Below, piece after piece: positions 1 to 64,000 of a stretch of 64,000 bases of DNA (position 1 is the first letter of the stretch; each line of letters opens with the position of its first letter). A program made the translations under genes and the position numbers. This DNA comes from Solirubrobacteraceae bacterium. Lineage in GTDB: Bacteria > Actinomycetota > Thermoleophilia > Solirubrobacterales > Solirubrobacteraceae. The stretch is taken from the NCBI GenBank assembly GCA_031177685.1, contig JAPSGI010000004.1, positions 124,001-188,000 of the forward strand, in the 5' to 3' direction. The notes beneath the pieces are model-generated. The model was not told where the DNA came from. It saw only the letters and a program-made list of their open reading frames with translations, and did not search any database.

Positions 1-357
1 ACGCTGGACCGCCTGGAGGAGGGCATCGTGCTCATCGCGGTGGGCGCCTACTTCGCCGACCGCGGCGACAACCTCGCCGTCGCGGCGTGCGTGGCGGCCG
101 TGCTGTTCTCGCTCATGGTCTCCTACACCCGCGCGCGGGCCGAGGCGCTCGGCGTGGAGTGCAAGGTCGGCCTGGCCACCCGCCCGGTGCGCGTCGTGAT
201 CCTGTCGGTGGGGCTGGTGTTCGCGCGGGGGGCGGGGATCGGCGACTTCGAGCTGCTGGAGGCGGCGGTCTACGTCCTCGCGGCCCTGACCTTCTTCACC
301 ACGGTCCAGCGGATCTGGCACGTGCGCGGCGCGCTGAGGGCCGCCGCCGCGGCGTAG
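1..357 (+). CDS. CDP-alcohol phosphatidyltransferase, C-terminal part (cut by window edge)
   Basis: The frame is open from base 1, so the gene starts outside the window. The first visible residues (TLDRLEEG) match the end of the CDP-alcohol phosphotransferase motif, the D-x3-D part that binds metal and CDP-diacylglycerol. Three to four hydrophobic segments follow and the protein ends in an Ala-rich tail. Members of this family are membrane enzymes that swap CMP for an alcohol. Because the next gene makes inositol phosphate, phosphatidylinositol-phosphate synthase is the most likely role; phosphatidylglycerophosphate synthase is the alternative. The catalytic N-terminal half cannot be seen. 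Confidence 0.8.
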   Translation, partial: TLDRLEEGIVLIAVGAYFADRGDNLAVAACVAAVLFSLMVSYTRARAEALGVECKVGLATRPVRVVILSVGLVFARGAGIGDFELLEAAVYVLAALTFFTTVQRIWHVRGALRAAAAA

Positions 358-456
358 CCGCGTCCGAGTCGGGTATGTAACCCGGGTGACCTCCGCGCGG
401 TACCTTCCTGCGGCCCGGCAGGGCCGCTTTCCCCTTCCTAGGAGGAATTTCTAAAC

Positions 457-1617
457 GTGAGCAAGACCAACGGCAAGACCCGCTACCAGCACGAGAAGGT
501 GCGCGTCGCCATCATCGGCGTCGGCAACTGCGCCTCCTCGTTCGTGCAGGGGGTCCAGTTCTACAAGGACGCCGATCCGGCGCAGGACGTCCCGGGGCTC
601 ATGCACGTCGACCTCGGCGGCTACCACGTCCGCGACATCGAGTTCAGCGCCGCCTTCGACATCGACGCCGACAAGGTCGGCAAGGACCTCTCCCAGGCGA
701 TCTGGGCCGGGCAGAACAACACGCTGAAGTTCGCCGACGTGCCGGAGCTGGGCGTGAAGGTCCACCGCGGCATGACCCACGACGGGCTGGGCAAGTACCT
801 CTCGGAGAAGATCGAGAAGGCGCCCGGCAAGACCGACGACATCGTCCAGATCCTGCGCGACACCCACACCGACGTGGTCGTGTCCTACCTTCCGGTCGGC
901 TCCGAGCTGGCCACCAAGTGGTACGTCGAGCAGGTGCTGGAGGCCGGCTGCGCCTTCGTCAACTGCATCCCGGTGTTCATCGCGCGCGAGGACTACTGGG
1001 ACGAGCGCTTCCGCAAGGCCGGCGTGCCGATCATCGGCGACGACATCAAGTCCCAGGTCGGCGCGACGATCGTCCACCGTTCGCTCGCGCGGCTGTTTCA
1101 CGACCGCGGCGTGAAGATGATGCGCACGTCGCAGCTCAACGTGGGCGGCAACATGGACTTCTACAACATGCTCGAGCGCGAGCGGCTGGAGTCCAAGAAG
1201 ATCTCCAAGACCGACGCGGTCACGTCGATCATGGGCCACGAGCTGCCCAAGGACGACGTCTACATCGGCCCCTCGGACTACGTGCCGTGGCTGACCGACC
1301 GCAAGTGGGCGCACATCCGCGTCGAGGGACAGGCCTTCGGCGACGTGCCGCTCAACCTCGAGATGAAGCTCGAGGTCTGGGACTCCCCGAACTCCGCGGG
1401 CATCGTCATCGACGCGGTGCGCTGCTGCAAGCTGGCGCTCAACCACGGCGTCGCGGGCCAGCTCGACGGGCCCAGCTCCTACCTCATGAAGTCGCCGCAC
1501 ACGCAGCGGCCGGACGACGCGGCGCGCGAGGCGACCGAGGAGTTCATCGCCGCGCACTCCGGCGTGCCCGGGACGAAGCCCACGGGCGTCCCGGCGCCCG
1601 ATCCGGCAGAGGCGTAG
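457..1617 (+). CDS. ino1: Inositol-1-phosphate (myo-inositol-3-phosphate) synthase
   Basis: 386 aa, the size of actinobacterial Ino1. It converts glucose-6-phosphate to inositol phosphate using NAD. The Rossmann start [12 protein letters not shown] lies at residues 13-24. Further conserved blocks are the region around [21 protein letters not shown], and the closing [12 protein letters not shown]-type segment. The GTG start at 457 is preceded by AGGAGG at 440-445, one of the few strong Shine-Dalgarno sites in this part of the window. The upstream CDP-alcohol transferase and this gene together suggest synthesis of phosphatidylinositol, the anchor for mannosides. A short hairpin follows the stop codon. 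Confidence 0.96.
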
Positions 1618-1620
1618 ACA

Positions 1621-1644
1621 GGCGGCCCGCTTCGGCGGGCCGCC
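1621..1644 (+). terminator. Perfect 10-bp hairpin with TTCG loop after ino1
   Basis: Arms GGCGGCCCGC and GCGGGCCGCC enclose a TTCG tetraloop, four bases after the ino1 stop. The arms are fully complementary and the loop is the very stable UUCG type. There is no T tract, because the -10 box of the next gene begins three bases later. It could be a termination or 3'-end stabilising structure; intrinsic termination without a U tract is uncertain. Confidence 0.6.
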
Positions 1645-1646
1645 AC

Positions 1647-1652
1647 TATGCT
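1647..1652 (+). promoter_or_regulatory. Putative -10 box TATGCT for leaderless GT4-PHP gene
   Basis: TATGCT lies 7 bases upstream of GTG 1660 with no Shine-Dalgarno sequence. The same geometry is seen at many other starts in this window. The ATG that would give the longer reading lies inside this box, which argues for the GTG start. Confidence 0.45.
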
Positions 1653-1659
1653 GGCGCGC

Positions 1660-3516
1660 GTGCCGGCGGACAGGTTCGCGATCGCCCAGGTCACGCCGTA
1701 TGCCTGGGAGGGGGGCCACGAGGTCAACCTCCAGGTGGGCCGCGTGGCGGCGGAGCTGGCCGCGCGCGGGCACCGGGTGGCGATCGTGGCGCCGTCCATC
1801 CGCTCCGGGTTGGTGCGCGAGACCCGCGCGGCGATCCGCGCGGGGGGCGACGCGCTGCTGCCGGCGCCGGGCGAGCCGCCGCGCCTGCTGGCGGTCGGCG
1901 ACGTGCTGCCCGTCGGATCGGCGCGGCGCGGGTCGCGGCGCCTTCCGGTCGACGTGGCGCGCACCGTGGAGGAGACGCTCACGGCGCTGCCGCTCGACTT
2001 CGTCCACGTCCACGAGCCGTTCGCGCCCAGCACGTCCAGCGCGGCGCTGCGCCACTCGCGCGCGCTGAACGTCGGGACGTTCCACGCGCCGTCGGAGCGC
2101 GCGATCTCCCGGCAACTGGCCCGCCGCGTGGTCGAGCTGTTCTTCGGCCGCCTGGACGCTCGCCTGGCCTCCTATCAGGCCACGGCCGACCTGCTGACCC
2201 AGTTCTTCCCGGCCCCCTACCGGGTCGTGCTGCCCGGCGCGGACGCGGCCCCGGAGGAGACGAGGGGCCCCGCCGGGGTGCACATCGCCTTCCCGCACCG
2301 CGAGGAGCGCCCCGCGCTGCGGCTGTTCCTGCGCGCCCTGCGCCGGGTTCCCCTGGCCACGAGCTGGACCGCCACGATCTGGTCGAGCCAGGCGACCGAG
2401 CCGCCCGCGTCGGTGCGCCGCGAGGTGCGCGAGCGCCTGCGCATCGAAGGACCGATCCGCGGCGCGGCGGACGTCCGCCTGGACGGCGCGGACGTCGCGG
2501 TGTTCGCCTCGACCGGCGCGTCGCCCTCGCCGGGCCTCGTCCTGCGCGCGATCGCGGCGGGCGCAGTGCCGCTGGCCGCGCGCCTGCCGGTGTACGAGGA
2601 GCTGCTGGGCGACGGCGAGCTCGGACTGCTGTTCGAGCCCGGCGACGTGGACACGATGGCGGCCCAGCTCACGCGCCTGGTGGACGACGCGGACTGCCGC
2701 GACCGTCTGCGCGCCAACGCGCGCGACCTGCGCGCGCGCCTGACGTGGGCGCGGGTGGCCGACGAGATCGAGGACGCCTACCGCGACCTGGCCGCGCGCC
2801 GCCATCCCGCGGATGGCGACCCGAAGCTGCGCGCGCGGCTGCGCAAGCGGCGCCTGATCGACGTCGACCTGCACATGCACACCGACCACTCGCACGACTG
2901 CGCGACGCCCGTCGACGTGCTCCTGGCCACGGCCCGTGAGCGCGGCCTGGGCGCGATCGCCGTCACGGACCACAACGAGATCTCGGGCGCGCTGGAGGCG
3001 CAGGCCAAGGCGGACGGCGTCAAGGTGATCGTGGCCGAGGAGGTCAAGACCGCGCACCAGGGCGAGGTCATCGGTCTCTTCCTGCGCGAGAAGATCCCCA
3101 AGGGGCTGTCGCTGCAGGAGACGATCGCCGAGATCAAGCGCCAGGGTGGGCTCGTCTACGTGCCCCACCCGTTCGACCGCCTGCACTCCGTGCCCGACTA
3201 CGAGCACCTGCTCGACGTCCTCGACGACGTCGACGCGATCGAGGTGTTCAACCCGCGCATCGCCTTTAAGCCGTTCAACGAGGAGGCCGTCCGGTTCGCC
3301 GCCAAGTACCGCATCGTGGCGGGGGCGGGCTCGGACTCCCACGTCGCCGCGGGACTGGGCTCGGTGCGCATCCGCATGCGCGACTTCGACGGCCCGCGGG
3401 AGTTCCTGGAGTCGCTGCGCGAGGCCGACATCATCACCAAGCCGACCAGCCTGCTGTACGTGCAGGGGCGCAAGTTCTACGAGACGCGCGTGCGCCCCTC
3501 GACGCGCAAGTCCTGA
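1660..3516 (+). CDS. Glycosyltransferase family 4 fused to PHP-domain phosphoesterase
   Basis: About 618 aa with two domains. The N-terminal ~390 residues look like a GT-B glycosyltransferase (family 4): the opening AIAQVTPYAWEGGHEVNLQ, a donor-site-like stretch with repeated GD/E-E, and a C-terminal helix typical of the fold. From about residue 405 a PHP domain follows: DLHMHTDHSHD, AVTDHNEI, PHPFDR and GSDSH, which supply the histidines and aspartates that bind metals. The start is taken as GTG 1660 because ATG 1648 lies within a probable -10 box. Both halves keep their motifs, so a bifunctional enzyme is possible, for example transfer of a sugar to or from a lipid or phosphorylated acceptor. 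The substrate is unknown. The next gene overlaps its stop codon. Confidence 0.85.
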   Translation: MPADRFAIAQVTPYAWEGGHEVNLQVGRVAAELAARGHRVAIVAPSIRSGLVRETRAAIRAGGDALLPAPGEPPRLLAVGDVLPVGSARRGSRRLPVDVARTVEETLTALPLDFVHVHEPFAPSTSSAALRHSRALNVGTFHAPSERAISRQLARRVVELFFGRLDARLASYQATADLLTQFFPAPYRVVLPGADAAPEETRGPAGVHIAFPHREERPALRLFLRALRRVPLATSWTATIWSSQATEPPASVRREVRERLRIEGPIRGAADVRLDGADVAVFASTGASPSPGLVLRAIAAGAVPLAARLPVYEELLGDGELGLLFEPGDVDTMAAQLTRLVDDADCRDRLRANARDLRARLTWARVADEIEDAYRDLAARRHPADGDPKLRARLRKRRLIDVDLHMHTDHSHDCATPVDVLLATARERGLGAIAVTDHNEISGALEAQAKADGVKVIVAEEVKTAHQGEVIGLFLREKIPKGLSLQETIAEIKRQGGLVYVPHPFDRLHSVPDYEHLLDVLDDVDAIEVFNPRIAFKPFNEEAVRFAAKYRIVAGAGSDSHVAAGLGSVRIRMRDFDGPREFLESLREADIITKPTSLLYVQGRKFYETRVRPSTRKS

Positions 3517-4169
3517 TGCACTGGCAGGGAGAGAGCCCCGGGCGGCCAAACAGCGAGTCGGCGATGCCGGCCACCGACGACGAGATCCGGGAGAAGTACC
3601 TCGAGCGCGCGATCCGCGAGCTCAACTCGCTGACCCGCGAGGTGCTGGAGTGCCCGCACTGCCCGCGCGGGAACCTCATGCCGGTCCTGGGCTCGGGCCA
3701 TCCGCAGGCTGACGTCTTCCTGCTGAAGTTCGCCCCCCGCCCGGCGGAGATCGAGGAGGGCGTCGCCTTCTACGGGCGCGCCGGCTCGGCGCTGATGAAG
3801 TCGCTCAAGCGGCTGGGGATCGACCCGCTGGCGGTGTACGGGACGCTGTGCGTGAAGTGCCCGGTCGCCGACCCGTCGCTGGCCGACCCGGCCTGCGTGG
3901 CCCGGCTGGTCGAGGAGCTGGCCGTGGTCCAGCCCAAGCTCGTCGTGGCGATGGGCGAGGACGCGTTGAAGGTCCTCAACGACCTCGACGTGCCGCTGGC
4001 CCGCCCCGTCGAGCCGCGCATGGGCGAGCTGCAGCAGCTGACTCCTTCGATCGACGCGCTCGTCGTGCCCAACATCGACGACGCGCTGGACGACGAGGCG
4101 AGCAAGCGGGCGTTCTGGGCCGCCTTCAAGGTGCTCGGCCAGTGGTACGCCGACCTGCCTCCCTACTAG
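3516..4169 (+). CDS. Divergent uracil-DNA glycosylase superfamily protein (family-4-like)
   Basis: 217 aa from the ATG that overlaps the previous stop (TGATG); ATG 3564 is an alternative start. The fold markers of family 4 uracil-DNA glycosylases are present: GSGHPQADVFLL, a YGRAGSALMKSLKRLGI stretch, KCPVADP and PKLVVAMGEDAL. Cysteines at 46, 49, 112 and 127 have the spacing of the 4Fe-4S ligands of that family. The catalytic parts differ: the usual GEAPG loop reads LKFAPRP, and the C-terminal HPSP-type motif reads VPNIDD. It is therefore a relative that may have lost or changed glycosylase activity. Confidence 0.7.
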   Translation: MHWQGESPGRPNSESAMPATDDEIREKYLERAIRELNSLTREVLECPHCPRGNLMPVLGSGHPQADVFLLKFAPRPAEIEEGVAFYGRAGSALMKSLKRLGIDPLAVYGTLCVKCPVADPSLADPACVARLVEELAVVQPKLVVAMGEDALKVLNDLDVPLARPVEPRMGELQQLTPSIDALVVPNIDDALDDEASKRAFWAAFKVLGQWYADLPPY

Positions 4170-4855
4170 TCGCTTCCTACGCGGCTCTCCTCGCCTACCT
4201 GCTGCTGACGCCGGCGCTCCCGGACGTGGGCGGGACGGGGGACGTCAACACGCTGGTCTCCGACGCCGCGACGCTGTCGGGACTTGCCGTGTGCGTGCTG
4301 GCGCTGCTGCCGGCGCGCGACGAGGCGCTCGGGCTGGCGCTGGTGGCGCTGGGGGCCGGCCTGGTGGCCGCCGGGGTCACCGAGGCGGGCTCGATCCCGC
4401 TGGCCGGGGTCGGCAAGGCGCTGTTCGCCGCCGCGCTGGGGATGCTGCTGGCGCGCCTGCTGGCCGACCCGGCCGTCGTGGTGGGCGTGCCGCTGTTCGT
4501 GGCGGCCATCGACGTGGCCAGCGTCGCGGGCGGGCCGAGCCGGCTGCTGGCGCGCGACGACTCGCAGGCCGGGGAGTTCTTGTCGGTCTACCTGCCCGCG
4601 TGGGGGGGCGGCCGGGCGGGCGTACTCGGCGTGGCCGACCTCGTGTTCCTCGCGTTCTTCGCCGCGGGCGCATGGCGCTTCGGACTGCGGCGGCGCGCGA
4701 CGGGCGCCGCGCTGCTGCTCGCGCTGCCCGCGGCGGTGGCGCTGCAGCTCGCGCTCGACGCGACCATCCCGGCGCTGCCCATGCTGGCGGCGGCCCTGCT
4801 GCTTCCGAACCTCGACCGCCTACCCGGCCTGCTGGCCCGCGGGCGCAGCGGCTAG
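4142..4855 (+). CDS. Integral membrane protein of unknown function
   Basis: About 237 aa, almost entirely hydrophobic, with six to eight predicted membrane helices rich in Leu, Ala and Val, and a short Arg-rich C-terminus. The first usable start codon in frame is GTG 4142, which overlaps the preceding gene by 28 bases and suggests translational coupling. I see no conserved motif that names a family. Its position downstream of the glycosylase-fold gene suggests co-transcription only. Confidence 0.65.
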   Translation: MVRRPASLLVASYAALLAYLLLTPALPDVGGTGDVNTLVSDAATLSGLAVCVLALLPARDEALGLALVALGAGLVAAGVTEAGSIPLAGVGKALFAAALGMLLARLLADPAVVVGVPLFVAAIDVASVAGGPSRLLARDDSQAGEFLSVYLPAWGGGRAGVLGVADLVFLAFFAAGAWRFGLRRRATGAALLLALPAAVALQLALDATIPALPMLAAALLLPNLDRLPGLLARGRSG

Positions 4856-4898
4856 TGCACGTGGCCGGAAGGGATGCAGTACTTACGGACGCGTGTAC

Positions 4899-4904
4899 TA
4901 GCAT
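4899..4904 (+). promoter_or_regulatory. Putative -10 box TAGCAT for leaderless small gene
   Basis: TAGCAT ends 6 bases before ATG 4911. An AGTAC/GTACT inverted repeat (4878-4882 and 4895-4899) overlaps its upstream edge and could be an operator. Confidence 0.45.
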
Positions 4905-4910
4905 CGGGGC

Positions 4911-5096
4911 ATGGACCTCGAGGAGCGCACGCTGGAGTCGATCGGCGATCGCTGCGAGGAGTGCGGCGCGCGCCTGACCGCCGAGGAGCAGCAGGCCGTG
5001 CTGGAGTCCGGCGGGCCCGTCCTGTGCAAGATCCACGCCGCGGAGGTCGTGCCCCTCGCCGAGGAGGACGCGGCGGCCGGCGACGACGTCGCCTAG
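4911..5096 (+). CDS. Small Cys-containing (zinc-ribbon-like) protein
   Basis: 61 aa, acidic. A C-x2-C knuckle (CEEC) at residues 15-18, then one further cysteine followed by a histidine (LCKIH) near residue 43, could bind one metal ion with Cys3His ligation. The tail is Glu/Asp/Ala rich. It has its own probable leaderless promoter. No named family is recognised; short proteins of this type are common in actinobacteria and their role is unknown. Confidence 0.6.
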   Translation: MDLEERTLESIGDRCEECGARLTAEEQQAVLESGGPVLCKIHAAEVVPLAEEDAAAGDDVA

Positions 5097-5099
5097 CTC

Positions 5100-6038
5100 C
5101 TACGGGAGCAGCACGATCTTTCCGAGCTTGCCGCCCGCGGTGAAGCGCTCGTAGGCGGCGGCCGCGTCGTCGAGCGCGAAGGTCTCGGCCACCGGCACGC
5201 GCACGGCGCCGGCGTCGAACAGCGGCAGGACGTGACGCTCCACCAGCCGGGCCGCCGCCGCCTTCTCCTCCAGCGGGCGCGCGCGCAGCGTGGAGCCGTG
5301 GATGCGTCCCCGCTTGCCCATCAGGGCCACGAGGTTGAGCTCGGCCTTGAAGCCGGCGCCCACGCCGATCACCGCGACGCGCCCGCCGGTGGCCAGCGCC
5401 TTCACGTCGTCCGGGAGGTTGGGCGCGCCGACCAGCTCGAGCACCACGTCGAAGGGGCCGTGCTCCACGAAGCCCTCGGGCGCGACGACGCGGGCGCCCA
5501 GCTCGGACACCGCGCCGCGCAGCGCGTCGTTGCGCACGGTCGCGGTCACGCGCGCGCCCGCCGCGCGGCCCAGCTGGATCGCCGCCGTCCCCACGCCGCC
5601 GGCGCCCCCGTGGACCAGTAGCCGCTCCCCGGCTTTCAGTCCCGCCTGCGTGAAGAGCGCGTCGTGCGCGGTCGTGAAGACCTCGGGCAGCCCCCCGGCC
5701 TCCGGCCAGTCCAGTCCCTCGGGAACCGGGGAGGCGCCGCGCTCGTGGACCACCGCCAGCTGCGCCTGCCCGCCGCCGCCCACGATCGCCATCACGCGGT
5801 CGCCCTCGGCGAAGCGCTCCGCGCCGGGCCCGCGGGCGATCACCTCGCCCGCCAGCTCGAGCCCCGGGATGTCGGGCGGGGACCCGGGAGGGGCCGGATA
5901 GCCGCCCTTGCGCTGCAGGATGTCGGCGCCGTTCACGCCGGCGGCGCGGACGCGCACGAGGATCTCGCCCGCGCCCGGCGCGGGGTCGGGACGCTCCTCG
6001 ACCACGAGGTCTCCGTCCTGAACCGTCACGGCGCGCAC
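5100..6038 (-). CDS. NADPH:quinone oxidoreductase-type medium-chain dehydrogenase
   Basis: 312 aa, the normal length for the QOR branch of the medium-chain dehydrogenases. The GroES-like N-terminal domain contains VNGADILQRKG and PGLELAGEV; the nucleotide-binding domain contains VHGGAGGVGTAAIQLG. No zinc-binding cysteines are seen, as in other quinone oxidoreductases. The family reduces quinones or activated enones with NADPH. Start GTG 6038 is preceded by a TAGTCT box at a distance of 7 bases. It is transcribed away from the lipase-like gene. Confidence 0.88.
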   Translation of the reverse strand: MRAVTVQDGDLVVEERPDPAPGAGEILVRVRAAGVNGADILQRKGGYPAPPGSPPDIPGLELAGEVIARGPGAERFAEGDRVMAIVGGGGQAQLAVVHERGASPVPEGLDWPEAGGLPEVFTTAHDALFTQAGLKAGERLLVHGGAGGVGTAAIQLGRAAGARVTATVRNDALRGAVSELGARVVAPEGFVEHGPFDVVLELVGAPNLPDDVKALATGGRVAVIGVGAGFKAELNLVALMGKRGRIHGSTLRARPLEEKAAAARLVERHVLPLFDAGAVRVPVAETFALDDAAAAYERFTAGGKLGKIVLLP

Positions 6039-6045
6039 CGGCGGC

Positions 6046-6051
6046 AGACTA
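6046..6051 (-). promoter_or_regulatory. Putative -10 box TAGTCT for leaderless quinone oxidoreductase gene
   Basis: Read on the minus strand, TAGTCT is followed by seven bases and then GTG 6038. No Shine-Dalgarno sequence is present. Confidence 0.45.
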
Positions 6052-6178
6052 GAGAAGCGGCGCGGTCCGCCGGGACGCGAGGGACGATGTACGACGTGGC
6101 GCGAAAAGGCATGAACGCCGTACCACGGGGTAAGCGGTCGGGCATGTCGCCGCCGACCGTCACCGGCGCGAGGCCGAG

Positions 6179-6916
6179 ATGACGCTGACCCCGCTCTGGC
6201 GCGAGGCCCGCCTCGGCTTGGAGCTGGCGTCCCTGCGGCGCGAGCCGGTCTTCCGCGAGCGGCGCGGGGAGCTCGGCCGACCGGTGCTCCTGATTCCGGG
6301 CTTCCTGGCGGGCGACGGGTCCCTGGCCACCATGACGGGCTGGCTGCGCCGCCGCGGGCACCGCACCCGCCGGGCCGGCATCCGCTTCAACGTCGACTGC
6401 TCGACGCGCGCGCTGGAGGCGCTGGAGGCGCGCCTGGAGGAGCTCGCGCGCGCGGAGGGCGGGCCGGTCGCGCTGATCGGACAGAGCCGCGGCGGCACGC
6501 TGGCGCGCGCGCTCGCGGTGCGCCGTCCCGAGCTGGTGGACACGGTGATCGCGCTCGGCTCGCCGCTGGTCGATCCCTTCGCGATCCACCCGCTGGTCAA
6601 GCTCCAGGTCGCCGCGCTGGGCGTCCTGGGGACGCTGGGCGTCCCTGGGCTGTTCGGGCGCTCGTGCTGGTCCGGCGAATGCTGCCGGCAGTTCCGCGAG
6701 TCCTTCGACCATCCCGTCCCGGCGGGAGTGCGACTGGTGTCGGTGTACTCGCGCACGGACGGCATCGTGCACTGGCGCTCCTGCTTGGACCCGTGCGCGG
6801 AGCTCGTCGAGGTGGACGCCAGCCACATCGGGATGGGGCTGAACCCGGGCGTGTACCGGACCATCGCCGGGGCGCTGGACGAGCCCGCGCCGGTGCCGCT
6901 CGCGCAGGCGGCGTAG
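6179..6916 (+). CDS. Alpha/beta hydrolase, lipase-like
   Basis: 245 aa. The VLLIPGFLAGD oxyanion-hole region at residues 37-47 and the nucleophile elbow GQSRGG (Ser103) resemble PGAP1/lipase class 2-type esterases. A late acid (YSRTDG) and histidine (DASHIGMG) complete a plausible triad. Two nearby cysteine pairs (SCWSGECC; CLDPC) could form disulfides, but no signal peptide is visible. The 140-bp divergent region before the gene gives no obvious Shine-Dalgarno site. Substrate unknown. Confidence 0.82.
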   Translation: MTLTPLWREARLGLELASLRREPVFRERRGELGRPVLLIPGFLAGDGSLATMTGWLRRRGHRTRRAGIRFNVDCSTRALEALEARLEELARAEGGPVALIGQSRGGTLARALAVRRPELVDTVIALGSPLVDPFAIHPLVKLQVAALGVLGTLGVPGLFGRSCWSGECCRQFRESFDHPVPAGVRLVSVYSRTDGIVHWRSCLDPCAELVEVDASHIGMGLNPGVYRTIAGALDEPAPVPLAQAA

Positions 6917-6939
6917 ACGGACCCGTCATCATTGCGCGC

Positions 6940-8283
6940 ATGGCGACCGTCGCCGAGCGGGAGGCGCCCGCCGCCGCGGGCGCGGTCCTCGAAGGCCTGC
7001 CACCCGGGCCGCGGCTCCCCGGGCCGCTGCAGGCGCTGCGGCTGTTCGTGCGACCGCTCGCCTTCCTGCGCGAGTGCGAGCGTCGCTACGGCCGGACCTT
7101 CACGATCAACTTCGCGCCCTACGGCCGCGTGGTCTACCTCACCGACCCCGCGGACGCGCGCGCGGCCTTCACCGGCGACGGCGCCATCTTCCACACGGGC
7201 GAGGTGCGCCAGCCGCTGGCGCCGGTGGTGGGGCAGCGTTCGCTGCTGCTACTCGACGAGAACGAGCACCTGCGCCACCGCCGGCTGATGCTGCCGTCGT
7301 TCCACGGGGAGCGCCTGCGCGGCTACGAGGCGGAGATGGCGCGGATCACCGCCGCCGAGGTGGAGGCGATCCCGCTGGGGCGACCGGTGGCGCTGCGCCC
7401 GCACATGCAGGCCATCACGCTCGAGGTGATCCTGCGCGTGGTGATCGGGACGCGCGAGCGCGAGCGCCTGGCGCCCTTGCGCGCCGCGCTGTCCCGACTC
7501 ACCGGGCTGCACCCCGCGCTGCTGCTCGCCGCCTCCTGGCTCCCCCACGACCTTGGTCCGGGCAGCCCGTGGCGGACGTTCAAGCGCATCCTGGACGCCG
7601 CCGACGCGCTGCTCTACGAGGAGATCGCGCGGCGCCGGCGCGAGCCGCGCGGCGACGACATGCTCTCGCTGCTGCTGGAGGCACGCGACGAGGAGGGACA
7701 CGGGTTGGACGACCGCTCGCTGCGCGACGAGCTCGTGACGCTGCTGCTCGCGGGACACGAGACGACGGCCACGGGCCTGGCGTGGACGTTCGAGCGGCTG
7801 GTCCGCCATCCGCGGGCGATGGCGCGCGCGCGGGCCGACGTCGAGGCGGGGGAGCACGCCTACCTCGACGCAGTGGTCAAGGAGTCCCTGCGCCTGCGCC
7901 CGGTGGTGCTGGAGGTGGCGCGCTACCTGACGCAGCCGGTGGAGCTGGCCGGCCGGCGGCTGCCCGCGAACACCGCGGTCATGTCCTCGATCGCGACGAT
8001 CCAGCTCTCGGACCGGCACTGGGACGAGCCGACGGCCTTTCGGCCCGAGCGCTTCCTCGACGCCCAGCCCGAGCCCTACACCTGGATCCCCTTCGGCGGC
8101 GGCGTGCGCCGCTGCCTGGGCGCCAGCTTCGCGCTGACCGAGATGCGCGTCGTCATGCGCGAGCTGCTGCGGCGGCGCGAGCTCCTTCCCGCACGGCCCG
8201 AGCCCGAGCGCGGACGCGTCACCCACGTCACGTTCACGCCGGCCCGCGGCGGCGAGGTCGTCGCGCGTCCGGTCGCCGGTTAG
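6940..8283 (+). CDS. Cytochrome P450
   Basis: 447 aa from ATG 6940. All P450 landmarks are present: Pro-rich N-terminus (GLPPGPRLPG), I-helix AGHETT near residues 271-276, ExxR (KESLRLRP) near 313, and the heme loop FGGGVRRCLG with Cys392 as the iron ligand. It resembles CYP110/CYP51-like class I enzymes of bacteria. A partner ferredoxin gene is not adjacent. The start follows CATCAT by 7 bases, close to the leaderless layout. Its stop overlaps that of the converging methyltransferase gene. The substrate cannot be inferred. Confidence 0.95.
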   Translation: MATVAEREAPAAAGAVLEGLPPGPRLPGPLQALRLFVRPLAFLRECERRYGRTFTINFAPYGRVVYLTDPADARAAFTGDGAIFHTGEVRQPLAPVVGQRSLLLLDENEHLRHRRLMLPSFHGERLRGYEAEMARITAAEVEAIPLGRPVALRPHMQAITLEVILRVVIGTRERERLAPLRAALSRLTGLHPALLLAASWLPHDLGPGSPWRTFKRILDAADALLYEEIARRRREPRGDDMLSLLLEARDEEGHGLDDRSLRDELVTLLLAGHETTATGLAWTFERLVRHPRAMARARADVEAGEHAYLDAVVKESLRLRPVVLEVARYLTQPVELAGRRLPANTAVMSSIATIQLSDRHWDEPTAFRPERFLDAQPEPYTWIPFGGGVRRCLGASFALTEMRVVMRELLRRRELLPARPEPERGRVTHVTFTPARGGEVVARPVAG

Positions 8284-9644
8284 GCGTCGGCGCGCTCCAG
8301 CAGCGCGACGCACTCGATGTGCGGCGTCTGCGGAAACATGTCCACCGGGCGCACGCGGCGCAGCGTCCAGCCCGCATCGCGCAGCTGCGCCGCGTTGGGC
8401 GCCAGCGTGGTCGGGTTGCACGAGACGTAGACGATCCGGCGCGGCGCGGTCTCGATCACGCGGCGCACGACCTTCTGCGACAGGCCGGCGCGGGGCGGGT
8501 CCACCACCAGCACGTCCGGCCGGCCCGCCTTGGCGACCAGCTCGGGCAGCGCGAGGCGCACGTCGCCGGCGAAGAACCGCGCGTGCTCGACCTCGTTGAG
8601 CCGCGCGTTCTCGATCGCGTCGGCGACCGCCTCCTCGGCGATCTCCACGCCCCAGAGCTCCGCGGCCCGGGCGCCCAGCGTCAGGCCGACGGTGCCGATC
8701 CCGCAGTAGAGGTCGTACACGCGCTCCCAGCCGGCCAGTCCGGCGTACTGCGCGGCCACGTCATAGAGCCGCTCGGCCATCTCGGTGTTGGTCTGGAAGA
8801 AGGCCCCGGGCGAGATGCGAAACCGCAGTCCGCCGAGCTCCTCCTCCAGGTACGGGTCGCCGGACACCAGCTCGGTCTCGCCACCAGCGGTGGTCTCGCC
8901 CATGCTGTCGCTGCGCGTCCAGAAGAACCCGCCGGCCTGCGCGACCGCGGCGAGCTCGTCGATCCGCAGGTCGCCGGACGACGTGACCAGGCGCGCCTGC
9001 AGCGCGCCACCGCGGCGCGACTCGCGCACGACGAGGTTGCGCAGCAGGCCCTCATGCGCGCGACGGTCGTAGGCCAAAAGCCCTTCGGACCGGCACCAGG
9101 CGACGACCCGTTCGCGCAGGGCGTTGACCGCCTCGGAGGCCAGGTGGTCGTCGCGCATGGGTTCGATGCGGTCGAAGCGCCCGGGCGCGTGGAAGCCGCA
9201 GACCAGCTCGCCGGCGTCGTCGTGCCCGAACGAGTACTCGACCTTGTTGCGGTAGCGCCACGTCTGCGAGGCCGGGACGATCGGCTCCAGCTCGAAGCCC
9301 TCCAGGCCGCCGATGCGCCGCAGCGCGTCGGCCACCTGTCCGTGCTTGACCTCCAGCTGGCGCTCGTAGGGCAGCACCTGCCACGGGGCGCCGGGATGGC
9401 CGGGCGCGGCGGGCGCGATGCGGTCCGGGCCCTCCTCCAGCACCTCCACGGCACGGGCCTGCGCGTAGGCGCGCTTGCTCTTCGTCACCTCGGCGCGCAC
9501 GACGTCTCCCGGCATCCCGCCGTCGACGAAGACGACATAGCCGTCCAGCCGCGCGACGCCGGCGCCGCCGAACGCGAGGTCCCCGACGCGCAGTTGCAGC
9601 ACGTCGCCCGGGCGTGGGCGAATCGAGGCTCCGGCGGTGGCCAT
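8280..9644 (-). CDS. TRAM-domain RNA (uracil-5-)methyltransferase, RumA/TrmA type
   Basis: About 454 aa. The N-terminal ~70 residues form a TRAM domain (LQLRVGDLAFGGAGVARLDG). The methyltransferase core has the SAM-binding YDLYCGIGTVGL, VDPPRAGL and the catalytic cysteine in YVSCNPTT. Enzymes of this family methylate uracil C5 in 23S rRNA or tRNA. The four Fe-S cysteines seen in E. coli RlmD are absent, as in many actinobacterial members. Start ATG 9644 avoids overlap with the diverging peptidase gene; a TAGGGT box lies almost on the start, so initiation further in is possible. Confidence 0.92.
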   Translation of the reverse strand: MATAGASIRPRPGDVLQLRVGDLAFGGAGVARLDGYVVFVDGGMPGDVVRAEVTKSKRAYAQARAVEVLEEGPDRIAPAAPGHPGAPWQVLPYERQLEVKHGQVADALRRIGGLEGFELEPIVPASQTWRYRNKVEYSFGHDDAGELVCGFHAPGRFDRIEPMRDDHLASEAVNALRERVVAWCRSEGLLAYDRRAHEGLLRNLVVRESRRGGALQARLVTSSGDLRIDELAAVAQAGGFFWTRSDSMGETTAGGETELVSGDPYLEEELGGLRFRISPGAFFQTNTEMAERLYDVAAQYAGLAGWERVYDLYCGIGTVGLTLGARAAELWGVEIAEEAVADAIENARLNEVEHARFFAGDVRLALPELVAKAGRPDVLVVDPPRAGLSQKVVRRVIETAPRRIVYVSCNPTTLAPNAAQLRDAGWTLRRVRPVDMFPQTPHIECVALLERADA

Positions 9645-9649
9645 GACCC

Positions 9650-9655
9650 TAGGAT
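9650..9655 (+). promoter_or_regulatory. Putative -10 box TAGGAT for leaderless peptidase gene
   Basis: TAGGAT ends 8 bases before ATG 9664. It sits in a CCTAGG palindrome that also forms part of a minus-strand TAGGGT. Confidence 0.45.
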
Positions 9656-9663
9656 GGCAGCGC

Positions 9664-11133
9664 ATGAACCTCGACGCATACCGCGCGGCCGCGGAGAGCT
9701 TCACCGCCGAGCTGAGCCTGGAGTACTACCGCCACTACGCGGGGCTTCAGCAGGAGCTGGGCATCGAGCCGGTCTACGACCGCCACGCCGCGCTGTTCGA
9801 GCGCGCCACGGTCGAGACGCTGCGCGAGGCGGCGGCGCACGCACCCGCGGGCGACGAGCGCCGCGCACTGTGCGCGCTGCTCGACTTCGCGGTGGACGGC
9901 TACCTGGGACGCGCCACCAAGCGCCTGGACGCGGAACTGGCCCGGCGCGAGACCGAGCTGGCGCTGGAGGTGGACGGCGAGCGGCTGGGGTTTCGCGAGT
10001 CGCCGGTCGTCCAGGCCAACGAGCCCGACCCGGACCGCCGCGCGCGCATCGAGGCGGCACGCCTGGAGATGACCGCGCGCGAGCTCAACCCGCTGCGCCG
10101 CGAGGTGCTCGAGCTGCAGCACGCCCTGGCCCGCGACCTCGGTTGGCGCAGCTACCGCGCGATGAGCGAGGACCTCAAGGGCTTCGACCTCGACGCGCTC
10201 GCCGCGCAGACGGCCGCCTTCGCCGCGGCGACCGACGCGACGTACGTGGACGCCGTCGATCCGGCGCTGCGCGCGACCGTGGGAACCGGGCTGGACGGGG
10301 TGCGCCGCAGCGACCTGCCGCGCTTCTTCCGCTTCGCCGCCGCGGACTCCGCCTTCCCGGCCGAGCGGCTGGTGCCGGCCTTCGAGGAGACGCTCACCGG
10401 CCTCGGGATCGACCCGGGCGCGAACGGCCGGATCGTGGTCGACGTCGAGACGCGCCCCGGCAAGTCCCCGCGCGCGTTCTGCGCACCCGTGCGCGTGCCG
10501 TGGGAGGTCTACCTCGTCGTGCCGCCGATGGGCGGTCGCGACGACTTCGCGGCGCTGCTGCACGAGGGCGGGCACGCCCAGCACTTCGCCGGCGTCGATC
10601 CGGCGCTGCCGTTCGAGTTCCGCCACCTGGGCGACAACTCGATCACCGAGGGCTACGCGTTCTTGTTCGACCACCTCGTCGAGGACCCGGAGTGGTTGGA
10701 GCGCCGGCTCGGCGTGCGCGAGCCGCAGGAGCTGATCGCCCATGCGCGCGCGCAGCGGCTGATGATGCTGCGGCGCTACGGCGCGAAGCTCGCGTACGAG
10801 CTCGCACTGCACGGCGGCGGGGCGGCGCTGCACGAGCTCCCGGAGCGCTACGCGGCGGGGCTGACCGAGGCGGTGCGGGTCCAGTGGCCGCCCGAGCTGC
10901 ACCTCGTCGACGTGGACCCCGGCTTCTACACCGCCGCCTACCTGCGCGCCTGGGCCTTCGAGTCGCAGCTGCGAGCGGTGCTGCGCGAGCGCTTCGGCGC
11001 GGCGTGGTTCGAGTCGCCCGAGGCCGGTGCGCTGCTGCGCGACCTGTGGGCGCAGGGGCAGCGTTGCGACGCCGGCGAGCTGGTGAGCGCGCTCGGCGGA
11101 GCGGGTTTGGACTTCGCGGCGCTCGCCGCCTAG
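9664..11133 (+). CDS. M3-like zinc metallopeptidase (oligopeptidase F/thimet fold)
   Basis: 489 aa, mostly helical by composition. The zinc site is HEGGH near residue 300 (HExxH class) with a downstream glutamate in SITEGYAF about 27 residues later, the gluzincin arrangement of M3 and M32 peptidases. The protein is shorter than typical oligoendopeptidase F (~600 aa). No signal peptide is seen, so it probably degrades peptides in the cytoplasm. It begins 8 bases after a TAGGAT box with no Shine-Dalgarno site. The following gene converges on it with a 4-base overlap. Confidence 0.8.
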   Translation: MNLDAYRAAAESFTAELSLEYYRHYAGLQQELGIEPVYDRHAALFERATVETLREAAAHAPAGDERRALCALLDFAVDGYLGRATKRLDAELARRETELALEVDGERLGFRESPVVQANEPDPDRRARIEAARLEMTARELNPLRREVLELQHALARDLGWRSYRAMSEDLKGFDLDALAAQTAAFAAATDATYVDAVDPALRATVGTGLDGVRRSDLPRFFRFAAADSAFPAERLVPAFEETLTGLGIDPGANGRIVVDVETRPGKSPRAFCAPVRVPWEVYLVVPPMGGRDDFAALLHEGGHAQHFAGVDPALPFEFRHLGDNSITEGYAFLFDHLVEDPEWLERRLGVREPQELIAHARAQRLMMLRRYGAKLAYELALHGGGAALHELPERYAAGLTEAVRVQWPPELHLVDVDPGFYTAAYLRAWAFESQLRAVLRERFGAAWFESPEAGALLRDLWAQGQRCDAGELVSALGGAGLDFAALAA

Positions 11134-11846
11134 GCGAGCGCCTTCTCGATCGAGCTCAGGACCGACTTGCGGTTGGCGTTGCGGCGCTCGTGGTCGCGCA
11201 CCTTGCGCAGCTCGGCGGGAGAGAGATCGGAGAGCCGCTCGGAGATCTGCGCGGCCGTCAGGTCCTCGTAGTTGAGGATCGGGAACTTGCCCAGGCCGGC
11301 GGCGCGGCGCGCGCGGTCCACCTCGCGCAGCGCGCGATCGGGCACCGCGCGCTTACGGGCCGAGCCGGCGCGCTTGTGCAGGTCGCCCCCGGCGCGCCCG
11401 AGCAGCTGCTCCATGTCGGCGCGCAGCGCCTCCGCCTGCCTGCGCAGGTCCTCGGTCTGCTTGCGCCCGCGCTTGAGCAGGTCCTGGGCCAGCGTGTTGG
11501 CGTCGCCGCGCGTCATGCGCCCGCGGCTGACGGCGTCGTCCAGCGCCTCCTGCAGCCGGTCGCGCGTGATCACGACGCCCTGCGTGAGGGCGTCCACGGC
11601 GCTCTGGATGGTGGCGCGCACGTCGTCCGGCTGGCGGCTGGCGCGCGTGCGCGAGGCGGTGGAGCGCTTGGCCGTGGACGACCGCTTGGCCGCGGCGGTT
11701 CGCTTGGGCGCCGCGGTTCGCTTGGGCGCCGCGGCCTTGCGGCGCTGCGCCGTCTTGCGCGCCGCGGTGGCGCGGCTGGCGGTCGACTTGGAGGAACCCG
11801 ACTTGCTGCGCGACGATGACGACGACTGCCTCTTGGGCTGCGGCAT
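11130..11846 (-). CDS. Histone-H1-like basic protein with C-terminal helical domain
   Basis: 238 aa. Residues 1-70 are a Lys/Arg/Ser/Ala-rich tail with tandem KRTAAPKR/KRSTAKRS-type repeats, like bacterial H1-like proteins and the tails of mycobacterial HupB. The middle (about 72-150) is helical with a phasin/PspA-like pattern (IQSAVDALTQG, ALRADMEQLLGR). The C-terminal ~60 residues are compact (LTAAQISERLSDLSPAEL). The likely role is DNA binding or nucleoid organisation, but this is inferred from composition. ATG 11846 is chosen because of the upstream GGGAG. Low-complexity repeats occur at DNA level too (11690-11740). Confidence 0.72.
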   Translation of the reverse strand: MPQPKRQSSSSSRSKSGSSKSTASRATAARKTAQRRKAAAPKRTAAPKRTAAAKRSSTAKRSTASRTRASRQPDDVRATIQSAVDALTQGVVITRDRLQEALDDAVSRGRMTRGDANTLAQDLLKRGRKQTEDLRRQAEALRADMEQLLGRAGGDLHKRAGSARKRAVPDRALREVDRARRAAGLGKFPILNYEDLTAAQISERLSDLSPAELRKVRDHERRNANRKSVLSSIEKALA

Positions 11847-11884
11847 CTCCCTCTTCTCCCTTGTCCGGTGCGACCGGCGCGAGG

Positions 11885-12757
11885 CTATCGCAGCAGGGCT
11901 TCGAGCAGGGCCTTCTGCGCGTGGCGGCGGTTCTCCGCCTGGTCCCAGATGCGCTGGCGCGAGCCGTAGAGCACGTCGGCGGAGATCTCCTCGCCGGGAT
12001 GGGCCGGTAGGCAGTGCAGCGCGATCGCCCCGTCCGCGGCGCGGTCGAGCAGCGCGCCGTCCAGGCGGTAGGGCGCGAGCGCGGCGCGGCGCTCGCGCGC
12101 CGTGTCCTCGTCGCCCATCGACACCCACACGTCCGCGTACACGGCGTGCGCGCCGGCCACCGCCTCGCCGGGGTCATCCACCAGGCGCGCGCCCGCCTCG
12201 GGCTCCAGCCGGTAGCCCGAGGGCGAGGAGACGACGACGTCCACGCCGGCCAGCCCGCCGACCAGCGCCAGCGAGCGCGCGACGTTGTTGCCGTCGCCGA
12301 CGTAGGCCAGCCGCAGGCCGTCCAGCGTGCCGAAGTGCTCGCGCAGCGTCAGCAGGTCGGCCAGCGCCTGGCACGGGTGATGGCGCGCCGTGAGCATGTT
12401 GATCACCGGGACGTCGGCGGAGCCGGCCAGCTCCTCGACCACGGCGTGGTCGCCGGTGCGGACGCCGATCGCCGCGACGTGGCGCGAGAGCACGAGGGCC
12501 GTGTCGCGCGGCGACTCCCCGCGCGAGAGCTGGAGCTCCTCGCCGCGGAGCACGAGCGGATGGCCGCCCATCTCCACGACGCCCGCCTCGAACGACACGC
12601 GCGTGCGCGTGGACGGCTTGTCGAAGAGCAGGGCCACGTGCCGGCTCCGCAGTGCCTGGGAGCCGGCGGGATCGGCCTTCAGCTCCAGCGCGCGGTCCAG
12701 CAGCGCGTGCAGCCCGTCCGCCCCCAGCTCCGTCCCGGTGAGGAAGTGCTCGGGCAA
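11885..12757 (-). CDS. argF: Ornithine carbamoyltransferase
   Basis: 290 aa. Carbamoyl-phosphate motif STRTR with the following VSFE near residue 49, HHPCQALAD in the middle, and the ornithine-site HCLPAHPGEEI near residue 245. It makes citrulline from ornithine and carbamoyl phosphate in arginine synthesis. The usual NGLTD before HHPCQ reads NMLTARHHPCQ, a mild change. The start is TTG 12757, seven bases after a minus-strand TATCCT box. No other arg genes are beside it, so it seems to be separated from the rest of the pathway. Confidence 0.93.
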   Translation of the reverse strand: MPEHFLTGTELGADGLHALLDRALELKADPAGSQALRSRHVALLFDKPSTRTRVSFEAGVVEMGGHPLVLRGEELQLSRGESPRDTALVLSRHVAAIGVRTGDHAVVEELAGSADVPVINMLTARHHPCQALADLLTLREHFGTLDGLRLAYVGDGNNVARSLALVGGLAGVDVVVSSPSGYRLEPEAGARLVDDPGEAVAGAHAVYADVWVSMGDEDTARERRAALAPYRLDGALLDRAADGAIALHCLPAHPGEEISADVLYGSRQRIWDQAENRRHAQKALLEALLR

Positions 12758-12764
12758 GCGCGGG

Positions 12765-12770
12765 AGGATA
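12765..12770 (-). promoter_or_regulatory. Putative -10 box TATCCT for leaderless argF
   Basis: On the minus strand TATCCT is followed by seven bases and TTG 12757. The same bases read GGGAGGATA on the plus strand and can be mistaken for a Shine-Dalgarno site of the divergent gene. Confidence 0.45.
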
Positions 12771-12777
12771 CGACCGG

Positions 12778-13449
12778 ATGGAGATCCGCGTGCTTTCCTG
12801 GAACCTCTACCACGGGCGCGCGGTGCCGCCCGCGGGGCGCGACCTGCGCGACGAGTACGCGGCGGCGCTCGCGGGCTGGCGCTGGGACGTGGCGCTGCTG
12901 CAGGAGGTGCCGCCGTGGTGGGGGGGGCCGCTGGCCGCCGCGGCCGGGGCGCGGTACGCGCGGGTGCTTACGTCGCGCAACTGCGGGCTGCCGCTGCGCC
13001 GCTTCCTCGCGGTGCGCTGGCCCGACGCGATCCGCTCCAACGGCGGCGGGGCGAACGCGATCCTGGTGCGCGGCGCGCGTATCGCCGAGCACCGCCGGCG
13101 GCGCGTGCGCCGGTGGCCGGAGCGCCGGATGGTCCACGCCGTACGCCTGGACTCCGGGCTGTGGGTGGCCAACGTGCATCTGACGGTGCCGCGCGACGAT
13201 CCCGCGCAGGCGGACCTCGGGCGGGCGCTGCGCGCGGTCGGGGAGTGGGCCGGAGACGCGCCGCTCGTGTTCGGCGGCGACGTCAATCAGCGCCGGCCGC
13301 GCGCGCCGGGCCTGGTGCACGTCGCGGGCAATCACGTGGACCACGTGTTCGTGCGCGGGCTGGAGCGGCGCGGGCGCGCGGAGCTGCTGGAGCGCGGGCA
13401 CCTGTCGGATCACGTCCCCCTCGCCGTCGAGCTCGCGGGCGCGTCATGA
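12778..13449 (+). CDS. Endonuclease/exonuclease/phosphatase (EEP) family protein
   Basis: 223 aa. The EEP signature is complete: SWNLYHGR at the start, the metal-binding glutamate in LLQEVPPW, VANVHL, GGDVNQR and the final SDHVPL. These residues hold Mg2+ and activate water for phosphodiester or phosphomonoester cleavage. No signal peptide is present. The substrate (nucleic acid, inositol phosphate or lipid) cannot be told from sequence. It diverges from argF by 20 bases. Confidence 0.87.
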   Translation: MEIRVLSWNLYHGRAVPPAGRDLRDEYAAALAGWRWDVALLQEVPPWWGGPLAAAAGARYARVLTSRNCGLPLRRFLAVRWPDAIRSNGGGANAILVRGARIAEHRRRRVRRWPERRMVHAVRLDSGLWVANVHLTVPRDDPAQADLGRALRAVGEWAGDAPLVFGGDVNQRRPRAPGLVHVAGNHVDHVFVRGLERRGRAELLERGHLSDHVPLAVELAGAS

Positions 13450-13456
13450 TGCGGCC

Positions 13457-13845
13457 ATGACCAAGCGAACGATCTACGTGGCGACCTGCCTCCTCCTCGC
13501 CGGCGCGCTGGCCGCCTGCGGGGGCGACGACGACGAGGACCGCGCCACCAAGGCGCCCGTGACCACGGCGGCGCCGTCCGGCGCCCCGGCGGCCGACGTG
13601 GTGACCGTGGACATGAAGGACATCAAGTACATCCCGCGCGACGCGACGGCGAAGGTGGGCCAGACCGTGCGGTGGACGAACAGCGACCCGGTCGCGCACA
13701 CGGTCACCGCGAAGTCGGGCTCGGACGTGGACTCGGGGACGATCGACGCGAACGAGACGTTCGAGACCAAGTTCGACAAGCCGGGGAAGGTGGACTACGT
13801 CTGCACGATCCACCCGAACCAGACCGGGACGGTGACGGTCGTCCG

Positions 13846-13849
<4 letters not shown>
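13457..13849 (+). CDS. Cupredoxin (plastocyanin-like) lipoprotein
   Basis: 130 aa. A lipoprotein signal peptide ends in the lipobox LAAC (Cys21), followed by an acidic, Ala/Pro/Thr-rich linker. The cupredoxin domain (about 47-130) shows blue-copper ligands: His in VAHTV, Cys in YVCTI and His in IHPNQ. The usual axial methionine position (HPxM) is Gln, as in stellacyanin. It is likely an extracytoplasmic electron carrier tethered to the membrane. The stop codon is shared, within a CTAG palindrome, with the converging NTF2-like gene. Confidence 0.9.
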
Positions 13850-15338
<1,489 letters not shown>

Positions 15339-15342
<4 letters not shown>

Positions 15343-16529
15343 GCGGGCACCTCGACGGACGCGAAGCGCGCCGGGGCGAAGGGGGCGGCCTCGGGCGGCG
15401 GCGGCTCGCCGAGGATCCCCGCAACGACCGTTGCGCCGGTGACCGGCGCGAGGAGCACGCCGTGGCGGTAGTGGCCGGTGGCCCAGTGCAGGCCGCCGAG
15501 CGCCCCGGGGCCGAGGATCGGCGCGTTGTCGGGCGTCCCGGGGCGCAGGCCGGCGAGGACCTCCTCCACCTCGAGCTCCAGCACGCCGGGGACGATCTCC
15601 GCGGCCTCGCGCAGCAGGTCGTGGACCGCGCCCGCGGTCACAGCGGTGTCGAAGCCGCGCTCCTCCACGGTGGCGCCGAGGACGTAGCGCCCGTTGCCGA
15701 GCGGCACGAGGTACATCTCCTCGCTGCGCACGACGCGCTCGAGCAGGCCGGCGCCGGCGGGGTCGCGCAGGCGCAGCGTCTGCCCCTTGACCGGCCGCAC
15801 GGGCACCTGTGCGGCCGGCGGCAACCCGGCGACCATCCCGGACCACGGCCCGGCCGCCACCACGACCGCGTCGGTTTCGACCACCTCGCCCGCGGCGAGC
15901 CGGACGCCCCGCACGCAATCGCCGTCGACGAGGAGCTCGGCGACCTCGGTGTCCGCGCGGACCCTCCCGCCCAGGCGCTGCGCCGCGGTGGCCAGCGCCG
16001 CAGCGAGGCGGCGGGCGTCGACGGCGTGGTCGCCGGGCACGTCGAGGCCCAGCCGGACGGCCGGGGACAGGGCCGGCTCGCGGTCGCGCGCCTGACTGGG
16101 CAGCAGCCGCTCGGCCCTCAGGCCGCACTCGTGCCGGAACGCCAGCTCGCGCTCGAGCGCCTCGGCCTGGTCGCGGTCGCGCGCGACGAGGAGCGTCCCG
16201 CATTCGCGCAGACCCGCATCGACGCCGGCCGCCGCGGCGACCTCGTCAGCCCACGCGCGCCATCGCCCGGCCGCGGCGAGGTTGAGCTCCAGCAGGGCCC
16301 GCTCGCCGAACGCCGCCTCCGAGACGGGGGCGAGCATCCCGGCCGCGACGTGGGTCGTCGCGCCGCCGGGCGCACCCCGGTCCACCACGAGCGGCCGCAT
16401 CCCGCGCGCCGCCGCCCGGTGTGCGACCGCCAGACCCGCCACGCCGGCCCCGACGACGACGACGTCCGGTCGCGTCCCACCCGCGCCGCTCGCGGCGCGA
16501 TTCGGGCGATGTTCGGATGTGCTGGACAA
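15339..16529 (-). CDS. thiO: Glycine oxidase ThiO
   Basis: About 396 aa. It has an FAD-binding VVVVGAGVAGLAVA near residue 23, GATTHVAAGMLAP, a substrate-side region with VRPVKGQTLRL, and the C-terminal FAD site LRPGTPDNAPILG plus ATGHYRHGVLLAP. It oxidises glycine to the dehydroglycine used by ThiG. The chosen start is TTG 16529, because the ATG at 16550 lies within the TPP riboswitch; GGGAGG ends four bases before this TTG. The short Ser/Gly-rich N-terminus before the FAD motif is unusual. Confidence 0.88.
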
Positions 16530-16533
16530 GAAA

Positions 16534-16619
16534 CCTCCCTGCGCCGGCATGACCCGGATCAGGTTCGAACGGTCGGCGGCCGGTGATGCCGCCCTCTCAG
16601 CCCTCACGGGGCTCCCGTA
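16534..16619 (-). promoter_or_regulatory. TPP riboswitch (THI element)
   Basis: Reading the minus strand, the conserved TPP aptamer blocks appear in order: CGGGAGCCCC, GGGCTGAGAGGG, a GC-rich P3a-like insertion, GAACCTGATCCGGGTCATGC and CGGCGCAGGGAGG. They match the pyrimidine- and pyrophosphate-sensing arms of the THI box. The 3' end of the aptamer runs into the GGGAGG used by thiO, so ligand binding probably hides the ribosome site (translational control). It controls thiO-thiS-thiG. Confidence 0.95.
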
Positions 16620-16719
16620 CCTCCATGGTACCCCGCCGTACGCCTCCCCCGGAGCGCCGTGTTGACTTTGCCGCGCATATCGCGGTCAAGTCCACGCGGT
16701 GGGGTGGGAGACTTGGGGC

Positions 16720-17370
16720 GTGGGCGAAATCGGCGACGAACGGCGGGCGCGGCTGGCGCGCGCGAAGCTCTACCTGGTGTGCGACGCGCGGCCGCGCGAT
16801 TTCCTGCGCGCGGCCCTCGCGGGCGGGGTCGACGTGTTGCAGCTGCGTGACAAGACGGCGCCGGACGCGGCGATCCTGCGCGCGGCGCACACGTTCCGCG
16901 CGTGCTGCGACGAGGCCGGCGCGCTGTTCGTGCTCAACGACCGTCCTGACCTCGCGGCGGTCGCCGGCGCCGACGGCGTGCACCTCGGTCAGGACGACAC
17001 GCCGGTGCCGCAGGCGCGGGCGCTCGTAGGGCCGGAGCGGATCGTCGGGCGCTCGACGCACTCGCCGGCGCAGCTGGACGCCGCCACGGGCGTCGACTAC
17101 GTCGCCGTCGGGCCCGTCCACGCGACTCCCACCAAGCCCGGCCGTCCGGCGGCCGGGCTGGGCCCGATCCGGCACGCCGCCGCGCACGCGCGCGTGCCGT
17201 GGTTCGCGATCGGCGGGATCGACGCGGACACCATCGGGCCGGTCCTGGACGCCGGCGCTGGGCGCGTCGTCGTCGTCCGGGCGATCGCCGACGCGGCCGA
17301 CCCGCAAGCCGCCGCGCGCGAGCTGCGCGCCCATCTCGACCGCCGGGAGGCCCGCGTTGGGACGGCGTAG
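16720..17370 (+). CDS. thiE: Thiamine-phosphate synthase ThiE
   Basis: 216 aa from GTG 16720, preceded by GGGAG; GTG 16699 is a longer alternative. TIM-barrel motifs are [53 protein letters not shown] and FAIGGID. It joins the pyrimidine and thiazole phosphates to thiamine phosphate. It faces away from thiO, with about 100 bp between it and the riboswitch, which holds two opposed TTGAC hexamers (16662-16689). Confidence 0.95.
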
Positions 17371-17869
17371 CCGCAAGCGCTCCGTGGGAGATGGTGCGCA
17401 GTCGCGAAGCGCGCGGTCTGTCCGCTCTCCGCAGCGGCGCACGAGCGAGGAGCGCAACGCGGCGATCCGGGCGGCGCTGGAGCCCCTGGCGCCGGGCGAG
17501 CGGCCCGCTGCGGTGACCGTCGGGGCGATCGTGGCCGGGACTCTGGCGCTCGCCAACCTCGTGGCCTACGTCGCCGGCCTGGAGATCGACGGCGAGCGCC
17601 CGGCCCTCGCCGGCATGGTCGTCTACGAGGCGCTGCTCCTGGCGGCGGCGGTCGGGATGTGGCGAGCGCGCTACTGGGCCGTGCTCGGGTTCGAGTTCAT
17701 GCTCGGCTTTTTGCTGGTGATCCTCGCGCTGCTGCTGGTGCGCGCGTCGGACGTGCTCGCGGTGGTCGTCGTGCTGGCGATCGGCGTGCCCGCGGCGTGG
17801 CTGTTCTGGAAGCTCGTACGCGCGATGGCGCGGCTGCAGATGCCCGCGCCGCCGCGCCGCGGGAGCTGA
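17357..17869 (+). CDS. Small membrane protein
   Basis: 170 aa from TTG 17357, overlapping the thiE end by 14 bases. The first ~50 residues are basic and polar (Arg/Ser-rich). Four hydrophobic segments follow (about 53-75, 83-103, 108-127 and 130-150), with a short basic end. No conserved catalytic motif is visible. The close coupling to thiE suggests co-transcription, but no link to thiamine transport is evident. Confidence 0.6.
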
Positions 17870-17893
17870 CCGGGGCCGGGCGCGGTCGTTCTA

Positions 17894-17899
17894 TAGGCT
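17894..17899 (+). promoter_or_regulatory. Putative -10 box TAGGCT for leaderless lpdA
   Basis: TAGGCT ends 9 bases before ATG 17909. The identical hexamer and spacing occur before pdhA (26768), and TAGCCT occurs before the E2 gene (30609), hinting at shared promoter design for this enzyme complex. Confidence 0.5.
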
Positions 17900-17908
17900 G
17901 CCCGGCCG

Positions 17909-19291
17909 ATGTCCACTCCGTCCTCCGCCTCGTTCGATTGCATCGTCATCGGCTCCGGCCCGGGTGGGTACGTCGCCGCCATCCGCGCCGCGCAGCTCGG
18001 GATGAAGACCGCCGTCGTGGAGAAGGACGTGGTCGGCGGGCGCTGCCTGAACTACGCGTGCATCCCGGCCAAGGCGGTCCTGCGCGCCGCGGACGTTCTC
18101 ACCGAGGTCCAGGAGGCGGGCGAGTTCGGCATCGCGGTCAACGGACACGAGGTCCAGTTCCCCAAGGTCGCCGAGCATCGCAACAAGGTGATCGAGACGC
18201 TCACCGGCGGCGTCTCGGGCCTGTTCAAGAAGAACGGGATCGAATACGTCGAGGGCTTCGGCGCCCTGACCGCCGACGGGAACGTCAAGGTCGGCGACGG
18301 CGACGAGCTGGCGGCCGGGACGGTCGTGCTCGCCACCGGATCGGTGCCCCGGCCCATCCCCGGGACGCAGTTCGGCGGCCGCGTCGTGGACACCGCCGCC
18401 GCCTGGCTGCTGGACGAGCTGCCGCGCTCGATCGCCGTGGTGGGCGCCGGCGCCTCGGGCGCCGAGATCGCCTCGGCGTTCGCGCGGCTGGGCACCGAGA
18501 CGCTGCTGTTCGAGGCGCTGGACCGCGTGCTGCCGACCGAGGACGCCGACATCTCCAAGGCCGCCGCGCGCGGCCTGAAGAAGCAGGGAATGCAGATTCA
18601 CACCGGCACCCTCGTCGAAAACGTCGAGGCCGGCGAGAGCAGCGTGCGCTTCACCTACGGCGGCGAGCAGGGCGAGGCCGAGTACCTCGTGATCGCGGCG
18701 GGTCGCGGGCCCGACGTCGAGGGCCTGGGACTCGAGGTCGCCGGCATCGAGCTCGACGAGCAGGGCCTGGTCAAGGTGGACGGCGCACAGCGCACCTCGC
18801 GCGAGCGCGTCTATGCGATCGGCGACCTCGTGGCCGGCCCGGCGCTCGCACACAAGGCGTCCGACGAGGGCGTGATCGCGGTCGAGGACGCGGCTGGCCA
18901 GCCGACGCATCCGATCGTCCACGTGGACATCCCGCGCGCCACCTTCTGCATGCCGAACGTCGCGTCGTTCGGGCTGACCGAGGAGCAGGCCCGCGAGGCC
19001 GGGCACGACGTGACCGTGGGCAAGGTCCAGTACGGCGCCGTGGGCGCCGGCGCCGTGTACGGCGACCGCACCGGCGTGGTCAAGCTGGTCGGCGAGAAGC
19101 GCTACGGCGAGCTGCTGGGCGGCCACATCTGCGGCAGCAAGGCCACCGAGCTGATCCAGGAGCTGGTCAACGCGCGGTCGCTGGAGGGCGGCTATCCCGA
19201 GGTCGCCCGGATGGTCCACGGGCACCCCACGCTGTCGGAGGCCGTCATGGAGGCCGCGGCCGCGCCCGACGGCTGGCTCATCCACGGGTAG
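17909..19291 (+). CDS. lpdA: Dihydrolipoyl dehydrogenase (E3)
   Basis: 460 aa flavoprotein. FAD motif IGSGPGGYVAAI near residue 14; redox-active disulfide in GGRCLNYACIPAK (usual NxGC is NYAC); NAD-binding VVGAGASGAEIA; second FAD motif YAIGDLVAGP; and the catalytic His-Glu pair near the C-terminus (HGHPTLSE). It reoxidises dihydrolipoamide of the 2-oxoacid dehydrogenase complexes. E1 and E2 are encoded 9-13 kb downstream with matching promoter boxes. Confidence 0.94.
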   Translation: MSTPSSASFDCIVIGSGPGGYVAAIRAAQLGMKTAVVEKDVVGGRCLNYACIPAKAVLRAADVLTEVQEAGEFGIAVNGHEVQFPKVAEHRNKVIETLTGGVSGLFKKNGIEYVEGFGALTADGNVKVGDGDELAAGTVVLATGSVPRPIPGTQFGGRVVDTAAAWLLDELPRSIAVVGAGASGAEIASAFARLGTETLLFEALDRVLPTEDADISKAAARGLKKQGMQIHTGTLVENVEAGESSVRFTYGGEQGEAEYLVIAAGRGPDVEGLGLEVAGIELDEQGLVKVDGAQRTSRERVYAIGDLVAGPALAHKASDEGVIAVEDAAGQPTHPIVHVDIPRATFCMPNVASFGLTEEQAREAGHDVTVGKVQYGAVGAGAVYGDRTGVVKLVGEKRYGELLGGHICGSKATELIQELVNARSLEGGYPEVARMVHGHPTLSEAVMEAAAAPDGWLIHG

Positions 19292-19379
19292 GCGCGTCAC
19301 GAGCACGCCGCCACAGCCCGTCTTCTCCTTCGATCTCTCCTCGCCCGAGGCCTACCTGTCAGCCGAGCGCGTCGCCGAC

Positions 19380-19877
19380 GTGCTCGGCGTCGTGCCGGAG
19401 TTCGAGCCGGTGCTCGCGGCCGACTTGCCCGGCGGGGGCGACGCCTTTCGCTGCGCGCAGGAGCGCGAGATCTTCCAGGCGGACCTGGAGCGCCGCGCGG
19501 CCGCGCAGGGAGTCCAACCGCTGCGCTGGCCGGCGAGCTGGCCGGGCGACCCCGCGCCCGCGATGCTCGTCGCCACCTACGCCCGCCAGGTCGGCCGCAT
19601 CGTGGCCTTCTCGCTGGCCGCCTTCCGCCAGGCCTTCGCCGCCGGACGCGACCTCGGCGAGCCGGAGGGCGTGATCGTCGCGGCCGCGGCGTGTGAGCTT
19701 CATCCCGCCGCGGTGTTGAAGGCGATGGAGATGCGCTCCACGCGCGCAAAGCTCGACGAGGCGACGCGCGGCGCCGCGGCGGCGGGCGTCACGCGGGTTC
19801 CGGCCGTGCGCGTGGGCGGCGAGGTCTTCGAGGGACCCGACGCGCCCGAGCTGGCCGCGGGAGCGCTCGCCCGGTGA
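19380..19877 (+). CDS. DsbA-family (HCCA isomerase-like) thioredoxin-fold protein; true start probably upstream
   Basis: From GTG 19380 the product is 165 aa, but conserved sequence begins earlier in the same frame: VFSFDLSSPEAYLSAERV is encoded from about 19320 and is the typical first strand and helix of DsbA/2-hydroxychromene-2-carboxylate isomerase proteins. No ATG, GTG or TTG lies in frame between the lpdA end and 19380. The C-terminal signature VTRVPAVRVGGEVFEGPD is intact. There is no CxxC at the active site, as in the isomerase and glutathione-transferase kappa branch. Either a non-standard start codon is used (about 19296-19353) or the sequence has an error. Confidence 0.7.
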   Translation: MLGVVPEFEPVLAADLPGGGDAFRCAQEREIFQADLERRAAAQGVQPLRWPASWPGDPAPAMLVATYARQVGRIVAFSLAAFRQAFAAGRDLGEPEGVIVAAAACELHPAAVLKAMEMRSTRAKLDEATRGAAAAGVTRVPAVRVGGEVFEGPDAPELAAGALAR

Positions 19878-20128
19878 GGGCGCGACGCGCCTACGAGGTC
19901 AAGCACGTCCGCGGCGGCGTGGCCCCCGCCCTGCTCGCGGCCCCCGACCGCGTCGACCACGTCGAGATCGTGGAGATCGACTCCGGCGAGGCCGTCCTGT
20001 TCTGGGACCTCGCCCCCACCGACGCCCGCCGCGTCGTGCGCGCCATCCGCGAGGACCTCGCCAACCTGCAGGCCGACGAGTTCATCGCGGCCTGGCGCGC
20101 CGCCGACGCGGAGCTGAGCGGGCCGTAG
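19874..20128 (+). CDS. Conserved small protein of unknown function
   Basis: 84 aa; GTG 19874 overlaps the previous stop (GTGA). A mixed alpha/beta pattern ends in the helix DARRVVRAIREDLANLQADEFIAAWRAA, cut here only by description. Trp residues and the acidic VEIVEIDSG strand stand out. It does not match a family I can name. The coupling suggests it works with, or is at least co-expressed with, the DsbA-like protein. Confidence 0.62.
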   Translation: MRARRAYEVKHVRGGVAPALLAAPDRVDHVEIVEIDSGEAVLFWDLAPTDARRVVRAIREDLANLQADEFIAAWRAADAELSGP

Positions 20129-20243
20129 GGATCGGTCCGAAACATCGGCATCACGTTCCGAACCGCTCAGCCGTTACTGAATACGGAATGGGTGTGGATG
20201 TCTGACCTGGCTGTGCGGCGCGCGGATCGATTGCCGAGGCGCG

Positions 20244-23200
20244 GTGACAGCACGTAGCCCCTGCGACCGCGGACACGCCGTTCGCAACGCGACGCTGGGG
20301 CTGCTCGCGTGCACGATGGCGGCGTTCGCGCTGCCCGGAGTTGCCGCGGGTCAGAGCTCGCCGGTGATGTCGCCGATGACGCCCGGCCCCGGGCCCAGCG
20401 AGGAGGCGATCGCGTCGGAGGCTCGCGCGGAGTCGGAGCGGCGCGAGGCGCGTCGGGCGTGGCTGCGCGGGGAGACGGCGCGCGAGGCGCGCGCGAGGTC
20501 GCGACAGCGCCATCAGGGGATCGGACCGGACGCGGCTAGGTCGTTGGCGGTCGATGCCTTCGCGGGGCTGTTGAATGGCCTGGCAGGGACTGCGTCCTTG
20601 TTCGCGCAGCAGGGCCGGTTCCTCGAGTTCTTCGACGACTACACCGCGCGGGTGCGCGTCGGCGACGCAAGCCAGGTGGTCCGCAGCTGGCTCCCGTTGC
20701 GGGTGCGCGACTCGGACGGTCAGAAGCGCCCGGTGGACCTGTCGCTCCACGAGCGCGACGGCGGGTTCGAGCCACGAGTCCCGCTGGTGCCGGTCTCGCT
20801 GCCGGCGTCGCTGGACGAGCCGGTGCGGGTCGGTTCGGAGCGGATTCCCGTGTGGGTGGAGGGCACCCGCCCGGGCGCCGCCGCGCGCGACGGGGCGTTG
20901 CGGCTGTTCTACTGGGAGACGAGCCCCGACACGGACGTCGTGGTGCTTCCAACCCAGATGGGCGTCGAGGTGCTGTGGCAGATCCGCGGCCCGCAGAGCC
21001 CGGAGGAGTTTTCGCTGCGCTTCGACCTGCCGCCGGGCGCCGAGCTGGAGCGCGCGCAGAACGGCGCGATCCGGGTGGCGCGGGCGGGCGAGACGGTCGT
21101 GTCGATCCGCCCGCCGCACGTCGTGGACGCTCAGGGCGAGCAGGTGGAGGCCTTGACGGAGGTGGCGGGCGAGCGCGCCGTCTTCCGGGTGGCGCACCGC
21201 GCGGCCGACGTGGCCTATCCGCTGGCGCTGGACCCTCCGATCGAGGATCACGACGGGTGGTACTGGGGCGACCCGAGCGGGATCTGGCTCTGGGGGTTCA
21301 GCGGCCAGGGTGGACACATAGGGGGTTCCTGGGCCTGTTACTGGGGGAACCCGTGCTATTCGCCGGGCAGGTGGGGTCTCTACCTCATTGGCCAGCCCGC
21401 GTGGTACGGCGATTGGGAGACCGGCAACTACACCTACACGGTCCCGGGCGAGACCTCCTACATCAGCCGCGCCGATTTCAACTACATGGTCTTCGACTGG
21501 GCCGGGCAGTGCTGCGCGTCCATGATCAACTGGAACGGGCTGTGGGACTTCTATCGCAACACCTGGGCCGCGGTCACGATGGTCAACTACCCCTTCGCGT
21601 ATCGGTACAGCACGCTGTACGCGGGACCCGGCTCGCGCTCGGCGGCGTTCGGGTTCGCCTCGCAGGGCGCTGGCTACCGCAACTGGATCAACGCGTATGC
21701 CGGCAGCGTGCTGCTCTACCTCGATGACCAAGAGGCGCCGTCGCTGTCGGTGGCCAACGAGACTCGGTCGGGCTCTGGAACGGGCGGCTGGCACCGGGAG
21801 GGCTCGATCTCGATCACTACGACGACTCGCGATCGAGGGTTGGGGATCCGGCGGATGGGCGTGGACGGGCCCGCTTCGGTACCCAGCGAGAGCCGATATC
21901 GCACGCTGCCGTGCAGCGGCTCGTGGTCGGGTGCGATCTGCCCCGGTGATGCGGCCGACACGGTGACCATCCCCGTCAGCTCACTTCCCGAGGGCGTGAC
22001 GACTCTCACCGCGTTCGCCGAGGACGCGACGGGTAAGCGCGGAACGCGCGGGTTCCCGATGCGCGTCGACCGGGCGGCGCCGACGATCGCGTTCTCGGGT
22101 TCCCTCTACGACCACCGCGACCGGCCACTGAACGAGTCGGACACTTACGCCCTGCGGGTCCGCGCGCAGGACTCCGCCTGCTCGAGCGACGGGCAGCGCT
22201 CGGGCGTGGCGAACGTCGAGATCCAGGTGGACGCGATCACCAGGGCCAGTTATCCCCTGGCGGCGGTAGGCCGCTGCGTGCACGAGGTCGACTGGACCTA
22301 CCGGACCGCCGACTACGGCCCGGGCGAGCACGCGGTCACCGTGATCGTCACCGACCACGTCGGCCATCGGCGCGCGCGCCACCTGCGCCCGATCTACGTC
22401 GCCGCGCCCGCGGCTGACGCCGGGGAGCCGGTAGAAGGCCTCGCCGCTGCGGCGGGGATCGCCGAGGAAAACGTCGAGCAGATCCCCTCGCCAAAGCCGA
22501 ATCTGATGCCGATGTGGCGTGACACCGCGTCGCCCGGCAAGGGGTACTTCGGCTCGGGGTTCACCCAGCCGCGGGTGGCCGTCGGCGGAGGCCGGGTGTT
22601 CGTCAGCGGTCCCGGCGGCATCAAGAGCTTCGACGCCGCCGAGCCCGCGATCAGGCCGGTCGAGACGTTCACGTCTACGCCAGCGCCGGGTGGGATCGCC
22701 TACTACCGCGACCGGGTCTACGCCGTCGGCGATCACCGGATCGACGTGTACGACCCTGAAACCGGCGGCCGCCGCACAGATTTCGGCCAGGCAAGCCAGC
22801 GTTGCCAGGACGGCACGCTCGCCGCAGGTGGTGAGGCGGCCCAGGATGCGTGCGACGCTTCCGGGTTGAGCCTTAAGCGACCGCAGGGGATCGATGTCGC
22901 CTGGGGCAAGCTCTTCGTCGCCGACGAGGCGGGCGAAGCCAACGCCGACGTGGTCCGCGCGTACACCGCAGACACCGGGATCCCAATCGGACTATCGGCC
23001 AACGGCGATCCCAACCCCAGCTTCCGCGACGTCTCCACCGCGCCCGACCAGGGCCTGTTCTTCGACGGGCGCCGGGCCAGCAGCTGGCTGGCCGGGGCGA
23101 CCATCCCCTGGTTCAACAGCGGCCCGCTGCTCGACGGCTACGAGGTCGGGACGCTGCCGCCCACGAGCCCCGCCGATCTCGATTGGTGCGAGTGCTACGA

Positions 23201-24857
23201 CATCCGCGGCACCGACGCGGTCTGGGGCATGAACTGGCTGCTGGCCACGACCGGCAACGGCACCCTGATCGAGGAGTTCGGGCCGTCGGTCCGCAAGCGC
23301 ATGTGGGCGCCCAAGCAGACCAACGGCAGCGTCAGCGACATCGCCTACCACAAGCGCGAGGAGCGAATCGAGGGCACCGGGGACCTGCTCGAGTCGAGCT
23401 GGATCAACCACACCCAGGAGCTGACGTTCGTGGCCAGCGACGCCGACATCTTCGTCATGGGCAACCAGGGGGAGCACTGGCTGGAGCAGGTGCGCAACCT
23501 CGACTACGTGCAGCTACTCGTGAACGACGTCCCGCTTCCGCACTCCATCAACGGCGTGCCCTCCGATGCCCAGCACAAGTCATACCTGCCCGGCGGGACC
23601 TTGACCTTCGACACCCACCTGCTCGAAAGCAACCCCATTGATCGCGATACCGGCGAGCCCCAGCCCTACACGCTCAAGCTCGTCGCACGTTTGACCAGCG
23701 GCAAGGTGCTGAGCCTGAAGAACCCAAACCTTCGCATCGACCACACCCCTCCCAGCGGGACCGTGGCGGGAATCGCGCGCGTTGTTCGCGAATCGGTGCT
23801 GGTTACGGGTTCGCTGGAGGATGCCCACAGCGGGCCGCGCGAGTGGCGTTTCCAGATCCGCAGCGCCGGGCAGAGCGCCTGGACCGACGTACCGTCATGT
23901 CCTGGAATTCTGGCTCCCGGGCCCTATGCCTGCAACTGGAACACCCGCGATCACCCGGATGGCCGCTACGAGGTTCACTCGCGGCTTACCGACCTGACGA
24001 CGGACCAGCACGCCAACGTCGGCCCGAGCAACGTCGTGGAGACCATCATCGACAACCAGGCACCATCGCTCAGCGTGAGCGGTGGCCTATGGGACCGCTC
24101 CAACGGCAAGTCCACCTTCGAGTCGGAGCGTCCGCCGTTGCGGGTGGACGCAAGCGATCCCGCCTCCGGTGTGAGGCGCGTTGAGATCTTCATCGATGGC
24201 GTCCGCGCAGACGGCATCGAGCAGCCGTGCGAATCCGGGGGCTGCCCGATGCCGTTCTCCTACACTTTCAACCCGCAAGGCCACGGCACCGGGAGTCACA
24301 CCGTGCGAGTCGTGGCAACCGACCATGCGGGCTGGCAGTCCGAGCGGTCCTGGTCGGTGTTCGTCCGGCGCAATCCGCCTGACGCCCCCGACGAATCGGC
24401 GACGGACCCTGCCGACCAGCCGGGACCGACCTCCCCCGAGCCTGACGAACCTGCCGACAACATCCCGCCCGGCGATGGTGCGATGTACGAGGGCGGTACG
24501 TACGCGCAGCCCGAGTGCGCCGACGACGACCCGTACCTGGTGATCGACCATCTCGACTACCCCGAGCCAGCCGGATCGCTCGCCATCGCGCCACTCCAGC
24601 TCATCGGCTCGCCTACGCCCGAGGCCGCGCTCACCCGGTACCTGGCGCAGACGGCTCTGCTACCGCCGATGCCGGCGACCGCCTTCACGCGGGCAACCGT
24701 GGCGGACGCGAGTGTTCTCTTCGTGGGGCTGCTGGGTGGAGCGCCGCGGGCCTGGCTGGAGGCGGAGAAGGCGCCCGATGGGTCGTGGATCGCGAGCCAT
24801 CTCTTTGCGTGCTCGCAGTTCGTCGACTCGTACATCCCGGGGGTCCGGGATCAATGA
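20244..24857 (+). CDS. Large secreted multidomain protein (Ig-like and propeller-like segments)
   Basis: 1537 aa. Signal peptide about residues 1-36 ending in VAAG. Residues 40-330 form an N-terminal region with a coiled, Arg/Glu-rich start and beta-rich modules. Residues 335-490 are Trp/Tyr/Gly/Cys-rich (WYWGDPSGIWLWG). Ig-like segments start at about 493, 608, 1166 and 1271, each opening with a (D/N)xxAP or DHTPPS strand. Residues 760-1070 have NHL/propeller-type repeats (AVGGGRVFVSGPGG, YRDRVYAVGDHRIDVYD). A Pro/Asp linker (1375-1412) leads to a ~125-residue C-terminal domain with three cysteines. No anchor is visible. It may be a cell-surface or matrix protein; function unknown. Codon use is less GC-biased than in neighbouring housekeeping genes. 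GTG start. Confidence 0.85.
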   Translation: MTARSPCDRGHAVRNATLGLLACTMAAFALPGVAAGQSSPVMSPMTPGPGPSEEAIASEARAESERREARRAWLRGETAREARARSRQRHQGIGPDAARSLAVDAFAGLLNGLAGTASLFAQQGRFLEFFDDYTARVRVGDASQVVRSWLPLRVRDSDGQKRPVDLSLHERDGGFEPRVPLVPVSLPASLDEPVRVGSERIPVWVEGTRPGAAARDGALRLFYWETSPDTDVVVLPTQMGVEVLWQIRGPQSPEEFSLRFDLPPGAELERAQNGAIRVARAGETVVSIRPPHVVDAQGEQVEALTEVAGERAVFRVAHRAADVAYPLALDPPIEDHDGWYWGDPSGIWLWGFSGQGGHIGGSWACYWGNPCYSPGRWGLYLIGQPAWYGDWETGNYTYTVPGETSYISRADFNYMVFDWAGQCCASMINWNGLWDFYRNTWAAVTMVNYPFAYRYSTLYAGPGSRSAAFGFASQGAGYRNWINAYAGSVLLYLDDQEAPSLSVANETRSGSGTGGWHREGSISITTTTRDRGLGIRRMGVDGPASVPSESRYRTLPCSGSWSGAICPGDAADTVTIPVSSLPEGVTTLTAFAEDATGKRGTRGFPMRVDRAAPTIAFSGSLYDHRDRPLNESDTYALRVRAQDSACSSDGQRSGVANVEIQVDAITRASYPLAAVGRCVHEVDWTYRTADYGPGEHAVTVIVTDHVGHRRARHLRPIYVAAPAADAGEPVEGLAAAAGIAEENVEQIPSPKPNLMPMWRDTASPGKGYFGSGFTQPRVAVGGGRVFVSGPGGIKSFDAAEPAIRPVETFTSTPAPGGIAYYRDRVYAVGDHRIDVYDPETGGRRTDFGQASQRCQDGTLAAGGEAAQDACDASGLSLKRPQGIDVAWGKLFVADEAGEANADVVRAYTADTGIPIGLSANGDPNPSFRDVSTAPDQGLFFDGRRASSWLAGATIPWFNSGPLLDGYEVGTLPPTSPADLDWCECYDIRGTDAVWGMNWLLATTGNGTLIEEFGPSVRKRMWAPKQTNGSVSDIAYHKREERIEGTGDLLESSWINHTQELTFVASDADIFVMGNQGEHWLEQVRNLDYVQLLVNDVPLPHSINGVPSDAQHKSYLPGGTLTFDTHLLESNPIDRDTGEPQPYTLKLVARLTSGKVLSLKNPNLRIDHTPPSGTVAGIARVVRESVLVTGSLEDAHSGPREWRFQIRSAGQSAWTDVPSCPGILAPGPYACNWNTRDHPDGRYEVHSRLTDLTTDQHANVGPSNVVETIIDNQAPSLSVSGGLWDRSNGKSTFESERPPLRVDASDPASGVRRVEIFIDGVRADGIEQPCESGGCPMPFSYTFNPQGHGTGSHTVRVVATDHAGWQSERSWSVFVRRNPPDAPDESATDPADQPGPTSPEPDEPADNIPPGDGAMYEGGTYAQPECADDDPYLVIDHLDYPEPAGSLAIAPLQLIGSPTPEAALTRYLAQTALLPPMPATAFTRATVADASVLFVGLLGGAPRAWLEAEKAPDGSWIASHLFACSQFVDSYIPGVRDQ

Positions 24858-24874
24858 GGCAACGGAGGCACCAC

Positions 24875-25750
24875 ATGTCGATTCACCTTCGCCAGCGCAC
24901 GACGCTCGCGGCCTTGGCGATGCTGGCGGCGGGAGGGGTGACCCTCCTTGGGTCGCTCCTGCCGTCGCCGGCGGCCGCGCACCGTGCACGTCCCGCCTTT
25001 CCCGATGACCCGACGGCGGCCTACTCGGTCGACACCTACGAAGGCGCGAACTTGACTCCCCGCTGGTACTTCCACGACTCGATTCCCGGCGGGGCGACGA
25101 CGGACAGCAGCTACAAGCAGGCGATACTCAGAAGCGACGCGCCCTGGAATGCGCTCGCGCGCACCTTCTCGTTTCGCAACGGCGGTCTACGTGAGCTGCC
25201 GCATGACCAGCCGTACGTCGACATCGCGTACGCTACGAACACCGGCGATCCTCGCTACCGCCGCTATTGCGACACCGTCGAACACGACAACCCCGATACG
25301 CCGGGTTGGGATCCCGAGCCCGTCAGTCTCATCTACTGGACCGACATTCCGGTAGGGCGGGATGGCAGCTCGGCGCCGCTCGGCGAGGCTACGACTTGCG
25401 TGCCCTTGGAGGGCGGCCGTCCCTACAAGTTCATCATGGGCCTGAACAGCACGTACACCTGGTATCGCAAGGCAAGCCCAAACGTCCCGGCACCAGTTCA
25501 GAACGACCCGTCGTTTGCGCTCAGCAAGTTCGACCTTCAGAGCGTGGCGACGCACGAGTTCGGCCACGCAACCGGGTGGGTGCGTCACTTCAGCGGTAAG
25601 AACAAGCTGCCGACCGAGGGAGCGAAGTGCAACGCCAGGGAGAAGGGCTTTGAGACCATGTGTGCGTTCATCCCGCCTGGAACGGCAAACGCACGGACGC
25701 TGCACAAGCATGACAAGGAGACGTTCAATAACGCCTATCCGCCTCGGTAG
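24875..25750 (+). CDS. Secreted metzincin-type metalloprotease
   Basis: 291 aa. Signal peptide to about residue 36 (AAGGVTLLGSLLPSPAAA). The zinc motif HEFGHATGWVRH near residues 227-238 fits HExxHxxGxxH exactly, and ETMCAF about 25 residues later fits the Met-turn, so it belongs with matrixin-like metzincins. Two cysteine pairs may be oxidised outside the cell. ATG 24875 is supported by GGAGG six bases before it; ATG 24854, overlapping the upstream stop, is an alternative. Co-transcription with the 1537-aa protein is likely, and that protein could be a substrate or partner (inference). Confidence 0.88.
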   Translation: MSIHLRQRTTLAALAMLAAGGVTLLGSLLPSPAAAHRARPAFPDDPTAAYSVDTYEGANLTPRWYFHDSIPGGATTDSSYKQAILRSDAPWNALARTFSFRNGGLRELPHDQPYVDIAYATNTGDPRYRRYCDTVEHDNPDTPGWDPEPVSLIYWTDIPVGRDGSSAPLGEATTCVPLEGGRPYKFIMGLNSTYTWYRKASPNVPAPVQNDPSFALSKFDLQSVATHEFGHATGWVRHFSGKNKLPTEGAKCNAREKGFETMCAFIPPGTANARTLHKHDKETFNNAYPPR

Positions 25751-26249
25751 GGCGGCGCGACGAGGGGCTCCGTTCCTTGTCGCTGCTGTCGTACTAGCGG
25801 TGTCGGCGGCCGCGGCCCAAGCCAACATCGTGCTTCACAGGAGCATCCAGGGCGTCTCGATCGGGATGTCCAGCTCCTCGGTGCGGGAGCGTCTCGGCGC
25901 GCCCGATCGCACCGTGCGGCTGGCCGCTCGCGACGACAGCTATGCCCGTCGGCGCTGGACCTACGCCCGTGAACGTCTGCGGGTGGAGTTGGGCGACGTG
26001 TACGGCTATACGCAAGTGGTGGCGGTGCACACGACGAGTCCGTCCCAGCGGACGAAGCAGAGGCTGGGCGTAGGTTCGACCGAGACCGCGTTGAGGCGGG
26101 CGCTGAACGGCTTGATGTGCGTGGGTCCGGCCTTGCGACGCAACTGCGTCGTGTATCGCCCGCGCTCTCCGGACATGCGAACCCTCTTTGCGTTGGAAAG
26201 CGGGCGCGTCAAGCGAGTGCGGATCGATATCCGCCCGGCGCCGGCCTGA
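25710..26249 (+). CDS. Small exported protein with SmpA/OmlA-like repeat pattern
   Basis: 179 aa from ATG 25710, inside the last 41 bases of the protease gene. A basic n-region and the hydrophobic LVAAVVLAVSAAAAQA form a signal peptide. The mature part starts SIQGVSIGMSSSSVRERLGAPD, resembling the GMs-xx-V-xxx-LG-xP pattern of BamE/OmlA-like domains, and a second, weaker copy (LGVGSTETALRRALNG) follows. Two cysteines lie near the end. Function unknown. Confidence 0.68.
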   Translation: MTRRRSITPIRLGRAARRGAPFLVAAVVLAVSAAAAQANIVLHRSIQGVSIGMSSSSVRERLGAPDRTVRLAARDDSYARRRWTYARERLRVELGDVYGYTQVVAVHTTSPSQRTKQRLGVGSTETALRRALNGLMCVGPALRRNCVVYRPRSPDMRTLFALESGRVKRVRIDIRPAPA

Positions 26250-26256
26250 TCCGAGC

Positions 26257-26328
26257 ATGGCGAAGAGCTAGGCGGCGTTAATTGCCACGGCCGCGTCGGT
26301 TTGCGGTGGGCACGAGGAGCGGCGCGAC
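26257..26328 (+). other. Decayed lipoprotein start: signal peptide with in-frame TAG at codon 5
   Basis: From ATG 26257 the frame reads Met-Ala-Lys-Ser, a TAG stop (26269-26271), then AALIATAASVCGGHEE, which looks like a lipoprotein signal with lipobox cysteine (ASVC), and continues without interruption into the next listed CDS. One base change would restore a full lipoprotein gene. Confidence 0.6.
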
Positions 26329-26709
26329 GTGCGGCCGGTCGCCCGCACGCCGAGCCAGGCGGTGACGCTCTACAACCGGGCGATCCGGGCCGGCGACTAC
26401 CCGGCCGCGTGCCGCCTGCTCACCGCGCGCGGACGGACGAGCGCGGTTCACGACGGGCGCCAAGCAGTGGGTCCGGGGAAGCGGAAGCCGTCGACCTGTG
26501 CAGCGAGCCTGCGTTTGCTCGCTCCGCCGACCCCCGAGAACCGGAAGCTGCGCGGCGCCCGCGTCGTGCGGGTGCGGCCGGAACCCGACGGGGGGGCCGG
26601 GTTCGTGGTGACCCAGCGGTTCGCGGACGGGATCGAGCTGGACGTGATCGTGAAACGCCGCGGCCGTAACTGGCTTGTCGTCGTCAGCCCGTACACCGCG
26701 TACGCCTAA
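26329..26709 (+). CDS. Small protein, probable remainder of a lipoprotein
   Basis: 126 aa from the first usable start after the amber codon (GTG 26329). The N-terminal helix TPSQAVTLYNRAIRAGDYPAACRLLT and the later beta strands ending in GRNWLVVVSPYTAYA resemble NTF2-like lipoproteins of actinobacteria (DUF4878-type). Without the upstream signal sequence it would stay in the cytoplasm, so the gene may be a recent pseudogene or may rely on readthrough. Two cysteines remain. Confidence 0.5.
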   Translation: MRPVARTPSQAVTLYNRAIRAGDYPAACRLLTARGRTSAVHDGRQAVGPGKRKPSTCAASLRLLAPPTPENRKLRGARVVRVRPEPDGGAGFVVTQRFADGIELDVIVKRRGRNWLVVVSPYTAYA

Positions 26710-26767
26710 CCGGCCCGCGCCCCGCGGTCGTGCGCGGGCGCGCCGGGGCCGCCGCGTAGCCCTGCGC

Positions 26768-26773
26768 TAGGCT
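26768..26773 (+). promoter_or_regulatory. Putative -10 box TAGGCT for leaderless pdhA
   Basis: TAGGCT ends 9 bases before ATG 26783, with no Shine-Dalgarno sequence between them. Same hexamer and spacing as before lpdA. Confidence 0.5.
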
Positions 26774-26782
26774 CGCGCGCAC

Positions 26783-27832
26783 ATGGCCGACCGCCCGCTC
26801 CCCCCGCCCGAGGTGGCCCGCGAGTGGCTCGAGACCATGACGCTGATCCGGCGCTTCGAGGAGCGCGCCGGGGAGATGTACGCGAAGGCCAAGGTCGGCG
26901 GGTTCCTGCACCTGGCGATCGGCGAGGAGGCGACGATCGTCGGGTCGGTCCGGGCCCTGCGCGAGACCGACTACCTGATCTCGACCTACCGCTCGCACGG
27001 GCACGCGCTGGCGCGCGGCACGGAGCCGGAGCGCGTCATGGCCGAGCTGTTCGGCAAGGAGGACGGCGTGTGCCGCGGGCGGGGCGGCTCGATGCACATG
27101 TTCGACCTGCCGCGCCGCTTCATGGGCGGCTACGGGATCGTGGGCGGCAACCTGCCGCTGGCCGCCGGGATGGCGCTCGCGTGCGACTACCTGGGGACCG
27201 AGGACGCGACGCTGTGCCAGTTCGGCGACGGCGCCGCCAACCAGGGCACGTTCGGCGAGACGCTCAACCTGGCCGCGCTGTGGCGGCTGCCCGTGGTCTT
27301 CATGGTCACCAACAACCAGTTCGGGATGGGCACGTCGCTGGAGCGCCACTCGGCCGTCACCGACCTGTTCAAGCGCGGCGAGGGCTACGGCGTACCCGGG
27401 ATCCGCTGCGACGGGATGGACGTGGTCGACACGTACGAGACGACCTGCGAGGCGCTGCGCCAGGCCCGGGAGGAGCGCCGGCCCGTGCTGGTGGAGGCGA
27501 TCACCTACCGCTTCCGCGGCCACTCCATGGCCGACCCCGAGGAGTACCGCACCAAGGAGCAGGTCGAGCAGTGGCGCCAGCGCGACCCGCTGACGACGTT
27601 CGGCGAGCGACTCAGCGCGGAGGGCGCGGTTCCCGAGCAGGAGCGCGAGGAGATCGACCGCCGCGCGATCGAGACCGTGGACGGCGCGGTCCTCTTCGCC
27701 GAGGCCTCGCCGTTCCCAGCCCCCGAGTCGCTGTACGACGACGTCTACGTGCTGGGCGATCAGGTCCAGGGCTGGTACTCGATCGACGAGCGCGCGGCGG
27801 GCGTGCAGCGCGGCGAGGACATCGGCCCGTGA
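26783..27832 (+). CDS. pdhA: Pyruvate dehydrogenase E1 component, alpha subunit
   Basis: 349 aa. It has the thiamine diphosphate motif FGDGAANQGTFGE...TNNQ (GDG-x-N), the substrate-side RGGSMHMFD, and the phosphorylation-loop-like YRFRGHSMADPEEYR. It decarboxylates a 2-oxoacid and passes the acyl group to the lipoyl domain of E2, together with the beta subunit. Pyruvate is the most likely substrate; acetoin or branched-chain acids cannot be excluded. The end overlaps or abuts the beta-subunit start. Confidence 0.92.
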   Translation: MADRPLPPPEVAREWLETMTLIRRFEERAGEMYAKAKVGGFLHLAIGEEATIVGSVRALRETDYLISTYRSHGHALARGTEPERVMAELFGKEDGVCRGRGGSMHMFDLPRRFMGGYGIVGGNLPLAAGMALACDYLGTEDATLCQFGDGAANQGTFGETLNLAALWRLPVVFMVTNNQFGMGTSLERHSAVTDLFKRGEGYGVPGIRCDGMDVVDTYETTCEALRQAREERRPVLVEAITYRFRGHSMADPEEYRTKEQVEQWRQRDPLTTFGERLSAEGAVPEQEREEIDRRAIETVDGAVLFAEASPFPAPESLYDDVYVLGDQVQGWYSIDERAAGVQRGEDIGP

Positions 27833-27837
27833 GCGTC

Positions 27838-28815
27838 ATGCGCTACCGCGAGGCGCTCAACGCCGCGCTGCGCGAGGAGATGCAGCGCGACGAGCGCGTC
27901 TTCTTGATGGGCGAGGACGTCGGAGTGTTCCAGGGCGCCTTCAAGGTGACCGCGGGACTGCTGGAGGAGTTCGGCGAGAAGCGCGTGCGCGACACCCCGA
28001 TCTCCGAGAACACCATCGTCGGCATGGGCGTGGGCGCCGCGATGACCGGCCTGCGCCCCGTGGTCGAGCTGATGACGATCAACTTCTCGCTGCTGGCGAT
28101 GGACCAGATCGTCAACCACGCCGCGCACATCCGCTACATGTTCGGCGGGCAGGTCAAGGTGCCGCTGGTCGTCCGCATGCCGCAGGGCGCCGGGCACCAG
28201 CTCGGGCCGACGCACTCCCACAGCTTCGAGGCGCTCTACCTCCAGGTGCCCGGGCTGCTGGTCGCCGTGCCCAGCACCGCCGCCGACGCCAAGGGCCTGC
28301 TCAAGGCGGCGATCCGCGACGACAACCCCGTGATCTTCATCGAGCACGAGTACCTCTACGGCCAGCGCGGAGAGGTGCCCGACGACGACGACCACGTGAT
28401 GCGCTTCGGGCAGGCCGCGATCCGCCGCGAGGGCGGCGACGTGACGATCGTCGGGATCTCGCGCATGGCGGTCACCGCGCAGCGCGCCGCCGACCTGCTG
28501 GCGAGCGAGCACGACGTCGAGGCGGAGGTGATCGATCCACGCACGCTGCGCCCGCTGGACCTCGACACGATCCTCGACTCCGTGCGCAAGACCAACCGCT
28601 GCGTCGTGGTCGAGGAGGGCTGGCCGCACGGCGGCGTGGGGGCCAATCTCGCGGCGCTGATCCAGGAGCAGGCGTTCGACCATCTCGACGCTCCGATCGC
28701 CCGCGTGACGGGCGCCGACCTCCCCATGCCGTACTCCAAGCCGCTCGAGGAGATCGCCTATCCGCACGAGCCACAGATCGTGCAGGCTGTTCTTGCGACC
28801 TTCGGGGATGTATAA
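27838..28815 (+). CDS. pdhB: Pyruvate dehydrogenase E1 component, beta subunit
   Basis: 325 aa from ATG 27838; GTG 27829, overlapping the pdhA stop as GTGA, would add three residues. Conserved segments are FLMGEDVGVFQGAFKVT, RVRDTPISENTIVG, QIVNHAAHIRYMFGG, RMPQGAGHQLGPTHS and EGWPHGGVGA. It forms the alpha2beta2 E1 heterotetramer and supplies the glutamate that activates thiamine diphosphate. The next gene is not E2 but a c-di-GMP protein. Confidence 0.93.
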   Translation: MRYREALNAALREEMQRDERVFLMGEDVGVFQGAFKVTAGLLEEFGEKRVRDTPISENTIVGMGVGAAMTGLRPVVELMTINFSLLAMDQIVNHAAHIRYMFGGQVKVPLVVRMPQGAGHQLGPTHSHSFEALYLQVPGLLVAVPSTAADAKGLLKAAIRDDNPVIFIEHEYLYGQRGEVPDDDDHVMRFGQAAIRREGGDVTIVGISRMAVTAQRAADLLASEHDVEAEVIDPRTLRPLDLDTILDSVRKTNRCVVVEEGWPHGGVGANLAALIQEQAFDHLDAPIARVTGADLPMPYSKPLEEIAYPHEPQIVQAVLATFGDV

Positions 28816-28859
28816 AGCAGGTGGGAGGGCGCCCGGAGAGGAGAGACACGGGGCCCCAT

Positions 28860-30611
28860 ATGGCTGCGACGCCTTCGCACACGACGGTCGCCCCGGCGCG
28901 GGCGGTCGACCGGGCGGCGGGCCACCTGCTGCTCGTCGAGGACAACGTCGGCGACGCCGTGCTGGTGCGCGAGATGCTGCGCACCGCGCTGCACGACCGC
29001 TTCGAGGTTGTCCACGCGAGCCGGCTTTCGCAGGCGTGCGAGCGCCTGGAGGAGGGCGGGACGGCGTGCGTGCTGCTCGACCTGTCGCTGCCGGACGCGC
29101 AGGGCCTGGAGTCGGTGACGCGGGTCCGCGCCGCGGCGCCCGACGTTCCGATCGTGGTGCTCACGGGCCTGGACGACGAGCGGCTCGCGATCAGCGCCGT
29201 GCAGGAGGGCGCGCAGGACTACCTGATCAAGGGGCGGGTCGACGACCACCTGATCTCGCGCTCCGTCCGCTACGCGATCGAGCGCAAGCGCGCGGAGGTT
29301 CAGCTCGCCCATCAGGCGCTGCACGACCCGCTCACGGGACTGCCGAACCGCACGCTGTTCCTCGACCGCCTCGCGCTGGCGCTCGCGCGCGTGCAGCGGC
29401 GGCCGTCCGCGGTGGCGGTGCTGTTCCTCGACCTCGACCGCTTCAAGGTCATCAACGACTCGCTCGGGCACGAGACCGGCGACCGGCTGCTCGTGGAGGT
29501 CGCTGCGCGCCTGTCCGCGGTGCTGCGCCCCGGCGACACGGTCGCGCGCTTCGGGGGCGACGAGTTCACGATCCTGTGCGACGACATCGACGGTGCGCGC
29601 GACGCGATCACGATCGCCGAGCGCGTCGGGGAAGCCGTGGCCGCCCCGTTCGTGCTGGAGGAGACCGAGGCGTTCCTAACCGCCAGCGTGGGCATCGCGA
29701 TGGCCGACGAGCCGGACGCGCGCGCGGCATCCCTGATCCGCGACGCCGACGCCGCGATGTACCGCGCCAAGGAGAAGGGCAAGTCGCGCTTCGAGCTCTT
29801 CGACGCCGTCATGCGCGCGCGCGCAGTCGAGCGCCTGGAGGTGGAGAACGCGCTGCACCGCGCCGTCGAGCGCGACGAGCTGCAGCTGCACTACCAGCCG
29901 ATCTACGACATCGCCACGCGCACGATCGTGGGCGTCGAGGCGCTGGCGCGCTGGCGGCATCCCGTCCGCGGCCTCCTCATGCCCGAGCAGTTCGTCGCGC
30001 TGGCCGAGGAGACCGGGCAGATCGTGGAGGTCGGCGACTGGGTCCTGCGCCAGGCGTGCCTCCAGCACCGGCGCTGGCGCCGCGAGCGGCCGGACGCGCC
30101 GCCGCTGCGTCTCTCCGTCAACCTCTCGGCGCGGCAGCTGCAGCAGAAGTCGCTGGTGGCCGACGTGGCGTGCGCCCTCGCGGACACCGGGATGGATCCG
30201 GCGAACCTGTGCCTGGAGATCACCGAGAGCGTCGTGGTCGAGGAGACCGAGGCGGCGCTGCAGGCGATCGAGGCACTGCGCGCCGAGGGCGTGCTGATCG
30301 CGATCGACGACTTCGGGACCGGCTACTCCTCCTTGCGGCTGCTCAAAGACCTGCCCGCCAACATGCTCAAGATCGACCGCTCGTTCGTGGCGGGACTGGG
30401 ACGCGACGCGCAGGACACGCCGATCGTGCAGACGGTCATCCGGCTGGCCGACGCGCTCGGGCTGCAGGCCGTGGCCGAGGGAGTGGAGACTCCGGAGCAG
30501 CTCGCGGAGCTCGTCGCGGCCGGGTGCGGGCTCGCGCAGGGCTACCACTTTGCGCGTCCGGCGGAGGCGTCGGTGATCTCCCGGCTGCTGGCCGGCGCTC
30601 CGCAGTTGTAG
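28860..30611 (+). CDS. Response regulator with GGDEF and EAL domains
   Basis: 583 aa. Receiver domain at residues 20-140 (LLVEDN, phospho-acceptor Asp in LLDLSLPD, lysine in LIKGR). GGDEF domain at 160-320 with the intact A-site RFGGDEF near 231. EAL domain from about 335 with VGVEALARW, NLCLEITESVV, IDDFGTGYSS and KIDRSFV, so the metal-binding residues for phosphodiesterase activity are kept. It could make and break c-di-GMP. It lies between the E1 and E2 genes of pyruvate dehydrogenase. ATG 28860 is chosen; GTG 28821 would add 13 residues. Confidence 0.93.
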   Translation: MAATPSHTTVAPARAVDRAAGHLLLVEDNVGDAVLVREMLRTALHDRFEVVHASRLSQACERLEEGGTACVLLDLSLPDAQGLESVTRVRAAAPDVPIVVLTGLDDERLAISAVQEGAQDYLIKGRVDDHLISRSVRYAIERKRAEVQLAHQALHDPLTGLPNRTLFLDRLALALARVQRRPSAVAVLFLDLDRFKVINDSLGHETGDRLLVEVAARLSAVLRPGDTVARFGGDEFTILCDDIDGARDAITIAERVGEAVAAPFVLEETEAFLTASVGIAMADEPDARAASLIRDADAAMYRAKEKGKSRFELFDAVMRARAVERLEVENALHRAVERDELQLHYQPIYDIATRTIVGVEALARWRHPVRGLLMPEQFVALAEETGQIVEVGDWVLRQACLQHRRWRRERPDAPPLRLSVNLSARQLQQKSLVADVACALADTGMDPANLCLEITESVVVEETEAALQAIEALRAEGVLIAIDDFGTGYSSLRLLKDLPANMLKIDRSFVAGLGRDAQDTPIVQTVIRLADALGLQAVAEGVETPEQLAELVAAGCGLAQGYHFARPAEASVISRLLAGAPQL

Positions 30612-30614
30612 CCT
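30609..30614 (+). promoter_or_regulatory. Putative -10 box TAGCCT for leaderless E2 gene
   Basis: The box begins with the TAG stop codon of the GGDEF-EAL gene and ends 9 bases before ATG 30624. E2 may therefore have its own start site as well as readthrough from upstream. Confidence 0.45.
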
Positions 30615-30623
30615 GCCGGGCAC

Positions 30624-31907
30624 ATGAGCGAGATCGTGATGCCGCGCCTGTCGGACTCGATGGAGGAGGGAACCATCGTGCGCTGGCTGGTGTCCGATGG
30701 GGCTTCGGTCTCGCGGGGCGAGGAGATCGTGGAGATCGAGACGGACAAGGCGACCATGGCCTATGCCGCCGATGCCTCTGGGGTGATCTCCTTTGTGGCT
30801 TCGGAGGGGGATACGTTGCCTATTGGTGCTCCGATCGCTCGGGTCGGCGATTCGGATTCCGGGGACTCGGCCGGGGCGGTGGGCGCGGAGGAGGATTCCC
30901 CGGCTCCGGTCAGACAAACGACGGCTCCCTCCGCCGGGGAACCGTCCTCCGCGCCCCTTTCGTCGGCTGCTGCGCCTGAGCGGGTCGCTCCTTCGGTTGG
31001 TGGTGACGGGAACGGGCGCGCGCGGGTGAAGGCTTCTCCTTTGGCTCGCCGGTTGGCTTCGGAGCATGGGGTCGATCTGGCTTCGCTGTCCGGCACTGGG
31101 CCTGGTGGGCGGATCGTGCGGGCCGATGTGGAGGCCGCTTCGGGCGCCGGACCTGCTCCGGCCGAGGCTGCTCCCGCTCCCGCCGCCGCTCCCGCCGCTC
31201 CTTCTGCCGCGGGCGCCAAGGGCGAGGTGGAGGTTGTCGAGCTGTCGCGGGTTCAGCAGGTCGTGGCTCGGCGGATGGCCGAGTCGCGGGCGACGGTTCC
31301 GGACTTCACGCTGCAGGCCGACGTCGACATGGAGCAGGCCTGGGCCGGGCGGGCGGCTTTGAAGGCCGCGGCGGGTGAGGGTGCGGTCGTGCCGTCGTTC
31401 AACGATCTGATCGTCAAGGCCTGTGCCGTGGCGTTGCGGGAGTTCCCGCGGGCCAATGGCGCGTACCGCGATGGGCGCTTCGAGCTGTACTCGCGCGTGA
31501 ACGTCGGGGTCGCCGTGGCGGTGCCGGACGGGCTCGTGGTGCCGACGGTGTTCGACGCCGATCGCAAGACGCTCGGCGAGATCGCGCGCGAGTCGCGGGC
31601 GCTTTCGACCAAGGTGCGCGAGGGGACGATCACGCCGCCCGAGCTGTCGGGCGCGACGTTCACCGTGTCGAACCTCGGCATGTACGGCGTGCGCGAGTTC
31701 GTCGCGGTGATCAACCCGCCGCAGGCCGCGATCCTGTCGGTCGGGGCGGTCGAGGAGCGGCCGGTCGTGCGGGACGGGGCGGTCGTGCCGGGGCGGCGCA
31801 TGAGCGTGGCGCTGGCCTGCGACCACCGGATCCTCTACGGGGCCGACGCCGCGCAATTCCTCGCGCGCGTGCGCGCGCTGCTCGAAGCTCCCCTCGGCCT
31901 GGCCTAG
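30624..31907 (+). CDS. pdhC: Dihydrolipoamide acyltransferase (E2)
   Basis: 427 aa. One lipoyl domain (residues 1-77, lysine in IETDKATM), an Ala/Ser/Pro linker, a peripheral-subunit-binding domain (ASPLARRLASEHGVDL, about 135-170), an Ala/Pro linker and the catalytic domain (200-427). The active-site histidine lies in CDHRILYGADAAQFL; the usual Asp of HxxxDG is Tyr, a form known in plastid-type E2. From about 30770 to 31450 codons often end in T, in clear contrast to the strongly G/C-ending neighbours. With lpdA and the E1 genes it completes the complex. Confidence 0.92.
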   Translation: MSEIVMPRLSDSMEEGTIVRWLVSDGASVSRGEEIVEIETDKATMAYAADASGVISFVASEGDTLPIGAPIARVGDSDSGDSAGAVGAEEDSPAPVRQTTAPSAGEPSSAPLSSAAAPERVAPSVGGDGNGRARVKASPLARRLASEHGVDLASLSGTGPGGRIVRADVEAASGAGPAPAEAAPAPAAAPAAPSAAGAKGEVEVVELSRVQQVVARRMAESRATVPDFTLQADVDMEQAWAGRAALKAAAGEGAVVPSFNDLIVKACAVALREFPRANGAYRDGRFELYSRVNVGVAVAVPDGLVVPTVFDADRKTLGEIARESRALSTKVREGTITPPELSGATFTVSNLGMYGVREFVAVINPPQAAILSVGAVEERPVVRDGAVVPGRRMSVALACDHRILYGADAAQFLARVRALLEAPLGLA

Positions 31908-32500
31908 GGCGAGTACTGCCCGTTGCGGGCGAAGGACTCGTTGGGCTCGCGGTTGCGGTCGACGCGGATGCCCGGCGGATGCTGGTCGGTGTTGACGAAC
32001 ACGCACAGGGCGCGGCGGGGGTCCGGTCCCGGCACGCACGTCCGGTACAGGTCCGCGCCGAGGATCAGGGAGTTCGCGCGGCTGACGTTGCGCCGGTAGG
32101 CCGGCGGCGCCTCGGTGAGGATCCAGCGCCGGGCGGCCGCCGACTGCGACGAGAAGTCCGCGCGACTCTCGTCCACCGCCGGCCGGTGAACCAGCCCCGC
32201 GATCAGCACGGCCCCGAAGACGCCGAGCACGCACACCGCCCCGGCGTAGTCGTGCGCGACGATCGGCGGCAGGTCGCGCCGGCGGCGGCGCAGCAGCCAG
32301 CCGCCCATCCGGCCCAGCACCGCCACGGCGACCAGGTTGAACACGGCCGCGAGGATCAGCGCGGGTACCAGCTCGGTGCCGTCGCCCGCGATCGGCTGGC
32401 GGTTGATCAGGATCCCGTCGGCGACGGTGAACACGGCGAACGACGGCCACATCCAGGCGCCGCGCATCCGCCAGCGCAGCCTGCTCCAGGCGACCTCCAT
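31904..32500 (-). CDS. Membrane protein with extracytoplasmic C-terminal region
   Basis: 198 aa from ATG 32500. Three hydrophobic segments (about 15-35, 44-63 and 84-103) are separated by a basic cytoplasmic loop (RMGGWLLRRRRRD). The remaining ~95 residues are polar with two cysteines (RTCVPGPD, RALCVFVN), perhaps a disulfide outside the membrane. No family is recognised. It converges with the E2 gene (4-base overlap) and diverges from lipB. Confidence 0.6.
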   Translation of the reverse strand: MEVAWSRLRWRMRGAWMWPSFAVFTVADGILINRQPIAGDGTELVPALILAAVFNLVAVAVLGRMGGWLLRRRRRDLPPIVAHDYAGAVCVLGVFGAVLIAGLVHRPAVDESRADFSSQSAAARRWILTEAPPAYRRNVSRANSLILGADLYRTCVPGPDPRRALCVFVNTDQHPPGIRVDRNREPNESFARNGQYSP

Positions 32501-32506
32501 GCGGGG

Positions 32507-32512
32507 AGGGTA
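32507..32512 (-). promoter_or_regulatory. Putative -10 box TACCCT for leaderless membrane-protein gene
   Basis: On the minus strand TACCCT is followed by six bases and ATG 32500. Confidence 0.4.
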
Positions 32513-32523
32513 GGGGCCCGGAG

Positions 32524-32529
32524 TATCGT
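32524..32529 (+). promoter_or_regulatory. Putative -10 box TATCGT for leaderless lipB
   Basis: TATCGT ends 7 bases before GTG 32537. The divergent box for the membrane-protein gene lies 11 bases to the left. Confidence 0.45.
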
Positions 32530-32536
32530 CCTGGGG

Positions 32537-33232
32537 GTGACGGAGCTGCTGGTGTGCGAGCTGGGGGTGGTCGAGTACCGCGAGGCCCTGGGCCTTCAGC
32601 AGCGCGTGCGCGCGCGCCGGCAGGCGGACGAGCTTCCCGACGTCCTGCTGCTGCTCGAGCACCCGCCGGTCTACACGCGCGGGCGCCGCACGGGCCCCGG
32701 CGAGCTGCCGATGGGCGAGGACTGGTACCGCGCCCAGGGCATCGACGTGGTCGACACCGACCGCGGCGGGCGCGTCACCTACCACGGGCCCGGCCAGCTG
32801 GTCGGCTACCCGATCGTGCGCGTCGACGACGTGCTCGCCTACGTGCGACGGCTGGAGACCGCCATCGTCGCCGCGCTGGCCGAGTGCGGCGTGACCGCGC
32901 ACACCCGCACCGCCGAGGGAGCGGACTTCACCGGCGTGTGGGTGCAGGACCGCAAGATCGCGTCAATCGGCGTCCACGTGTCGGGCGGTGTGACCACGCA
33001 CGGGTTCGCGGTCAACGTGCGCAACGACCTGCAGCCGTTCGAGTGGGTCGTTCCGTGCGGGCTGGAGGGCGTGCGGATGACCTCGCTGATCGAGGAGCGC
33101 CGCGACCCCGGCCCCGGCGCCATCCACGAGTTCCGCACGATCATGACCCAGTGCTTCGCGGCGGCCTTCGACCGCGCCGGGCGCGCGGTCGCGCCCGCTG
33201 AGCTGGAGGGCGCGGGGGTACCCTCTTCCTGA
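32537..33232 (+). CDS. lipB: Octanoyl-[acyl carrier protein]:protein octanoyltransferase
   Basis: 231 aa. RGGRVTYHGPGQLVGYPI (glycine-rich substrate site), the lysine in RKIASIGVH and the nucleophilic cysteine in VPCGLEG mark LipB. It moves octanoate from ACP to lipoyl domains, such as that of the E2 encoded just upstream. Its stop overlaps the lipA ATG (TGATG), so the two steps of lipoate synthesis are coupled. Confidence 0.95.
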   Translation: MTELLVCELGVVEYREALGLQQRVRARRQADELPDVLLLLEHPPVYTRGRRTGPGELPMGEDWYRAQGIDVVDTDRGGRVTYHGPGQLVGYPIVRVDDVLAYVRRLETAIVAALAECGVTAHTRTAEGADFTGVWVQDRKIASIGVHVSGGVTTHGFAVNVRNDLQPFEWVVPCGLEGVRMTSLIEERRDPGPGAIHEFRTIMTQCFAAAFDRAGRAVAPAELEGAGVPSS

Positions 33233-34194
33233 TGGCTACGCGATCGCGCTCCAACCCCGGCGGCATGGACGTCCTGAAGGTCCTCGGGTCGGACGTCCGC
33301 CCCTTCCGCGAGCGCAAGCCGCCGTGGCTGAAGGTGCCCGCCCCCGGCGGCGCGCGCTACCGCGAGCTGCAGGCGCGCATCGAGGACGAGGGGCTGCACA
33401 CCGTCTGCCAGGAGGCCGCCTGCCCCAACATCGGCGAGTGCTGGGAGCGGGGCACCGCCACCTTCATGATCCTGGGCGACACGTGCACGCGGCGCTGCGG
33501 GTTCTGCAACGTCAAGACGGGCAAGCCGACGTTCCACGACCCGCTGGAGCCCGCCCGCGTGGCGCGGCAGGTGGCGCGGATGGGATTGCGCCACGCCGTG
33601 ATCACCAGCGTCGATCGCGACGATCTCCCGGACTACGGCGCCAGCGCGTTCGTGGGCGTCATCCGACAGATCCGCCGCCAGGCCCCGGGCTGCCAGGTCG
33701 AGGTCCTGACGCCGGACTTCCGCGGAGTCGAGATGCCCCTGGCCAAGGTGATCGCCGAGCGCCCGGACGTCTTCAACCACAACGTCGAGGTCGTCCCGCG
33801 CCTGTATCCCGTCGCGCGCCGCGGGTCGGAGTTCCTGCGCTCGTGCCGGGTGCTGCGCAACGCGCGCGAGATGGGCGAGGGCGAGGTCGTGACGAAGTCC
33901 GGGCTCATGGTCGGGCTGGGCGAGACGCACGAGGAGATGGTCGAGACGTTCGGCATCCTGCGCGAGCACGGCGTCCAGGTGATCACGGTCGGGCAGTACC
34001 TGCGGCCCACCGAGCGCCATCTGCCGGTCGTGCGCTACTGGCACCCCGACGAGTTCGAGGCGCTCCGGCAGGCCGCGCTGGACCTCGGCTTCGACAACGT
34101 GGCGGCGGGACCGCTCGTGCGCTCCAGCTACCACGCGGACGAGCACGTCCCCCAGGCGCGCCCGGGCGTCGGGCCGGTGGCCGCCGCGACGTGA
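33232..34194 (+). CDS. lipA: Lipoyl synthase
   Basis: 320 aa radical-SAM enzyme. The auxiliary cluster motif CQEAACPNIGEC (about 59-70) and the SAM cluster motif CTRRCGFC (about 85-92) are both present, along with the late RSSYHADE that carries the serine ligand of the auxiliary cluster. It inserts two sulfur atoms into protein-bound octanoate. It is coupled to lipB and to the next, unrelated exported protein (GTGA overlap). Confidence 0.97.
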   Translation: MATRSRSNPGGMDVLKVLGSDVRPFRERKPPWLKVPAPGGARYRELQARIEDEGLHTVCQEAACPNIGECWERGTATFMILGDTCTRRCGFCNVKTGKPTFHDPLEPARVARQVARMGLRHAVITSVDRDDLPDYGASAFVGVIRQIRRQAPGCQVEVLTPDFRGVEMPLAKVIAERPDVFNHNVEVVPRLYPVARRGSEFLRSCRVLRNAREMGEGEVVTKSGLMVGLGETHEEMVETFGILREHGVQVITVGQYLRPTERHLPVVRYWHPDEFEALRQAALDLGFDNVAAGPLVRSSYHADEHVPQARPGVGPVAAAT

Positions 34195-35561
34195 GGCGCT
34201 GGGCGCCCGCGGCGGCGCTGGCTGTCGCGGCGGCCGGGATCTTCGCGCCCCCGGCGCCCGCGGCGACCGCCGTCGTGGTCGGCGTCCAGGAGTCGGCCGC
34301 GGCTCCCTCGCGCGGCGTCGTGCGCTACCGCGCCGCTCCCGGGGAGGCCAACCGCCTGACCGTGTTGCCCGTGGCCGGCCAGCCGCATGCCGTGGAGCTG
34401 CGCGAGGCGACGGTCCCGATCGCACCCGGCCCGGGCTGCACGGCGCTGGAACCCGTGGCCGTGCGCTGCGACGGCCGGGCGGCCACGTCCGCGTTCGGGC
34501 GCCCCTCCACCGGACTGCAGGGCGTGGTCGCGCAGCTGGGCGACGGCGACGACGAGGCGGCGAGCCGGTTCGAAGAGCCCGCTCCCGGACTCGACCTGGC
34601 GGGCGACGACGGGGCCGACCGGCTGGTCGGAGGCGGCGCGGGCGAGGTCCTGCGCGGCGGCGCGGGCGACGACGTGCTGCGCGCGGGCGCCGGCGGCGAC
34701 GTCGCGGCCGGCGGGCCGGGTCGCGATCGCGTCGCCACGGGCGCGGGCGACGACGTGGTGGAGGAGGACGACGAGGGCGCGCGCCCTGGCCGCGACGCGA
34801 TCGACGGCGGACCCGGGACCGACAAGCTCGAGTACCGCACGCGCCGGCGTGGCGTGACCGTCGACCTGGCGCGCCGCCGCGGCGCCGACGGCGACGCGCT
34901 CCGGGACATGGAGAGCGCCGGCGGCGGCCGCGGCGACGACGTGCTGCGCGGCTCGTCCGCGGCCAACGAGCTGCGCGGCGGGGACGGCGACGACCGCGTC
35001 CAGGGACGCGGCGGGCGCGACACCCTCTTCGGCGACCCGGGCCGCGACGCCCTCTCGGGCGGCGGCGGGCGCGACGACCTGAACCTCGCGGACGGCGTGC
35101 GCGACGGCCCGGAGGCCGAGGGCGACCGCGCGCGCTGCGGCACCGGGAGCGACGTCGTGCGCGGCGTGTTTGCGGCCGACCGCCTGGCCGCCGACTGCGA
35201 GCGCGCGCTCGTGGAGGGAGAGACGCCCGACTTCTTCTCCGTGCTCGTGTCCCAGCCGCTGCGCGCCCGGCGCAGCGGGACGGTCGCGATCCGGCTGGCC
35301 GACGCGGGCGGGGACGCGCCCTTCCGCGGGCGCGTGGCGCTGCGCTTCAACGGCCTGCTGCTGGGCCACCCCAGCCGGGTCGTGGCGCTGCGCCGCGACG
35401 GACGCGCCACGGCACGCGTCCGGCTCGTGTCGGCCGCCCTGGCGCGCCTGCGCGAGTCGCGCCGCCTCACCGTGCAGGTCGTGGTCGGGGACGCGTCCTT
35501 CACCACGACGCTGCGCGCCCCGCTGGCGGGGCGCGGCATCGGCGGCGGGACGCCGGCCTAG
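34191..35561 (+). CDS. Exported protein with RTX-like Gly/Asp repeats
   Basis: 456 aa from GTG 34191, which overlaps the lipA stop. The Ala/Pro-rich signal peptide ends near residue 25 (PAPAAT). About residues 130-330 carry many GGxGxD-like nonapeptide units (RGGAGDDVL, RGGDGDDRV, FGDPGRDAL, SGGGGRDDL), the calcium-binding beta-roll pattern of RTX proteins, interrupted by an insert. The last ~100 residues look like a beta-sandwich domain. No catalytic domain is seen. It is likely a calcium-dependent surface or secreted protein. The overlap with lipA is odd given the unrelated role. Confidence 0.82.
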   Translation: MRRWAPAAALAVAAAGIFAPPAPAATAVVVGVQESAAAPSRGVVRYRAAPGEANRLTVLPVAGQPHAVELREATVPIAPGPGCTALEPVAVRCDGRAATSAFGRPSTGLQGVVAQLGDGDDEAASRFEEPAPGLDLAGDDGADRLVGGGAGEVLRGGAGDDVLRAGAGGDVAAGGPGRDRVATGAGDDVVEEDDEGARPGRDAIDGGPGTDKLEYRTRRRGVTVDLARRRGADGDALRDMESAGGGRGDDVLRGSSAANELRGGDGDDRVQGRGGRDTLFGDPGRDALSGGGGRDDLNLADGVRDGPEAEGDRARCGTGSDVVRGVFAADRLAADCERALVEGETPDFFSVLVSQPLRARRSGTVAIRLADAGGDAPFRGRVALRFNGLLLGHPSRVVALRRDGRATARVRLVSAALARLRESRRLTVQVVVGDASFTTTLRAPLAGRGIGGGTPA

Positions 35562-35947
35562 GCGGCCACGAGCGCGGACACGTGAGCGACGTCGCCGGCC
35601 TCGGGCGCGGAGTCGTAGGCGGCGGCGACCTCGCCGGAGTCGCGGCGGACGGCCAGCACGAGCGGCGTCTGGCGCACGCGGTAGCGGCGGGCGAGGTCCG
35701 GGCGCTCCTTGACGTCGATGCGCAGGTAGGGCGTGTCCGCCGCGTCCAGCGCCTCCACCCAGGCCCCGCACGCCAGGCAGTAGGGGCTCGTGAAGATCAC
35801 CGCGGCGTTGCCGGGCACGCGCTCGAGGCCGAAGTCCTCGAGGTCGACGCGATCCGGCGCGTCCTGCGTCTCGCGCAGCCAGCGCGACGCCCCCCACGCC
35901 GCGAAGACGATCGCGACCACGATCCCCGCGAGCAGCCAGCGGTCCAT
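35558..35947 (-). CDS. Membrane-anchored thioredoxin-like protein
   Basis: 129 aa. One N-terminal membrane helix (LLAGIVVAIVFAAWGA) is followed by a thioredoxin fold: VIFTSPYCLACGAWVEAL carries a CxxC (CLAC) active site near residues 57-60, and the cis-proline appears in RQTPLVLAV. The domain should face the outside or the cytoplasmic face of the membrane; orientation is not certain. The gene lies 1 base after a DUF4395 gene, a pairing often seen in actinobacteria. Confidence 0.82.
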   Translation of the reverse strand: MDRWLLAGIVVAIVFAAWGASRWLRETQDAPDRVDLEDFGLERVPGNAAVIFTSPYCLACGAWVEALDAADTPYLRIDVKERPDLARRYRVRQTPLVLAVRRDSGEVAAAYDSAPEAGDVAHVSALVAA

Positions 35948-35948
35948 C

Positions 35949-36413
35949 TCAGGCGGGGTAGCGGTTCACGGTCACGCCGCGCGCGCGCGCGAGCCACAGG
36001 TATGCCTCGCAGCCCATGCACAGCCCCGTGGTCGCCGCCAGCAGCGCGAGCCCGGCCACCACGAGCGTCAGCGCCCACCCGACCGTCGCCGCGCCCAGCA
36101 GGAAGGCGGCGGTCGCGGCGCCCAGGAACAGCGCCCCCACCATGTTGGCGAAGCGCGGCGGGCGCGCGTCCTCCAGCCGGCCCTCGCCGAAGCGTGGCTG
36201 CACCAGCTCGAAGTACGCGAGGCACGGCAGGCACCAGCGCCGCCCGATCGTCAGGCCGATCGCGAGCTGCGCGGCGAGCACGCCGGGGAGCCATTCCAGC
36301 TCGAACACGAAGGCGAGCAGGGCGAGCGTCCCGATGACCGCCTGGTTGAAGCGGGGCGCGCGCGAATCGATGACGTCGAGGTCGCGGTAGGGATCGGCGG
36401 TACGGCCTCCCAT
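35949..36413 (-). CDS. DUF4395-type membrane protein with two CxxC pairs
   Basis: 154 aa from ATG 36413 (ATG 36431 would add six residues). It begins with IDSRAPRFNQAVIGTLAL and has four membrane helices. WCLPCLAYF lies near the middle and LCMGCEAYLW near the end, two CxxC motifs in or beside membrane helices. Together with the thioredoxin-like neighbour this suggests electron transfer across the membrane, by analogy with DsbD/CcdA systems; that is inference. The CAT is close to the divergent rhomboid start. Confidence 0.8.
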   Translation of the reverse strand: MGGRTADPYRDLDVIDSRAPRFNQAVIGTLALLAFVFELEWLPGVLAAQLAIGLTIGRRWCLPCLAYFELVQPRFGEGRLEDARPPRFANMVGALFLGAATAAFLLGAATVGWALTLVVAGLALLAATTGLCMGCEAYLWLARARGVTVNRYPA

Positions 36414-36424
36414 GTCGATCCAGT

Positions 36425-37186
36425 ATGCCAAGCTGGCCCCGCCGCCCGGCCGTGTTCCCGATCAAGGACAACATCCCCACCGACCGCTTCCCGGCGGTCA
36501 CCCTCGTGCTGATCGCGATCAACGTGATCGTGTTCCTCTTCTGGCAGCAGCCCAGCGGGTTCAGCGGCGTCGACGACGTCAAGGTCGTCGAGTACGGCGC
36601 GATCCCCTTCGAGCTCACGCACCCGGGGGAGCACTGCGAGATCGCCGGCTCCTCGCTGAGCTGCGGCGAAAGGACGACCGGCGACGCGCCGACGCCGCTC
36701 ACGGTCCTCACCTCGATGTTCATGCACGGCGGCTTCCTGCACCTGGGCGGCAACATGCTGTTCCTGTGGATCTTCGGCAACAACGTCGAGGACTCCATGG
36801 GCGCGGTGAAGTACGTCGTCTTCTACCTCGTGGGCGGAGCGGCCGCGCTGGGGGGCCAGGTCGCGTTCGACCCGGACGCGCAGGTGCCGACGATCGGGGC
36901 GTCCGGGGCGGTGGCCGCGGTGCTCGGGGGCTACATCCTGCTGCACCCACGCGCGCGCGTCCTTACGCTGATCTTCATCGTCTTCTTCGTGACGATCATC
37001 GAGATACCGGCGGTGATCATGCTCGGGCTGTGGTTCCTCGAGCAGGCGTTCTTCGCGGCCGCCGAGCTGAGCGACCCGCTGGGCGGCGGCGGGGGCATCG
37101 CCTACTGGGCGCACATCGGCGGCTTCGTCTTCGGGCTGGCCGCCATCAAGCTGTTCGCTCGGCGCCGGCGGGAGCCGGCGCTCTGA
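36425..37186 (+). CDS. Rhomboid-family intramembrane serine protease
   Basis: 253 aa with about seven helices. The catalytic serine is in GASGAV near residue 160 and the histidine in WAHIGGFVFG near 229. HLGGNMLFLWIFG is the usual L1-loop/helix-2 signature. A long first extracytoplasmic loop (residues 45-95) carries two cysteines (HCEI, SCGE). Rhomboids cut helices of other membrane proteins; the substrate here is unknown. The stop overlaps the next ATG. Confidence 0.93.
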   Translation: MPSWPRRPAVFPIKDNIPTDRFPAVTLVLIAINVIVFLFWQQPSGFSGVDDVKVVEYGAIPFELTHPGEHCEIAGSSLSCGERTTGDAPTPLTVLTSMFMHGGFLHLGGNMLFLWIFGNNVEDSMGAVKYVVFYLVGGAAALGGQVAFDPDAQVPTIGASGAVAAVLGGYILLHPRARVLTLIFIVFFVTIIEIPAVIMLGLWFLEQAFFAAAELSDPLGGGGGIAYWAHIGGFVFGLAAIKLFARRRREPAL

Positions 37187-37362
37187 TGCAGGCGCGCGAC
37201 GTCATCCTCGGGGTCGTCCTGGTCTTCATCGTCGGGCTGGGCGGACTGACGATCGAGGTGGCGATCGACGAGGGCGTGGACGTCCTCACCGTCCTCTCGC
37301 TGCTGGTGCTGGCCCTGTTCGGCTTTGGCATCGTCGGCGCGCTGCGCCATCCTCCGCAGTGA
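37186..37362 (+). CDS. Small two-helix membrane protein
   Basis: 58 aa, with two hydrophobic helices (residues 5-26 and 33-53) separated by an acidic turn (IDEGVD) and ending in RHPPQ. ATG 37186 overlaps the rhomboid stop (TGATG), indicating coupling. It could be a partner of the rhomboid or of the carboxypeptidase downstream; no family is recognised. Confidence 0.6.
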   Translation: MQARDVILGVVLVFIVGLGGLTIEVAIDEGVDVLTVLSLLVLALFGFGIVGALRHPPQ

Positions 37363-37363
37363 G

Positions 37364-38344
37364 GTGACGGTCCGCTACACCGCGTTCGTGCTCGCCGTGC
37401 TGATCGCGTGCGGCGCCGTGTTCGCGCGGGCCTACGACGTCGGGGGCGGAGAAGGCGTGGACGGCACGCCGGCCGCGCAGGCGGGGTCGCAGCGGCCGGC
37501 CCCCTACGCCACCGCCCGCTCGCGCGTGCGCCTGCACCCGCGCTTCAAGCGCGCACCGCGCGCCGCGCTGCTGTGGGACGTGCGCAGCGGCCGCGTGCTG
37601 TGGAGCCGGCGCCCGTACGCGCGCCGGCCGGTGGCCAGCCTGGCGAAGATGATGACCGCGCTGGTGGTGGACGAGCGCGCGCGCTGGTCGGAGCGCGTAC
37701 GGATCGGCCGGCGCGCCAAGGCGGCCCCGGGCTCCGCCGTCGGGCTGCTGCCGCCGGGGCGGCGCGTCCGCCTGCGCACGCTGATGTACGGGCTGATGCT
37801 GCCCTCGGGCAACGACGCGGCGGTCGCGCTGGCCGAGCACGTGGGCGGGAGCGTCCCGCGCTTCGTCGCCGCGATGAACGCCCGGGCGCGCGCATTCGGG
37901 CTGCGCTGCACGTCGTTCTCGTCGCCCGACGGCTACGAGGACCGCGGCAACGAGTCCTGCCCCCGCGATCTGGCCGTGGTGGCGCGCGAGCTCCTGCGCC
38001 GCCCGCGGCTGGCCCGCGTGGCGCGCAGCCGCTACGCGTCGTTCCGGGGACTGCTGCCGCACACCGACAAGGTGCGCGGCAAGACGATCACGGTCTGGAA
38101 GCCCGGGCGCCTGCACATGGGCAGCCACAACCCGCTGCTGCGCGCCGGCTACCGCGGGACCACCGGCGTCAAGACCGGCTACACCGACGCGGCGGGCCGC
38201 TGCTTCGTGGGGACGGCGCGGCGCGGGCGCCGCCACCTGGGGATCGTGCTGCTCGGCTCGCCCGACCCCGGCGGGCAGGCCCAGCGGCTCCTCGACCGCG
38301 GCTTCCGCGCCCTGCGTGACGCGCCGCACACCCCGCGCGCGTGA
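37364..38344 (+). CDS. dacA: D-alanyl-D-alanine carboxypeptidase (penicillin-binding protein, S11)
   Basis: About 326 aa from GTG 37364. The N-terminal hydrophobic FVLAVLIACGAVFA is a signal peptide or anchor. The three penicillin-binding motifs are SLAK (Ser92), SGN near 151 and KTG near 270. The enzyme trims the terminal D-Ala of peptidoglycan stems. The C-terminal domain of E. coli DacA is missing, and the protein ends soon after the catalytic domain in an Arg-rich tail. Confidence 0.93.
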   Translation: MTVRYTAFVLAVLIACGAVFARAYDVGGGEGVDGTPAAQAGSQRPAPYATARSRVRLHPRFKRAPRAALLWDVRSGRVLWSRRPYARRPVASLAKMMTALVVDERARWSERVRIGRRAKAAPGSAVGLLPPGRRVRLRTLMYGLMLPSGNDAAVALAEHVGGSVPRFVAAMNARARAFGLRCTSFSSPDGYEDRGNESCPRDLAVVARELLRRPRLARVARSRYASFRGLLPHTDKVRGKTITVWKPGRLHMGSHNPLLRAGYRGTTGVKTGYTDAAGRCFVGTARRGRRHLGIVLLGSPDPGGQAQRLLDRGFRALRDAPHTPRA

Positions 38345-38399
38345 CCGGGCGCGCGCGGTGGGGTAACTGAACGGCGGCGGACACCTAAAGGAGCGAGAG

Positions 38400-39320
38400 A
38401 TGCAAGAGCGGCGGATCACCCTGCACGGCCACGAGGTGACGTACCGGACCGCCGGCGACGGCGAGCAGGTCCTCGTCCTGATCCACGGGATCACCGGCAG
38501 TTCGCAGACGTGGGCCGACGCCCTGCCGGCCCTGGCCGAGCACTACACGGTCGTCGCCCCCGACCTGCTCGGGCACGGTCAGTCGGCCAAGCCGGTGGGC
38601 GACTACTCGCTGGGCGCCTACGCCTCGGGGATCCGCGACCTGCTGGGCGCGCTGGGCCACGAGCGGGCCACCGTTGTCGGCCACTCGCTGGGCGGCGGGG
38701 TGGCCATGCAGTTCGCCTACCAGTTCCCCGAGCGCTGCGACCGGCTGGTGCTCGTGTCCAGCGGCGGCCTGGGCCGCGAGGTGCACCTCCTTCTGCGCGC
38801 CGCGACGCTCCCCGGCGCCGAGTTCGTGCTGCCGGTCATCACGGCGGCGTACGTGGCCTCGGTGGGCGACGCGGTGGGCGGCTTGCTGAGCCGCGTGGGA
38901 CTGCGCGGCGCGCCGGACCTGGAGGAGATGTGGCGCGGGTTCGCGTCGCTGTCCGACGTGGAGGCCCGCGCCGCCTTCGTCCACACGCTGCGCACGATCG
39001 TCGAGCCCTCCGGCCAGCGCGTGAGCGCGCTGGACCGGCTCTATCTGGCCGCCGAGATGCCCATGCTGCTGATCTGGGGCGCGCGCGATCCGATCATCCC
39101 GGTGTCGCACGGTGAGGCGGCGGCCGCCGCCGCGCCGGGGAGCCGGCTCGTCGTCTTCCCGGGAGTGCGTCACTTCCCGCACCGCGAGAAGCCCGCGCGC
39201 TTCCTCGAGGAGGTCATCGGCTTCATGGAGTCCACCGCGCCCGCCGACGTGCAGGAGGAGCGCTGGCGCGCATTGCTGCGCTTCGGCGCGGCCGGCTCCG
39301 CGCCCCAGCCGGCGCGGTAG
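38400..39320 (+). CDS. Alpha/beta hydrolase
   Basis: 306 aa. Oxyanion segment HGITGSSQTW (about 28-37), nucleophile elbow GHSLGG near residue 97, acid in WGARDP and histidine in GVRHFPHREKP give a full catalytic triad. It resembles epoxide hydrolase/haloperoxidase-type enzymes. AAGGAG seven bases before ATG 38400 is a clear Shine-Dalgarno site, in contrast with the leaderless starts elsewhere. Substrate unknown; the nearby acyl-CoA dehydrogenases hint at lipid catabolism. Confidence 0.88.
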   Translation: MQERRITLHGHEVTYRTAGDGEQVLVLIHGITGSSQTWADALPALAEHYTVVAPDLLGHGQSAKPVGDYSLGAYASGIRDLLGALGHERATVVGHSLGGGVAMQFAYQFPERCDRLVLVSSGGLGREVHLLLRAATLPGAEFVLPVITAAYVASVGDAVGGLLSRVGLRGAPDLEEMWRGFASLSDVEARAAFVHTLRTIVEPSGQRVSALDRLYLAAEMPMLLIWGARDPIIPVSHGEAAAAAAPGSRLVVFPGVRHFPHREKPARFLEEVIGFMESTAPADVQEERWRALLRFGAAGSAPQPAR

Positions 39321-39373
39321 GCTTCGGCCGGTTGATTGGCCGGTCAGCCAGGACTTCGTAGGAAGGGGAATCC

Positions 39374-40603
39374 GTGGACCTCAACGACACGCCGCAGCAG
39401 GCCGAGTACCGCGCGAAAGTGCGCTCGTGGCTGGAGGAGCACAAGCACGAGGCGCCGGTGCTCCAGGGCGAGGGCGCGATCGAGGACGAGCACGAGGCGG
39501 TCGAGGCGCACCGCGCGTGGCAGCGCAAGCTGGCCGAGGCCGGGCTGACCGGGGTCACCTGGCCCACGGAGTACGGCGGGCAGGGGCTCGGGCCGCTCGA
39601 GCAGGTCATCGTCAACCAGGAGATCTCCCGCGCTGGCGTGCCCGGCATCCTCGATGCGATCGGCGTCGGGATGCTCGGCCCGACGATCATCGCCCACGGC
39701 ACCGAGGAGCAGAAGCAGCGCTATCTGGCGGCGATGCTGCACGGCGACGAGGTGTGGTGCCAGCTGTTCTCCGAGCCGGCCGCCGGCTCCGACCTGGCGG
39801 GTATCCAGTCGCGCGCCAAGCCCCAGGACGACGGCTCGTGGGTCCTCAACGGCCAGAAGGTCTGGACCACCAACGCCCAGTTCGCTTCCTTCGGGCTGCT
39901 GCTCGCGCGCACCGATCCGGACGTGCCCAAGCACAAGGGCCTGACGATGTTCATCGTCCCCATGGACGCCGAGGGCGTGACCGTGCGCGGCCTGCGGCAG
40001 ATCACCGGCGACGCCGAGTTCAACGAGGTCTTCTTCGACGACGTCGCGCTCGACCCCGACCTGGTCGTCGGACCGGTGAACGGCGGCTGGGGCACCGCGC
40101 TGACCACGCTGATGTTCGAGCGCCTGACGATCGGCGGCGGCGGTGAGGGGATGGGCTACCGCGCCGACCGCTTCGCCCGCGCGCTGGCGTCCGATCCCGC
40201 CGCGGTGCGCGACCCGGAGGTGCGCAAGCGCTTCGGCGAGCTGGCCACCGACCTGCTGGCGCTGCGGTTCACCGGCTACCGGATCCTCACCGCGCTGCAG
40301 CGCGGCCAGATCCCGGGGCCCGAGGCGGGGATGGGGAAGGTGACCGTGGTCAACGCGGCCGTCGCCGCCGGCGACCTGATCGCCGACGTGATCGGCCCCG
40401 ACGCGTTCTCGCTCGACGACGAGTGGAACTACCTGATCTCGTTCCTGCCCGGCCTGAAGTCGGCGGGCGGCACCGAGGAGATCCTGCGCAACACGGTGGG
40501 CGAGCGGGTGCTCGGCCTGCCGCCCGAGCCGCGGCTGGACAAGGGCATCCCGTTCTCGGAGCTGCGCGACAAGGAGCGCGAGGCGGCGGGGGCGAGCGCA
40601 TGA
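39374..40603 (+). CDS. Acyl-CoA dehydrogenase, FadE-type (first of pair)
   Basis: 409 aa. FAD- and substrate-binding segments are LFSEPAAGSDLAG, GQKVWTTNAQFASFGLLLART and the C-terminal SAGGTEEILRNTVGERVLGLP. GTG 39374 follows AGGAAGGGG. The stop overlaps the ATG of a second acyl-CoA dehydrogenase gene, the layout of actinobacterial heteromeric enzymes such as the mycobacterial steroid side-chain FadE pairs. It oxidises an acyl-CoA; bulky substrates are likely for this type. Confidence 0.92.
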   Translation: MDLNDTPQQAEYRAKVRSWLEEHKHEAPVLQGEGAIEDEHEAVEAHRAWQRKLAEAGLTGVTWPTEYGGQGLGPLEQVIVNQEISRAGVPGILDAIGVGMLGPTIIAHGTEEQKQRYLAAMLHGDEVWCQLFSEPAAGSDLAGIQSRAKPQDDGSWVLNGQKVWTTNAQFASFGLLLARTDPDVPKHKGLTMFIVPMDAEGVTVRGLRQITGDAEFNEVFFDDVALDPDLVVGPVNGGWGTALTTLMFERLTIGGGGEGMGYRADRFARALASDPAAVRDPEVRKRFGELATDLLALRFTGYRILTALQRGQIPGPEAGMGKVTVVNAAVAAGDLIADVIGPDAFSLDDEWNYLISFLPGLKSAGGTEEILRNTVGERVLGLPPEPRLDKGIPFSELRDKEREAAGASA

Positions 40604-41733
40604 ACTTCGAGCTCTCCGACGAGCAGCGCGCCCTGCAGGAGGCCGCCCGCGGGGCGCTGTCGCGGCACAAGACGCTGGAGGCGGCGCGCGACGCACTGGA
40701 CGGCGGCGAGCGGCTGGACCTGTGGGACATGGCGCGCGAGGTCGGCTGGCCGGGCCTGCTGGTGTCCGAGGAGCACGGCGGCGCGGGCCTGGGCGGGCTG
40801 GACGCGATGCTCGTGCTGGCCGAGTGCGGGCGCGTGCTGGCCTCGGTCCCGCTGCTCGGCCACGTGCCGGCGACCGCCGTCCTCGACGCGGCCGGCTCGC
40901 ACGCCGAGCTGCTCAGCGCCTTGGCCGACGGGGAGCGGCGCGCCGCCTTCGCGGGCGCCCAGCCTCCGGGCGACCTGTCGCAGGAATGGACGGCGGACCC
41001 CCGCCGCGGCCATGCGCGCGTCCCGGCTCCGCGCGCCGAGGTGGACGGCGACGCCGCCGTTGTGACCGGCGAGGTGGCGTGGGTGCCGGACGCCCCGGGG
41101 GCGGACGTGCTGGTGGTGGCGGTCGTGGACGCCGACGGCGCGGCGCGCGCCGTCCTGGTCGACGCGGGCGCGCAGGGCGTGACCGTCGAGCCGGTCGTGC
41201 GCTACGACGCGACGCGGCTGCTGGGCCACGTGCGCCTCGACGGCGCGCGCGGCGAGGTGCTGGCGGCGGCGGACACCGAGCTGGCCGCGGCGTGGTACCT
41301 CGGTCAGGGCCTGCTGGCCGCCGAGTCGCTGGGCGCGGTGGAGCGCGCGCTGGAGGTCTCGGTCGAGTACGCCAAGGAGCGCTTCACCTTCGGCCGTGCG
41401 ATCGGCTCCTACCAGGCCGTCAAGCACGCGCTGGTGGAGGTCCTGCGTCGCCAGGAGAACGCGCGCTCGCTCATGTACTACGCGGGCTGGGCGCGGCAGG
41501 ACGCGCCGGCCGAGTTCCCGCTGGCGGCCAGCGCGGCGCGCGTGGCCGCGGGCCGGGCGCTGGACTTCGCCGCGCGCGAGCTGATCTCCGTCCACGGCGG
41601 CATCGGGGCGACGTGGGAGCACGACGCGCCGTACTACTTCCGCCGTGCGCAGCTCTCGCGCCGCCTGCTGGGCGGGATGGGCAGCGCGACCGACCGCGTG
41701 GCGGGCGAGCTGCTCGGCCAGGCCGCGGCCTAG
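40600..41733 (+). CDS. Acyl-CoA dehydrogenase, second (divergent) subunit
   Basis: 377 aa from ATG 40600 (ATGA overlap). N-terminal FELSDEQRALQEAARG and C-terminal KERFTFGRAIGSYQAVKH and VHGGIGATWEHDAPYYFRRA fit the family. The central beta domain is shortened and lacks the clear SEPxxGSD flavin segment of the first subunit. In known alpha2beta2 enzymes of this kind the two chains share FAD sites, with the catalytic base on one chain. Confidence 0.9.
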   Translation: MNFELSDEQRALQEAARGALSRHKTLEAARDALDGGERLDLWDMAREVGWPGLLVSEEHGGAGLGGLDAMLVLAECGRVLASVPLLGHVPATAVLDAAGSHAELLSALADGERRAAFAGAQPPGDLSQEWTADPRRGHARVPAPRAEVDGDAAVVTGEVAWVPDAPGADVLVVAVVDADGAARAVLVDAGAQGVTVEPVVRYDATRLLGHVRLDGARGEVLAAADTELAAAWYLGQGLLAAESLGAVERALEVSVEYAKERFTFGRAIGSYQAVKHALVEVLRRQENARSLMYYAGWARQDAPAEFPLAASAARVAAGRALDFAARELISVHGGIGATWEHDAPYYFRRAQLSRRLLGGMGSATDRVAGELLGQAAA

Positions 41734-41896
41734 ATGGTTGCTTCCATGGCCCGCGCGCCCGCAGGTGCGTGGCTCGTGGATGCGCGGCGCCGCGGGACGA
41801 AGGGGGACAGTGGCAGAGCCACGGCCCCTTCGGCACGTGGCGTCCGCGCGCCGCGAGACGCGTACATGCGGGCGTGGGGGTCGTGGAATCGGCCAT
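41734..41896. other. Intergenic region between converging genes with a short hairpin
   Basis: 163 bases between the acyl-CoA dehydrogenase and SDR stops. GTGGC-AGA-GCCAC (41810-41822) forms a small stem. Short frames on both strands lack family features and are not called. It may hold a bidirectional terminator; nothing else is seen. Confidence 0.4.
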
Positions 41897-42712
41897 CTAA
41901 CGGTCCGCGAGCGTCCGGCGGCCGATCCGGTTGACGATCGGCAGCAGCGCCGTGCGCGGGGTGATCCGGCCGGCCTGGGCGGTGATGCGGTGCGGCAGTC
42001 CGGTGAACACGACGCGCTTGCCGGACAGCATCCCCTCGACGCCGGCCCGCGCCACCGTCCGCGCGTCCTGCATGAGGAAGCCCGGGAGCGTGGCCGCGAC
42101 GTCGTCCACCCCGGCCTCCTCGGCGAACTCCGTGGCGACGGGACCCGGGCACAGGACGGTCATCGAGACGCCCGTGCCGGCCAGCTCGCCGGCCACGGAC
42201 TCGCCGAAGGACTGCACGAACGCCTTGGTGGCCGAGTACGTCGCGTTCCAGGGCGACGGCTGGTAGCCGGCGAGCGAGCCGACCTGCAGCACGGCTCCGG
42301 CGCCGCGCTGCACCATCGCCGGCAGGAAGGCGCCGGTCAGGTCCACCAGCGCGACGCAGTTGAGCTGCACCATCGCGGCCTCGCGCTCACGGTCGAGCTC
42401 CCACAGCCGCCCGAACGACCCGTAACCGGCGTTGTTGCACAGCCCGGCGACGTGCTTGCCCGAGCTCTGTACCGCCTCGATCAGCGCGGCGCGCTCGTCG
42501 CTTTGGGCCAGGTCGCAGTCGTGCACGAGCACGTCCACGCGATGCGCGTCGCGTAGCTGGGCGGCCAGCTCGTCGAGCCGCTCGCGCCGCCGCGCCACCA
42601 GCACCAGACCGTGCCCGCGCCGCGCCAGCTCCCGCGCCAGCTCCGTCCCGATGCCCGCCGAGGCGCCGGTGACGAGGACCGTCTCGTCGGGCTGGGGCGC
42701 CGGGAGGCTCAC
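41897..42712 (-). CDS. Short-chain dehydrogenase/reductase
   Basis: 271 aa. The NAD(P) motif TGASAGIG is at residues 15-22, NNAGYG near 92, and the catalytic tetrad Ser (VGSLAG), Tyr and Lys (YSATKAF). RR pairs after the second strand (VARRRERL) favour NADP. It belongs to the classical SDRs with a long C-terminal extension (about 70 residues). Start GTG 42712. Substrate unknown. Confidence 0.92.
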   Translation of the reverse strand: MSLPAPQPDETVLVTGASAGIGTELARELARRGHGLVLVARRRERLDELAAQLRDAHRVDVLVHDCDLAQSDERAALIEAVQSSGKHVAGLCNNAGYGSFGRLWELDREREAAMVQLNCVALVDLTGAFLPAMVQRGAGAVLQVGSLAGYQPSPWNATYSATKAFVQSFGESVAGELAGTGVSMTVLCPGPVATEFAEEAGVDDVAATLPGFLMQDARTVARAGVEGMLSGKRVVFTGLPHRITAQAGRITPRTALLPIVNRIGRRTLADR

Positions 42713-42772
42713 CGCTCCAGTATCCCGCGCACCGCGCAGCCCGCGCGCCGCTCTACCCTGTACGGAGCATCC

Positions 42773-42844
42773 GGGGGCGTGGTGCTAACGGGAACACACC
42801 GCCTTTGCAAGGCGGAGTTGGGGGTTCGATTCCCCCCGCCTCCA
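42773..42844 (+). tRNA. tRNA-Ala (anticodon TGC)
   Basis: A 72-base cloverleaf. The acceptor GGGGGCG pairs with CGCCTCC, with discriminator A and no encoded CCA. The anticodon stem CCGCC/GGCGG holds the loop TTTGCAA, anticodon TGC (Ala). The T arm is GGGGG-TTCGATT-CCCCC. An MNT-HEPN gene pair follows directly. Confidence 0.95.
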
Positions 42845-42909
42845 TCGCGAAGGTTGCGTGGCTGCGGCGGAGCTATCCCTTCGTCGAGTCGCTCCGATAC
42901 CTTCCGGTC

Positions 42910-43230
42910 GTGGTCGCGCCAGATGTCGTCGAACTCGCGGGGCGCCGGCTCGTCCAGGCGGCAAGGAAGCCCGCCCGCGTGGTCTTGTTCGGTTCGCACG
43001 CCCGCGGCGACGCGGGCCCGGACAGCGACTTGGACTTCTTGGTGATCGAGCGAGACGTCCCGGACCGTCATGCCGAGATGGTGCGGCTGGGGCGCGAGCT
43101 GCGCCCGCTCGGCGTGCCCGTCGACATCGTGGTCGTCAGCGAGGCATACGCGAAGGAGTGGGCGGCGGTGGAGGGGTCGATGGTGCACGCGGCGCTGACG
43201 GAAGGCCGCGAGCTCGATGTCGCCGCGTGA
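42910..43230 (+). CDS. Minimal nucleotidyltransferase (MNT) of an MNT-HEPN pair
   Basis: 106 aa from GTG 42910; the frame is open further upstream through the tRNA, so the start is tentative. The motif GSHARGDAGPDSDLD matches GSx10DxD, the nucleotidyltransferase site of MntA-type antitoxins, with a third Asp in VDIVVV. In known pairs the MNT protein adds AMP to the HEPN toxin and silences it. The gene overlaps the HEPN gene by 14 bases. Confidence 0.82.
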   Translation: MVAPDVVELAGRRLVQAARKPARVVLFGSHARGDAGPDSDLDFLVIERDVPDRHAEMVRLGRELRPLGVPVDIVVVSEAYAKEWAAVEGSMVHAALTEGRELDVAA

Positions 43231-43609
43231 TCGGCGCGATCTCGCGCGTGCGCTGCTGGAGCGCGCCGCCGGCGACGAGGCTCTGGTTCGTCGGGTGCTG
43301 GACGACTCCGAGATTCCGGACGCGATCATCGGCTTCCACGCGCAGCAGGCGGCCGAGAAGCTGATCAAGGCGGTACTCGCGGCCCGTGGAGTGGCGTTCG
43401 CGAGGACGCACGCACTGGGCTATCTGATCGGCCTCGTCGAATCGCACGGAATCGATGCGCCGCCCTCGCTTGGGGGCGCCGACGTACTCAGTCCGTGGGC
43501 AGTCGACTTTCGCTACGAGACGGAGTCCGAGCCGGCGCTCGACCGTCGTGCCGCGCTCGATCTCATCGAAGAACTCAGACGGTGGGCGATGGACGAAGTC
43601 GCCGGCTGA
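43217..43609 (+). CDS. HEPN-domain protein, partner of the nucleotidyltransferase
   Basis: 130 aa, all helical. FHAQQAAEKLIKAVLAARG followed by FARTHALGYLIGL is the classical HEPN (PF05168-like) signature. The RNase-type Rx4-6H motif of HepT toxins is not obvious, since the His follows Arg by one residue (RTH). Thus it may be a non-toxic or differently acting HEPN. It is coupled to the MNT gene and ends without further linked genes. Confidence 0.82.
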   Translation: MSPRDRRDLARALLERAAGDEALVRRVLDDSEIPDAIIGFHAQQAAEKLIKAVLAARGVAFARTHALGYLIGLVESHGIDAPPSLGGADVLSPWAVDFRYETESEPALDRRAALDLIEELRRWAMDEVAG

Positions 43610-43632
43610 GCCAGCCGTCACGCGCGTCTGGG

Positions 43633-44382
43633 TCACTCGGGTTCTGCGTCGGCCGCGGTGACGCCCGGGCGTGTCCACTGGGGCACCGGGCGACCGCCGT
43701 TTCGGGGTCCCGTCGGCGCGCCGTGCTCGTCGGTGCGCAGGAAGGAGTGGGTCGGGAACTGTGGCCACCCCTCGGGCGAGTCCTCCCACTCCTCGCGGCG
43801 TCCGTAGGCGGTCATGTCGAGCAGCCCGAACACGGGATTCATCACCTCGTCGCCGCGGCCGGTCGTCCAGTACGTCAGGTAGATCTTGTCCTCGCGGCGC
43901 AGGTAGCAGGAGATCCGGCCGGCGATGCCCACGGTGGGGTCGTCGAGGTGGGCGTTGGAGTACCACGGCGCCGTGTAGCCCATGAAGTCGCGGAATGCCG
44001 CGATCTCCTCGTACGGGCCGTCGGCGAGGATGGCGAAGGTGATTCCGTTGGCGTTGAGGTAGGCCGCGTCGGCGGCGTCCCCCATCGGCCAAGCGTTCCT
44101 GGTGCAGCCCTCGCACTGCCATTCCCAGGGCTCCCCGTCGTAGAACATGTGGCTGTAGACGATCAGCTCGTCGCGGCCCTCGAAGACGTCGCCGAACGGG
44201 ACCGGGCCGTCGGGGCCGACGACGGTGGTGTCGGGCGGCACCTGCGTCATGGGCAGCCGGCGCCGGGCCGCGGCGATCGCATCGCCTTCGCGCGTGTGTG
44301 CCTTCTCGCGCTTGCGCAGCTCGAGGAGCGCTCGCTCGAAATCGTCGTGGTCGGTGACGGGCGGGGCTGGCTCGTCGGGCAC
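43633..44382 (-). CDS. DUF899-family thioredoxin-like protein
   Basis: 249 aa. The family's hallmarks are present: ELLVRK-like ALLELRKREKAHTREGD, a strand IVYSHMFYDG, CEGCTRN with a CxxC, the GYTAPWYS segment and a late YGRREEWEDSP. Members have a thioredoxin-like fold but no established reaction. GTG 44382 follows a TACGCT box by 7 bases. It has no coupled neighbour. Confidence 0.88.
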   Translation of the reverse strand: MPDEPAPPVTDHDDFERALLELRKREKAHTREGDAIAAARRRLPMTQVPPDTTVVGPDGPVPFGDVFEGRDELIVYSHMFYDGEPWEWQCEGCTRNAWPMGDAADAAYLNANGITFAILADGPYEEIAAFRDFMGYTAPWYSNAHLDDPTVGIAGRISCYLRREDKIYLTYWTTGRGDEVMNPVFGLLDMTAYGRREEWEDSPEGWPQFPTHSFLRTDEHGAPTGPRNGGRPVPQWTRPGVTAADAEPE

Positions 44383-44389
44383 TTCCCAC

Positions 44390-44395
44390 AGCGTA
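44390..44395 (-). promoter_or_regulatory. Putative -10 box TACGCT for leaderless DUF899 gene
   Basis: On the minus strand TACGCT is followed by seven bases and GTG 44382. Confidence 0.45.
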
Positions 44396-44452
44396 GTTGG
44401 GGCACGACCCTGGGCGCCCGCGGGGAAGCGGGCGCCCGGGGACGTTGCGCGA

Positions 44453-44764
44453 CTACGCCGGCTGCGGCACCCCTGTGAGGTCGCCCGCCGTCAGCATGCG
44501 CACCTCGAACACCGTGCGGCTGGCCGACTGCAGCGAGTGGCCGCCCTGGGCGTACGCGGGCGCGAGGCGGTCCGCGAAGAAGCGGTCCAGCGCGTCCCGC
44601 GAGTCCCAGACGCTGATCATCCGCCAGCCGGGATCCGTGGGCCCGCCGAACACGAGCCTTGCCCCCTCCGGCGGGACGGGGCCGGTGCCCGCCACGTGGT
44701 CGATGATCTCCTTCGCCTGCTCCGGGCGCAGCTCCGGGTTGTCGACGATCACTCCGATGGCCAT
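44453..44764 (-). CDS. Small dimeric alpha/beta-barrel-like protein
   Basis: 103 aa from ATG 44764, with AAGGAG five bases upstream. The pattern of two beta-alpha-beta units (MAIGVIVDNPELRPEQ... and WRMISVWDSRDALDRFFADRLAPAY) is like ABM/EthD ferredoxin-fold proteins that bind small aromatic substrates. No catalytic residues can be named. It lies downstream of the large regulator on the same strand and may be controlled by it. Confidence 0.65.
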   Translation of the reverse strand: MAIGVIVDNPELRPEQAKEIIDHVAGTGPVPPEGARLVFGGPTDPGWRMISVWDSRDALDRFFADRLAPAYAQGGHSLQSASRTVFEVRMLTAGDLTGVPQPA

Positions 44765-44855
44765 GGTGGCTCCTTCGTCTCGATCTCCCGCTGTTGCGGC
44801 TGATCGCAACCTAGGCGCGGGGCGACGCCGGGTCATCAGTGCAATTGCGCAATCG

Positions 44856-47072
44856 CTACGGAACGCGCTCGCGGGCCCACGTGGCCAGCTGCGTGCGGTT
44901 GTCGAGACCCAGCTTCGTCAGTGCGTGGCGGACGTGGCTCTCGACCGTGCGCACGGAGAGCTGCAGGCGGGCTGCGATGGCCTTGTTCGCCAGGCCCTCG
45001 GCCACCAGCCCCGCGACCTCCAGCTCGCGAGCGCTCAAGCCGGCCGATGAAGCTGGGCGCGGTCTCGCCTCGCCGAAGGCGAGCGCGATCGCCTCGTCCA
45101 TCCCAAGCCGTCCGCCCTCGCCCCATACGGCGTCCGCGTCCTCGCCCAGTGCGGCCTCGGCGGCGGCGCGAACGCGATCCAGGCGCGCCCGGTAGAAGGG
45201 CGGGAACTCGCCCCCGACGCGGGCTCGCTCGGCCGCGGCCGCCGCTGCCACCCGGAGCGCGTCCGCCGGCTGGCGCCGGGCGAGGACGCCCGCCTGCCCG
45301 ACCAGGGCCATCGGCAGCACCGTGGCGTCGCGTGACGGGCGCAGCATCTCCACCGCCGTACGGAAATGCGCGGTTGCGCCGGCCGCGTCCGGTGCCCCCA
45401 GATCGTTCAGGGTTCCCAACCACACGTGGCAGGTCCCCTGCGCCCAGCGGTCGTCCGCGGCCTGCAGCAGCGACAGGGCGGTCTCGAACAGCTCCTTCGC
45501 GCGCTCGGGCTCGCCGCTCACCGCGAAGCCCATGCCGAGCCCCATGGTCGCGCGCCCCTCGCCCGTCGCCACGCCGAGCTCGTGGTGCGCCGCCCGGCTG
45601 GCCTCGAAGTGCGCGCGGCCCGTCTCCACCGCGCCGGAGAACGTCTCCGCCAGCCCCTGAAAGAACTGCGCCCACGCTTCGAGGAGCGGCTCGCCCAGTC
45701 CCGCGCCGAGCTCGCGCGCCTCCGCGAGGATGCTTCGCGCGGTGTCGTAGTCGCCCAGCATGCTCGCGAGCTGACCCGCCGCTATCTGGGCCTCGGCCCG
45801 GTAGCGGTCCCGTGCCGGGCAGCGCTCGAGAAGCTGCTTCGTCAACGCCGCCCCGTCGGTCTGCCCGAACCGGAAGAAGAGGTCGCGAATCGCGCCCATC
45901 AGCCGCACGCCGGCGCACGGGTCGTCGGCGATCGCCCACTCCAGCGCCGCCCGGACGTTCTCGTAGTCGTCGTCCAGCTCGTTCACGAACCGCTGCCGGC
46001 CGGTGGACAGCCACTCCTCGCGGGCGACCTCGCCCAGGGCCGCGAAATACTCGAGATGGCGCCTGCGGGCGGCGGCGATTTCACCGGCGTCCGCGAGCAG
46101 CTCGTGCGCGTATTCGCGGACGGTCTCCAGCAGCCGGTAGCGCGTGCGCCCCTTGGCGCTCTCCGCCACCGTGACGAGCGACTTGTCGACGAGGCGGGTG
46201 AGGACGTCCAGCGAGAGCCCCGGCGCCACGGCCGCCGCCGCTGCGGCGTCGAAACCGCCCACGAACACGCTCAGGGTGCGCAGCGCCCGCCGCTCCTGTG
46301 CATCGAGGAGCTGGTGGCTCCATTCCACCGCCGCCCGGACCGTCCGGTGATGCGGCGGGGCGTCCCGCGCGGCCGCTCCCAGCGTGTCGAGCCGGTTCTC
46401 CAGGCTCGAGAGGATCTCCGCCGGCGACATCGCGCCGATCCGGGCGGCCGCCAGCTCGATCGCGAGCGGCAGGCGGTCGAGGCGCTCGCACAGCTCGACG
46501 ATGGCGGCATCCGTGTCCTGCGCCGGCATGAACTCCGGCCGCCGCTGCCTGGCGCGCTCGACGAAGAGGCGATGGGCGTCTTCCTGCGCAAGCGGGTCCA
46601 GCCGCCAGACCGTCTCCCCGTTCACACCCAGCGGCTCGCGGCTCGTGGCCATGATCCGCACATGGGCGCAAGTCGTGAGCAGGGCGGCAGCGAGCTCCGA
46701 GCACTCGGCGACGACGTGCTCGCAGTTGTCGAGGACCAGCAGCAGGTCGCGCTCGGCCAGGTACCTCCGAAGGGCCTCCGTCGGGGTCGCCCCGCGCACG
46801 TCGAGCGTGCGCGCCGTCTCGGCGGCTACGTCCGGCGCCTCGGAACCGGCGGCGAGGTCGACGAGCCAGACGCCGGCGCGCCGGCGCGGTAGCTGACGCT
46901 CCGCGACCGCCAGCGCCAGGCTGGTCTTCCCGACGCCCCCGGGTCCGGTGACGGTCACGAGCCGTGTCCTGTGGAGCGTGGTCCCGATCGCCTCGAGCTC
47001 CCGCGCGCGCCCCACGAGCGAGGTCAGCCGTAACGGCAGGTTCTGCTCCGTGGATCTCGCTACCGCTCGCAC
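44856..47072 (-). CDS. LuxR-family ATPase regulator (LAL/AfsR-like)
   Basis: 738 aa. N-terminal NTPase with Walker A GPGGVGKTS (about 44-52) and Walker B LLLVLDNCEHV, plus the TSREPL sensor typical of STAND ATPases. A middle region of TPR-like helical repeats spans about 350-650. A C-terminal LuxR helix-turn-helix follows (LSARELEVAGLVAEGLANKA..., final 60 residues). It is a one-component regulator expected to activate transcription on binding a ligand and ATP. It diverges from the VOC gene; TAGGCT lies 15 bases before its GTG. Confidence 0.92.
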   Translation of the reverse strand: MRAVARSTEQNLPLRLTSLVGRARELEAIGTTLHRTRLVTVTGPGGVGKTSLALAVAERQLPRRRAGVWLVDLAAGSEAPDVAAETARTLDVRGATPTEALRRYLAERDLLLVLDNCEHVVAECSELAAALLTTCAHVRIMATSREPLGVNGETVWRLDPLAQEDAHRLFVERARQRRPEFMPAQDTDAAIVELCERLDRLPLAIELAAARIGAMSPAEILSSLENRLDTLGAAARDAPPHHRTVRAAVEWSHQLLDAQERRALRTLSVFVGGFDAAAAAAVAPGLSLDVLTRLVDKSLVTVAESAKGRTRYRLLETVREYAHELLADAGEIAAARRRHLEYFAALGEVAREEWLSTGRQRFVNELDDDYENVRAALEWAIADDPCAGVRLMGAIRDLFFRFGQTDGAALTKQLLERCPARDRYRAEAQIAAGQLASMLGDYDTARSILAEARELGAGLGEPLLEAWAQFFQGLAETFSGAVETGRAHFEASRAAHHELGVATGEGRATMGLGMGFAVSGEPERAKELFETALSLLQAADDRWAQGTCHVWLGTLNDLGAPDAAGATAHFRTAVEMLRPSRDATVLPMALVGQAGVLARRQPADALRVAAAAAAERARVGGEFPPFYRARLDRVRAAAEAALGEDADAVWGEGGRLGMDEAIALAFGEARPRPASSAGLSARELEVAGLVAEGLANKAIAARLQLSVRTVESHVRHALTKLGLDNRTQLATWARERVP

Positions 47073-47099
47073 GCTCGCCCTCGCCGCAGCCTAGCCCCG

Positions 47100-47105
47100 T
47101 ACCAT
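47100..47105 (+). promoter_or_regulatory. Putative -10 box TACCAT for leaderless VOC gene
   Basis: TACCAT ends 7 bases before GTG 47113, in the 40-bp gap shared with the divergent LAL regulator. Confidence 0.4.
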
Positions 47106-47112
47106 CGAGCGC

Positions 47113-47559
47113 GTGACGATCCAACGGATGGACCACGTCGGCATCGTCGTGGACGACCTCCCGGCCGCCATCGAGTTCTTCGTGGAGCTCGGACTCGAGC
47201 TGCAGGGCGAGGGGTCGGTCGAGGCCGGCTGGGTGGACCGCGTCGTGGGGCTCGACGGCGTCCGGGCGCAGATCGCGATGCTGCAGAGCCCGGACGGCGA
47301 CTGCAGACTCGAGCTGTCGAAGTTCCACACGCCGTCGAGCCAGGGCGACAGCGGGCCCGCGCCGGCGAACACACCGGGCATCCGCCACGTCTCGTTCGCC
47401 GTCGAGGACGTCGACGCCGCCGTGGCCGGCCTGCGAGCCCGCGGCTCGGAGCTCGTCGGCACGGTGGAGCGCTACGAGGACCGCTACCGCCTCTGCTACG
47501 TGCGCGGCCCGGAGGGGATCATCGTCGAGCTGGCCGAGCAGATCGTCCCGGGCCGCTAG
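47113..47559 (+). CDS. VOC (glyoxalase/bleomycin-resistance) family protein
   Basis: 148 aa with two beta-alpha-beta3 modules: MDHVGIVVDDLPAAIEFFVELG and IRHVSFAVEDVDAAVAGL. Likely metal ligands are His8, a Glu (RLELSKF), a His in RHVSF and a Glu in GIIVELAE. Such proteins are isomerases, dioxygenases or drug-binding proteins. It faces the LAL regulator gene and may be its target. Confidence 0.85.
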   Translation: MTIQRMDHVGIVVDDLPAAIEFFVELGLELQGEGSVEAGWVDRVVGLDGVRAQIAMLQSPDGDCRLELSKFHTPSSQGDSGPAPANTPGIRHVSFAVEDVDAAVAGLRARGSELVGTVERYEDRYRLCYVRGPEGIIVELAEQIVPGR

Positions 47560-48015
47560 CTAGCCGCCGGGCGGAGCCTCGACCTTGAGGTCCGTCATCG
47601 GGAGGTCGCGGACGTTGTCCGTCAGCAGGATCGCCCCGTGGGCTCTCGCGGTGCCGGCGATGAGTGCGTCGGCCGTGTGGATCGTCCGGCCGCGCTTTTC
47701 GAAGGCGGCCTGGTAGCGGCCGGCGCGTTGTGCGGCCTCGCGTCCGGTGGGCAGGAAGCGCAGACGCTCCAAAAGCGCGGTTGCGGTCTTGCGCTCCTTG
47801 GGCCGGATTCCTCGCTCTATCTCGGCGACGTTGACGCAGCTGACTCCGAGCCAGTGCCCGTCCGCCAGCAGCTCAAGCAGGAGAGCGGTGACCTTCTCGT
47901 CGCCACGGAGATGTGCGATCAGGACCGTCGTGTCGAGCAGGTACAGGCTCAGGAGCCCGTCTCGCTGCGGCGTGTCCGGCGAGCCCAGTCGGCGGCTGCG
48001 CGACGGTCGCGCCAC
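47560..48015 (-). CDS. PIN-domain ribonuclease toxin (VapC-like)
   Basis: Up to 151 aa from GTG 48015, but conserved PIN sequence begins only at LYLLDTTVLIAHL near 47945, just after the antitoxin stop. All four acidic residues are present (LLDTTV, NVAEIERG, TADALIAG, LLTDNVRD). A CTG codon overlaps the antitoxin stop as CTGA, so initiation there is plausible and would give about 129 aa. VapC toxins cut tRNA or rRNA. It forms a module with the upstream ribbon-helix-helix gene. Confidence 0.85.
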   Translation of the reverse strand: MARPSRSRRLGSPDTPQRDGLLSLYLLDTTVLIAHLRGDEKVTALLLELLADGHWLGVSCVNVAEIERGIRPKERKTATALLERLRFLPTGREAAQRAGRYQAAFEKRGRTIHTADALIAGTARAHGAILLTDNVRDLPMTDLKVEAPPGG

Positions 48016-48194
48016 TCCGGGTAGGCGCGGGCGCTGGCGACGCCTGCGGTCTGCTCCAGCGACGCCGCAAGCGCGAGCCGTTCGAGCTTCTCACGCGCGG
48101 CCTCCTCGAGGAACCGGCTGCGGGACCGCTCGCCGACGAGGCGGTCGATCTCCTGAAGGGTCTCGTCCGACATCACGACATGAGCACGTGCCAC
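47949..48194 (-). CDS. Ribbon-helix-helix antitoxin (VapB-like)
   Basis: 81 aa. An N-terminal strand and two helices (VVMSDETLQEIDRLVGE, SRSRFLEEAAREKLERL) form a ribbon-helix-helix DNA-binding domain; the C-terminal part (PEWRDRRAAADWARR) is the likely toxin-binding tail. GTG 48194 has AGGAGG at a good distance (48201-48206 region). A palindrome covers this ribosome site and probably serves for autorepression. Confidence 0.82.
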   Translation of the reverse strand: MARAHVVMSDETLQEIDRLVGERSRSRFLEEAAREKLERLALAASLEQTAGVASARAYPEWRDRRAAADWARRTRRSETGS

Positions 48195-48195
48195 A

Positions 48196-48221
48196 ACGAC
48201 CTCCTAAGTCCCATAGGTCGT
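48196..48221. promoter_or_regulatory. Inverted repeat, likely VapB operator
   Basis: ACGACCT (48196-48202) and AGGTCGT (48215-48221) are perfect inverted arms separated by 12 bases, directly upstream of the vapB start and overlapping its Shine-Dalgarno site. Autoregulation by the antitoxin-toxin complex is the usual scheme. Confidence 0.6.
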
Positions 48222-48253
48222 CCCACTCTAGCAGCCGGCGTACGCTGGTCCGT

Positions 48254-49579
48254 CTACGCCCGCTTGACCGCGAACAGGTCCCAGCGGCCCGGGACGCCCT
48301 TGAGCTCGTGGGGGCCGCGGTCGTCGAACTCGATGCCCGAGCCGACGACGAGGTCCTTGACGGTGCGCGAGACGAGGACCTCGCCGCGGTCGGCGAGGCC
48401 GCCGACGCGGGCGCCGATGTTGACGGCGATCCCGCGGACGTCGTCGCGCGTGACCTCGCACTCGCCGGTGTGCAGCCCAGCGCGGATGTGGACGCCCACT
48501 TCCGGCGCCTGCTGGGCGATCGTGCTCGCGCAGCGGATCGCGCGCGCCGGGCCGTCGAAGGTGGCGAGGAAGCCGTCGCCGAGGGTCTTCACCTCGCGGC
48601 CGCCGAAGCGGTCGAGGTGCTCGCGCACCAGGGCGTCGTGGGACTCGACGACCGTTCGCCAGCGGGCGTCGCCCAGCTCGGCGGCGCGCCGGGTGGACTC
48701 GACGATGTCGGTGAACAGCACCGTGGCCAGGACCCGGTCGAGCTCCTCGGGGTGGCGCGCGCCGGTCAGGAACTCCTCCACCTCGTCGAGGATCGGCGCG
48801 GCGTCGCCTACCCACGGGACGTGGTCGACGCCCGGGACCTCCAAGTACCGTGCCCCCGGGATGGCGGCGGCCATGTCGCGGCCGAGTCGCGCCGGCACCG
48901 CTCGCTCGTCCGCGCGGTGCATTACCAGCGTGGGAGCCTGCAGCGTGTCGAGGATCGGGCTCACGTCGACGCCGGCCGCGGTGCTCCAGCGCGCCCGAAT
49001 GACCCGAGGGCTTCCGACCGCGCGCTCGAAGGCGCCGAAGCGGCGCATCCACTCGTCCGTCGCGATGCTCGGCGCGAAGACGTGCAGGCCACGCCCTTCG
49101 CCCCAGTGCTCCAGCATGTCGTCGACTCGCTCCATCGCCCACGTCATGTCCCCCTCTTCGGGAAGATGGTCCGGCCCGCGCGCGTACGTGCCGTGGAGCA
49201 CCAGCGCCGTCACGCGGTCGGGATACGTCGCCGCGAACAGGGCGCTCATCGGCCCGCCCTCCGAGTAGCCGAACAGCGCCGCGCGCTCGCAGCCGGCGGC
49301 ATCCATCACGGCGGACAGGTCGGCCATGTCCTCCTCCAGCGTCGGTACGCCGGCGGGCGGGTCGGAGACGCCCTGGCCGCGCTTGTCGTAGAGCACCACG
49401 CGCGAGAACGAGGCCAGGCGCTCGAAGAAGCGCGCAGCCGCCGGGACGGTCCACAGGACGTCGATGTGGGACAGCAGCCCGGGGACGAAGACCACGTCGA
49501 GGTCGCCCTTGCCGACCACCTGGTAGCCGATGTTCAGGTCGCCGCTTCTCGCGTACCGCGTCTCGGGTTGGTCGAGCAT
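48254..49579 (-). CDS. Alpha/beta hydrolase fused to class III adenylate/guanylate cyclase
   Basis: 441 aa. Residues 1-260 are an alpha/beta hydrolase with nucleophile elbow GYSEGG and late His (GVDHVPW). Residues 270-441 are a class III cyclase catalytic domain with metal-binding Asp in LFTDIVEST and KTLGDGFLATFDG and a transition-state segment around GLHTGECE. This order is known from actinobacterial fusions, where the hydrolase may sense a small molecule and set cyclase activity. Both active sites look intact. The start ATG 49579 is 13 bases after TAGCCT. Confidence 0.92.
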   Translation of the reverse strand: MLDQPETRYARSGDLNIGYQVVGKGDLDVVFVPGLLSHIDVLWTVPAAARFFERLASFSRVVLYDKRGQGVSDPPAGVPTLEEDMADLSAVMDAAGCERAALFGYSEGGPMSALFAATYPDRVTALVLHGTYARGPDHLPEEGDMTWAMERVDDMLEHWGEGRGLHVFAPSIATDEWMRRFGAFERAVGSPRVIRARWSTAAGVDVSPILDTLQAPTLVMHRADERAVPARLGRDMAAAIPGARYLEVPGVDHVPWVGDAAPILDEVEEFLTGARHPEELDRVLATVLFTDIVESTRRAAELGDARWRTVVESHDALVREHLDRFGGREVKTLGDGFLATFDGPARAIRCASTIAQQAPEVGVHIRAGLHTGECEVTRDDVRGIAVNIGARVGGLADRGEVLVSRTVKDLVVGSGIEFDDRGPHELKGVPGRWDLFAVKRA

Positions 49580-49592
49580 GCCGGTGGCGCCG

Positions 49593-49602
49593 AGGCTATC
49601 GT
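49593..49602. promoter_or_regulatory. Overlapping divergent -10 boxes (TAGCCT minus, TATCGT plus)
   Basis: The ten bases AGGCTATCGT contain TAGCCT on the minus strand (13 bases before ATG 49579) and TATCGT on the plus strand (6 bases before GTG 49609, 9 before ATG 49612). The two boxes share one TA. Confidence 0.45.
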
Positions 49603-49611
49603 GCGCGTGTG

Positions 49612-49977
49612 ATGCGCGGACTCGCCTTCTTCCGCATCGGGCTGGGGGCTTTCGCCTGGCTCGCCCCGCGGACGATGAACCGCATCTTCGGCGTCCCGCG
49701 CGCGGACGACTCGCCCGCCCTCGTGTACATGAACCGCGTGTTCGGCGTGCGGGCCGTCACGCTCGGCGTGGGCTACCTCGCGTCGCGCGGGGATGCGCGC
49801 CGGCTGTGGCACCGGCTGTGGCTGCTGTGCGACGGCGCGGACACGGCGATGGGCGCGGCGATGGTGGCGCGCCGCCAGCTGACCGGGGTGACGGCTTTCC
49901 AGGCGCTGGCCATCACCGCCGGCGCCACGGCGGTCGACGTCGCCGCGATGCGCTCGGACGCCGGTACGCCACCGTAG
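49612..49977 (+). CDS. Small membrane-associated protein (DUF4267-like)
   Basis: 121 aa from ATG 49612 (GTG 49609 adds one residue). Hydrophobic helices lie near residues 5-20, 45-60, 70-90 and 95-115, with the pattern LAPRTMNRIFGV and VFGVRAVTLGVGYL, seen in small actinobacterial membrane proteins. No active site. The next gene starts 3 bases after the stop. Confidence 0.6.
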   Translation: MRGLAFFRIGLGAFAWLAPRTMNRIFGVPRADDSPALVYMNRVFGVRAVTLGVGYLASRGDARRLWHRLWLLCDGADTAMGAAMVARRQLTGVTAFQALAITAGATAVDVAAMRSDAGTPP

Positions 49978-49979
49978 CC

Positions 49980-50693
49980 ATGGACGGCGTGGTGAGGCTC
50001 GTGCACGACCGCGGGGTGGCGGAGCGGTTTCCCGGACACGCGACCGCCGCCGTGCGCGTACGCGCGGACCGTCCGCTGGGGCCGCGCGACGGGGCGATCG
50101 CGGAGCTGCGGGCGCGCGTCGCCGCGTCCGGCGGTCTTGCCGGCGCGCGCAGCGGCGGGGCGGCGTGGCGAGAGGTCTACGCGCAGATGGGCGCCAAGCC
50201 GAAGTACCTGCCCTCCGTCCAGGCGCTGCTGGAGACCTACGAGCGCGAGGGCTCGGTCCCCGTCCCCTTACCGCTGGTGGAGCTGTACTGCTGGTACTCG
50301 CTCGCGCGCGGGATCCCGATGGCGGGCTACGACGCGCGCAAGTTCGCGGGACCGCTGCGGCTCACCATCCCGGGCAAGGGCCTGCCGTTCACCGCGATCG
50401 GGCACGCGAACGCGCAGCCCGAGCGCACCAAGAGCGGCGAGGTGGCCTACGTCGACGACGAGAAGGTCGTCTGCCGCTACTGGAACTGTCGCGACTGCGA
50501 CCAGACGAAGCTGAACGACGACGTCCACGACGCGCTCTTCGTGTTCGACCTGCTCGAGGCGCCGGGAGTCCCGGGACCGGCGCAGGCGGACGACGTGGTC
50601 GCCGGCCTGACGGGCCTGCTCGACGGCGTCGCGCAGACGTGGAGCGGCGCCGTCGACGGAGCGGGCGCCCCGGAACTGGAGCTCGGCTCCTAG
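49980..50693 (+). CDS. B3/B4 tRNA-binding-domain protein (PheRS beta-like)
   Basis: 237 aa. The core YAQMGAKPKYLPSVQALL, then LVELYCWYSLARGIPMAGYDA, and YVDDEKVVCRYWNCRDCDQTKLN matches the B3/B4 domain of phenylalanyl-tRNA synthetase beta chain as a stand-alone protein. Such proteins are suspected to edit or deacylate misacylated tRNA. C-x2-C (CRDC) is unusual and might bind metal. It converges with the receiver gene (4-base overlap). Confidence 0.85.
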   Translation: MDGVVRLVHDRGVAERFPGHATAAVRVRADRPLGPRDGAIAELRARVAASGGLAGARSGGAAWREVYAQMGAKPKYLPSVQALLETYEREGSVPVPLPLVELYCWYSLARGIPMAGYDARKFAGPLRLTIPGKGLPFTAIGHANAQPERTKSGEVAYVDDEKVVCRYWNCRDCDQTKLNDDVHDALFVFDLLEAPGVPGPAQADDVVAGLTGLLDGVAQTWSGAVDGAGAPELELGS

Positions 50694-51061
50694 GCCACGT
50701 CGCGGGCCACGGCGCGCACCGCCTGGCGCAGGTCGTCCAGCGGCTGGCCCTTGCGGACGTAGCGGCTGGCCGAGCGGCTGAGCACGGTGGCGGCGAGCTG
50801 CTCGTCGGCGAACCCGGAGAACACGACGATCTTGGCCCGCGGCGCGACCTCGTGGATGACCGGAATCGCCTCCAGGCCGTCCATCTCGGGCATCGAGAGG
50901 TCCAGGACGACGACGTCCGGCTGGCACCGGCGGACCTCCTGGACGGCCGCGCGACCGTCGGCGGCCTCTCCGACGACCTCGATGTCGCCCTCCTCCTCGA
51001 GCACGATGCGGGCCAGGCGCCGCATCCCCGGGACGTCGTCGCAGACCACGACGGAGATCAT
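50690..51061 (-). CDS. Single-domain response regulator (receiver)
   Basis: 123 aa; one receiver domain and no output domain. Asp pair in VVCDDV, phospho-acceptor Asp in VVLDLSMPEMDG near residue 55, Thr/Ser position in VFSGFA, and lysine in YVRKGQ. ATG 51061 overlaps the stop of the upstream sensor (ATGA). It may act by protein contact or as a phosphate relay. Confidence 0.92.
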   Translation of the reverse strand: MISVVVCDDVPGMRRLARIVLEEEGDIEVVGEAADGRAAVQEVRRCQPDVVVLDLSMPEMDGLEAIPVIHEVAPRAKIVVFSGFADEQLAATVLSRSASRYVRKGQPLDDLRQAVRAVARDVA

Positions 51062-52266
51062 CGATCCTGGGAGTCGCCGCCGGGTTCGCGCTTCTCGCGC
51101 GGCCGCCGCGAGACCTGCGCCGCGGACCTGCGGCGCAGCCGGCCGGGCTCGACCTCCGCCTCGCCCAGCAGCTCGGAGACCAGCCGTTGCGCCTCCTGGA
51201 GCGTGGACTTCACCTGCGAAGCGCCGGCCGGGGCGTCCCCGCGCTCCAGGTCGTAGGAGGCGAGCGCCAGGCCCTGGATGATGTTGTCGTTGATCTCGAC
51301 CGCGTGGCGCTCGCTGAGCTCGCGGCGCTGCAGCTCCGCCGCGGCGATCGCGGAGCGCCGCATCATGGCCAGCCCGACCAGCGCGGCGATGGCGAAGGCC
51401 GCGAACAGCAGCCAGGGGACCGTGCGGCGCGACCCGGACACGCTGTCGTACAGGTCGTCCTGGGAGGTGGATATGGCCACGCGCCACGGCGAGGCGGCGA
51501 CGGGCGCGGAGGCGAACCAGCGGTCGCCGGCGTAGGCGCCGTGGCGGCGGTCTTCCAGCGCGGCGATCAGCGCGCGGTCGCGCAGCGGGCGCCCCAGGGG
51601 GGCGGCTTCGTGCGTGCCGCCGAGCACGACGTCGCGGCCGTCCAGCACCTCGGCCTGCGCGTCGGCGAAGTTCGGGACCCGCCGCAGGAAGCCGCCCAGG
51701 AACGCGCCCAGCGTACGCAGGCGCAGGGCGGTCAGGTAGACGCGCCGGCCGCCGGCGCTGCGGAAGGGAATCGCCCATTCGATCACCGCGCCCGCTCCCT
51801 CCCCGATCGCGCCCGAGAGCTGCGCGCGCCCGGTGGTCACGGCGCGCGCCACCTCCGCCGACGCGCCGGTCGGCGCGCGCCCGAAGACCGCCAGGCGGCG
51901 TCCGCGCGCGTCGAAGACCGCGGCGTACGGGCGGTCGTTGCGTCGCGCCAGCGCCGCGAGGCGGCGCGGGTCCACCCGCCGGCCGCCCAGTTGCGCCATC
52001 GCCTGCTGCGTCGCGCCCGCCTGCGAGACCTGGAAGAGCCCGGCGGTCATCGCGGCGGACACCTGCGCCACGTCCTCGAAGCGCTGCTCGACGTCGTCGC
52101 GCGCCTTGCGCTGCGAGTCGACCAGCGAGTACGCGAACACCGCCAGGAGCAGCAGGACGAGGACCGTGCCAGCGGTCATTCCCGCGCGCATGCGCTTGAT
52201 GGCCGGCGGCGTGGCAGGCTTCCCTGACTCCCGCGCCGCGCCGGCGGGCCCTCTCGTCCCGTTCAT
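51058..52266 (-). CDS. Membrane sensor with histidine-helix domain but no ATPase domain
   Basis: 402 aa. Two membrane helices (about 31-48 and 282-302) flank a ~230-residue extracytoplasmic sensing region with a PAS/CACHE-like pattern. After the second helix the motif RHAVEINDNIIQGL (His321) looks like the dimerisation and phosphoacceptor helix of HisKA_3-type kinases, followed by one more helix (SQVKSTLQEAQRLVSELL). The chain then ends in a basic tail, and the HATPase domain (N, G1, G2 boxes) is absent. The gene is coupled to a lone receiver. It could receive phosphate from another kinase or act as a phosphatase. Confidence 0.82.
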   Translation of the reverse strand: MNGTRGPAGAARESGKPATPPAIKRMRAGMTAGTVLVLLLLAVFAYSLVDSQRKARDDVEQRFEDVAQVSAAMTAGLFQVSQAGATQQAMAQLGGRRVDPRRLAALARRNDRPYAAVFDARGRRLAVFGRAPTGASAEVARAVTTGRAQLSGAIGEGAGAVIEWAIPFRSAGGRRVYLTALRLRTLGAFLGGFLRRVPNFADAQAEVLDGRDVVLGGTHEAAPLGRPLRDRALIAALEDRRHGAYAGDRWFASAPVAASPWRVAISTSQDDLYDSVSGSRRTVPWLLFAAFAIAALVGLAMMRRSAIAAAELQRRELSERHAVEINDNIIQGLALASYDLERGDAPAGASQVKSTLQEAQRLVSELLGEAEVEPGRLRRRSAAQVSRRPREKREPGGDSQDR

Positions 52267-52302
52267 CTTCCGGCGCCAGCCTACACCGGGCGCGCGGGCG
52301 GG

Positions 52303-52755
52303 CTAGACCGGCTTCGTCGTCATCGCCCACACCGTGACGACGTAGGCGGCGAGAAGCAGCCCGACCAGCACGGTGGCGACACGGCCGAGGGACCGCGCGC
52401 GGTCCGGTTCGCGGCGCGCGGCCAGACCCGCCAGGACCGTCGCGCCGACGAGGACGAGGAGCAGCGGCTCGGACGTGACGAAGCCGATCTCGATCCACGC
52501 GACCTCGGAGTCCTCGAGGCCCTGCTCGTCGAGCAGCCACTGCGCGGAGCCGCGCATCACGACCCACCCCGGGAGCGCGGCCAGCAGGAGCGCGCGGTAG
52601 CCCAGGCGCGCCGCGGTCGCCTCGCCGCTGCGCCAGGCTCCTCCGAGCGCGGTCGCGGCCAGCGCGAGGCCCCCGACCAGCGTCATCGCGCCCAGGATGT
52701 GCAGGAACAGCGGCAGGTTCCAGGCGTCGGGACGGATGGCGGCGAGCAGGCTCAC
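52303..52755 (-). CDS. Membrane protein, DUF2269-like (second of pair)
   Basis: 150 aa with four helices. It starts LPLFLHILGAMTLVGGLALAA, with a histidine in the first helix as in DUF2269-type proteins, and ends VTVWAMTTKP. GTG 52755 overlaps the stop of the similar gene upstream (GTGA). The two proteins share the LHxLxA first helix and may form a heteromer. Function unknown. Confidence 0.62.
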   Translation of the reverse strand: MSLLAAIRPDAWNLPLFLHILGAMTLVGGLALAATALGGAWRSGEATAARLGYRALLLAALPGWVVMRGSAQWLLDEQGLEDSEVAWIEIGFVTSEPLLLVLVGATVLAGLAARREPDRARSLGRVATVLVGLLLAAYVVTVWAMTTKPV

Positions 52756-53132
52756 GCGCCCGGCTTCCAGACCATCAGCGCGAGGATTCCCACGATCAGC
52801 AGCGTGCGGGCCCAGTGCATGAGCCTGGCCCGGGCGGTGACGGAGCCGCCGTGGAGCGCGGGCCGCGAGGCGAGCGTCAGGGTCGTGGCCATCGCCCACA
52901 GGACGATCGAGCCGAGGATCCACCCGTCGCCCAGCGAGTAGCCGTCGACGTACAGCGCGAGCCAGATCCCCAGGATCAGCGTGCCGGTGGCGCCCAGGTC
53001 CTCCAGGCGGTCGGAGACGAAGAGCGTCCGCGACGCGGCCTGCCCCGCGAGCACGATGGCGCTCGACATGACGACGGCGGCTCCCAGCAGGAACGCCGTG
53101 AGCACGTGCAGGAACAGTAGGGTGTCGTACAC
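52752..53132 (-). CDS. Membrane protein, DUF2269-like (first of pair)
   Basis: 126 aa with four helices. The first helix reads YDTLLFLHVLTAFLLGAAVV and again carries a histidine. GTG 53132 lies 7 bases after a minus-strand TACCCT box. It is translated just before the second DUF2269-like gene and diverges from glutamate dehydrogenase. Confidence 0.62.
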   Translation of the reverse strand: MYDTLLFLHVLTAFLLGAAVVMSSAIVLAGQAASRTLFVSDRLEDLGATGTLILGIWLALYVDGYSLGDGWILGSIVLWAMATTLTLASRPALHGGSVTARARLMHWARTLLIVGILALMVWKPGA

Positions 53133-53139
53133 GGCCGCG

Positions 53140-53149
53140 AGGGTATCGG
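53140..53149. promoter_or_regulatory. Overlapping divergent -10 boxes (TACCCT minus, TATCGG plus)
   Basis: AGGGTATCGG contains TACCCT on the minus strand (7 bases before GTG 53132) and TATCGG on the plus strand (6 bases before ATG 53156); they share one TA. Confidence 0.4.
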
Positions 53150-53155
53150 CTGCCC

Positions 53156-54469
53156 ATGTCGACAGCGGGGGAGACAGACAGGTCACCGCGCGCCGCGAAT
53201 CGCGGCGAGGTCGCCGCGCCGCCGGCCCGCGCCGAGGTCTCCAACTGGGAGATCGTCAACCATTACTTCGGCCTGGCGGCCGACCGCCTCGAGATGGCCG
53301 AGGACCTGCGCAACGTGCTGCGCTCCGCCTACCGCGAGGTGCAGGTTCAGATCCCGATCAAGCTCGCGGACGGGCGCATCCACGTCTTCGCGGGCTACCG
53401 CGTGCAGCACAACGGGGCCCGCGGGCCCTACAAGGGCGGCGTGCGCTTCCATCCGGAGGTCGACCTCGACGAGGTGCGCGCGCTGGCCTCGCTGATGACG
53501 TGGAAGACCGCCATCGTGAACATTCCCTTCGGCGGCGCCAAGGGAGGCGTGAACTGCTCCACGCGCGAGCTGCAGCGCTCCGAGGTCCAGCGGATCACCC
53601 GGGCCTTCATGGACAAGATCGAGAAGGTTCTGGGCCCCAGCCGCGACATCGTCGCCCCCGACGTCGGCACGGACGCCCAGGTGATGGCCTGGATGATGGA
53701 CGAGTACGGCAAGCTCCACGGCCACACGCCCGCCGTGGTGACCGGCAAGCCGATCGCGCTGGAGGGGTCGCACGGGCGCGAGTCCGCGACGGGCCGCGGG
53801 CTGGTCTACATGTACCGCGAGGCCGCTCCGGCGCTGGGGCTCGCGCCGTCGGACACGCGCTTCGTCATCCAGGGCTACGGGAACGTCGGGTCGTGGGCGG
53901 CGCGGATCATGCAGCAGCTGGGCGCGCGGATGGTCGGCGCCTCGGACGCCGACGGCGCGATCCGCAACGACGCCGGGATCGACGCCGAGGCGCTGGCCGA
54001 GCACGTCGCGCAGGGCGGCACGGTGCCGGAGTTCCCCGGCGCGGAGCCGGTCGAGCACGACGAGCTCCTGGAGATCCCGTGCGAGGTCTTCGTCCCCGCG
54101 GCACTGGGCGGGATGATCCACGAGCACAACGCCGACCGCCTGGCCGCGAAGATGGTGATCGAGGGCGCCAACAGCCCGACGACCCCGCACGCCGACGAGA
54201 TCCTCAACGACCGCGGCGTCTACGTGATTCCAGACGTTATGGCCAACGCCGGCGGCGTGGTCGTGTCGTACTTCGAGTGGGTGCAGAACCTGCAGCACTT
54301 CCGCTGGGACGAGCGCGAGGTCAACGACAAGCTCGGGACGATCATGCGCCGCGCCTACCGCGAGGTCGTCGCGCGCGCGCAGGAGGAGGACGTCCCCGTG
54401 CGGGTGGCGGCCTACGAGACGGGCATCGAGCGCGTGCTCGAGGCGGCGCGCACCCGCGGCTACGTTTAA
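53156..54469 (+). CDS. gdhA: Glutamate dehydrogenase
   Basis: 437 aa, the size of hexameric GDH of the NAD-dependent/low-Mr class. The substrate lysines are in QHNGARGPYKGGVRFHPEV and MTWKTAIVNIPFGGAKGG; the nucleotide motif is VIQGYGNVGSWAA; and IEGANSPTTPHAD fits the end of the Rossmann domain. It interconverts glutamate and 2-oxoglutarate. The coenzyme preference is not settled by sequence alone. A hairpin follows the stop. Confidence 0.96.
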   Translation: MSTAGETDRSPRAANRGEVAAPPARAEVSNWEIVNHYFGLAADRLEMAEDLRNVLRSAYREVQVQIPIKLADGRIHVFAGYRVQHNGARGPYKGGVRFHPEVDLDEVRALASLMTWKTAIVNIPFGGAKGGVNCSTRELQRSEVQRITRAFMDKIEKVLGPSRDIVAPDVGTDAQVMAWMMDEYGKLHGHTPAVVTGKPIALEGSHGRESATGRGLVYMYREAAPALGLAPSDTRFVIQGYGNVGSWAARIMQQLGARMVGASDADGAIRNDAGIDAEALAEHVAQGGTVPEFPGAEPVEHDELLEIPCEVFVPAALGGMIHEHNADRLAAKMVIEGANSPTTPHADEILNDRGVYVIPDVMANAGGVVVSYFEWVQNLQHFRWDEREVNDKLGTIMRRAYREVVARAQEEDVPVRVAAYETGIERVLEAARTRGYV

Positions 54470-54476
54470 GCGCGGA

Positions 54477-54498
54477 AGCGCCCCACTAAGGGGGCGCT
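54477..54498 (+). terminator. Hairpin after glutamate dehydrogenase gene
   Basis: AGCGCCCC and GGGGCGCT are perfect 8-bp arms around a six-base loop, 7 bases after the stop. No T tract follows. A second, weaker stem (TTGCC/GGCAA) lies about 20 bases later. The rest of 54500-54640 shows no gene. Confidence 0.55.
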
Positions 54499-54641
54499 CC
54501 CACGGCGTCCTTGCCCTCCGAGGCAAGCTTGTGTCCGGGACCGCTCCGGAGCTGTACGCAGGGACCTGATCGGGCGTCTGCGGTCGCGACTGAAGGGCCT
54601 TCGAGCGATCTGGACATTCGTCCAGGCAGCTTTGGGTGCGG

Positions 54642-55493
54642 CTAGAGCGAGACGGTGCCCTCGATCAGCACCGCCGCCGCGCCGCCCACGCGCGGGCGGT
54701 CGCCCTCCATCGCGCATTCGAGTCGGGAGGGCCGGCCCATCTCGATCCCCTGGTCGATCTCCAGCGCGTCGATGCTCGTGCGTGCGTGCAGGTAGGCCAT
54801 CAGCGGGCCGGCGGCCGAGCCGGTGCCGGGGTCCTCGCCCACGTCGCGCGTGTGGCCGAACGCGCGGGCGCGGGCGCGGCCCCGTTCGGGGTCGCAGGCC
54901 GCCAGGTAGAGGGTGATCGCCTCGAAGCCGTGCAGCAGCGGCTCGATGCGGTCGTAGTCGGGGCGGGCGCGGGCGATTGCCCCGGCGCGCACCGGCGCGA
55001 GCACCTGCGGCACGCCCGTGCTCACGACCTGGGCGGGCAGCTCGGGGTCGGCGTCGGCGGCGGTCAGGCCGGCGTGGGCGAGGACCTCGGCGGCATTCAG
55101 CTCGGGCCCGAACGCCGGCGGCTCCTGCAGCATGGAGGCGCGGGCGGCGTTCCCGTCGAGGGTGACGTCGATCGGCTGCAGGCCGGCGATGGTCTGCTGG
55201 ACGTAGGAGGCTGCGCGCTCGCCGCGGGCGTGCGCCACCGCGACCGCGGTCCCCAGCGAGGGGTGGCCGGCGAAGCGCAGCTCGCTCATCGGGTCGAAGA
55301 TGCGGTTGCGGTAGTCGGCACCGGGCTCGGTCGCGGTCTGCACGAACGTGGTCTCCGACAGCTTGGTCTCGCGCGCGAAGGCCAGCATCGTGGCGGGGTC
55401 GAGCTCGTCGGCATCGTGGACGACCGCGAGCTGGTTCCCGCGCAGCGGCGCGTCGGCGAAGACGTCGAGCCAGGTCAGGCGGTGGCGGCCCAA
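54642..55493 (-). CDS. PhzF-family isomerase-like protein
   Basis: 283 aa. LTWLDVFADAPLRGNQLAVV at the start, the catalytic glutamate in LSETTFV, FDPMSELRFAGHPSLGTAVA and the late DVGEDPGTGSAAGPL are diagnostic of the PhzF fold (duplicated diaminopimelate-epimerase-like domains). Outside phenazine clusters the substrate of such proteins is usually unknown. It is co-directional with the next gene downstream of GGDEF. Confidence 0.9.
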   Translation of the reverse strand: MGRHRLTWLDVFADAPLRGNQLAVVHDADELDPATMLAFARETKLSETTFVQTATEPGADYRNRIFDPMSELRFAGHPSLGTAVAVAHARGERAASYVQQTIAGLQPIDVTLDGNAARASMLQEPPAFGPELNAAEVLAHAGLTAADADPELPAQVVSTGVPQVLAPVRAGAIARARPDYDRIEPLLHGFEAITLYLAACDPERGRARARAFGHTRDVGEDPGTGSAAGPLMAYLHARTSIDALEIDQGIEMGRPSRLECAMEGDRPRVGGAAAVLIEGTVSL

Positions 55494-55499
55494 GCGGGC

Positions 55500-56048
55500 T
55501 CAGCCGTCGAAGTCGAAGTCCCGCGGGGGCTTCTGCTCGAACCAGAGGCGGTCGTGCTCGGGCGTCTCCTGGAGGAAGTCGGGGGTCTCCTCCAGCACGT
55601 CCTCCTCCGCGGGCTCGGGAGCGGGCGCGTCCTCCTCGGCGAAGATGTCCTCCGCGTCGAAGCCGACCGTCGGCTGCGGCTCCTCGGCGGGGGGCGCCGG
55701 CGCCTCCGGGTCGGGGACGGGACCCTCGTCGGGGATCGGGTGCTCGTGCGGCGGCGCCTCGGGATCGGGCACGGCGGGCTCCAGATGCTGGGCCGGGGCG
55801 GCCGCGGGCTCGGCCTCCGGGGCTGCCTCGGGCGCGGGGGCGGGCGCCGCGCCGGACGCGGCCCCCTCGCTCGCGTGGGCGAGCCCCGCGCCGTTCGCGG
55901 CGTCCACCGGCGGGGCGGCGGCGTCGGCGGACTGGCGCACGGCCGGGCCGAGCGCGTCCTGCTCCGCGCGTGTGAGCTCAGCGGGGTCGGCCCCGCGCTT
56001 GCGCTTGAGCTCCAGGTGCTCTCGAATCGCGTCGTCGAGGAGTCCCAT
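55500..56048 (-). CDS. Acidic Ala/Pro/Glu-rich protein
   Basis: 182 aa from ATG 56048. Residues 1-35 form a helix (MGLLDDAIREHLELKRKRGAD) followed by an E/P/A-rich, low-complexity stretch (about 45-150) and a short conserved-looking end (EHDRLWFEQKPPRDFDFDG). No membrane segment. The layout suggests a disordered linker between two binding motifs. The opening GLLDDAIREHLELKR recurs in actinobacterial proteins of unknown role. Likely co-transcribed with the GGDEF and PhzF genes. Confidence 0.65.
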   Translation of the reverse strand: MGLLDDAIREHLELKRKRGADPAELTRAEQDALGPAVRQSADAAAPPVDAANGAGLAHASEGAASGAAPAPAPEAAPEAEPAAAPAQHLEPAVPDPEAPPHEHPIPDEGPVPDPEAPAPPAEEPQPTVGFDAEDIFAEEDAPAPEPAEEDVLEETPDFLQETPEHDRLWFEQKPPRDFDFDG

Positions 56049-56062
56049 GGGGCCTTTCAAGC

Positions 56063-57955
<1,893 letters not shown>

Positions 57956-58033
57956 GGCACCCGTGAGACGAGGGTACTGCGCCGTTCGGGCGGGGGCGCA
58001 AGGGTTGTGGCGGCTTTCGGGCGGTTGTTTGGG

Positions 58034-58444
58034 CTACGGGGCCACGCGGATGACGGACTGGATCGCGTCGAGCCCGCGGTCGAAGGACAGGATCGCGCCC
58101 ACCTCGGTGAGCTGGGCAGCGGCGACGAGGTATGCGTCCACGAAATGCAGCGTCGTCTCCTCGTAGACGCGCAGGGCGCCGAGTAGGAGCGCCTCGTCGA
58201 GGACCCGGATCGCCGGCAGGGCGAGCGCGGAGCGCATCACCTCGGCGATTCGCGCGCGCGGGATTTCGTAGAACGACTCCAGGACGAAGACGCATTCGGC
58301 GAAGACGAGGTCGGTCAGGAGGAGCTTGTCCGCCGCGGCGAGCGCCCGCGTCGCCTTCGCCGCGTGTGCCGGCGGATCGCCCGTGAGATGGCGAATGACG
58401 ACGTTCGTGTCCAGCAGCGCGGTCAGCGCCGCGCCTCGGCCCAT
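58034..58444 (-). CDS. PIN-domain ribonuclease toxin (VapC-like), AbrB-linked
   Basis: 136 aa from ATG 58444, overlapping the antitoxin by 22 bases. PIN acidic residues are in LLDTNVVIRHL, VFAECVFVL, HFVDAYLVA and LSFDRGLD. The longer frame to 58477 is open but lies inside the antitoxin gene. It probably cuts an RNA target. The partner antitoxin is of the AbrB/SpoVT type, unlike the ribbon-helix-helix partner of the other VapC in this window. Confidence 0.88.
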   Translation of the reverse strand: MGRGAALTALLDTNVVIRHLTGDPPAHAAKATRALAAADKLLLTDLVFAECVFVLESFYEIPRARIAEVMRSALALPAIRVLDEALLLGALRVYEETTLHFVDAYLVAAAQLTEVGAILSFDRGLDAIQSVIRVAP

Positions 58445-58671
58445 GCGCGGCGCGTGCTGGAGCGGACGGCGTCCCACGGGACGCCGCGCTTATGCGCGGG
58501 CGTCTCCACGGAGCCCGCGAGCTCGAGGAAGTCCGGCGTCTTGGCGAGAACGGCGGTCCGGTCTTCGACGCGAAAGAGGACGCGGTCGCCGGTACTGAGG
58601 TCCAGCGCATCGCGCACGGCCTTCGGCAGCGTGATTTGGCCCTTGGTAGTGAGCTTGGCGGAGAGCTGCAT
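58423..58671 (-). CDS. AbrB/SpoVT-type antitoxin (VapB-like)
   Basis: 82 aa. The swapped-hairpin AbrB domain occupies residues 1-48 (AKLTTKGQITLPKAVRDALDLSTGDRV), followed by a toxin-binding tail (ETPAHKRGVPWDAVRSSTRRAW). ATG 58671 stands 8 bases after a TATAGT box, so the transcript is nearly leaderless, although AAGGA lies in that gap. A perfect inverted repeat covers the promoter. Confidence 0.85.
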   Translation of the reverse strand: MQLSAKLTTKGQITLPKAVRDALDLSTGDRVLFRVEDRTAVLAKTPDFLELAGSVETPAHKRGVPWDAVRSSTRRAWAEARR

Positions 58672-58675
58672 TTGT

Positions 58676-58699
58676 CCTTACTATATCGTGTAGGTAAGG
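58676..58699. promoter_or_regulatory. Inverted repeat over TATAGT promoter, likely AbrB-type operator
   Basis: CCTTAC (58676-58681) and GTAAGG (58694-58699) are perfect arms. On the minus strand TATAGT (58680-58685) lies between and overlapping them, just before the antitoxin start. Binding of the antitoxin here would block transcription. Confidence 0.6.
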
Positions 58700-58785
58700 C
58701 GTCCTCGCTGCGCCATCATCGTCGCGGAGCGGCGGACTACACTTGGAGCCCGCGCGCGCGCCCGGGAGACCGGCGCGCGAGCCAC

Positions 58786-58858
58786 GGGGCTATAGCTCAG
58801 TTGGGAGAGCGCCTGGATCGCACCCAGGAGGTCGGGGGTTCGAGTCCCCCTAGCTCCA
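58786..58858 (+). tRNA. tRNA-Ala (anticodon CGC)
   Basis: A 73-base cloverleaf. The acceptor GGGGCTA pairs with TAGCTCC, with discriminator A and no encoded CCA. D arm GCTCAGTTGGGAGAGC; anticodon stem CCTGG/CCAGG with loop ATCGCAC, anticodon CGC (Ala); T arm GGGGG-TTCGAGT-CCCCC. Toxin-antitoxin modules lie on both sides. Confidence 0.95.
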
Positions 58859-59152
58859 TTCGTCGTTTCTCCCGTAGACATGGGGGATGCGGCGTGCCTC
58901 TCCCCTCCGCGCCCGACGCTGGTTTGGGCGGGGCACGTACGAGACGCGTACGGAAGCCTCTCGGACGCCGAGCTGTTACGCGTACCGCTCGCCTGAAGGT
59001 GGGAGCTCTACAGCGGTGCTCTGAGCGGCTGGCTCTGAGCGTCCTGTCCCGCTGCGATCATCCGGTGATGTCTCGGTCGAGCCTTGCAGCATGAAGACAG
59101 GCTCCGCCGCTGAGCAAGCTCGGCCGCCAGCCGTGGGCCACAATCCGGCACC
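58859..59152. other. Intergenic region between tRNA-Ala and darT
   Basis: 294 bases without a convincing gene. It holds a repeated CGTACG palindrome (around 58937-58953) and a CACAAT element near the darT start that could be a weak -10 box. No copy of the tRNA 3' end was found that would mark an integration site. Confidence 0.4.
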
Positions 59153-59746
59153 ATGGATCGCGCTGAGCTTCGCGAGCTCCACTACATCACCCACATCGAC
59201 AACGTCCCGTCCTGTCTCCAGCGGGGCGTCCTCTGCCACAACCAGGCCCGGAGGATCGACCACGTCGATGTCTCGATGCGCGAGGTTCAGGACATCCGGC
59301 GAGGCAAGCGCCTGCCGAATGGGGACCTTCTACACGATTACGCGAACGTTTATTTCCAAGCCCGGAATCCCATGTTGTATCGCCTCCGGAATCGTGTGCA
59401 CGAGCTTGTGGTCTTGCGAATCGATCCAGCCATCGTCGATCTCCCGGGAGCCGTCATCGCGGACGGCAATGCCGCGGTCGGCTTCACGGCCTTCGAACCG
59501 GCTCCAGACGGGTTGCGGATAGTGGACAAGGGGCGCACATACGCTCGACGCTGGACGCACCAGGACACCATGGAATACCGCCGCCGAAAGGCGGCCTCCT
59601 GCGCTGAGGTCCTGGTGCCAGGCTCAATCGACTCGGGCTACATCACCGGGGCGTTCGTAGGATCCGGCCAAGCGCTGCGACGGTTCCGGGCGCTCGGCGT
59701 CGCCTTGAGGGTCCGCCGCAACCCTCGACTCTTCTTCCTTGTGTGA
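59153..59746 (+). CDS. darT: DarT-type DNA ADP-ribosyltransferase toxin (DUF4433)
   Basis: 197 aa. ELHYITHIDNVPSCLQRGVL at the start, the core LLHDYANVYFQARNPMLYRL and the C-terminal CAEVLVPGSI with the likely catalytic glutamate match DarT (ssDNA thymidine ADP-ribosyltransferase), an ARTD-related toxin. DarT modifies thymidine in DNA and stops replication; some homologues defend against phages. The gene has lower GC and more varied codons than its surroundings. The next gene is the antitoxin, starting within the stop codon. Confidence 0.9.
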   Translation: MDRAELRELHYITHIDNVPSCLQRGVLCHNQARRIDHVDVSMREVQDIRRGKRLPNGDLLHDYANVYFQARNPMLYRLRNRVHELVVLRIDPAIVDLPGAVIADGNAAVGFTAFEPAPDGLRIVDKGRTYARRWTHQDTMEYRRRKAASCAEVLVPGSIDSGYITGAFVGSGQALRRFRALGVALRVRRNPRLFFLV

Positions 59747-60972
59747 CTATGACCCAGTCCGCCAACCAAACCCCGAAGCGTTCAGTGGAGATCGCCGTAG
59801 GCGATCTCCTCGCCGCCGATGCGCAGACGCTCGTCAACACGGTCAACACCGTGGGGATCATGGGCAAGGGCATCGCGCTTCAGTTCAAGAACCGCTTCCC
59901 TGACATGTTCGAGGACTACCGCGCAAGATGCGACCGCGGCGAGGTGAAGCTCGGGCAGCCGTACCTCTATCGCCGCCTCATTGCGCCACACATTCTGAAC
60001 TTCCCGACCAAGGAACATTGGCGATCGGTGTCGCGTCTCGACGACATCCTCCACGGCCTCGACTACCTGGAGGAGCACTATCAGGAGTGGGACATCACGT
60101 CACTCGCGGTACCGCCGCTGGGGTGCGGGCAGGGTGGACTCGAATGGCGTGTCGTAGGCCCCACCCTCTATCAGCGGCTCGCGCGGCTCGACATTCCCGT
60201 CACGCTGTTTGCACCGTTCGGAACACCGCACGAAGAGCTCAAGCCGACGTACCTCAACCGGCCGCTGGATGACATCGGAACTGCGGACGACCCAGAGCAC
60301 TTCCTCCCATCGCGTATTGCCCCAGGGTGGGTGGTGCTGGTATCCATTCTTGACCGGCTTGAGCGGAACCCGTATCACCGGCCAGTCGGTCGCACCAGTT
60401 TCCAGAAGCTCGCGTACTTCGCGACTGATAAGGGCGTCCCTACAGGTCTCAAGTTCGTCCGTGGCAGCTATGGACCCTACGCCGACGAACTCAAGAAGGT
60501 CCAGACGGCGTTGGTCAATAACGGGCTCATCCGCGAGGAGCGTCGCGGCCAGATGATTGCGTACAAGGTCGGCCCAACCTACGAGGCGGCACGACGCGCA
60601 TACGAAGCGGAGCTGGAGGGTTGGGACGAGGAAGCCGACGACCTCGCCCAGCTCATGACTCGGATGCGGACTAAGGACGCCGAGATTGCCGCGACCGTTC
60701 ATTTCGTAGCGGGTGAGTTTGCGTCGGAGACGGGGAAGCTCCCAACCGAGCGGCAGGTACTTGACGCCGTGATGGAGTGGAAGCGTCGACGAACGCCTCA
60801 GTGGGATGCTCAGGAGGTCGCGGCAACCGTTCGGCACCTTGCGCTGCGTGGCTGGCTTCGTGTTCGTGCGAGCAGAGACCTGCCACTCGATGAGCTTCGC
60901 GAGCTGGGTGTTCGTTCGCCCGAAACGCCCACGCGGCATCCGAAGGCTGCGTCGAACCCGTCGCTGTTCTAA
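59743..60972 (+). CDS. darG: DarG-type macrodomain antitoxin
   Basis: 409 aa from GTG 59743 (GTGA overlap); ATG 59749 is an alternative. Residues 12-165 are a macrodomain: GDLLAADAQTLVNTVNTVGIMGKGIALQFK and LAVPPLGCGQGGLEW are the ADP-ribose-binding loops of the DarG/TARG type, which remove the DNA mark. Residues 190-400 form the C-terminal region (VGRTSFQKLAYFAT, FVRGSYGPYADELKK) found in full-length DarG proteins and thought to bind and inhibit DarT. The module looks intact. Confidence 0.92.
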   Translation: MTMTQSANQTPKRSVEIAVGDLLAADAQTLVNTVNTVGIMGKGIALQFKNRFPDMFEDYRARCDRGEVKLGQPYLYRRLIAPHILNFPTKEHWRSVSRLDDILHGLDYLEEHYQEWDITSLAVPPLGCGQGGLEWRVVGPTLYQRLARLDIPVTLFAPFGTPHEELKPTYLNRPLDDIGTADDPEHFLPSRIAPGWVVLVSILDRLERNPYHRPVGRTSFQKLAYFATDKGVPTGLKFVRGSYGPYADELKKVQTALVNNGLIREERRGQMIAYKVGPTYEAARRAYEAELEGWDEEADDLAQLMTRMRTKDAEIAATVHFVAGEFASETGKLPTERQVLDAVMEWKRRRTPQWDAQEVAATVRHLALRGWLRVRASRDLPLDELRELGVRSPETPTRHPKAASNPSLF

Positions 60973-61005
60973 GACGCTGGCCAAGTCGTAATCGAGCAGT
61001 TCGAC

Positions 61006-61533
61006 CTACGACCCCCGTCGAGCGCCGGAGCCGACCAAGCGGGGCTCGGCGCGGATCACGGAGACCGGCGCCAGCGGCTCGTCAGGTTGGCCGTCGGAGT
61101 AGCTGTCGATGATCCACCATCCTCCGAACCACAGGACGGTTCCGAGGCCGGCGACCACTAGGACCGCGACAGCTAGCCGTCTGATCGTGCGAGTGCGCAT
61201 CGCTAGCCACCGGTGAGCTCGAGACCTCGGCCGGGGGCGCCTACGAGCGCGACTGCCTAGCGCGCGGCCGGCGCTCTGCCTCCGCTCAGTTCGGCCCGCC
61301 CAGTCTCGCTTACCCTTCGCGGCGATGTCGGCGACGGAGAGGCCGAGGCCGTCGCACACACGCAGCAGGGTGAACCAGGTGGGGTTCGTCTCGTCGCGCT
61401 CGATCGCGCCCATGTGGTTGCGCTGGATGTCGATCTTGCCGGCGAATGTCTCCTGGCTCATCCCCATTTGCTCGCGCAGCTGGCGCACGGCATCGCCGAG
61501 TGCCTTGCACGCCTCGATCGGCGACAAGTCCAT
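61006..61533 (-). CDS. XRE-type HTH protein with C-terminal membrane segment
   Basis: 175 aa. Residues 8-70 are a Cro/CI helix-turn-helix (REQMGMSQETFAGKIDIQRNHMGAIERDETNPTW). A 40-residue Arg-rich stretch of unusual composition follows, then RRLAVAVLVVAGLGTVLWFGGWWII, a single membrane helix, and a short outside tail. It may be a membrane-tethered regulator, or two small genes (a ~75-aa regulator and a ~63-aa membrane protein from ATG 61198) joined by loss of a stop. The Arg-rich linker favours the second view. Confidence 0.65.
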   Translation of the reverse strand: MDLSPIEACKALGDAVRQLREQMGMSQETFAGKIDIQRNHMGAIERDETNPTWFTLLRVCDGLGLSVADIAAKGKRDWAGRTERRQSAGRALGSRARRRPRPRSRAHRWLAMRTRTIRRLAVAVLVVAGLGTVLWFGGWWIIDSYSDGQPDEPLAPVSVIRAEPRLVGSGARRGS

Positions 61534-61669
61534 GCCCGAAGCCTTATAAGTAGCCCTCCTCTAGACGGCCGAGCCAGGAAGCGACTGGCGAACTGCTCTT
61601 CCCGCCTTGCAAGGAACCGGCCTGTGCCGGACATGTACTCAGTCCAGGCGAATGATTCGGAGGGCTGAC

Positions 61670-62110
61670 ATGGACACGCGCAACGACACGACCCCCGCCG
61701 GGCACGGGATTCTGGTGGCCGCGAGCGCGGGCCTGCTGCTGGCGGTGGGACTGCACGGGATCGATCACGCGCTGCAGGACCGCGGGGTCGGGGGGCTGAG
61801 TACCGAGGTCTTCATCGGTGGGACGGTCAACGCGGTCCTGGCGGTCCTGGCCTTCGCGCTGGCGCTGCGTGGCCACCGTCACGCGCCGGTGATCGCCGCC
61901 GGCGTCGGTGCGTACCTGGCGATCGGCGTGACCGCGGCCCACTTTGCGCCGCGCTGGGGGGCGGTCAGCGACCCGTACTCCGAGCTGAGCCTCGGCTTCT
62001 TGTCGTGGGCGGCCGCCGGCTTCGAGGTGGCGTGCGCGGCGGCACTCGCCGCCGTCGGCGTGGCTGTGCTGCGCCGGCGCCAGACCACTGGCCGCCTGGC
62101 GTCGCGCTGA
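61670..62110 (+). CDS. Membrane protein, paralogue of the anti-sigma-linked membrane domain
   Basis: 146 aa from ATG 61670, with GGAGGG five bases upstream. Four helices. The sequence shares HGIDHALQDRGVGGLSTEV and HFAPRWGAVSDPYSELSLG with the protein encoded two genes downstream (HGLDHAFIQERGVDALSAEV, HFVGHWGEFSDPYAAADLG). Conserved His, Asp, Arg and Trp residues at helix ends suggest a ligand or metal site. It ends 10 bases before an ECF sigma gene. Confidence 0.72.
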   Translation: MDTRNDTTPAGHGILVAASAGLLLAVGLHGIDHALQDRGVGGLSTEVFIGGTVNAVLAVLAFALALRGHRHAPVIAAGVGAYLAIGVTAAHFAPRWGAVSDPYSELSLGFLSWAAAGFEVACAAALAAVGVAVLRRRQTTGRLASR

Positions 62111-62120
62111 CAATCCCGGG

Positions 62121-62612
62121 GTGCGTGCGCGCGGCGACGCCGAGCTGGAGGCCCTGTGGCATGAGTGGCACCGCCACGTGCTCGCCTACGCGCTGCGCCG
62201 CGCCGATCCCGCGACGGCCGAGGACGTGGTGGCCGAGACGTTCGCGATCGCGTGGCGGCGGCTGGCGGAAATTCCCGAGCGGCCGCTGCCCTGGCTGCTG
62301 GGCGTGGCGCGCCGCGTGCTCGCCAATCACCGTCGCGGCGAGCGCCGGCGCCGTGCCCTGGTCGACCGCCTGCCCGTCCCCGCCGCGTCCGAGGATGCGC
62401 CGGAGGGGCACGTGCTCAGCGCGCTGGCCTCGCTGCGCGAGCGCGACCGCGAGGCGCTGCTCCTGCACGCGTGGGAGGGACTCGACCACTCGGAGGCAGG
62501 GACCGTGATGGGCTGCTCGGCCGCGACGTTCGCCGTCCGACTGCACCGTGCGCGCCGGCGGTTCGAGCGCGAGCTCGCGCGGATCGACACCGCCGCGGAG
62601 GTGGCGCGGTGA
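62121..62612 (+). CDS. ECF-type RNA polymerase sigma factor
   Basis: 163 aa with region 2 (HVLAYALRRADPATAEDVVAETFAIAWRRL) and region 4 (LRERDREALLLHAWEGLDHSEAGTVMGCSAATFAVRLHRARRRF) and a short linker. It directs RNA polymerase to a specific promoter set. GTG 62121 follows a GACAAT-type box by 6 bases. The gene's end overlaps the next start (GTGA), as is usual for sigma/anti-sigma pairs. Confidence 0.92.
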   Translation: MRARGDAELEALWHEWHRHVLAYALRRADPATAEDVVAETFAIAWRRLAEIPERPLPWLLGVARRVLANHRRGERRRRALVDRLPVPAASEDAPEGHVLSALASLRERDREALLLHAWEGLDHSEAGTVMGCSAATFAVRLHRARRRFERELARIDTAAEVAR

Positions 62613-63127
62613 GCGGCGATCCGATCACGCGCCTGCGCGCCGCCGACCCGCTGCGGGGCGAGCTGCCCCCGGCGCTTCGGCAGATGCCGGCGCGCCTGCG
62701 CGCGGCGCCGCAGGAGTCCGTGCGCGCGCGGACGGCGCTCACCATCGCCAACGTGCTGCTCCTGGCCGCCGTCCTCTTCCACGGCCTCGACCACGCGTTC
62801 ATCCAGGAGCGCGGCGTCGACGCGCTCAGCGCCGAGGTCCTGATCAGCGGGTTCGCGATCACCGCCGCCGCCGCCCTCTCCCTCGCCGCCACGCTGCGGC
62901 GCGACCGCCGCGCGGCGCTCTACGCCGTGCTGTCGGGCCCCTACATCGCCGCCGCGGTCGTCGCCGGGCACTTCGTCGGACACTGGGGCGAGTTCAGCGA
63001 CCCCTACGCGGCCGCGGACCTCGGCACGATCTCCTACGCCGGAGCAATCGCGGTCGTCGTCGCCGGCGTGGCGGTGGGCGCGGCCGGGGCGCTGGCCGGT
63101 GTGAGATCGCGGCCGGCGCCTTCCTGA
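62609..63127 (+). CDS. Putative membrane anti-sigma factor with novel four-helix domain
   Basis: 172 aa from GTG 62609. The first ~40 residues (DPITRLRAADPLRGELPPALRQ) resemble the N-terminal tail that follows ECF sigma genes in actinobacteria. Residues 45-170 form a four-helix membrane domain that matches the protein at 61670. No zinc-binding HxxxCxxC motif is visible, so it is not a classical ZAS anti-sigma factor. It probably controls the adjacent sigma factor and may sense a signal with the shared His/Asp sites. Confidence 0.72.
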   Translation: MSGDPITRLRAADPLRGELPPALRQMPARLRAAPQESVRARTALTIANVLLLAAVLFHGLDHAFIQERGVDALSAEVLISGFAITAAAALSLAATLRRDRRAALYAVLSGPYIAAAVVAGHFVGHWGEFSDPYAAADLGTISYAGAIAVVVAGVAVGAAGALAGVRSRPAPS

Positions 63128-63140
63128 GGCCGCGACGTTC

Positions 63141-63848
63141 CTACAGGACCGGGATCAGCAGTCCCCGGCCGGACAGACCCACGCTGCGGTCGAGCGTCAG
63201 CAGGTAGGCGTCGCGCAGCGCGGGCTGGCGGCGCAGGCGCCACAGCATCTCCGCGTGCAGCCACGCCGCATCGCGGGCGCGCTCGATCTTCCACATCGCG
63301 ATGACGTCGTCCAGGCGGCCGAGCGCCTCGTCGGCGATGGCGCCGATGCCGCGGAGGAAGCGGCGCTTGACGCGGTCCTCCACCCGCTCGAGCAGATCGT
63401 TGACGCGCAGGTAGTCGCGGTGCTGCGGCGTCTCGCGCCGCGGCGACTCTCCGCGCGCCCGGTGCACCTCGACGAGCGCGACGGCGAGGTCGTGGTTGAT
63501 GTGGGCGTTCATTCCCGACAGCGCGAACTGGATCGCCGCCACGCGCGGATGCCGACGCGCCTCGAACAGCGGCTCCCAGCAGCGCGGCGGGCGCCGGCCC
63601 GCCAGGTCGTCGTCGACGGCGGCGAAGTACAGCGCGGCGAAGGCGACGTCCAGCGCGGCGAGGAACTCGCCGTCCTCGAAGGTCTCGCCCGCCAGCTCGT
63701 CGCGCACGGCGAGCGTCACCGCGAGGTAGAGCTCGTTGAAGGCCGCCACTCCGTCGGCCGGCGGCAGCTCGCGCGCGATCGCGCGCATGCGCGCGATGAC
63801 GGATTCGATCTCGTCTACCGCCGGCGGAGCAGGGCGACGGGGTGGCAT
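63141..63848 (-). CDS. DUF5995-family protein
   Basis: 235 aa from ATG 63848. Helical throughout, with IARMRAIARELPPADGVAAFNELYLAVT, the central GMNAHINHDLAVAL (His/Asn/Asp residues) and WKIERARDAAWLHAE. The NxHxNHD-type motif may bind metal. Function unknown. The start lies 8 bases after TATCGT on the minus strand. Confidence 0.82.
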   Translation of the reverse strand: MPPRRPAPPAVDEIESVIARMRAIARELPPADGVAAFNELYLAVTLAVRDELAGETFEDGEFLAALDVAFAALYFAAVDDDLAGRRPPRCWEPLFEARRHPRVAAIQFALSGMNAHINHDLAVALVEVHRARGESPRRETPQHRDYLRVNDLLERVEDRVKRRFLRGIGAIADEALGRLDDVIAMWKIERARDAAWLHAEMLWRLRRQPALRDAYLLTLDRSVGLSGRGLLIPVL

Positions 63849-63856
63849 GGCGCAGA

Positions 63857-63866
63857 ACGATAGGTT
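63857..63866. promoter_or_regulatory. Overlapping divergent -10 boxes (TATCGT minus, TAGGTT plus)
   Basis: ACGATAGGTT contains TATCGT on the minus strand (8 bases before ATG 63848) and TAGGTT on the plus strand (7 bases before ATG 63874); the boxes share one TA. The whole divergent region is 25 bases. Confidence 0.5.
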
Positions 63867-63873
63867 CCCGTGC

Positions 63874-64000
63874 ATGACCTGTCCCAAGTGCCAGGGCGAG
63901 ATGCGCAGCTACGAGCGCAACGGAGTCCACGTCGACCAGTGCACGGACTGCCGTGGCCTGTTCCTCGACCGCGGCGAGCTGGAGCGGCTGGTGGAGGCGG
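63874..64000 (+). CDS. TFIIB-type zinc-ribbon protein, N-terminal part (cut by window edge)
   Basis: The 42 visible residues contain two CxxC pairs (CPKC and CTDC) spaced as in small zf-TFIIB proteins, with the typical DQCTDCRGLFLDRGELERL. It probably binds zinc. The rest lies outside the window. The start follows TAGGTT by 7 bases. Confidence 0.85.
   Translation, partial: MTCPKCQGEMRSYERNGVHVDQCTDCRGLFLDRGELERLVEA

What the first reader, a model, noticed from the sequence alone, without database searches (positions are those of the whole stretch)
61670..63127. ECF sigma factor flanked by two copies of an undescribed four-helix membrane domain
Seen: the gene before the sigma factor and the gene after it encode membrane proteins sharing HG(I/L)DHA, RGV-xx-LSxEV and HF-xxx-WG-xx-SDPY blocks. 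Only the second has the N-terminal tail usual for sigma-linked regulators, and it is coupled to sigma by a GTGA overlap; no ZAS zinc motif is visible. Inference: a sensor and anti-sigma pair built from one duplicated domain, perhaps binding heme or metal through the conserved histidines.
Basis: partly seen in the sequence, partly recalled or inferred. Interest (0 to 1): 0.7.

Follow-up and report, generated by a model that had tools for sequence, protein, structure and literature searches.

The report
Anti-sigma factor with swapped membrane sensor
A bacterial gene switch (an ECF sigma factor) is followed by its probable membrane inhibitor, which keeps the usual short sigma-binding tail but carries an uncharacterised four-helix membrane domain instead of the usual sensor; a second free-standing copy of that domain is encoded just before the sigma gene.

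Summary
P0001 (61670-62110), an ECF sigma gene (62121-62612) and P0003 (62609-63127) are tightly packed, and sigma and P0003 overlap by GTGA. P0001 and P0003 share a four-helix membrane domain (45% identity, E 4e-19) that matches no curated Pfam, NCBIfam or PADLOC family.

The domain is not a sigma-linked family: none of 15 other loci has it beside a sigma gene. What makes P0003 a probable anti-sigma factor is its first 35 residues. They match the N-terminal tail of the proteins encoded directly after the closest sigma relatives (E 1.6e-5, best of 1571 N-termini). In nearly all of about 45 related loci that slot holds a protein with one helix and an external domain, mostly with this tail. Only here does it hold tail plus four helices.

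Best reading: a known kind of ECF sigma/anti-sigma pair whose sensor was replaced by this domain, with P0001 as the unfused relative that acts as co-sensor or target. Three invariant histidines and an aspartate are predicted to sit at the outer face. A metal site there is a guess, and heme is unsupported. I found the fusion in one genome only. Polytopic anti-sigma factors (CarR, NrsF) are known but unrelated by sequence.

The parts
61670..62110 (+). P0001: free-standing four-helix membrane protein (146 aa), HxxDH domain, no sigma-binding tail; first gene of the probable operon
   Evidence: GGAGGG at 61659-61664 upstream as a ribosome-binding site
62121..62612 (+). P0002: ECF sigma factor (163 aa, GTG start), regions 2 and 4 present
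   Evidence: closest relatives 50-58% identical in the same family
62609..63127 (+). P0003: putative anti-sigma factor (172 aa): tail plus four-helix HxxDH domain
62609..62612 (+). GTGA overlap of sigma stop and P0003 start; about 24 of some 45 related sigma genes have the same 4-nt overlap with the next gene
62609..62737 (+). N-terminal cytoplasmic tail of P0003 (residues 1-43), LRAADP motif, predicted short helices at residues 5-11 and 21-24
   Evidence: tail model E 1.6e-5, best of 1571 N-termini; structure
62738..63106 (+). Four-helix membrane domain of P0003 (residues 44-166); model helices 28-67, 75-96, 102-122, 136-166; H58 (62780-62782), D61-H62 (62789-62794), H121 (62969-62971)
61613..61641 (+). 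Weak lead only: GGAACC, 17-nt gap, TACTCA upstream of P0001, resembling an ECF-type -35 element; not conserved in relatives

Best explanation
P0001, sigma and P0003 form one small operon encoding a membrane-signalling ECF sigma circuit. P0003 is the anti-sigma factor: its 35-43 residue N-terminal tail binds and holds sigma at the inner face of the membrane. Its four-helix HxxDH domain replaces the single helix plus external domain that the related anti-sigma-like proteins carry, and acts as the sensor. A cluster of invariant residues (H58, D61, H62, H121, W126, S130 in P0003 numbering), predicted at the outer end of helices 1 and 3, binds the signal, perhaps a metal ion or a small ligand. Binding shifts the helix bundle and frees the tail from sigma. 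P0001, the unfused relative, either pairs with P0003 in the membrane or is the protein whose level or ligand the circuit controls. Shown: gene order, overlap, homology of the two domains, homology of the tail, slot conservation, invariant residues. Inferred: topology, sigma binding, sensing, release mechanism, role of P0001.
For: Tail model built without P0003, from the proteins downstream of related sigma genes: P0003 scores 21.2 bits, E 1.6e-5, and ranks first of 1571 N-termini from 400 kb of the same genome; the next scores 9.9 bits, E 0.067. The longer tail-plus-helix model puts P0003 above all 2000 shuffles, though one unrelated basic-plus-helix N-terminus of 1345 scores higher, so the helix part is a confounder. 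In loci not used to build the model, 11 of 19 downstream proteins also match the tail at E <= 1e-3. Of about 45 related sigma loci nearly all have a membrane protein directly downstream, almost all with one predicted helix; P0003 alone has four. Some downstream proteins weakly match NCBI's CU044_5270 family (best E 6e-18, below its cut-off). Topology: the helix 2-3 loop and the C-terminus are positively charged and the helix 3-4 loop is negative across 14 homologues, which fits N-in/C-in. AlphaFold gives four confident helices for both proteins (pLDDT mostly 90+ in the helices). H29, D32, H33, H91, W96 and S100 (P0001 numbering) are invariant in 14 of 14 homologues.
Against: The fusion was found in one genome only; the one same-genus genome held (72% complete) lacks it. 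No other homologue of the domain neighbours a sigma gene. No solved structure resembles the tail, so sigma binding by this kind of tail rests on gene linkage alone. The models used only five sequences and I could not measure distances between the conserved residues.
Confidence: 0.65

Rival explanations
1. Sensor and anti-sigma are separate: P0001 is the real sensor and P0003 the anti-sigma; the signal passes between two like domains in the membrane.
For: P0001 is encoded first and 10 bp ahead of sigma; both copies keep all three histidines; they group together in the tree.
Against: P0003 keeps the same conserved site, so it could sense alone; none of the related sigma loci fetched carries the domain; nothing shows a heterodimer.
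Confidence: 0.25
2. The domain is a membrane enzyme or metal site of unknown chemistry; P0001 keeps that function as the circuit's target, and P0003 is a copy turned into a regulator.
For: P0001 keeps all 14 nearly invariant residues, P0003 has lost two (P94 to G, W113 to Y); P0003 has the longer branch (1.26 against 0.49); other homologues are free-standing in varied gene settings. Three histidines, one aspartate and a serine recall the residue set of CREST membrane hydrolases (PMC3146951).
Against: No enzyme activity or fold match; CREST proteins have seven helices and a different motif order; agreement with the family consensus differs only mildly (43 against 36 of 72 columns).
Confidence: 0.25
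3. P0003 is not an anti-sigma factor; the two membrane proteins merely flank sigma in a chance arrangement.
For: The domain has no sigma linkage elsewhere.
Against: Tail homology, GTGA coupling and occupation of the conserved downstream slot.
Confidence: 0.1

Closest known systems
CU044_5270-like proteins downstream of related ECF sigma genes (NCBIfam NF038083)
   Same: Position directly after sigma, often 4-nt overlap, N-terminal tail of the LRxADP type
   Different: They have one helix and a large external domain; P0003 has no match to the family and four helices
CarR and NrsF (DUF1109), six-helix membrane anti-sigma factors (PMC8156234, PMC3511200)
   Same: Polytopic membrane inhibitor encoded next to its ECF sigma factor; NrsF has a 25-residue N-terminal segment
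   Different: Six helices, conserved cysteines in NrsF, largely proteobacterial; no sequence match to P0003
[quoted passage not shown]
   Same: Short two-helix cytoplasmic segment wrapping around sigma would fit the length of the P0003 tail; sigma matches CnrH among other ECFs
   Different: No sequence match of the tail to CnrY or any solved structure; CnrY works with a separate periplasmic sensor, CnrX (own knowledge)
CREST superfamily of membrane hydrolases (PMC3146951)
   Same: Three histidines, one aspartate, one serine near one membrane face
   Different: Seven helices and SxxxH / D / HxxxH order; no sign of homology in any test here

Membership tests
ECF sigma factor | sigma-70 regions 2 and 4 | tested here: met
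   Pfam Sigma70_r2 E 1.2e-8 and Sigma70_r4_2 E 1.1e-13, above cut-offs; NCBIfam sigma70-ECF above cut-off
Anti-sigma-type partner found after related sigma genes | encoded directly after sigma with the conserved N-terminal tail | tested here: met
Anti-sigma-type partner found after related sigma genes | one helix plus external domain (usual architecture, not a requirement for function) | tested here: not met
   P0003 has four predicted helices and no external domain
Anti-sigma factor (function) | binds and inhibits its sigma factor | not testable with these tools
   needs an interaction or reporter assay
Class I anti-sigma, ZAS type | zinc-binding motif with cysteines | tested here: not met
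   P0003 contains no cysteine
DUF1109 / NrsF / CarR | match to the family profile; six helices | tested here: not met
   no Pfam match for P0003 at E <= 1 except MerC at 0.45; four helices
CU044_5270 (NF038083) | match above cut-off | tested here: not met
CREST superfamily | seven helices with SxxxH, D, HxxxH in order | tested here: not met
   four helices, HxxDH in helix 1, H in helix 3
Class II anti-sigma (CnrY-like) | two-helix segment embracing sigma | tested here: inconclusive
   two short predicted helices at low confidence; no sequence match

The most novel reading that the evidence does not exclude
The regulator was built from the thing it regulates: a copy of the free-standing HxxDH membrane protein was fused to a sigma-binding tail, so that the anti-sigma factor reads the same ligand or metal that P0001 handles. 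This would be a new sensor type for ECF systems and a snapshot of how anti-sigma factors gain new sensors.
Probability: 0.3. Interest if true: 0.6.

Novelty: new variant of a known kind. Interest (0 to 1): 0.45.

Why it matters
Anti-sigma factors decide what a bacterium's ECF sigma factors respond to. Here the sigma-binding tail is kept while the sensor is exchanged for an uncharacterised polytopic domain, next to an unfused copy of that domain. This shows sensor exchange in one locus and gives a first functional handle (a sigma-coupled reporter) on a family of small membrane proteins that has no curated name or function.

Tried and rejected
Known family for the domain: Pfam, NCBIfam, PADLOC, all without a match at cut-off; the weak names that appeared (DUF7937, MerC, SecE, DUF3017, an antiporter subunit) are far below cut-off. 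Solved structures by sequence: nothing credible. Fold search: only generic four-helix bundles, none at E <= 0.001; VIA Z of 10-13 is at the level stated for unrelated helical bundles. Plasmid records: none. A scan of genome contigs found only three loci because the pattern was narrow. Promoter conservation upstream of related sigma genes: no shared element. Literature on CU044_5270 or on ECF systems in this class: no paper held. The full ECF classification paper was not held, so I did not assign an ECF group number.

Full report
Observation. The window holds three packed genes on the + strand: P0001 (61670-62110, 146 aa), an ECF sigma factor P0002 (62121-62612, 163 aa) and P0003 (62609-63127, 172 aa). 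P0001 ends 10 bp before sigma; sigma and P0003 share GTGA. Third-position GC is 0.91-0.95 in all three, as expected of real genes here. P0001 and P0003 align at 45% identity over 100 residues, E 4e-19. These are the only two copies found in the genome.

The domain. No curated Pfam, NCBIfam or PADLOC family matches either protein at its cut-off, nor does any Pfam or NCBIfam family match any of 14 family members. Homologues are sparse: 9 of 101 relatives (three of them weak), 8 of 396 genomes sampled across the phylum, 9 of 399 in the class (two of them weak) and 10 of 232 in the order (one of them weak); these sets overlap and each includes the window's own genome. Ten positions are invariant in 14 sequences, among them H29, D32, H33, H91, W96 and S100 in P0001 numbering. 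Charge distribution over the family supports N-in/C-in with the helix 3-4 loop outside. AlphaFold gives four confident helices for both proteins, which places the HxxDH motif at the outer end of helix 1 and the third histidine at the outer end of helix 3. Co-location on one face is inferred from helix direction; no coordinates were available to measure distances.

Neighbourhood test. Fifteen other loci with about 5 kb on each side, where the contig allowed, were scanned with a profile of sigma factors. None has a sigma gene beside the domain; one has a sigma gene about 4 kb away, overlapping a following gene of its own. Neighbours elsewhere include TetR regulators, and purF-like and recQ-like genes in one genus (naming of these neighbours is by eye from the translations). 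The domain is therefore not a sigma-linked family.

The tail. The nearest sigma relatives (50-58% identity) are followed by membrane proteins that begin with a short tail of the form LLxRLRAADP. A profile of the first 26 residues of 20 such proteins, P0003 not included, was run against 1570 other N-termini from 400 kb of the same genome. P0003 ranks first, E 1.6e-5, the next at 0.067. Loci not used for the model confirm the tail as a feature of this slot (11 of 19 at E <= 1e-3). About 24 of some 45 related loci have the same 4-nt overlap. Almost all of these proteins have a single predicted helix, two show a second hydrophobic stretch, and P0003 alone has four. Among the domain homologues only P0003 has the tail. 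Hence P0003 is the anti-sigma-type partner of this sigma lineage with its sensor part replaced. That these tails bind sigma is inferred from linkage; none has a match among solved structures.

Origin. In a tree of 16 domain sequences P0001 and P0003 fall together with one long-branched row (91/92); P0003 has the longer branch (1.26 against 0.49) and has lost two of 14 nearly invariant residues. This fits, but does not prove, a local copy of P0001 that was fused to the tail.

Mechanism. Most likely P0003 holds sigma through its tail, and ligand binding at the outer histidine/aspartate cluster changes the bundle and releases sigma. Polytopic anti-sigma factors exist: CarR and NrsF have six helices, and NrsF is linked to the response to chromium and cadmium, with two conserved cysteines needed for full repression (PMC8156234, PMC3511200). 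P0003 does not match that family. A metal at the conserved site is a guess based on residue type; the residue set resembles that of CREST hydrolases (PMC3146951), but helix number and order differ. Heme has no support. P0001 may be co-sensor or target.

Limits. One genome carries the fusion. The structure models rest on five sequences. No binding, sensing or regulation was tested. A GGAACC element upstream of P0001 is a weak lead that relatives do not share.

Verdict. Real, coherent and modestly new: a new variant of a known kind (ECF sigma with membrane anti-sigma), with an uncharacterised sensor domain.

Noticed in passing
59153-60972 (+): DarT (ssDNA ADP-ribosyltransferase, Pfam E 1e-38) followed by a macro-domain protein with the two genes overlapping: a DarTG-like toxin-antitoxin pair.
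   Followed up: partly
58034-58671 (-): PIN-domain protein and MazE/AbrB-type antitoxin, a VapBC-like pair.
   Followed up: partly
58786-61000: A tRNA-Ala (58786-58858) followed by about 2 kb with GC down to 0.62-0.64 against 0.70-0.77 around it; looks like a small inserted island holding the DarTG-like pair.
   Followed up: no
61006-61533 (-): Divergent helix-turn-helix protein with a C-terminal hydrophobic stretch, next to the operon; could be a membrane-linked regulator.
   Followed up: no
63141-63887 (-): DUF5995 protein (E 2e-68) directly downstream on the opposite strand.
   Followed up: no
L070, L071: The free-standing domain lies between a purF-like gene and a recQ-like helicase gene in two genomes of one genus; a third genome of that genus (L084) also carries the domain. 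A conserved position with no sigma gene.
   Followed up: partly
L079:4928-5278 (-): A homologue in another family of the phylum that lacks the WGxxSDPY stretch and the third histidine altogether, a possible natural deletion variant.
   Followed up: no
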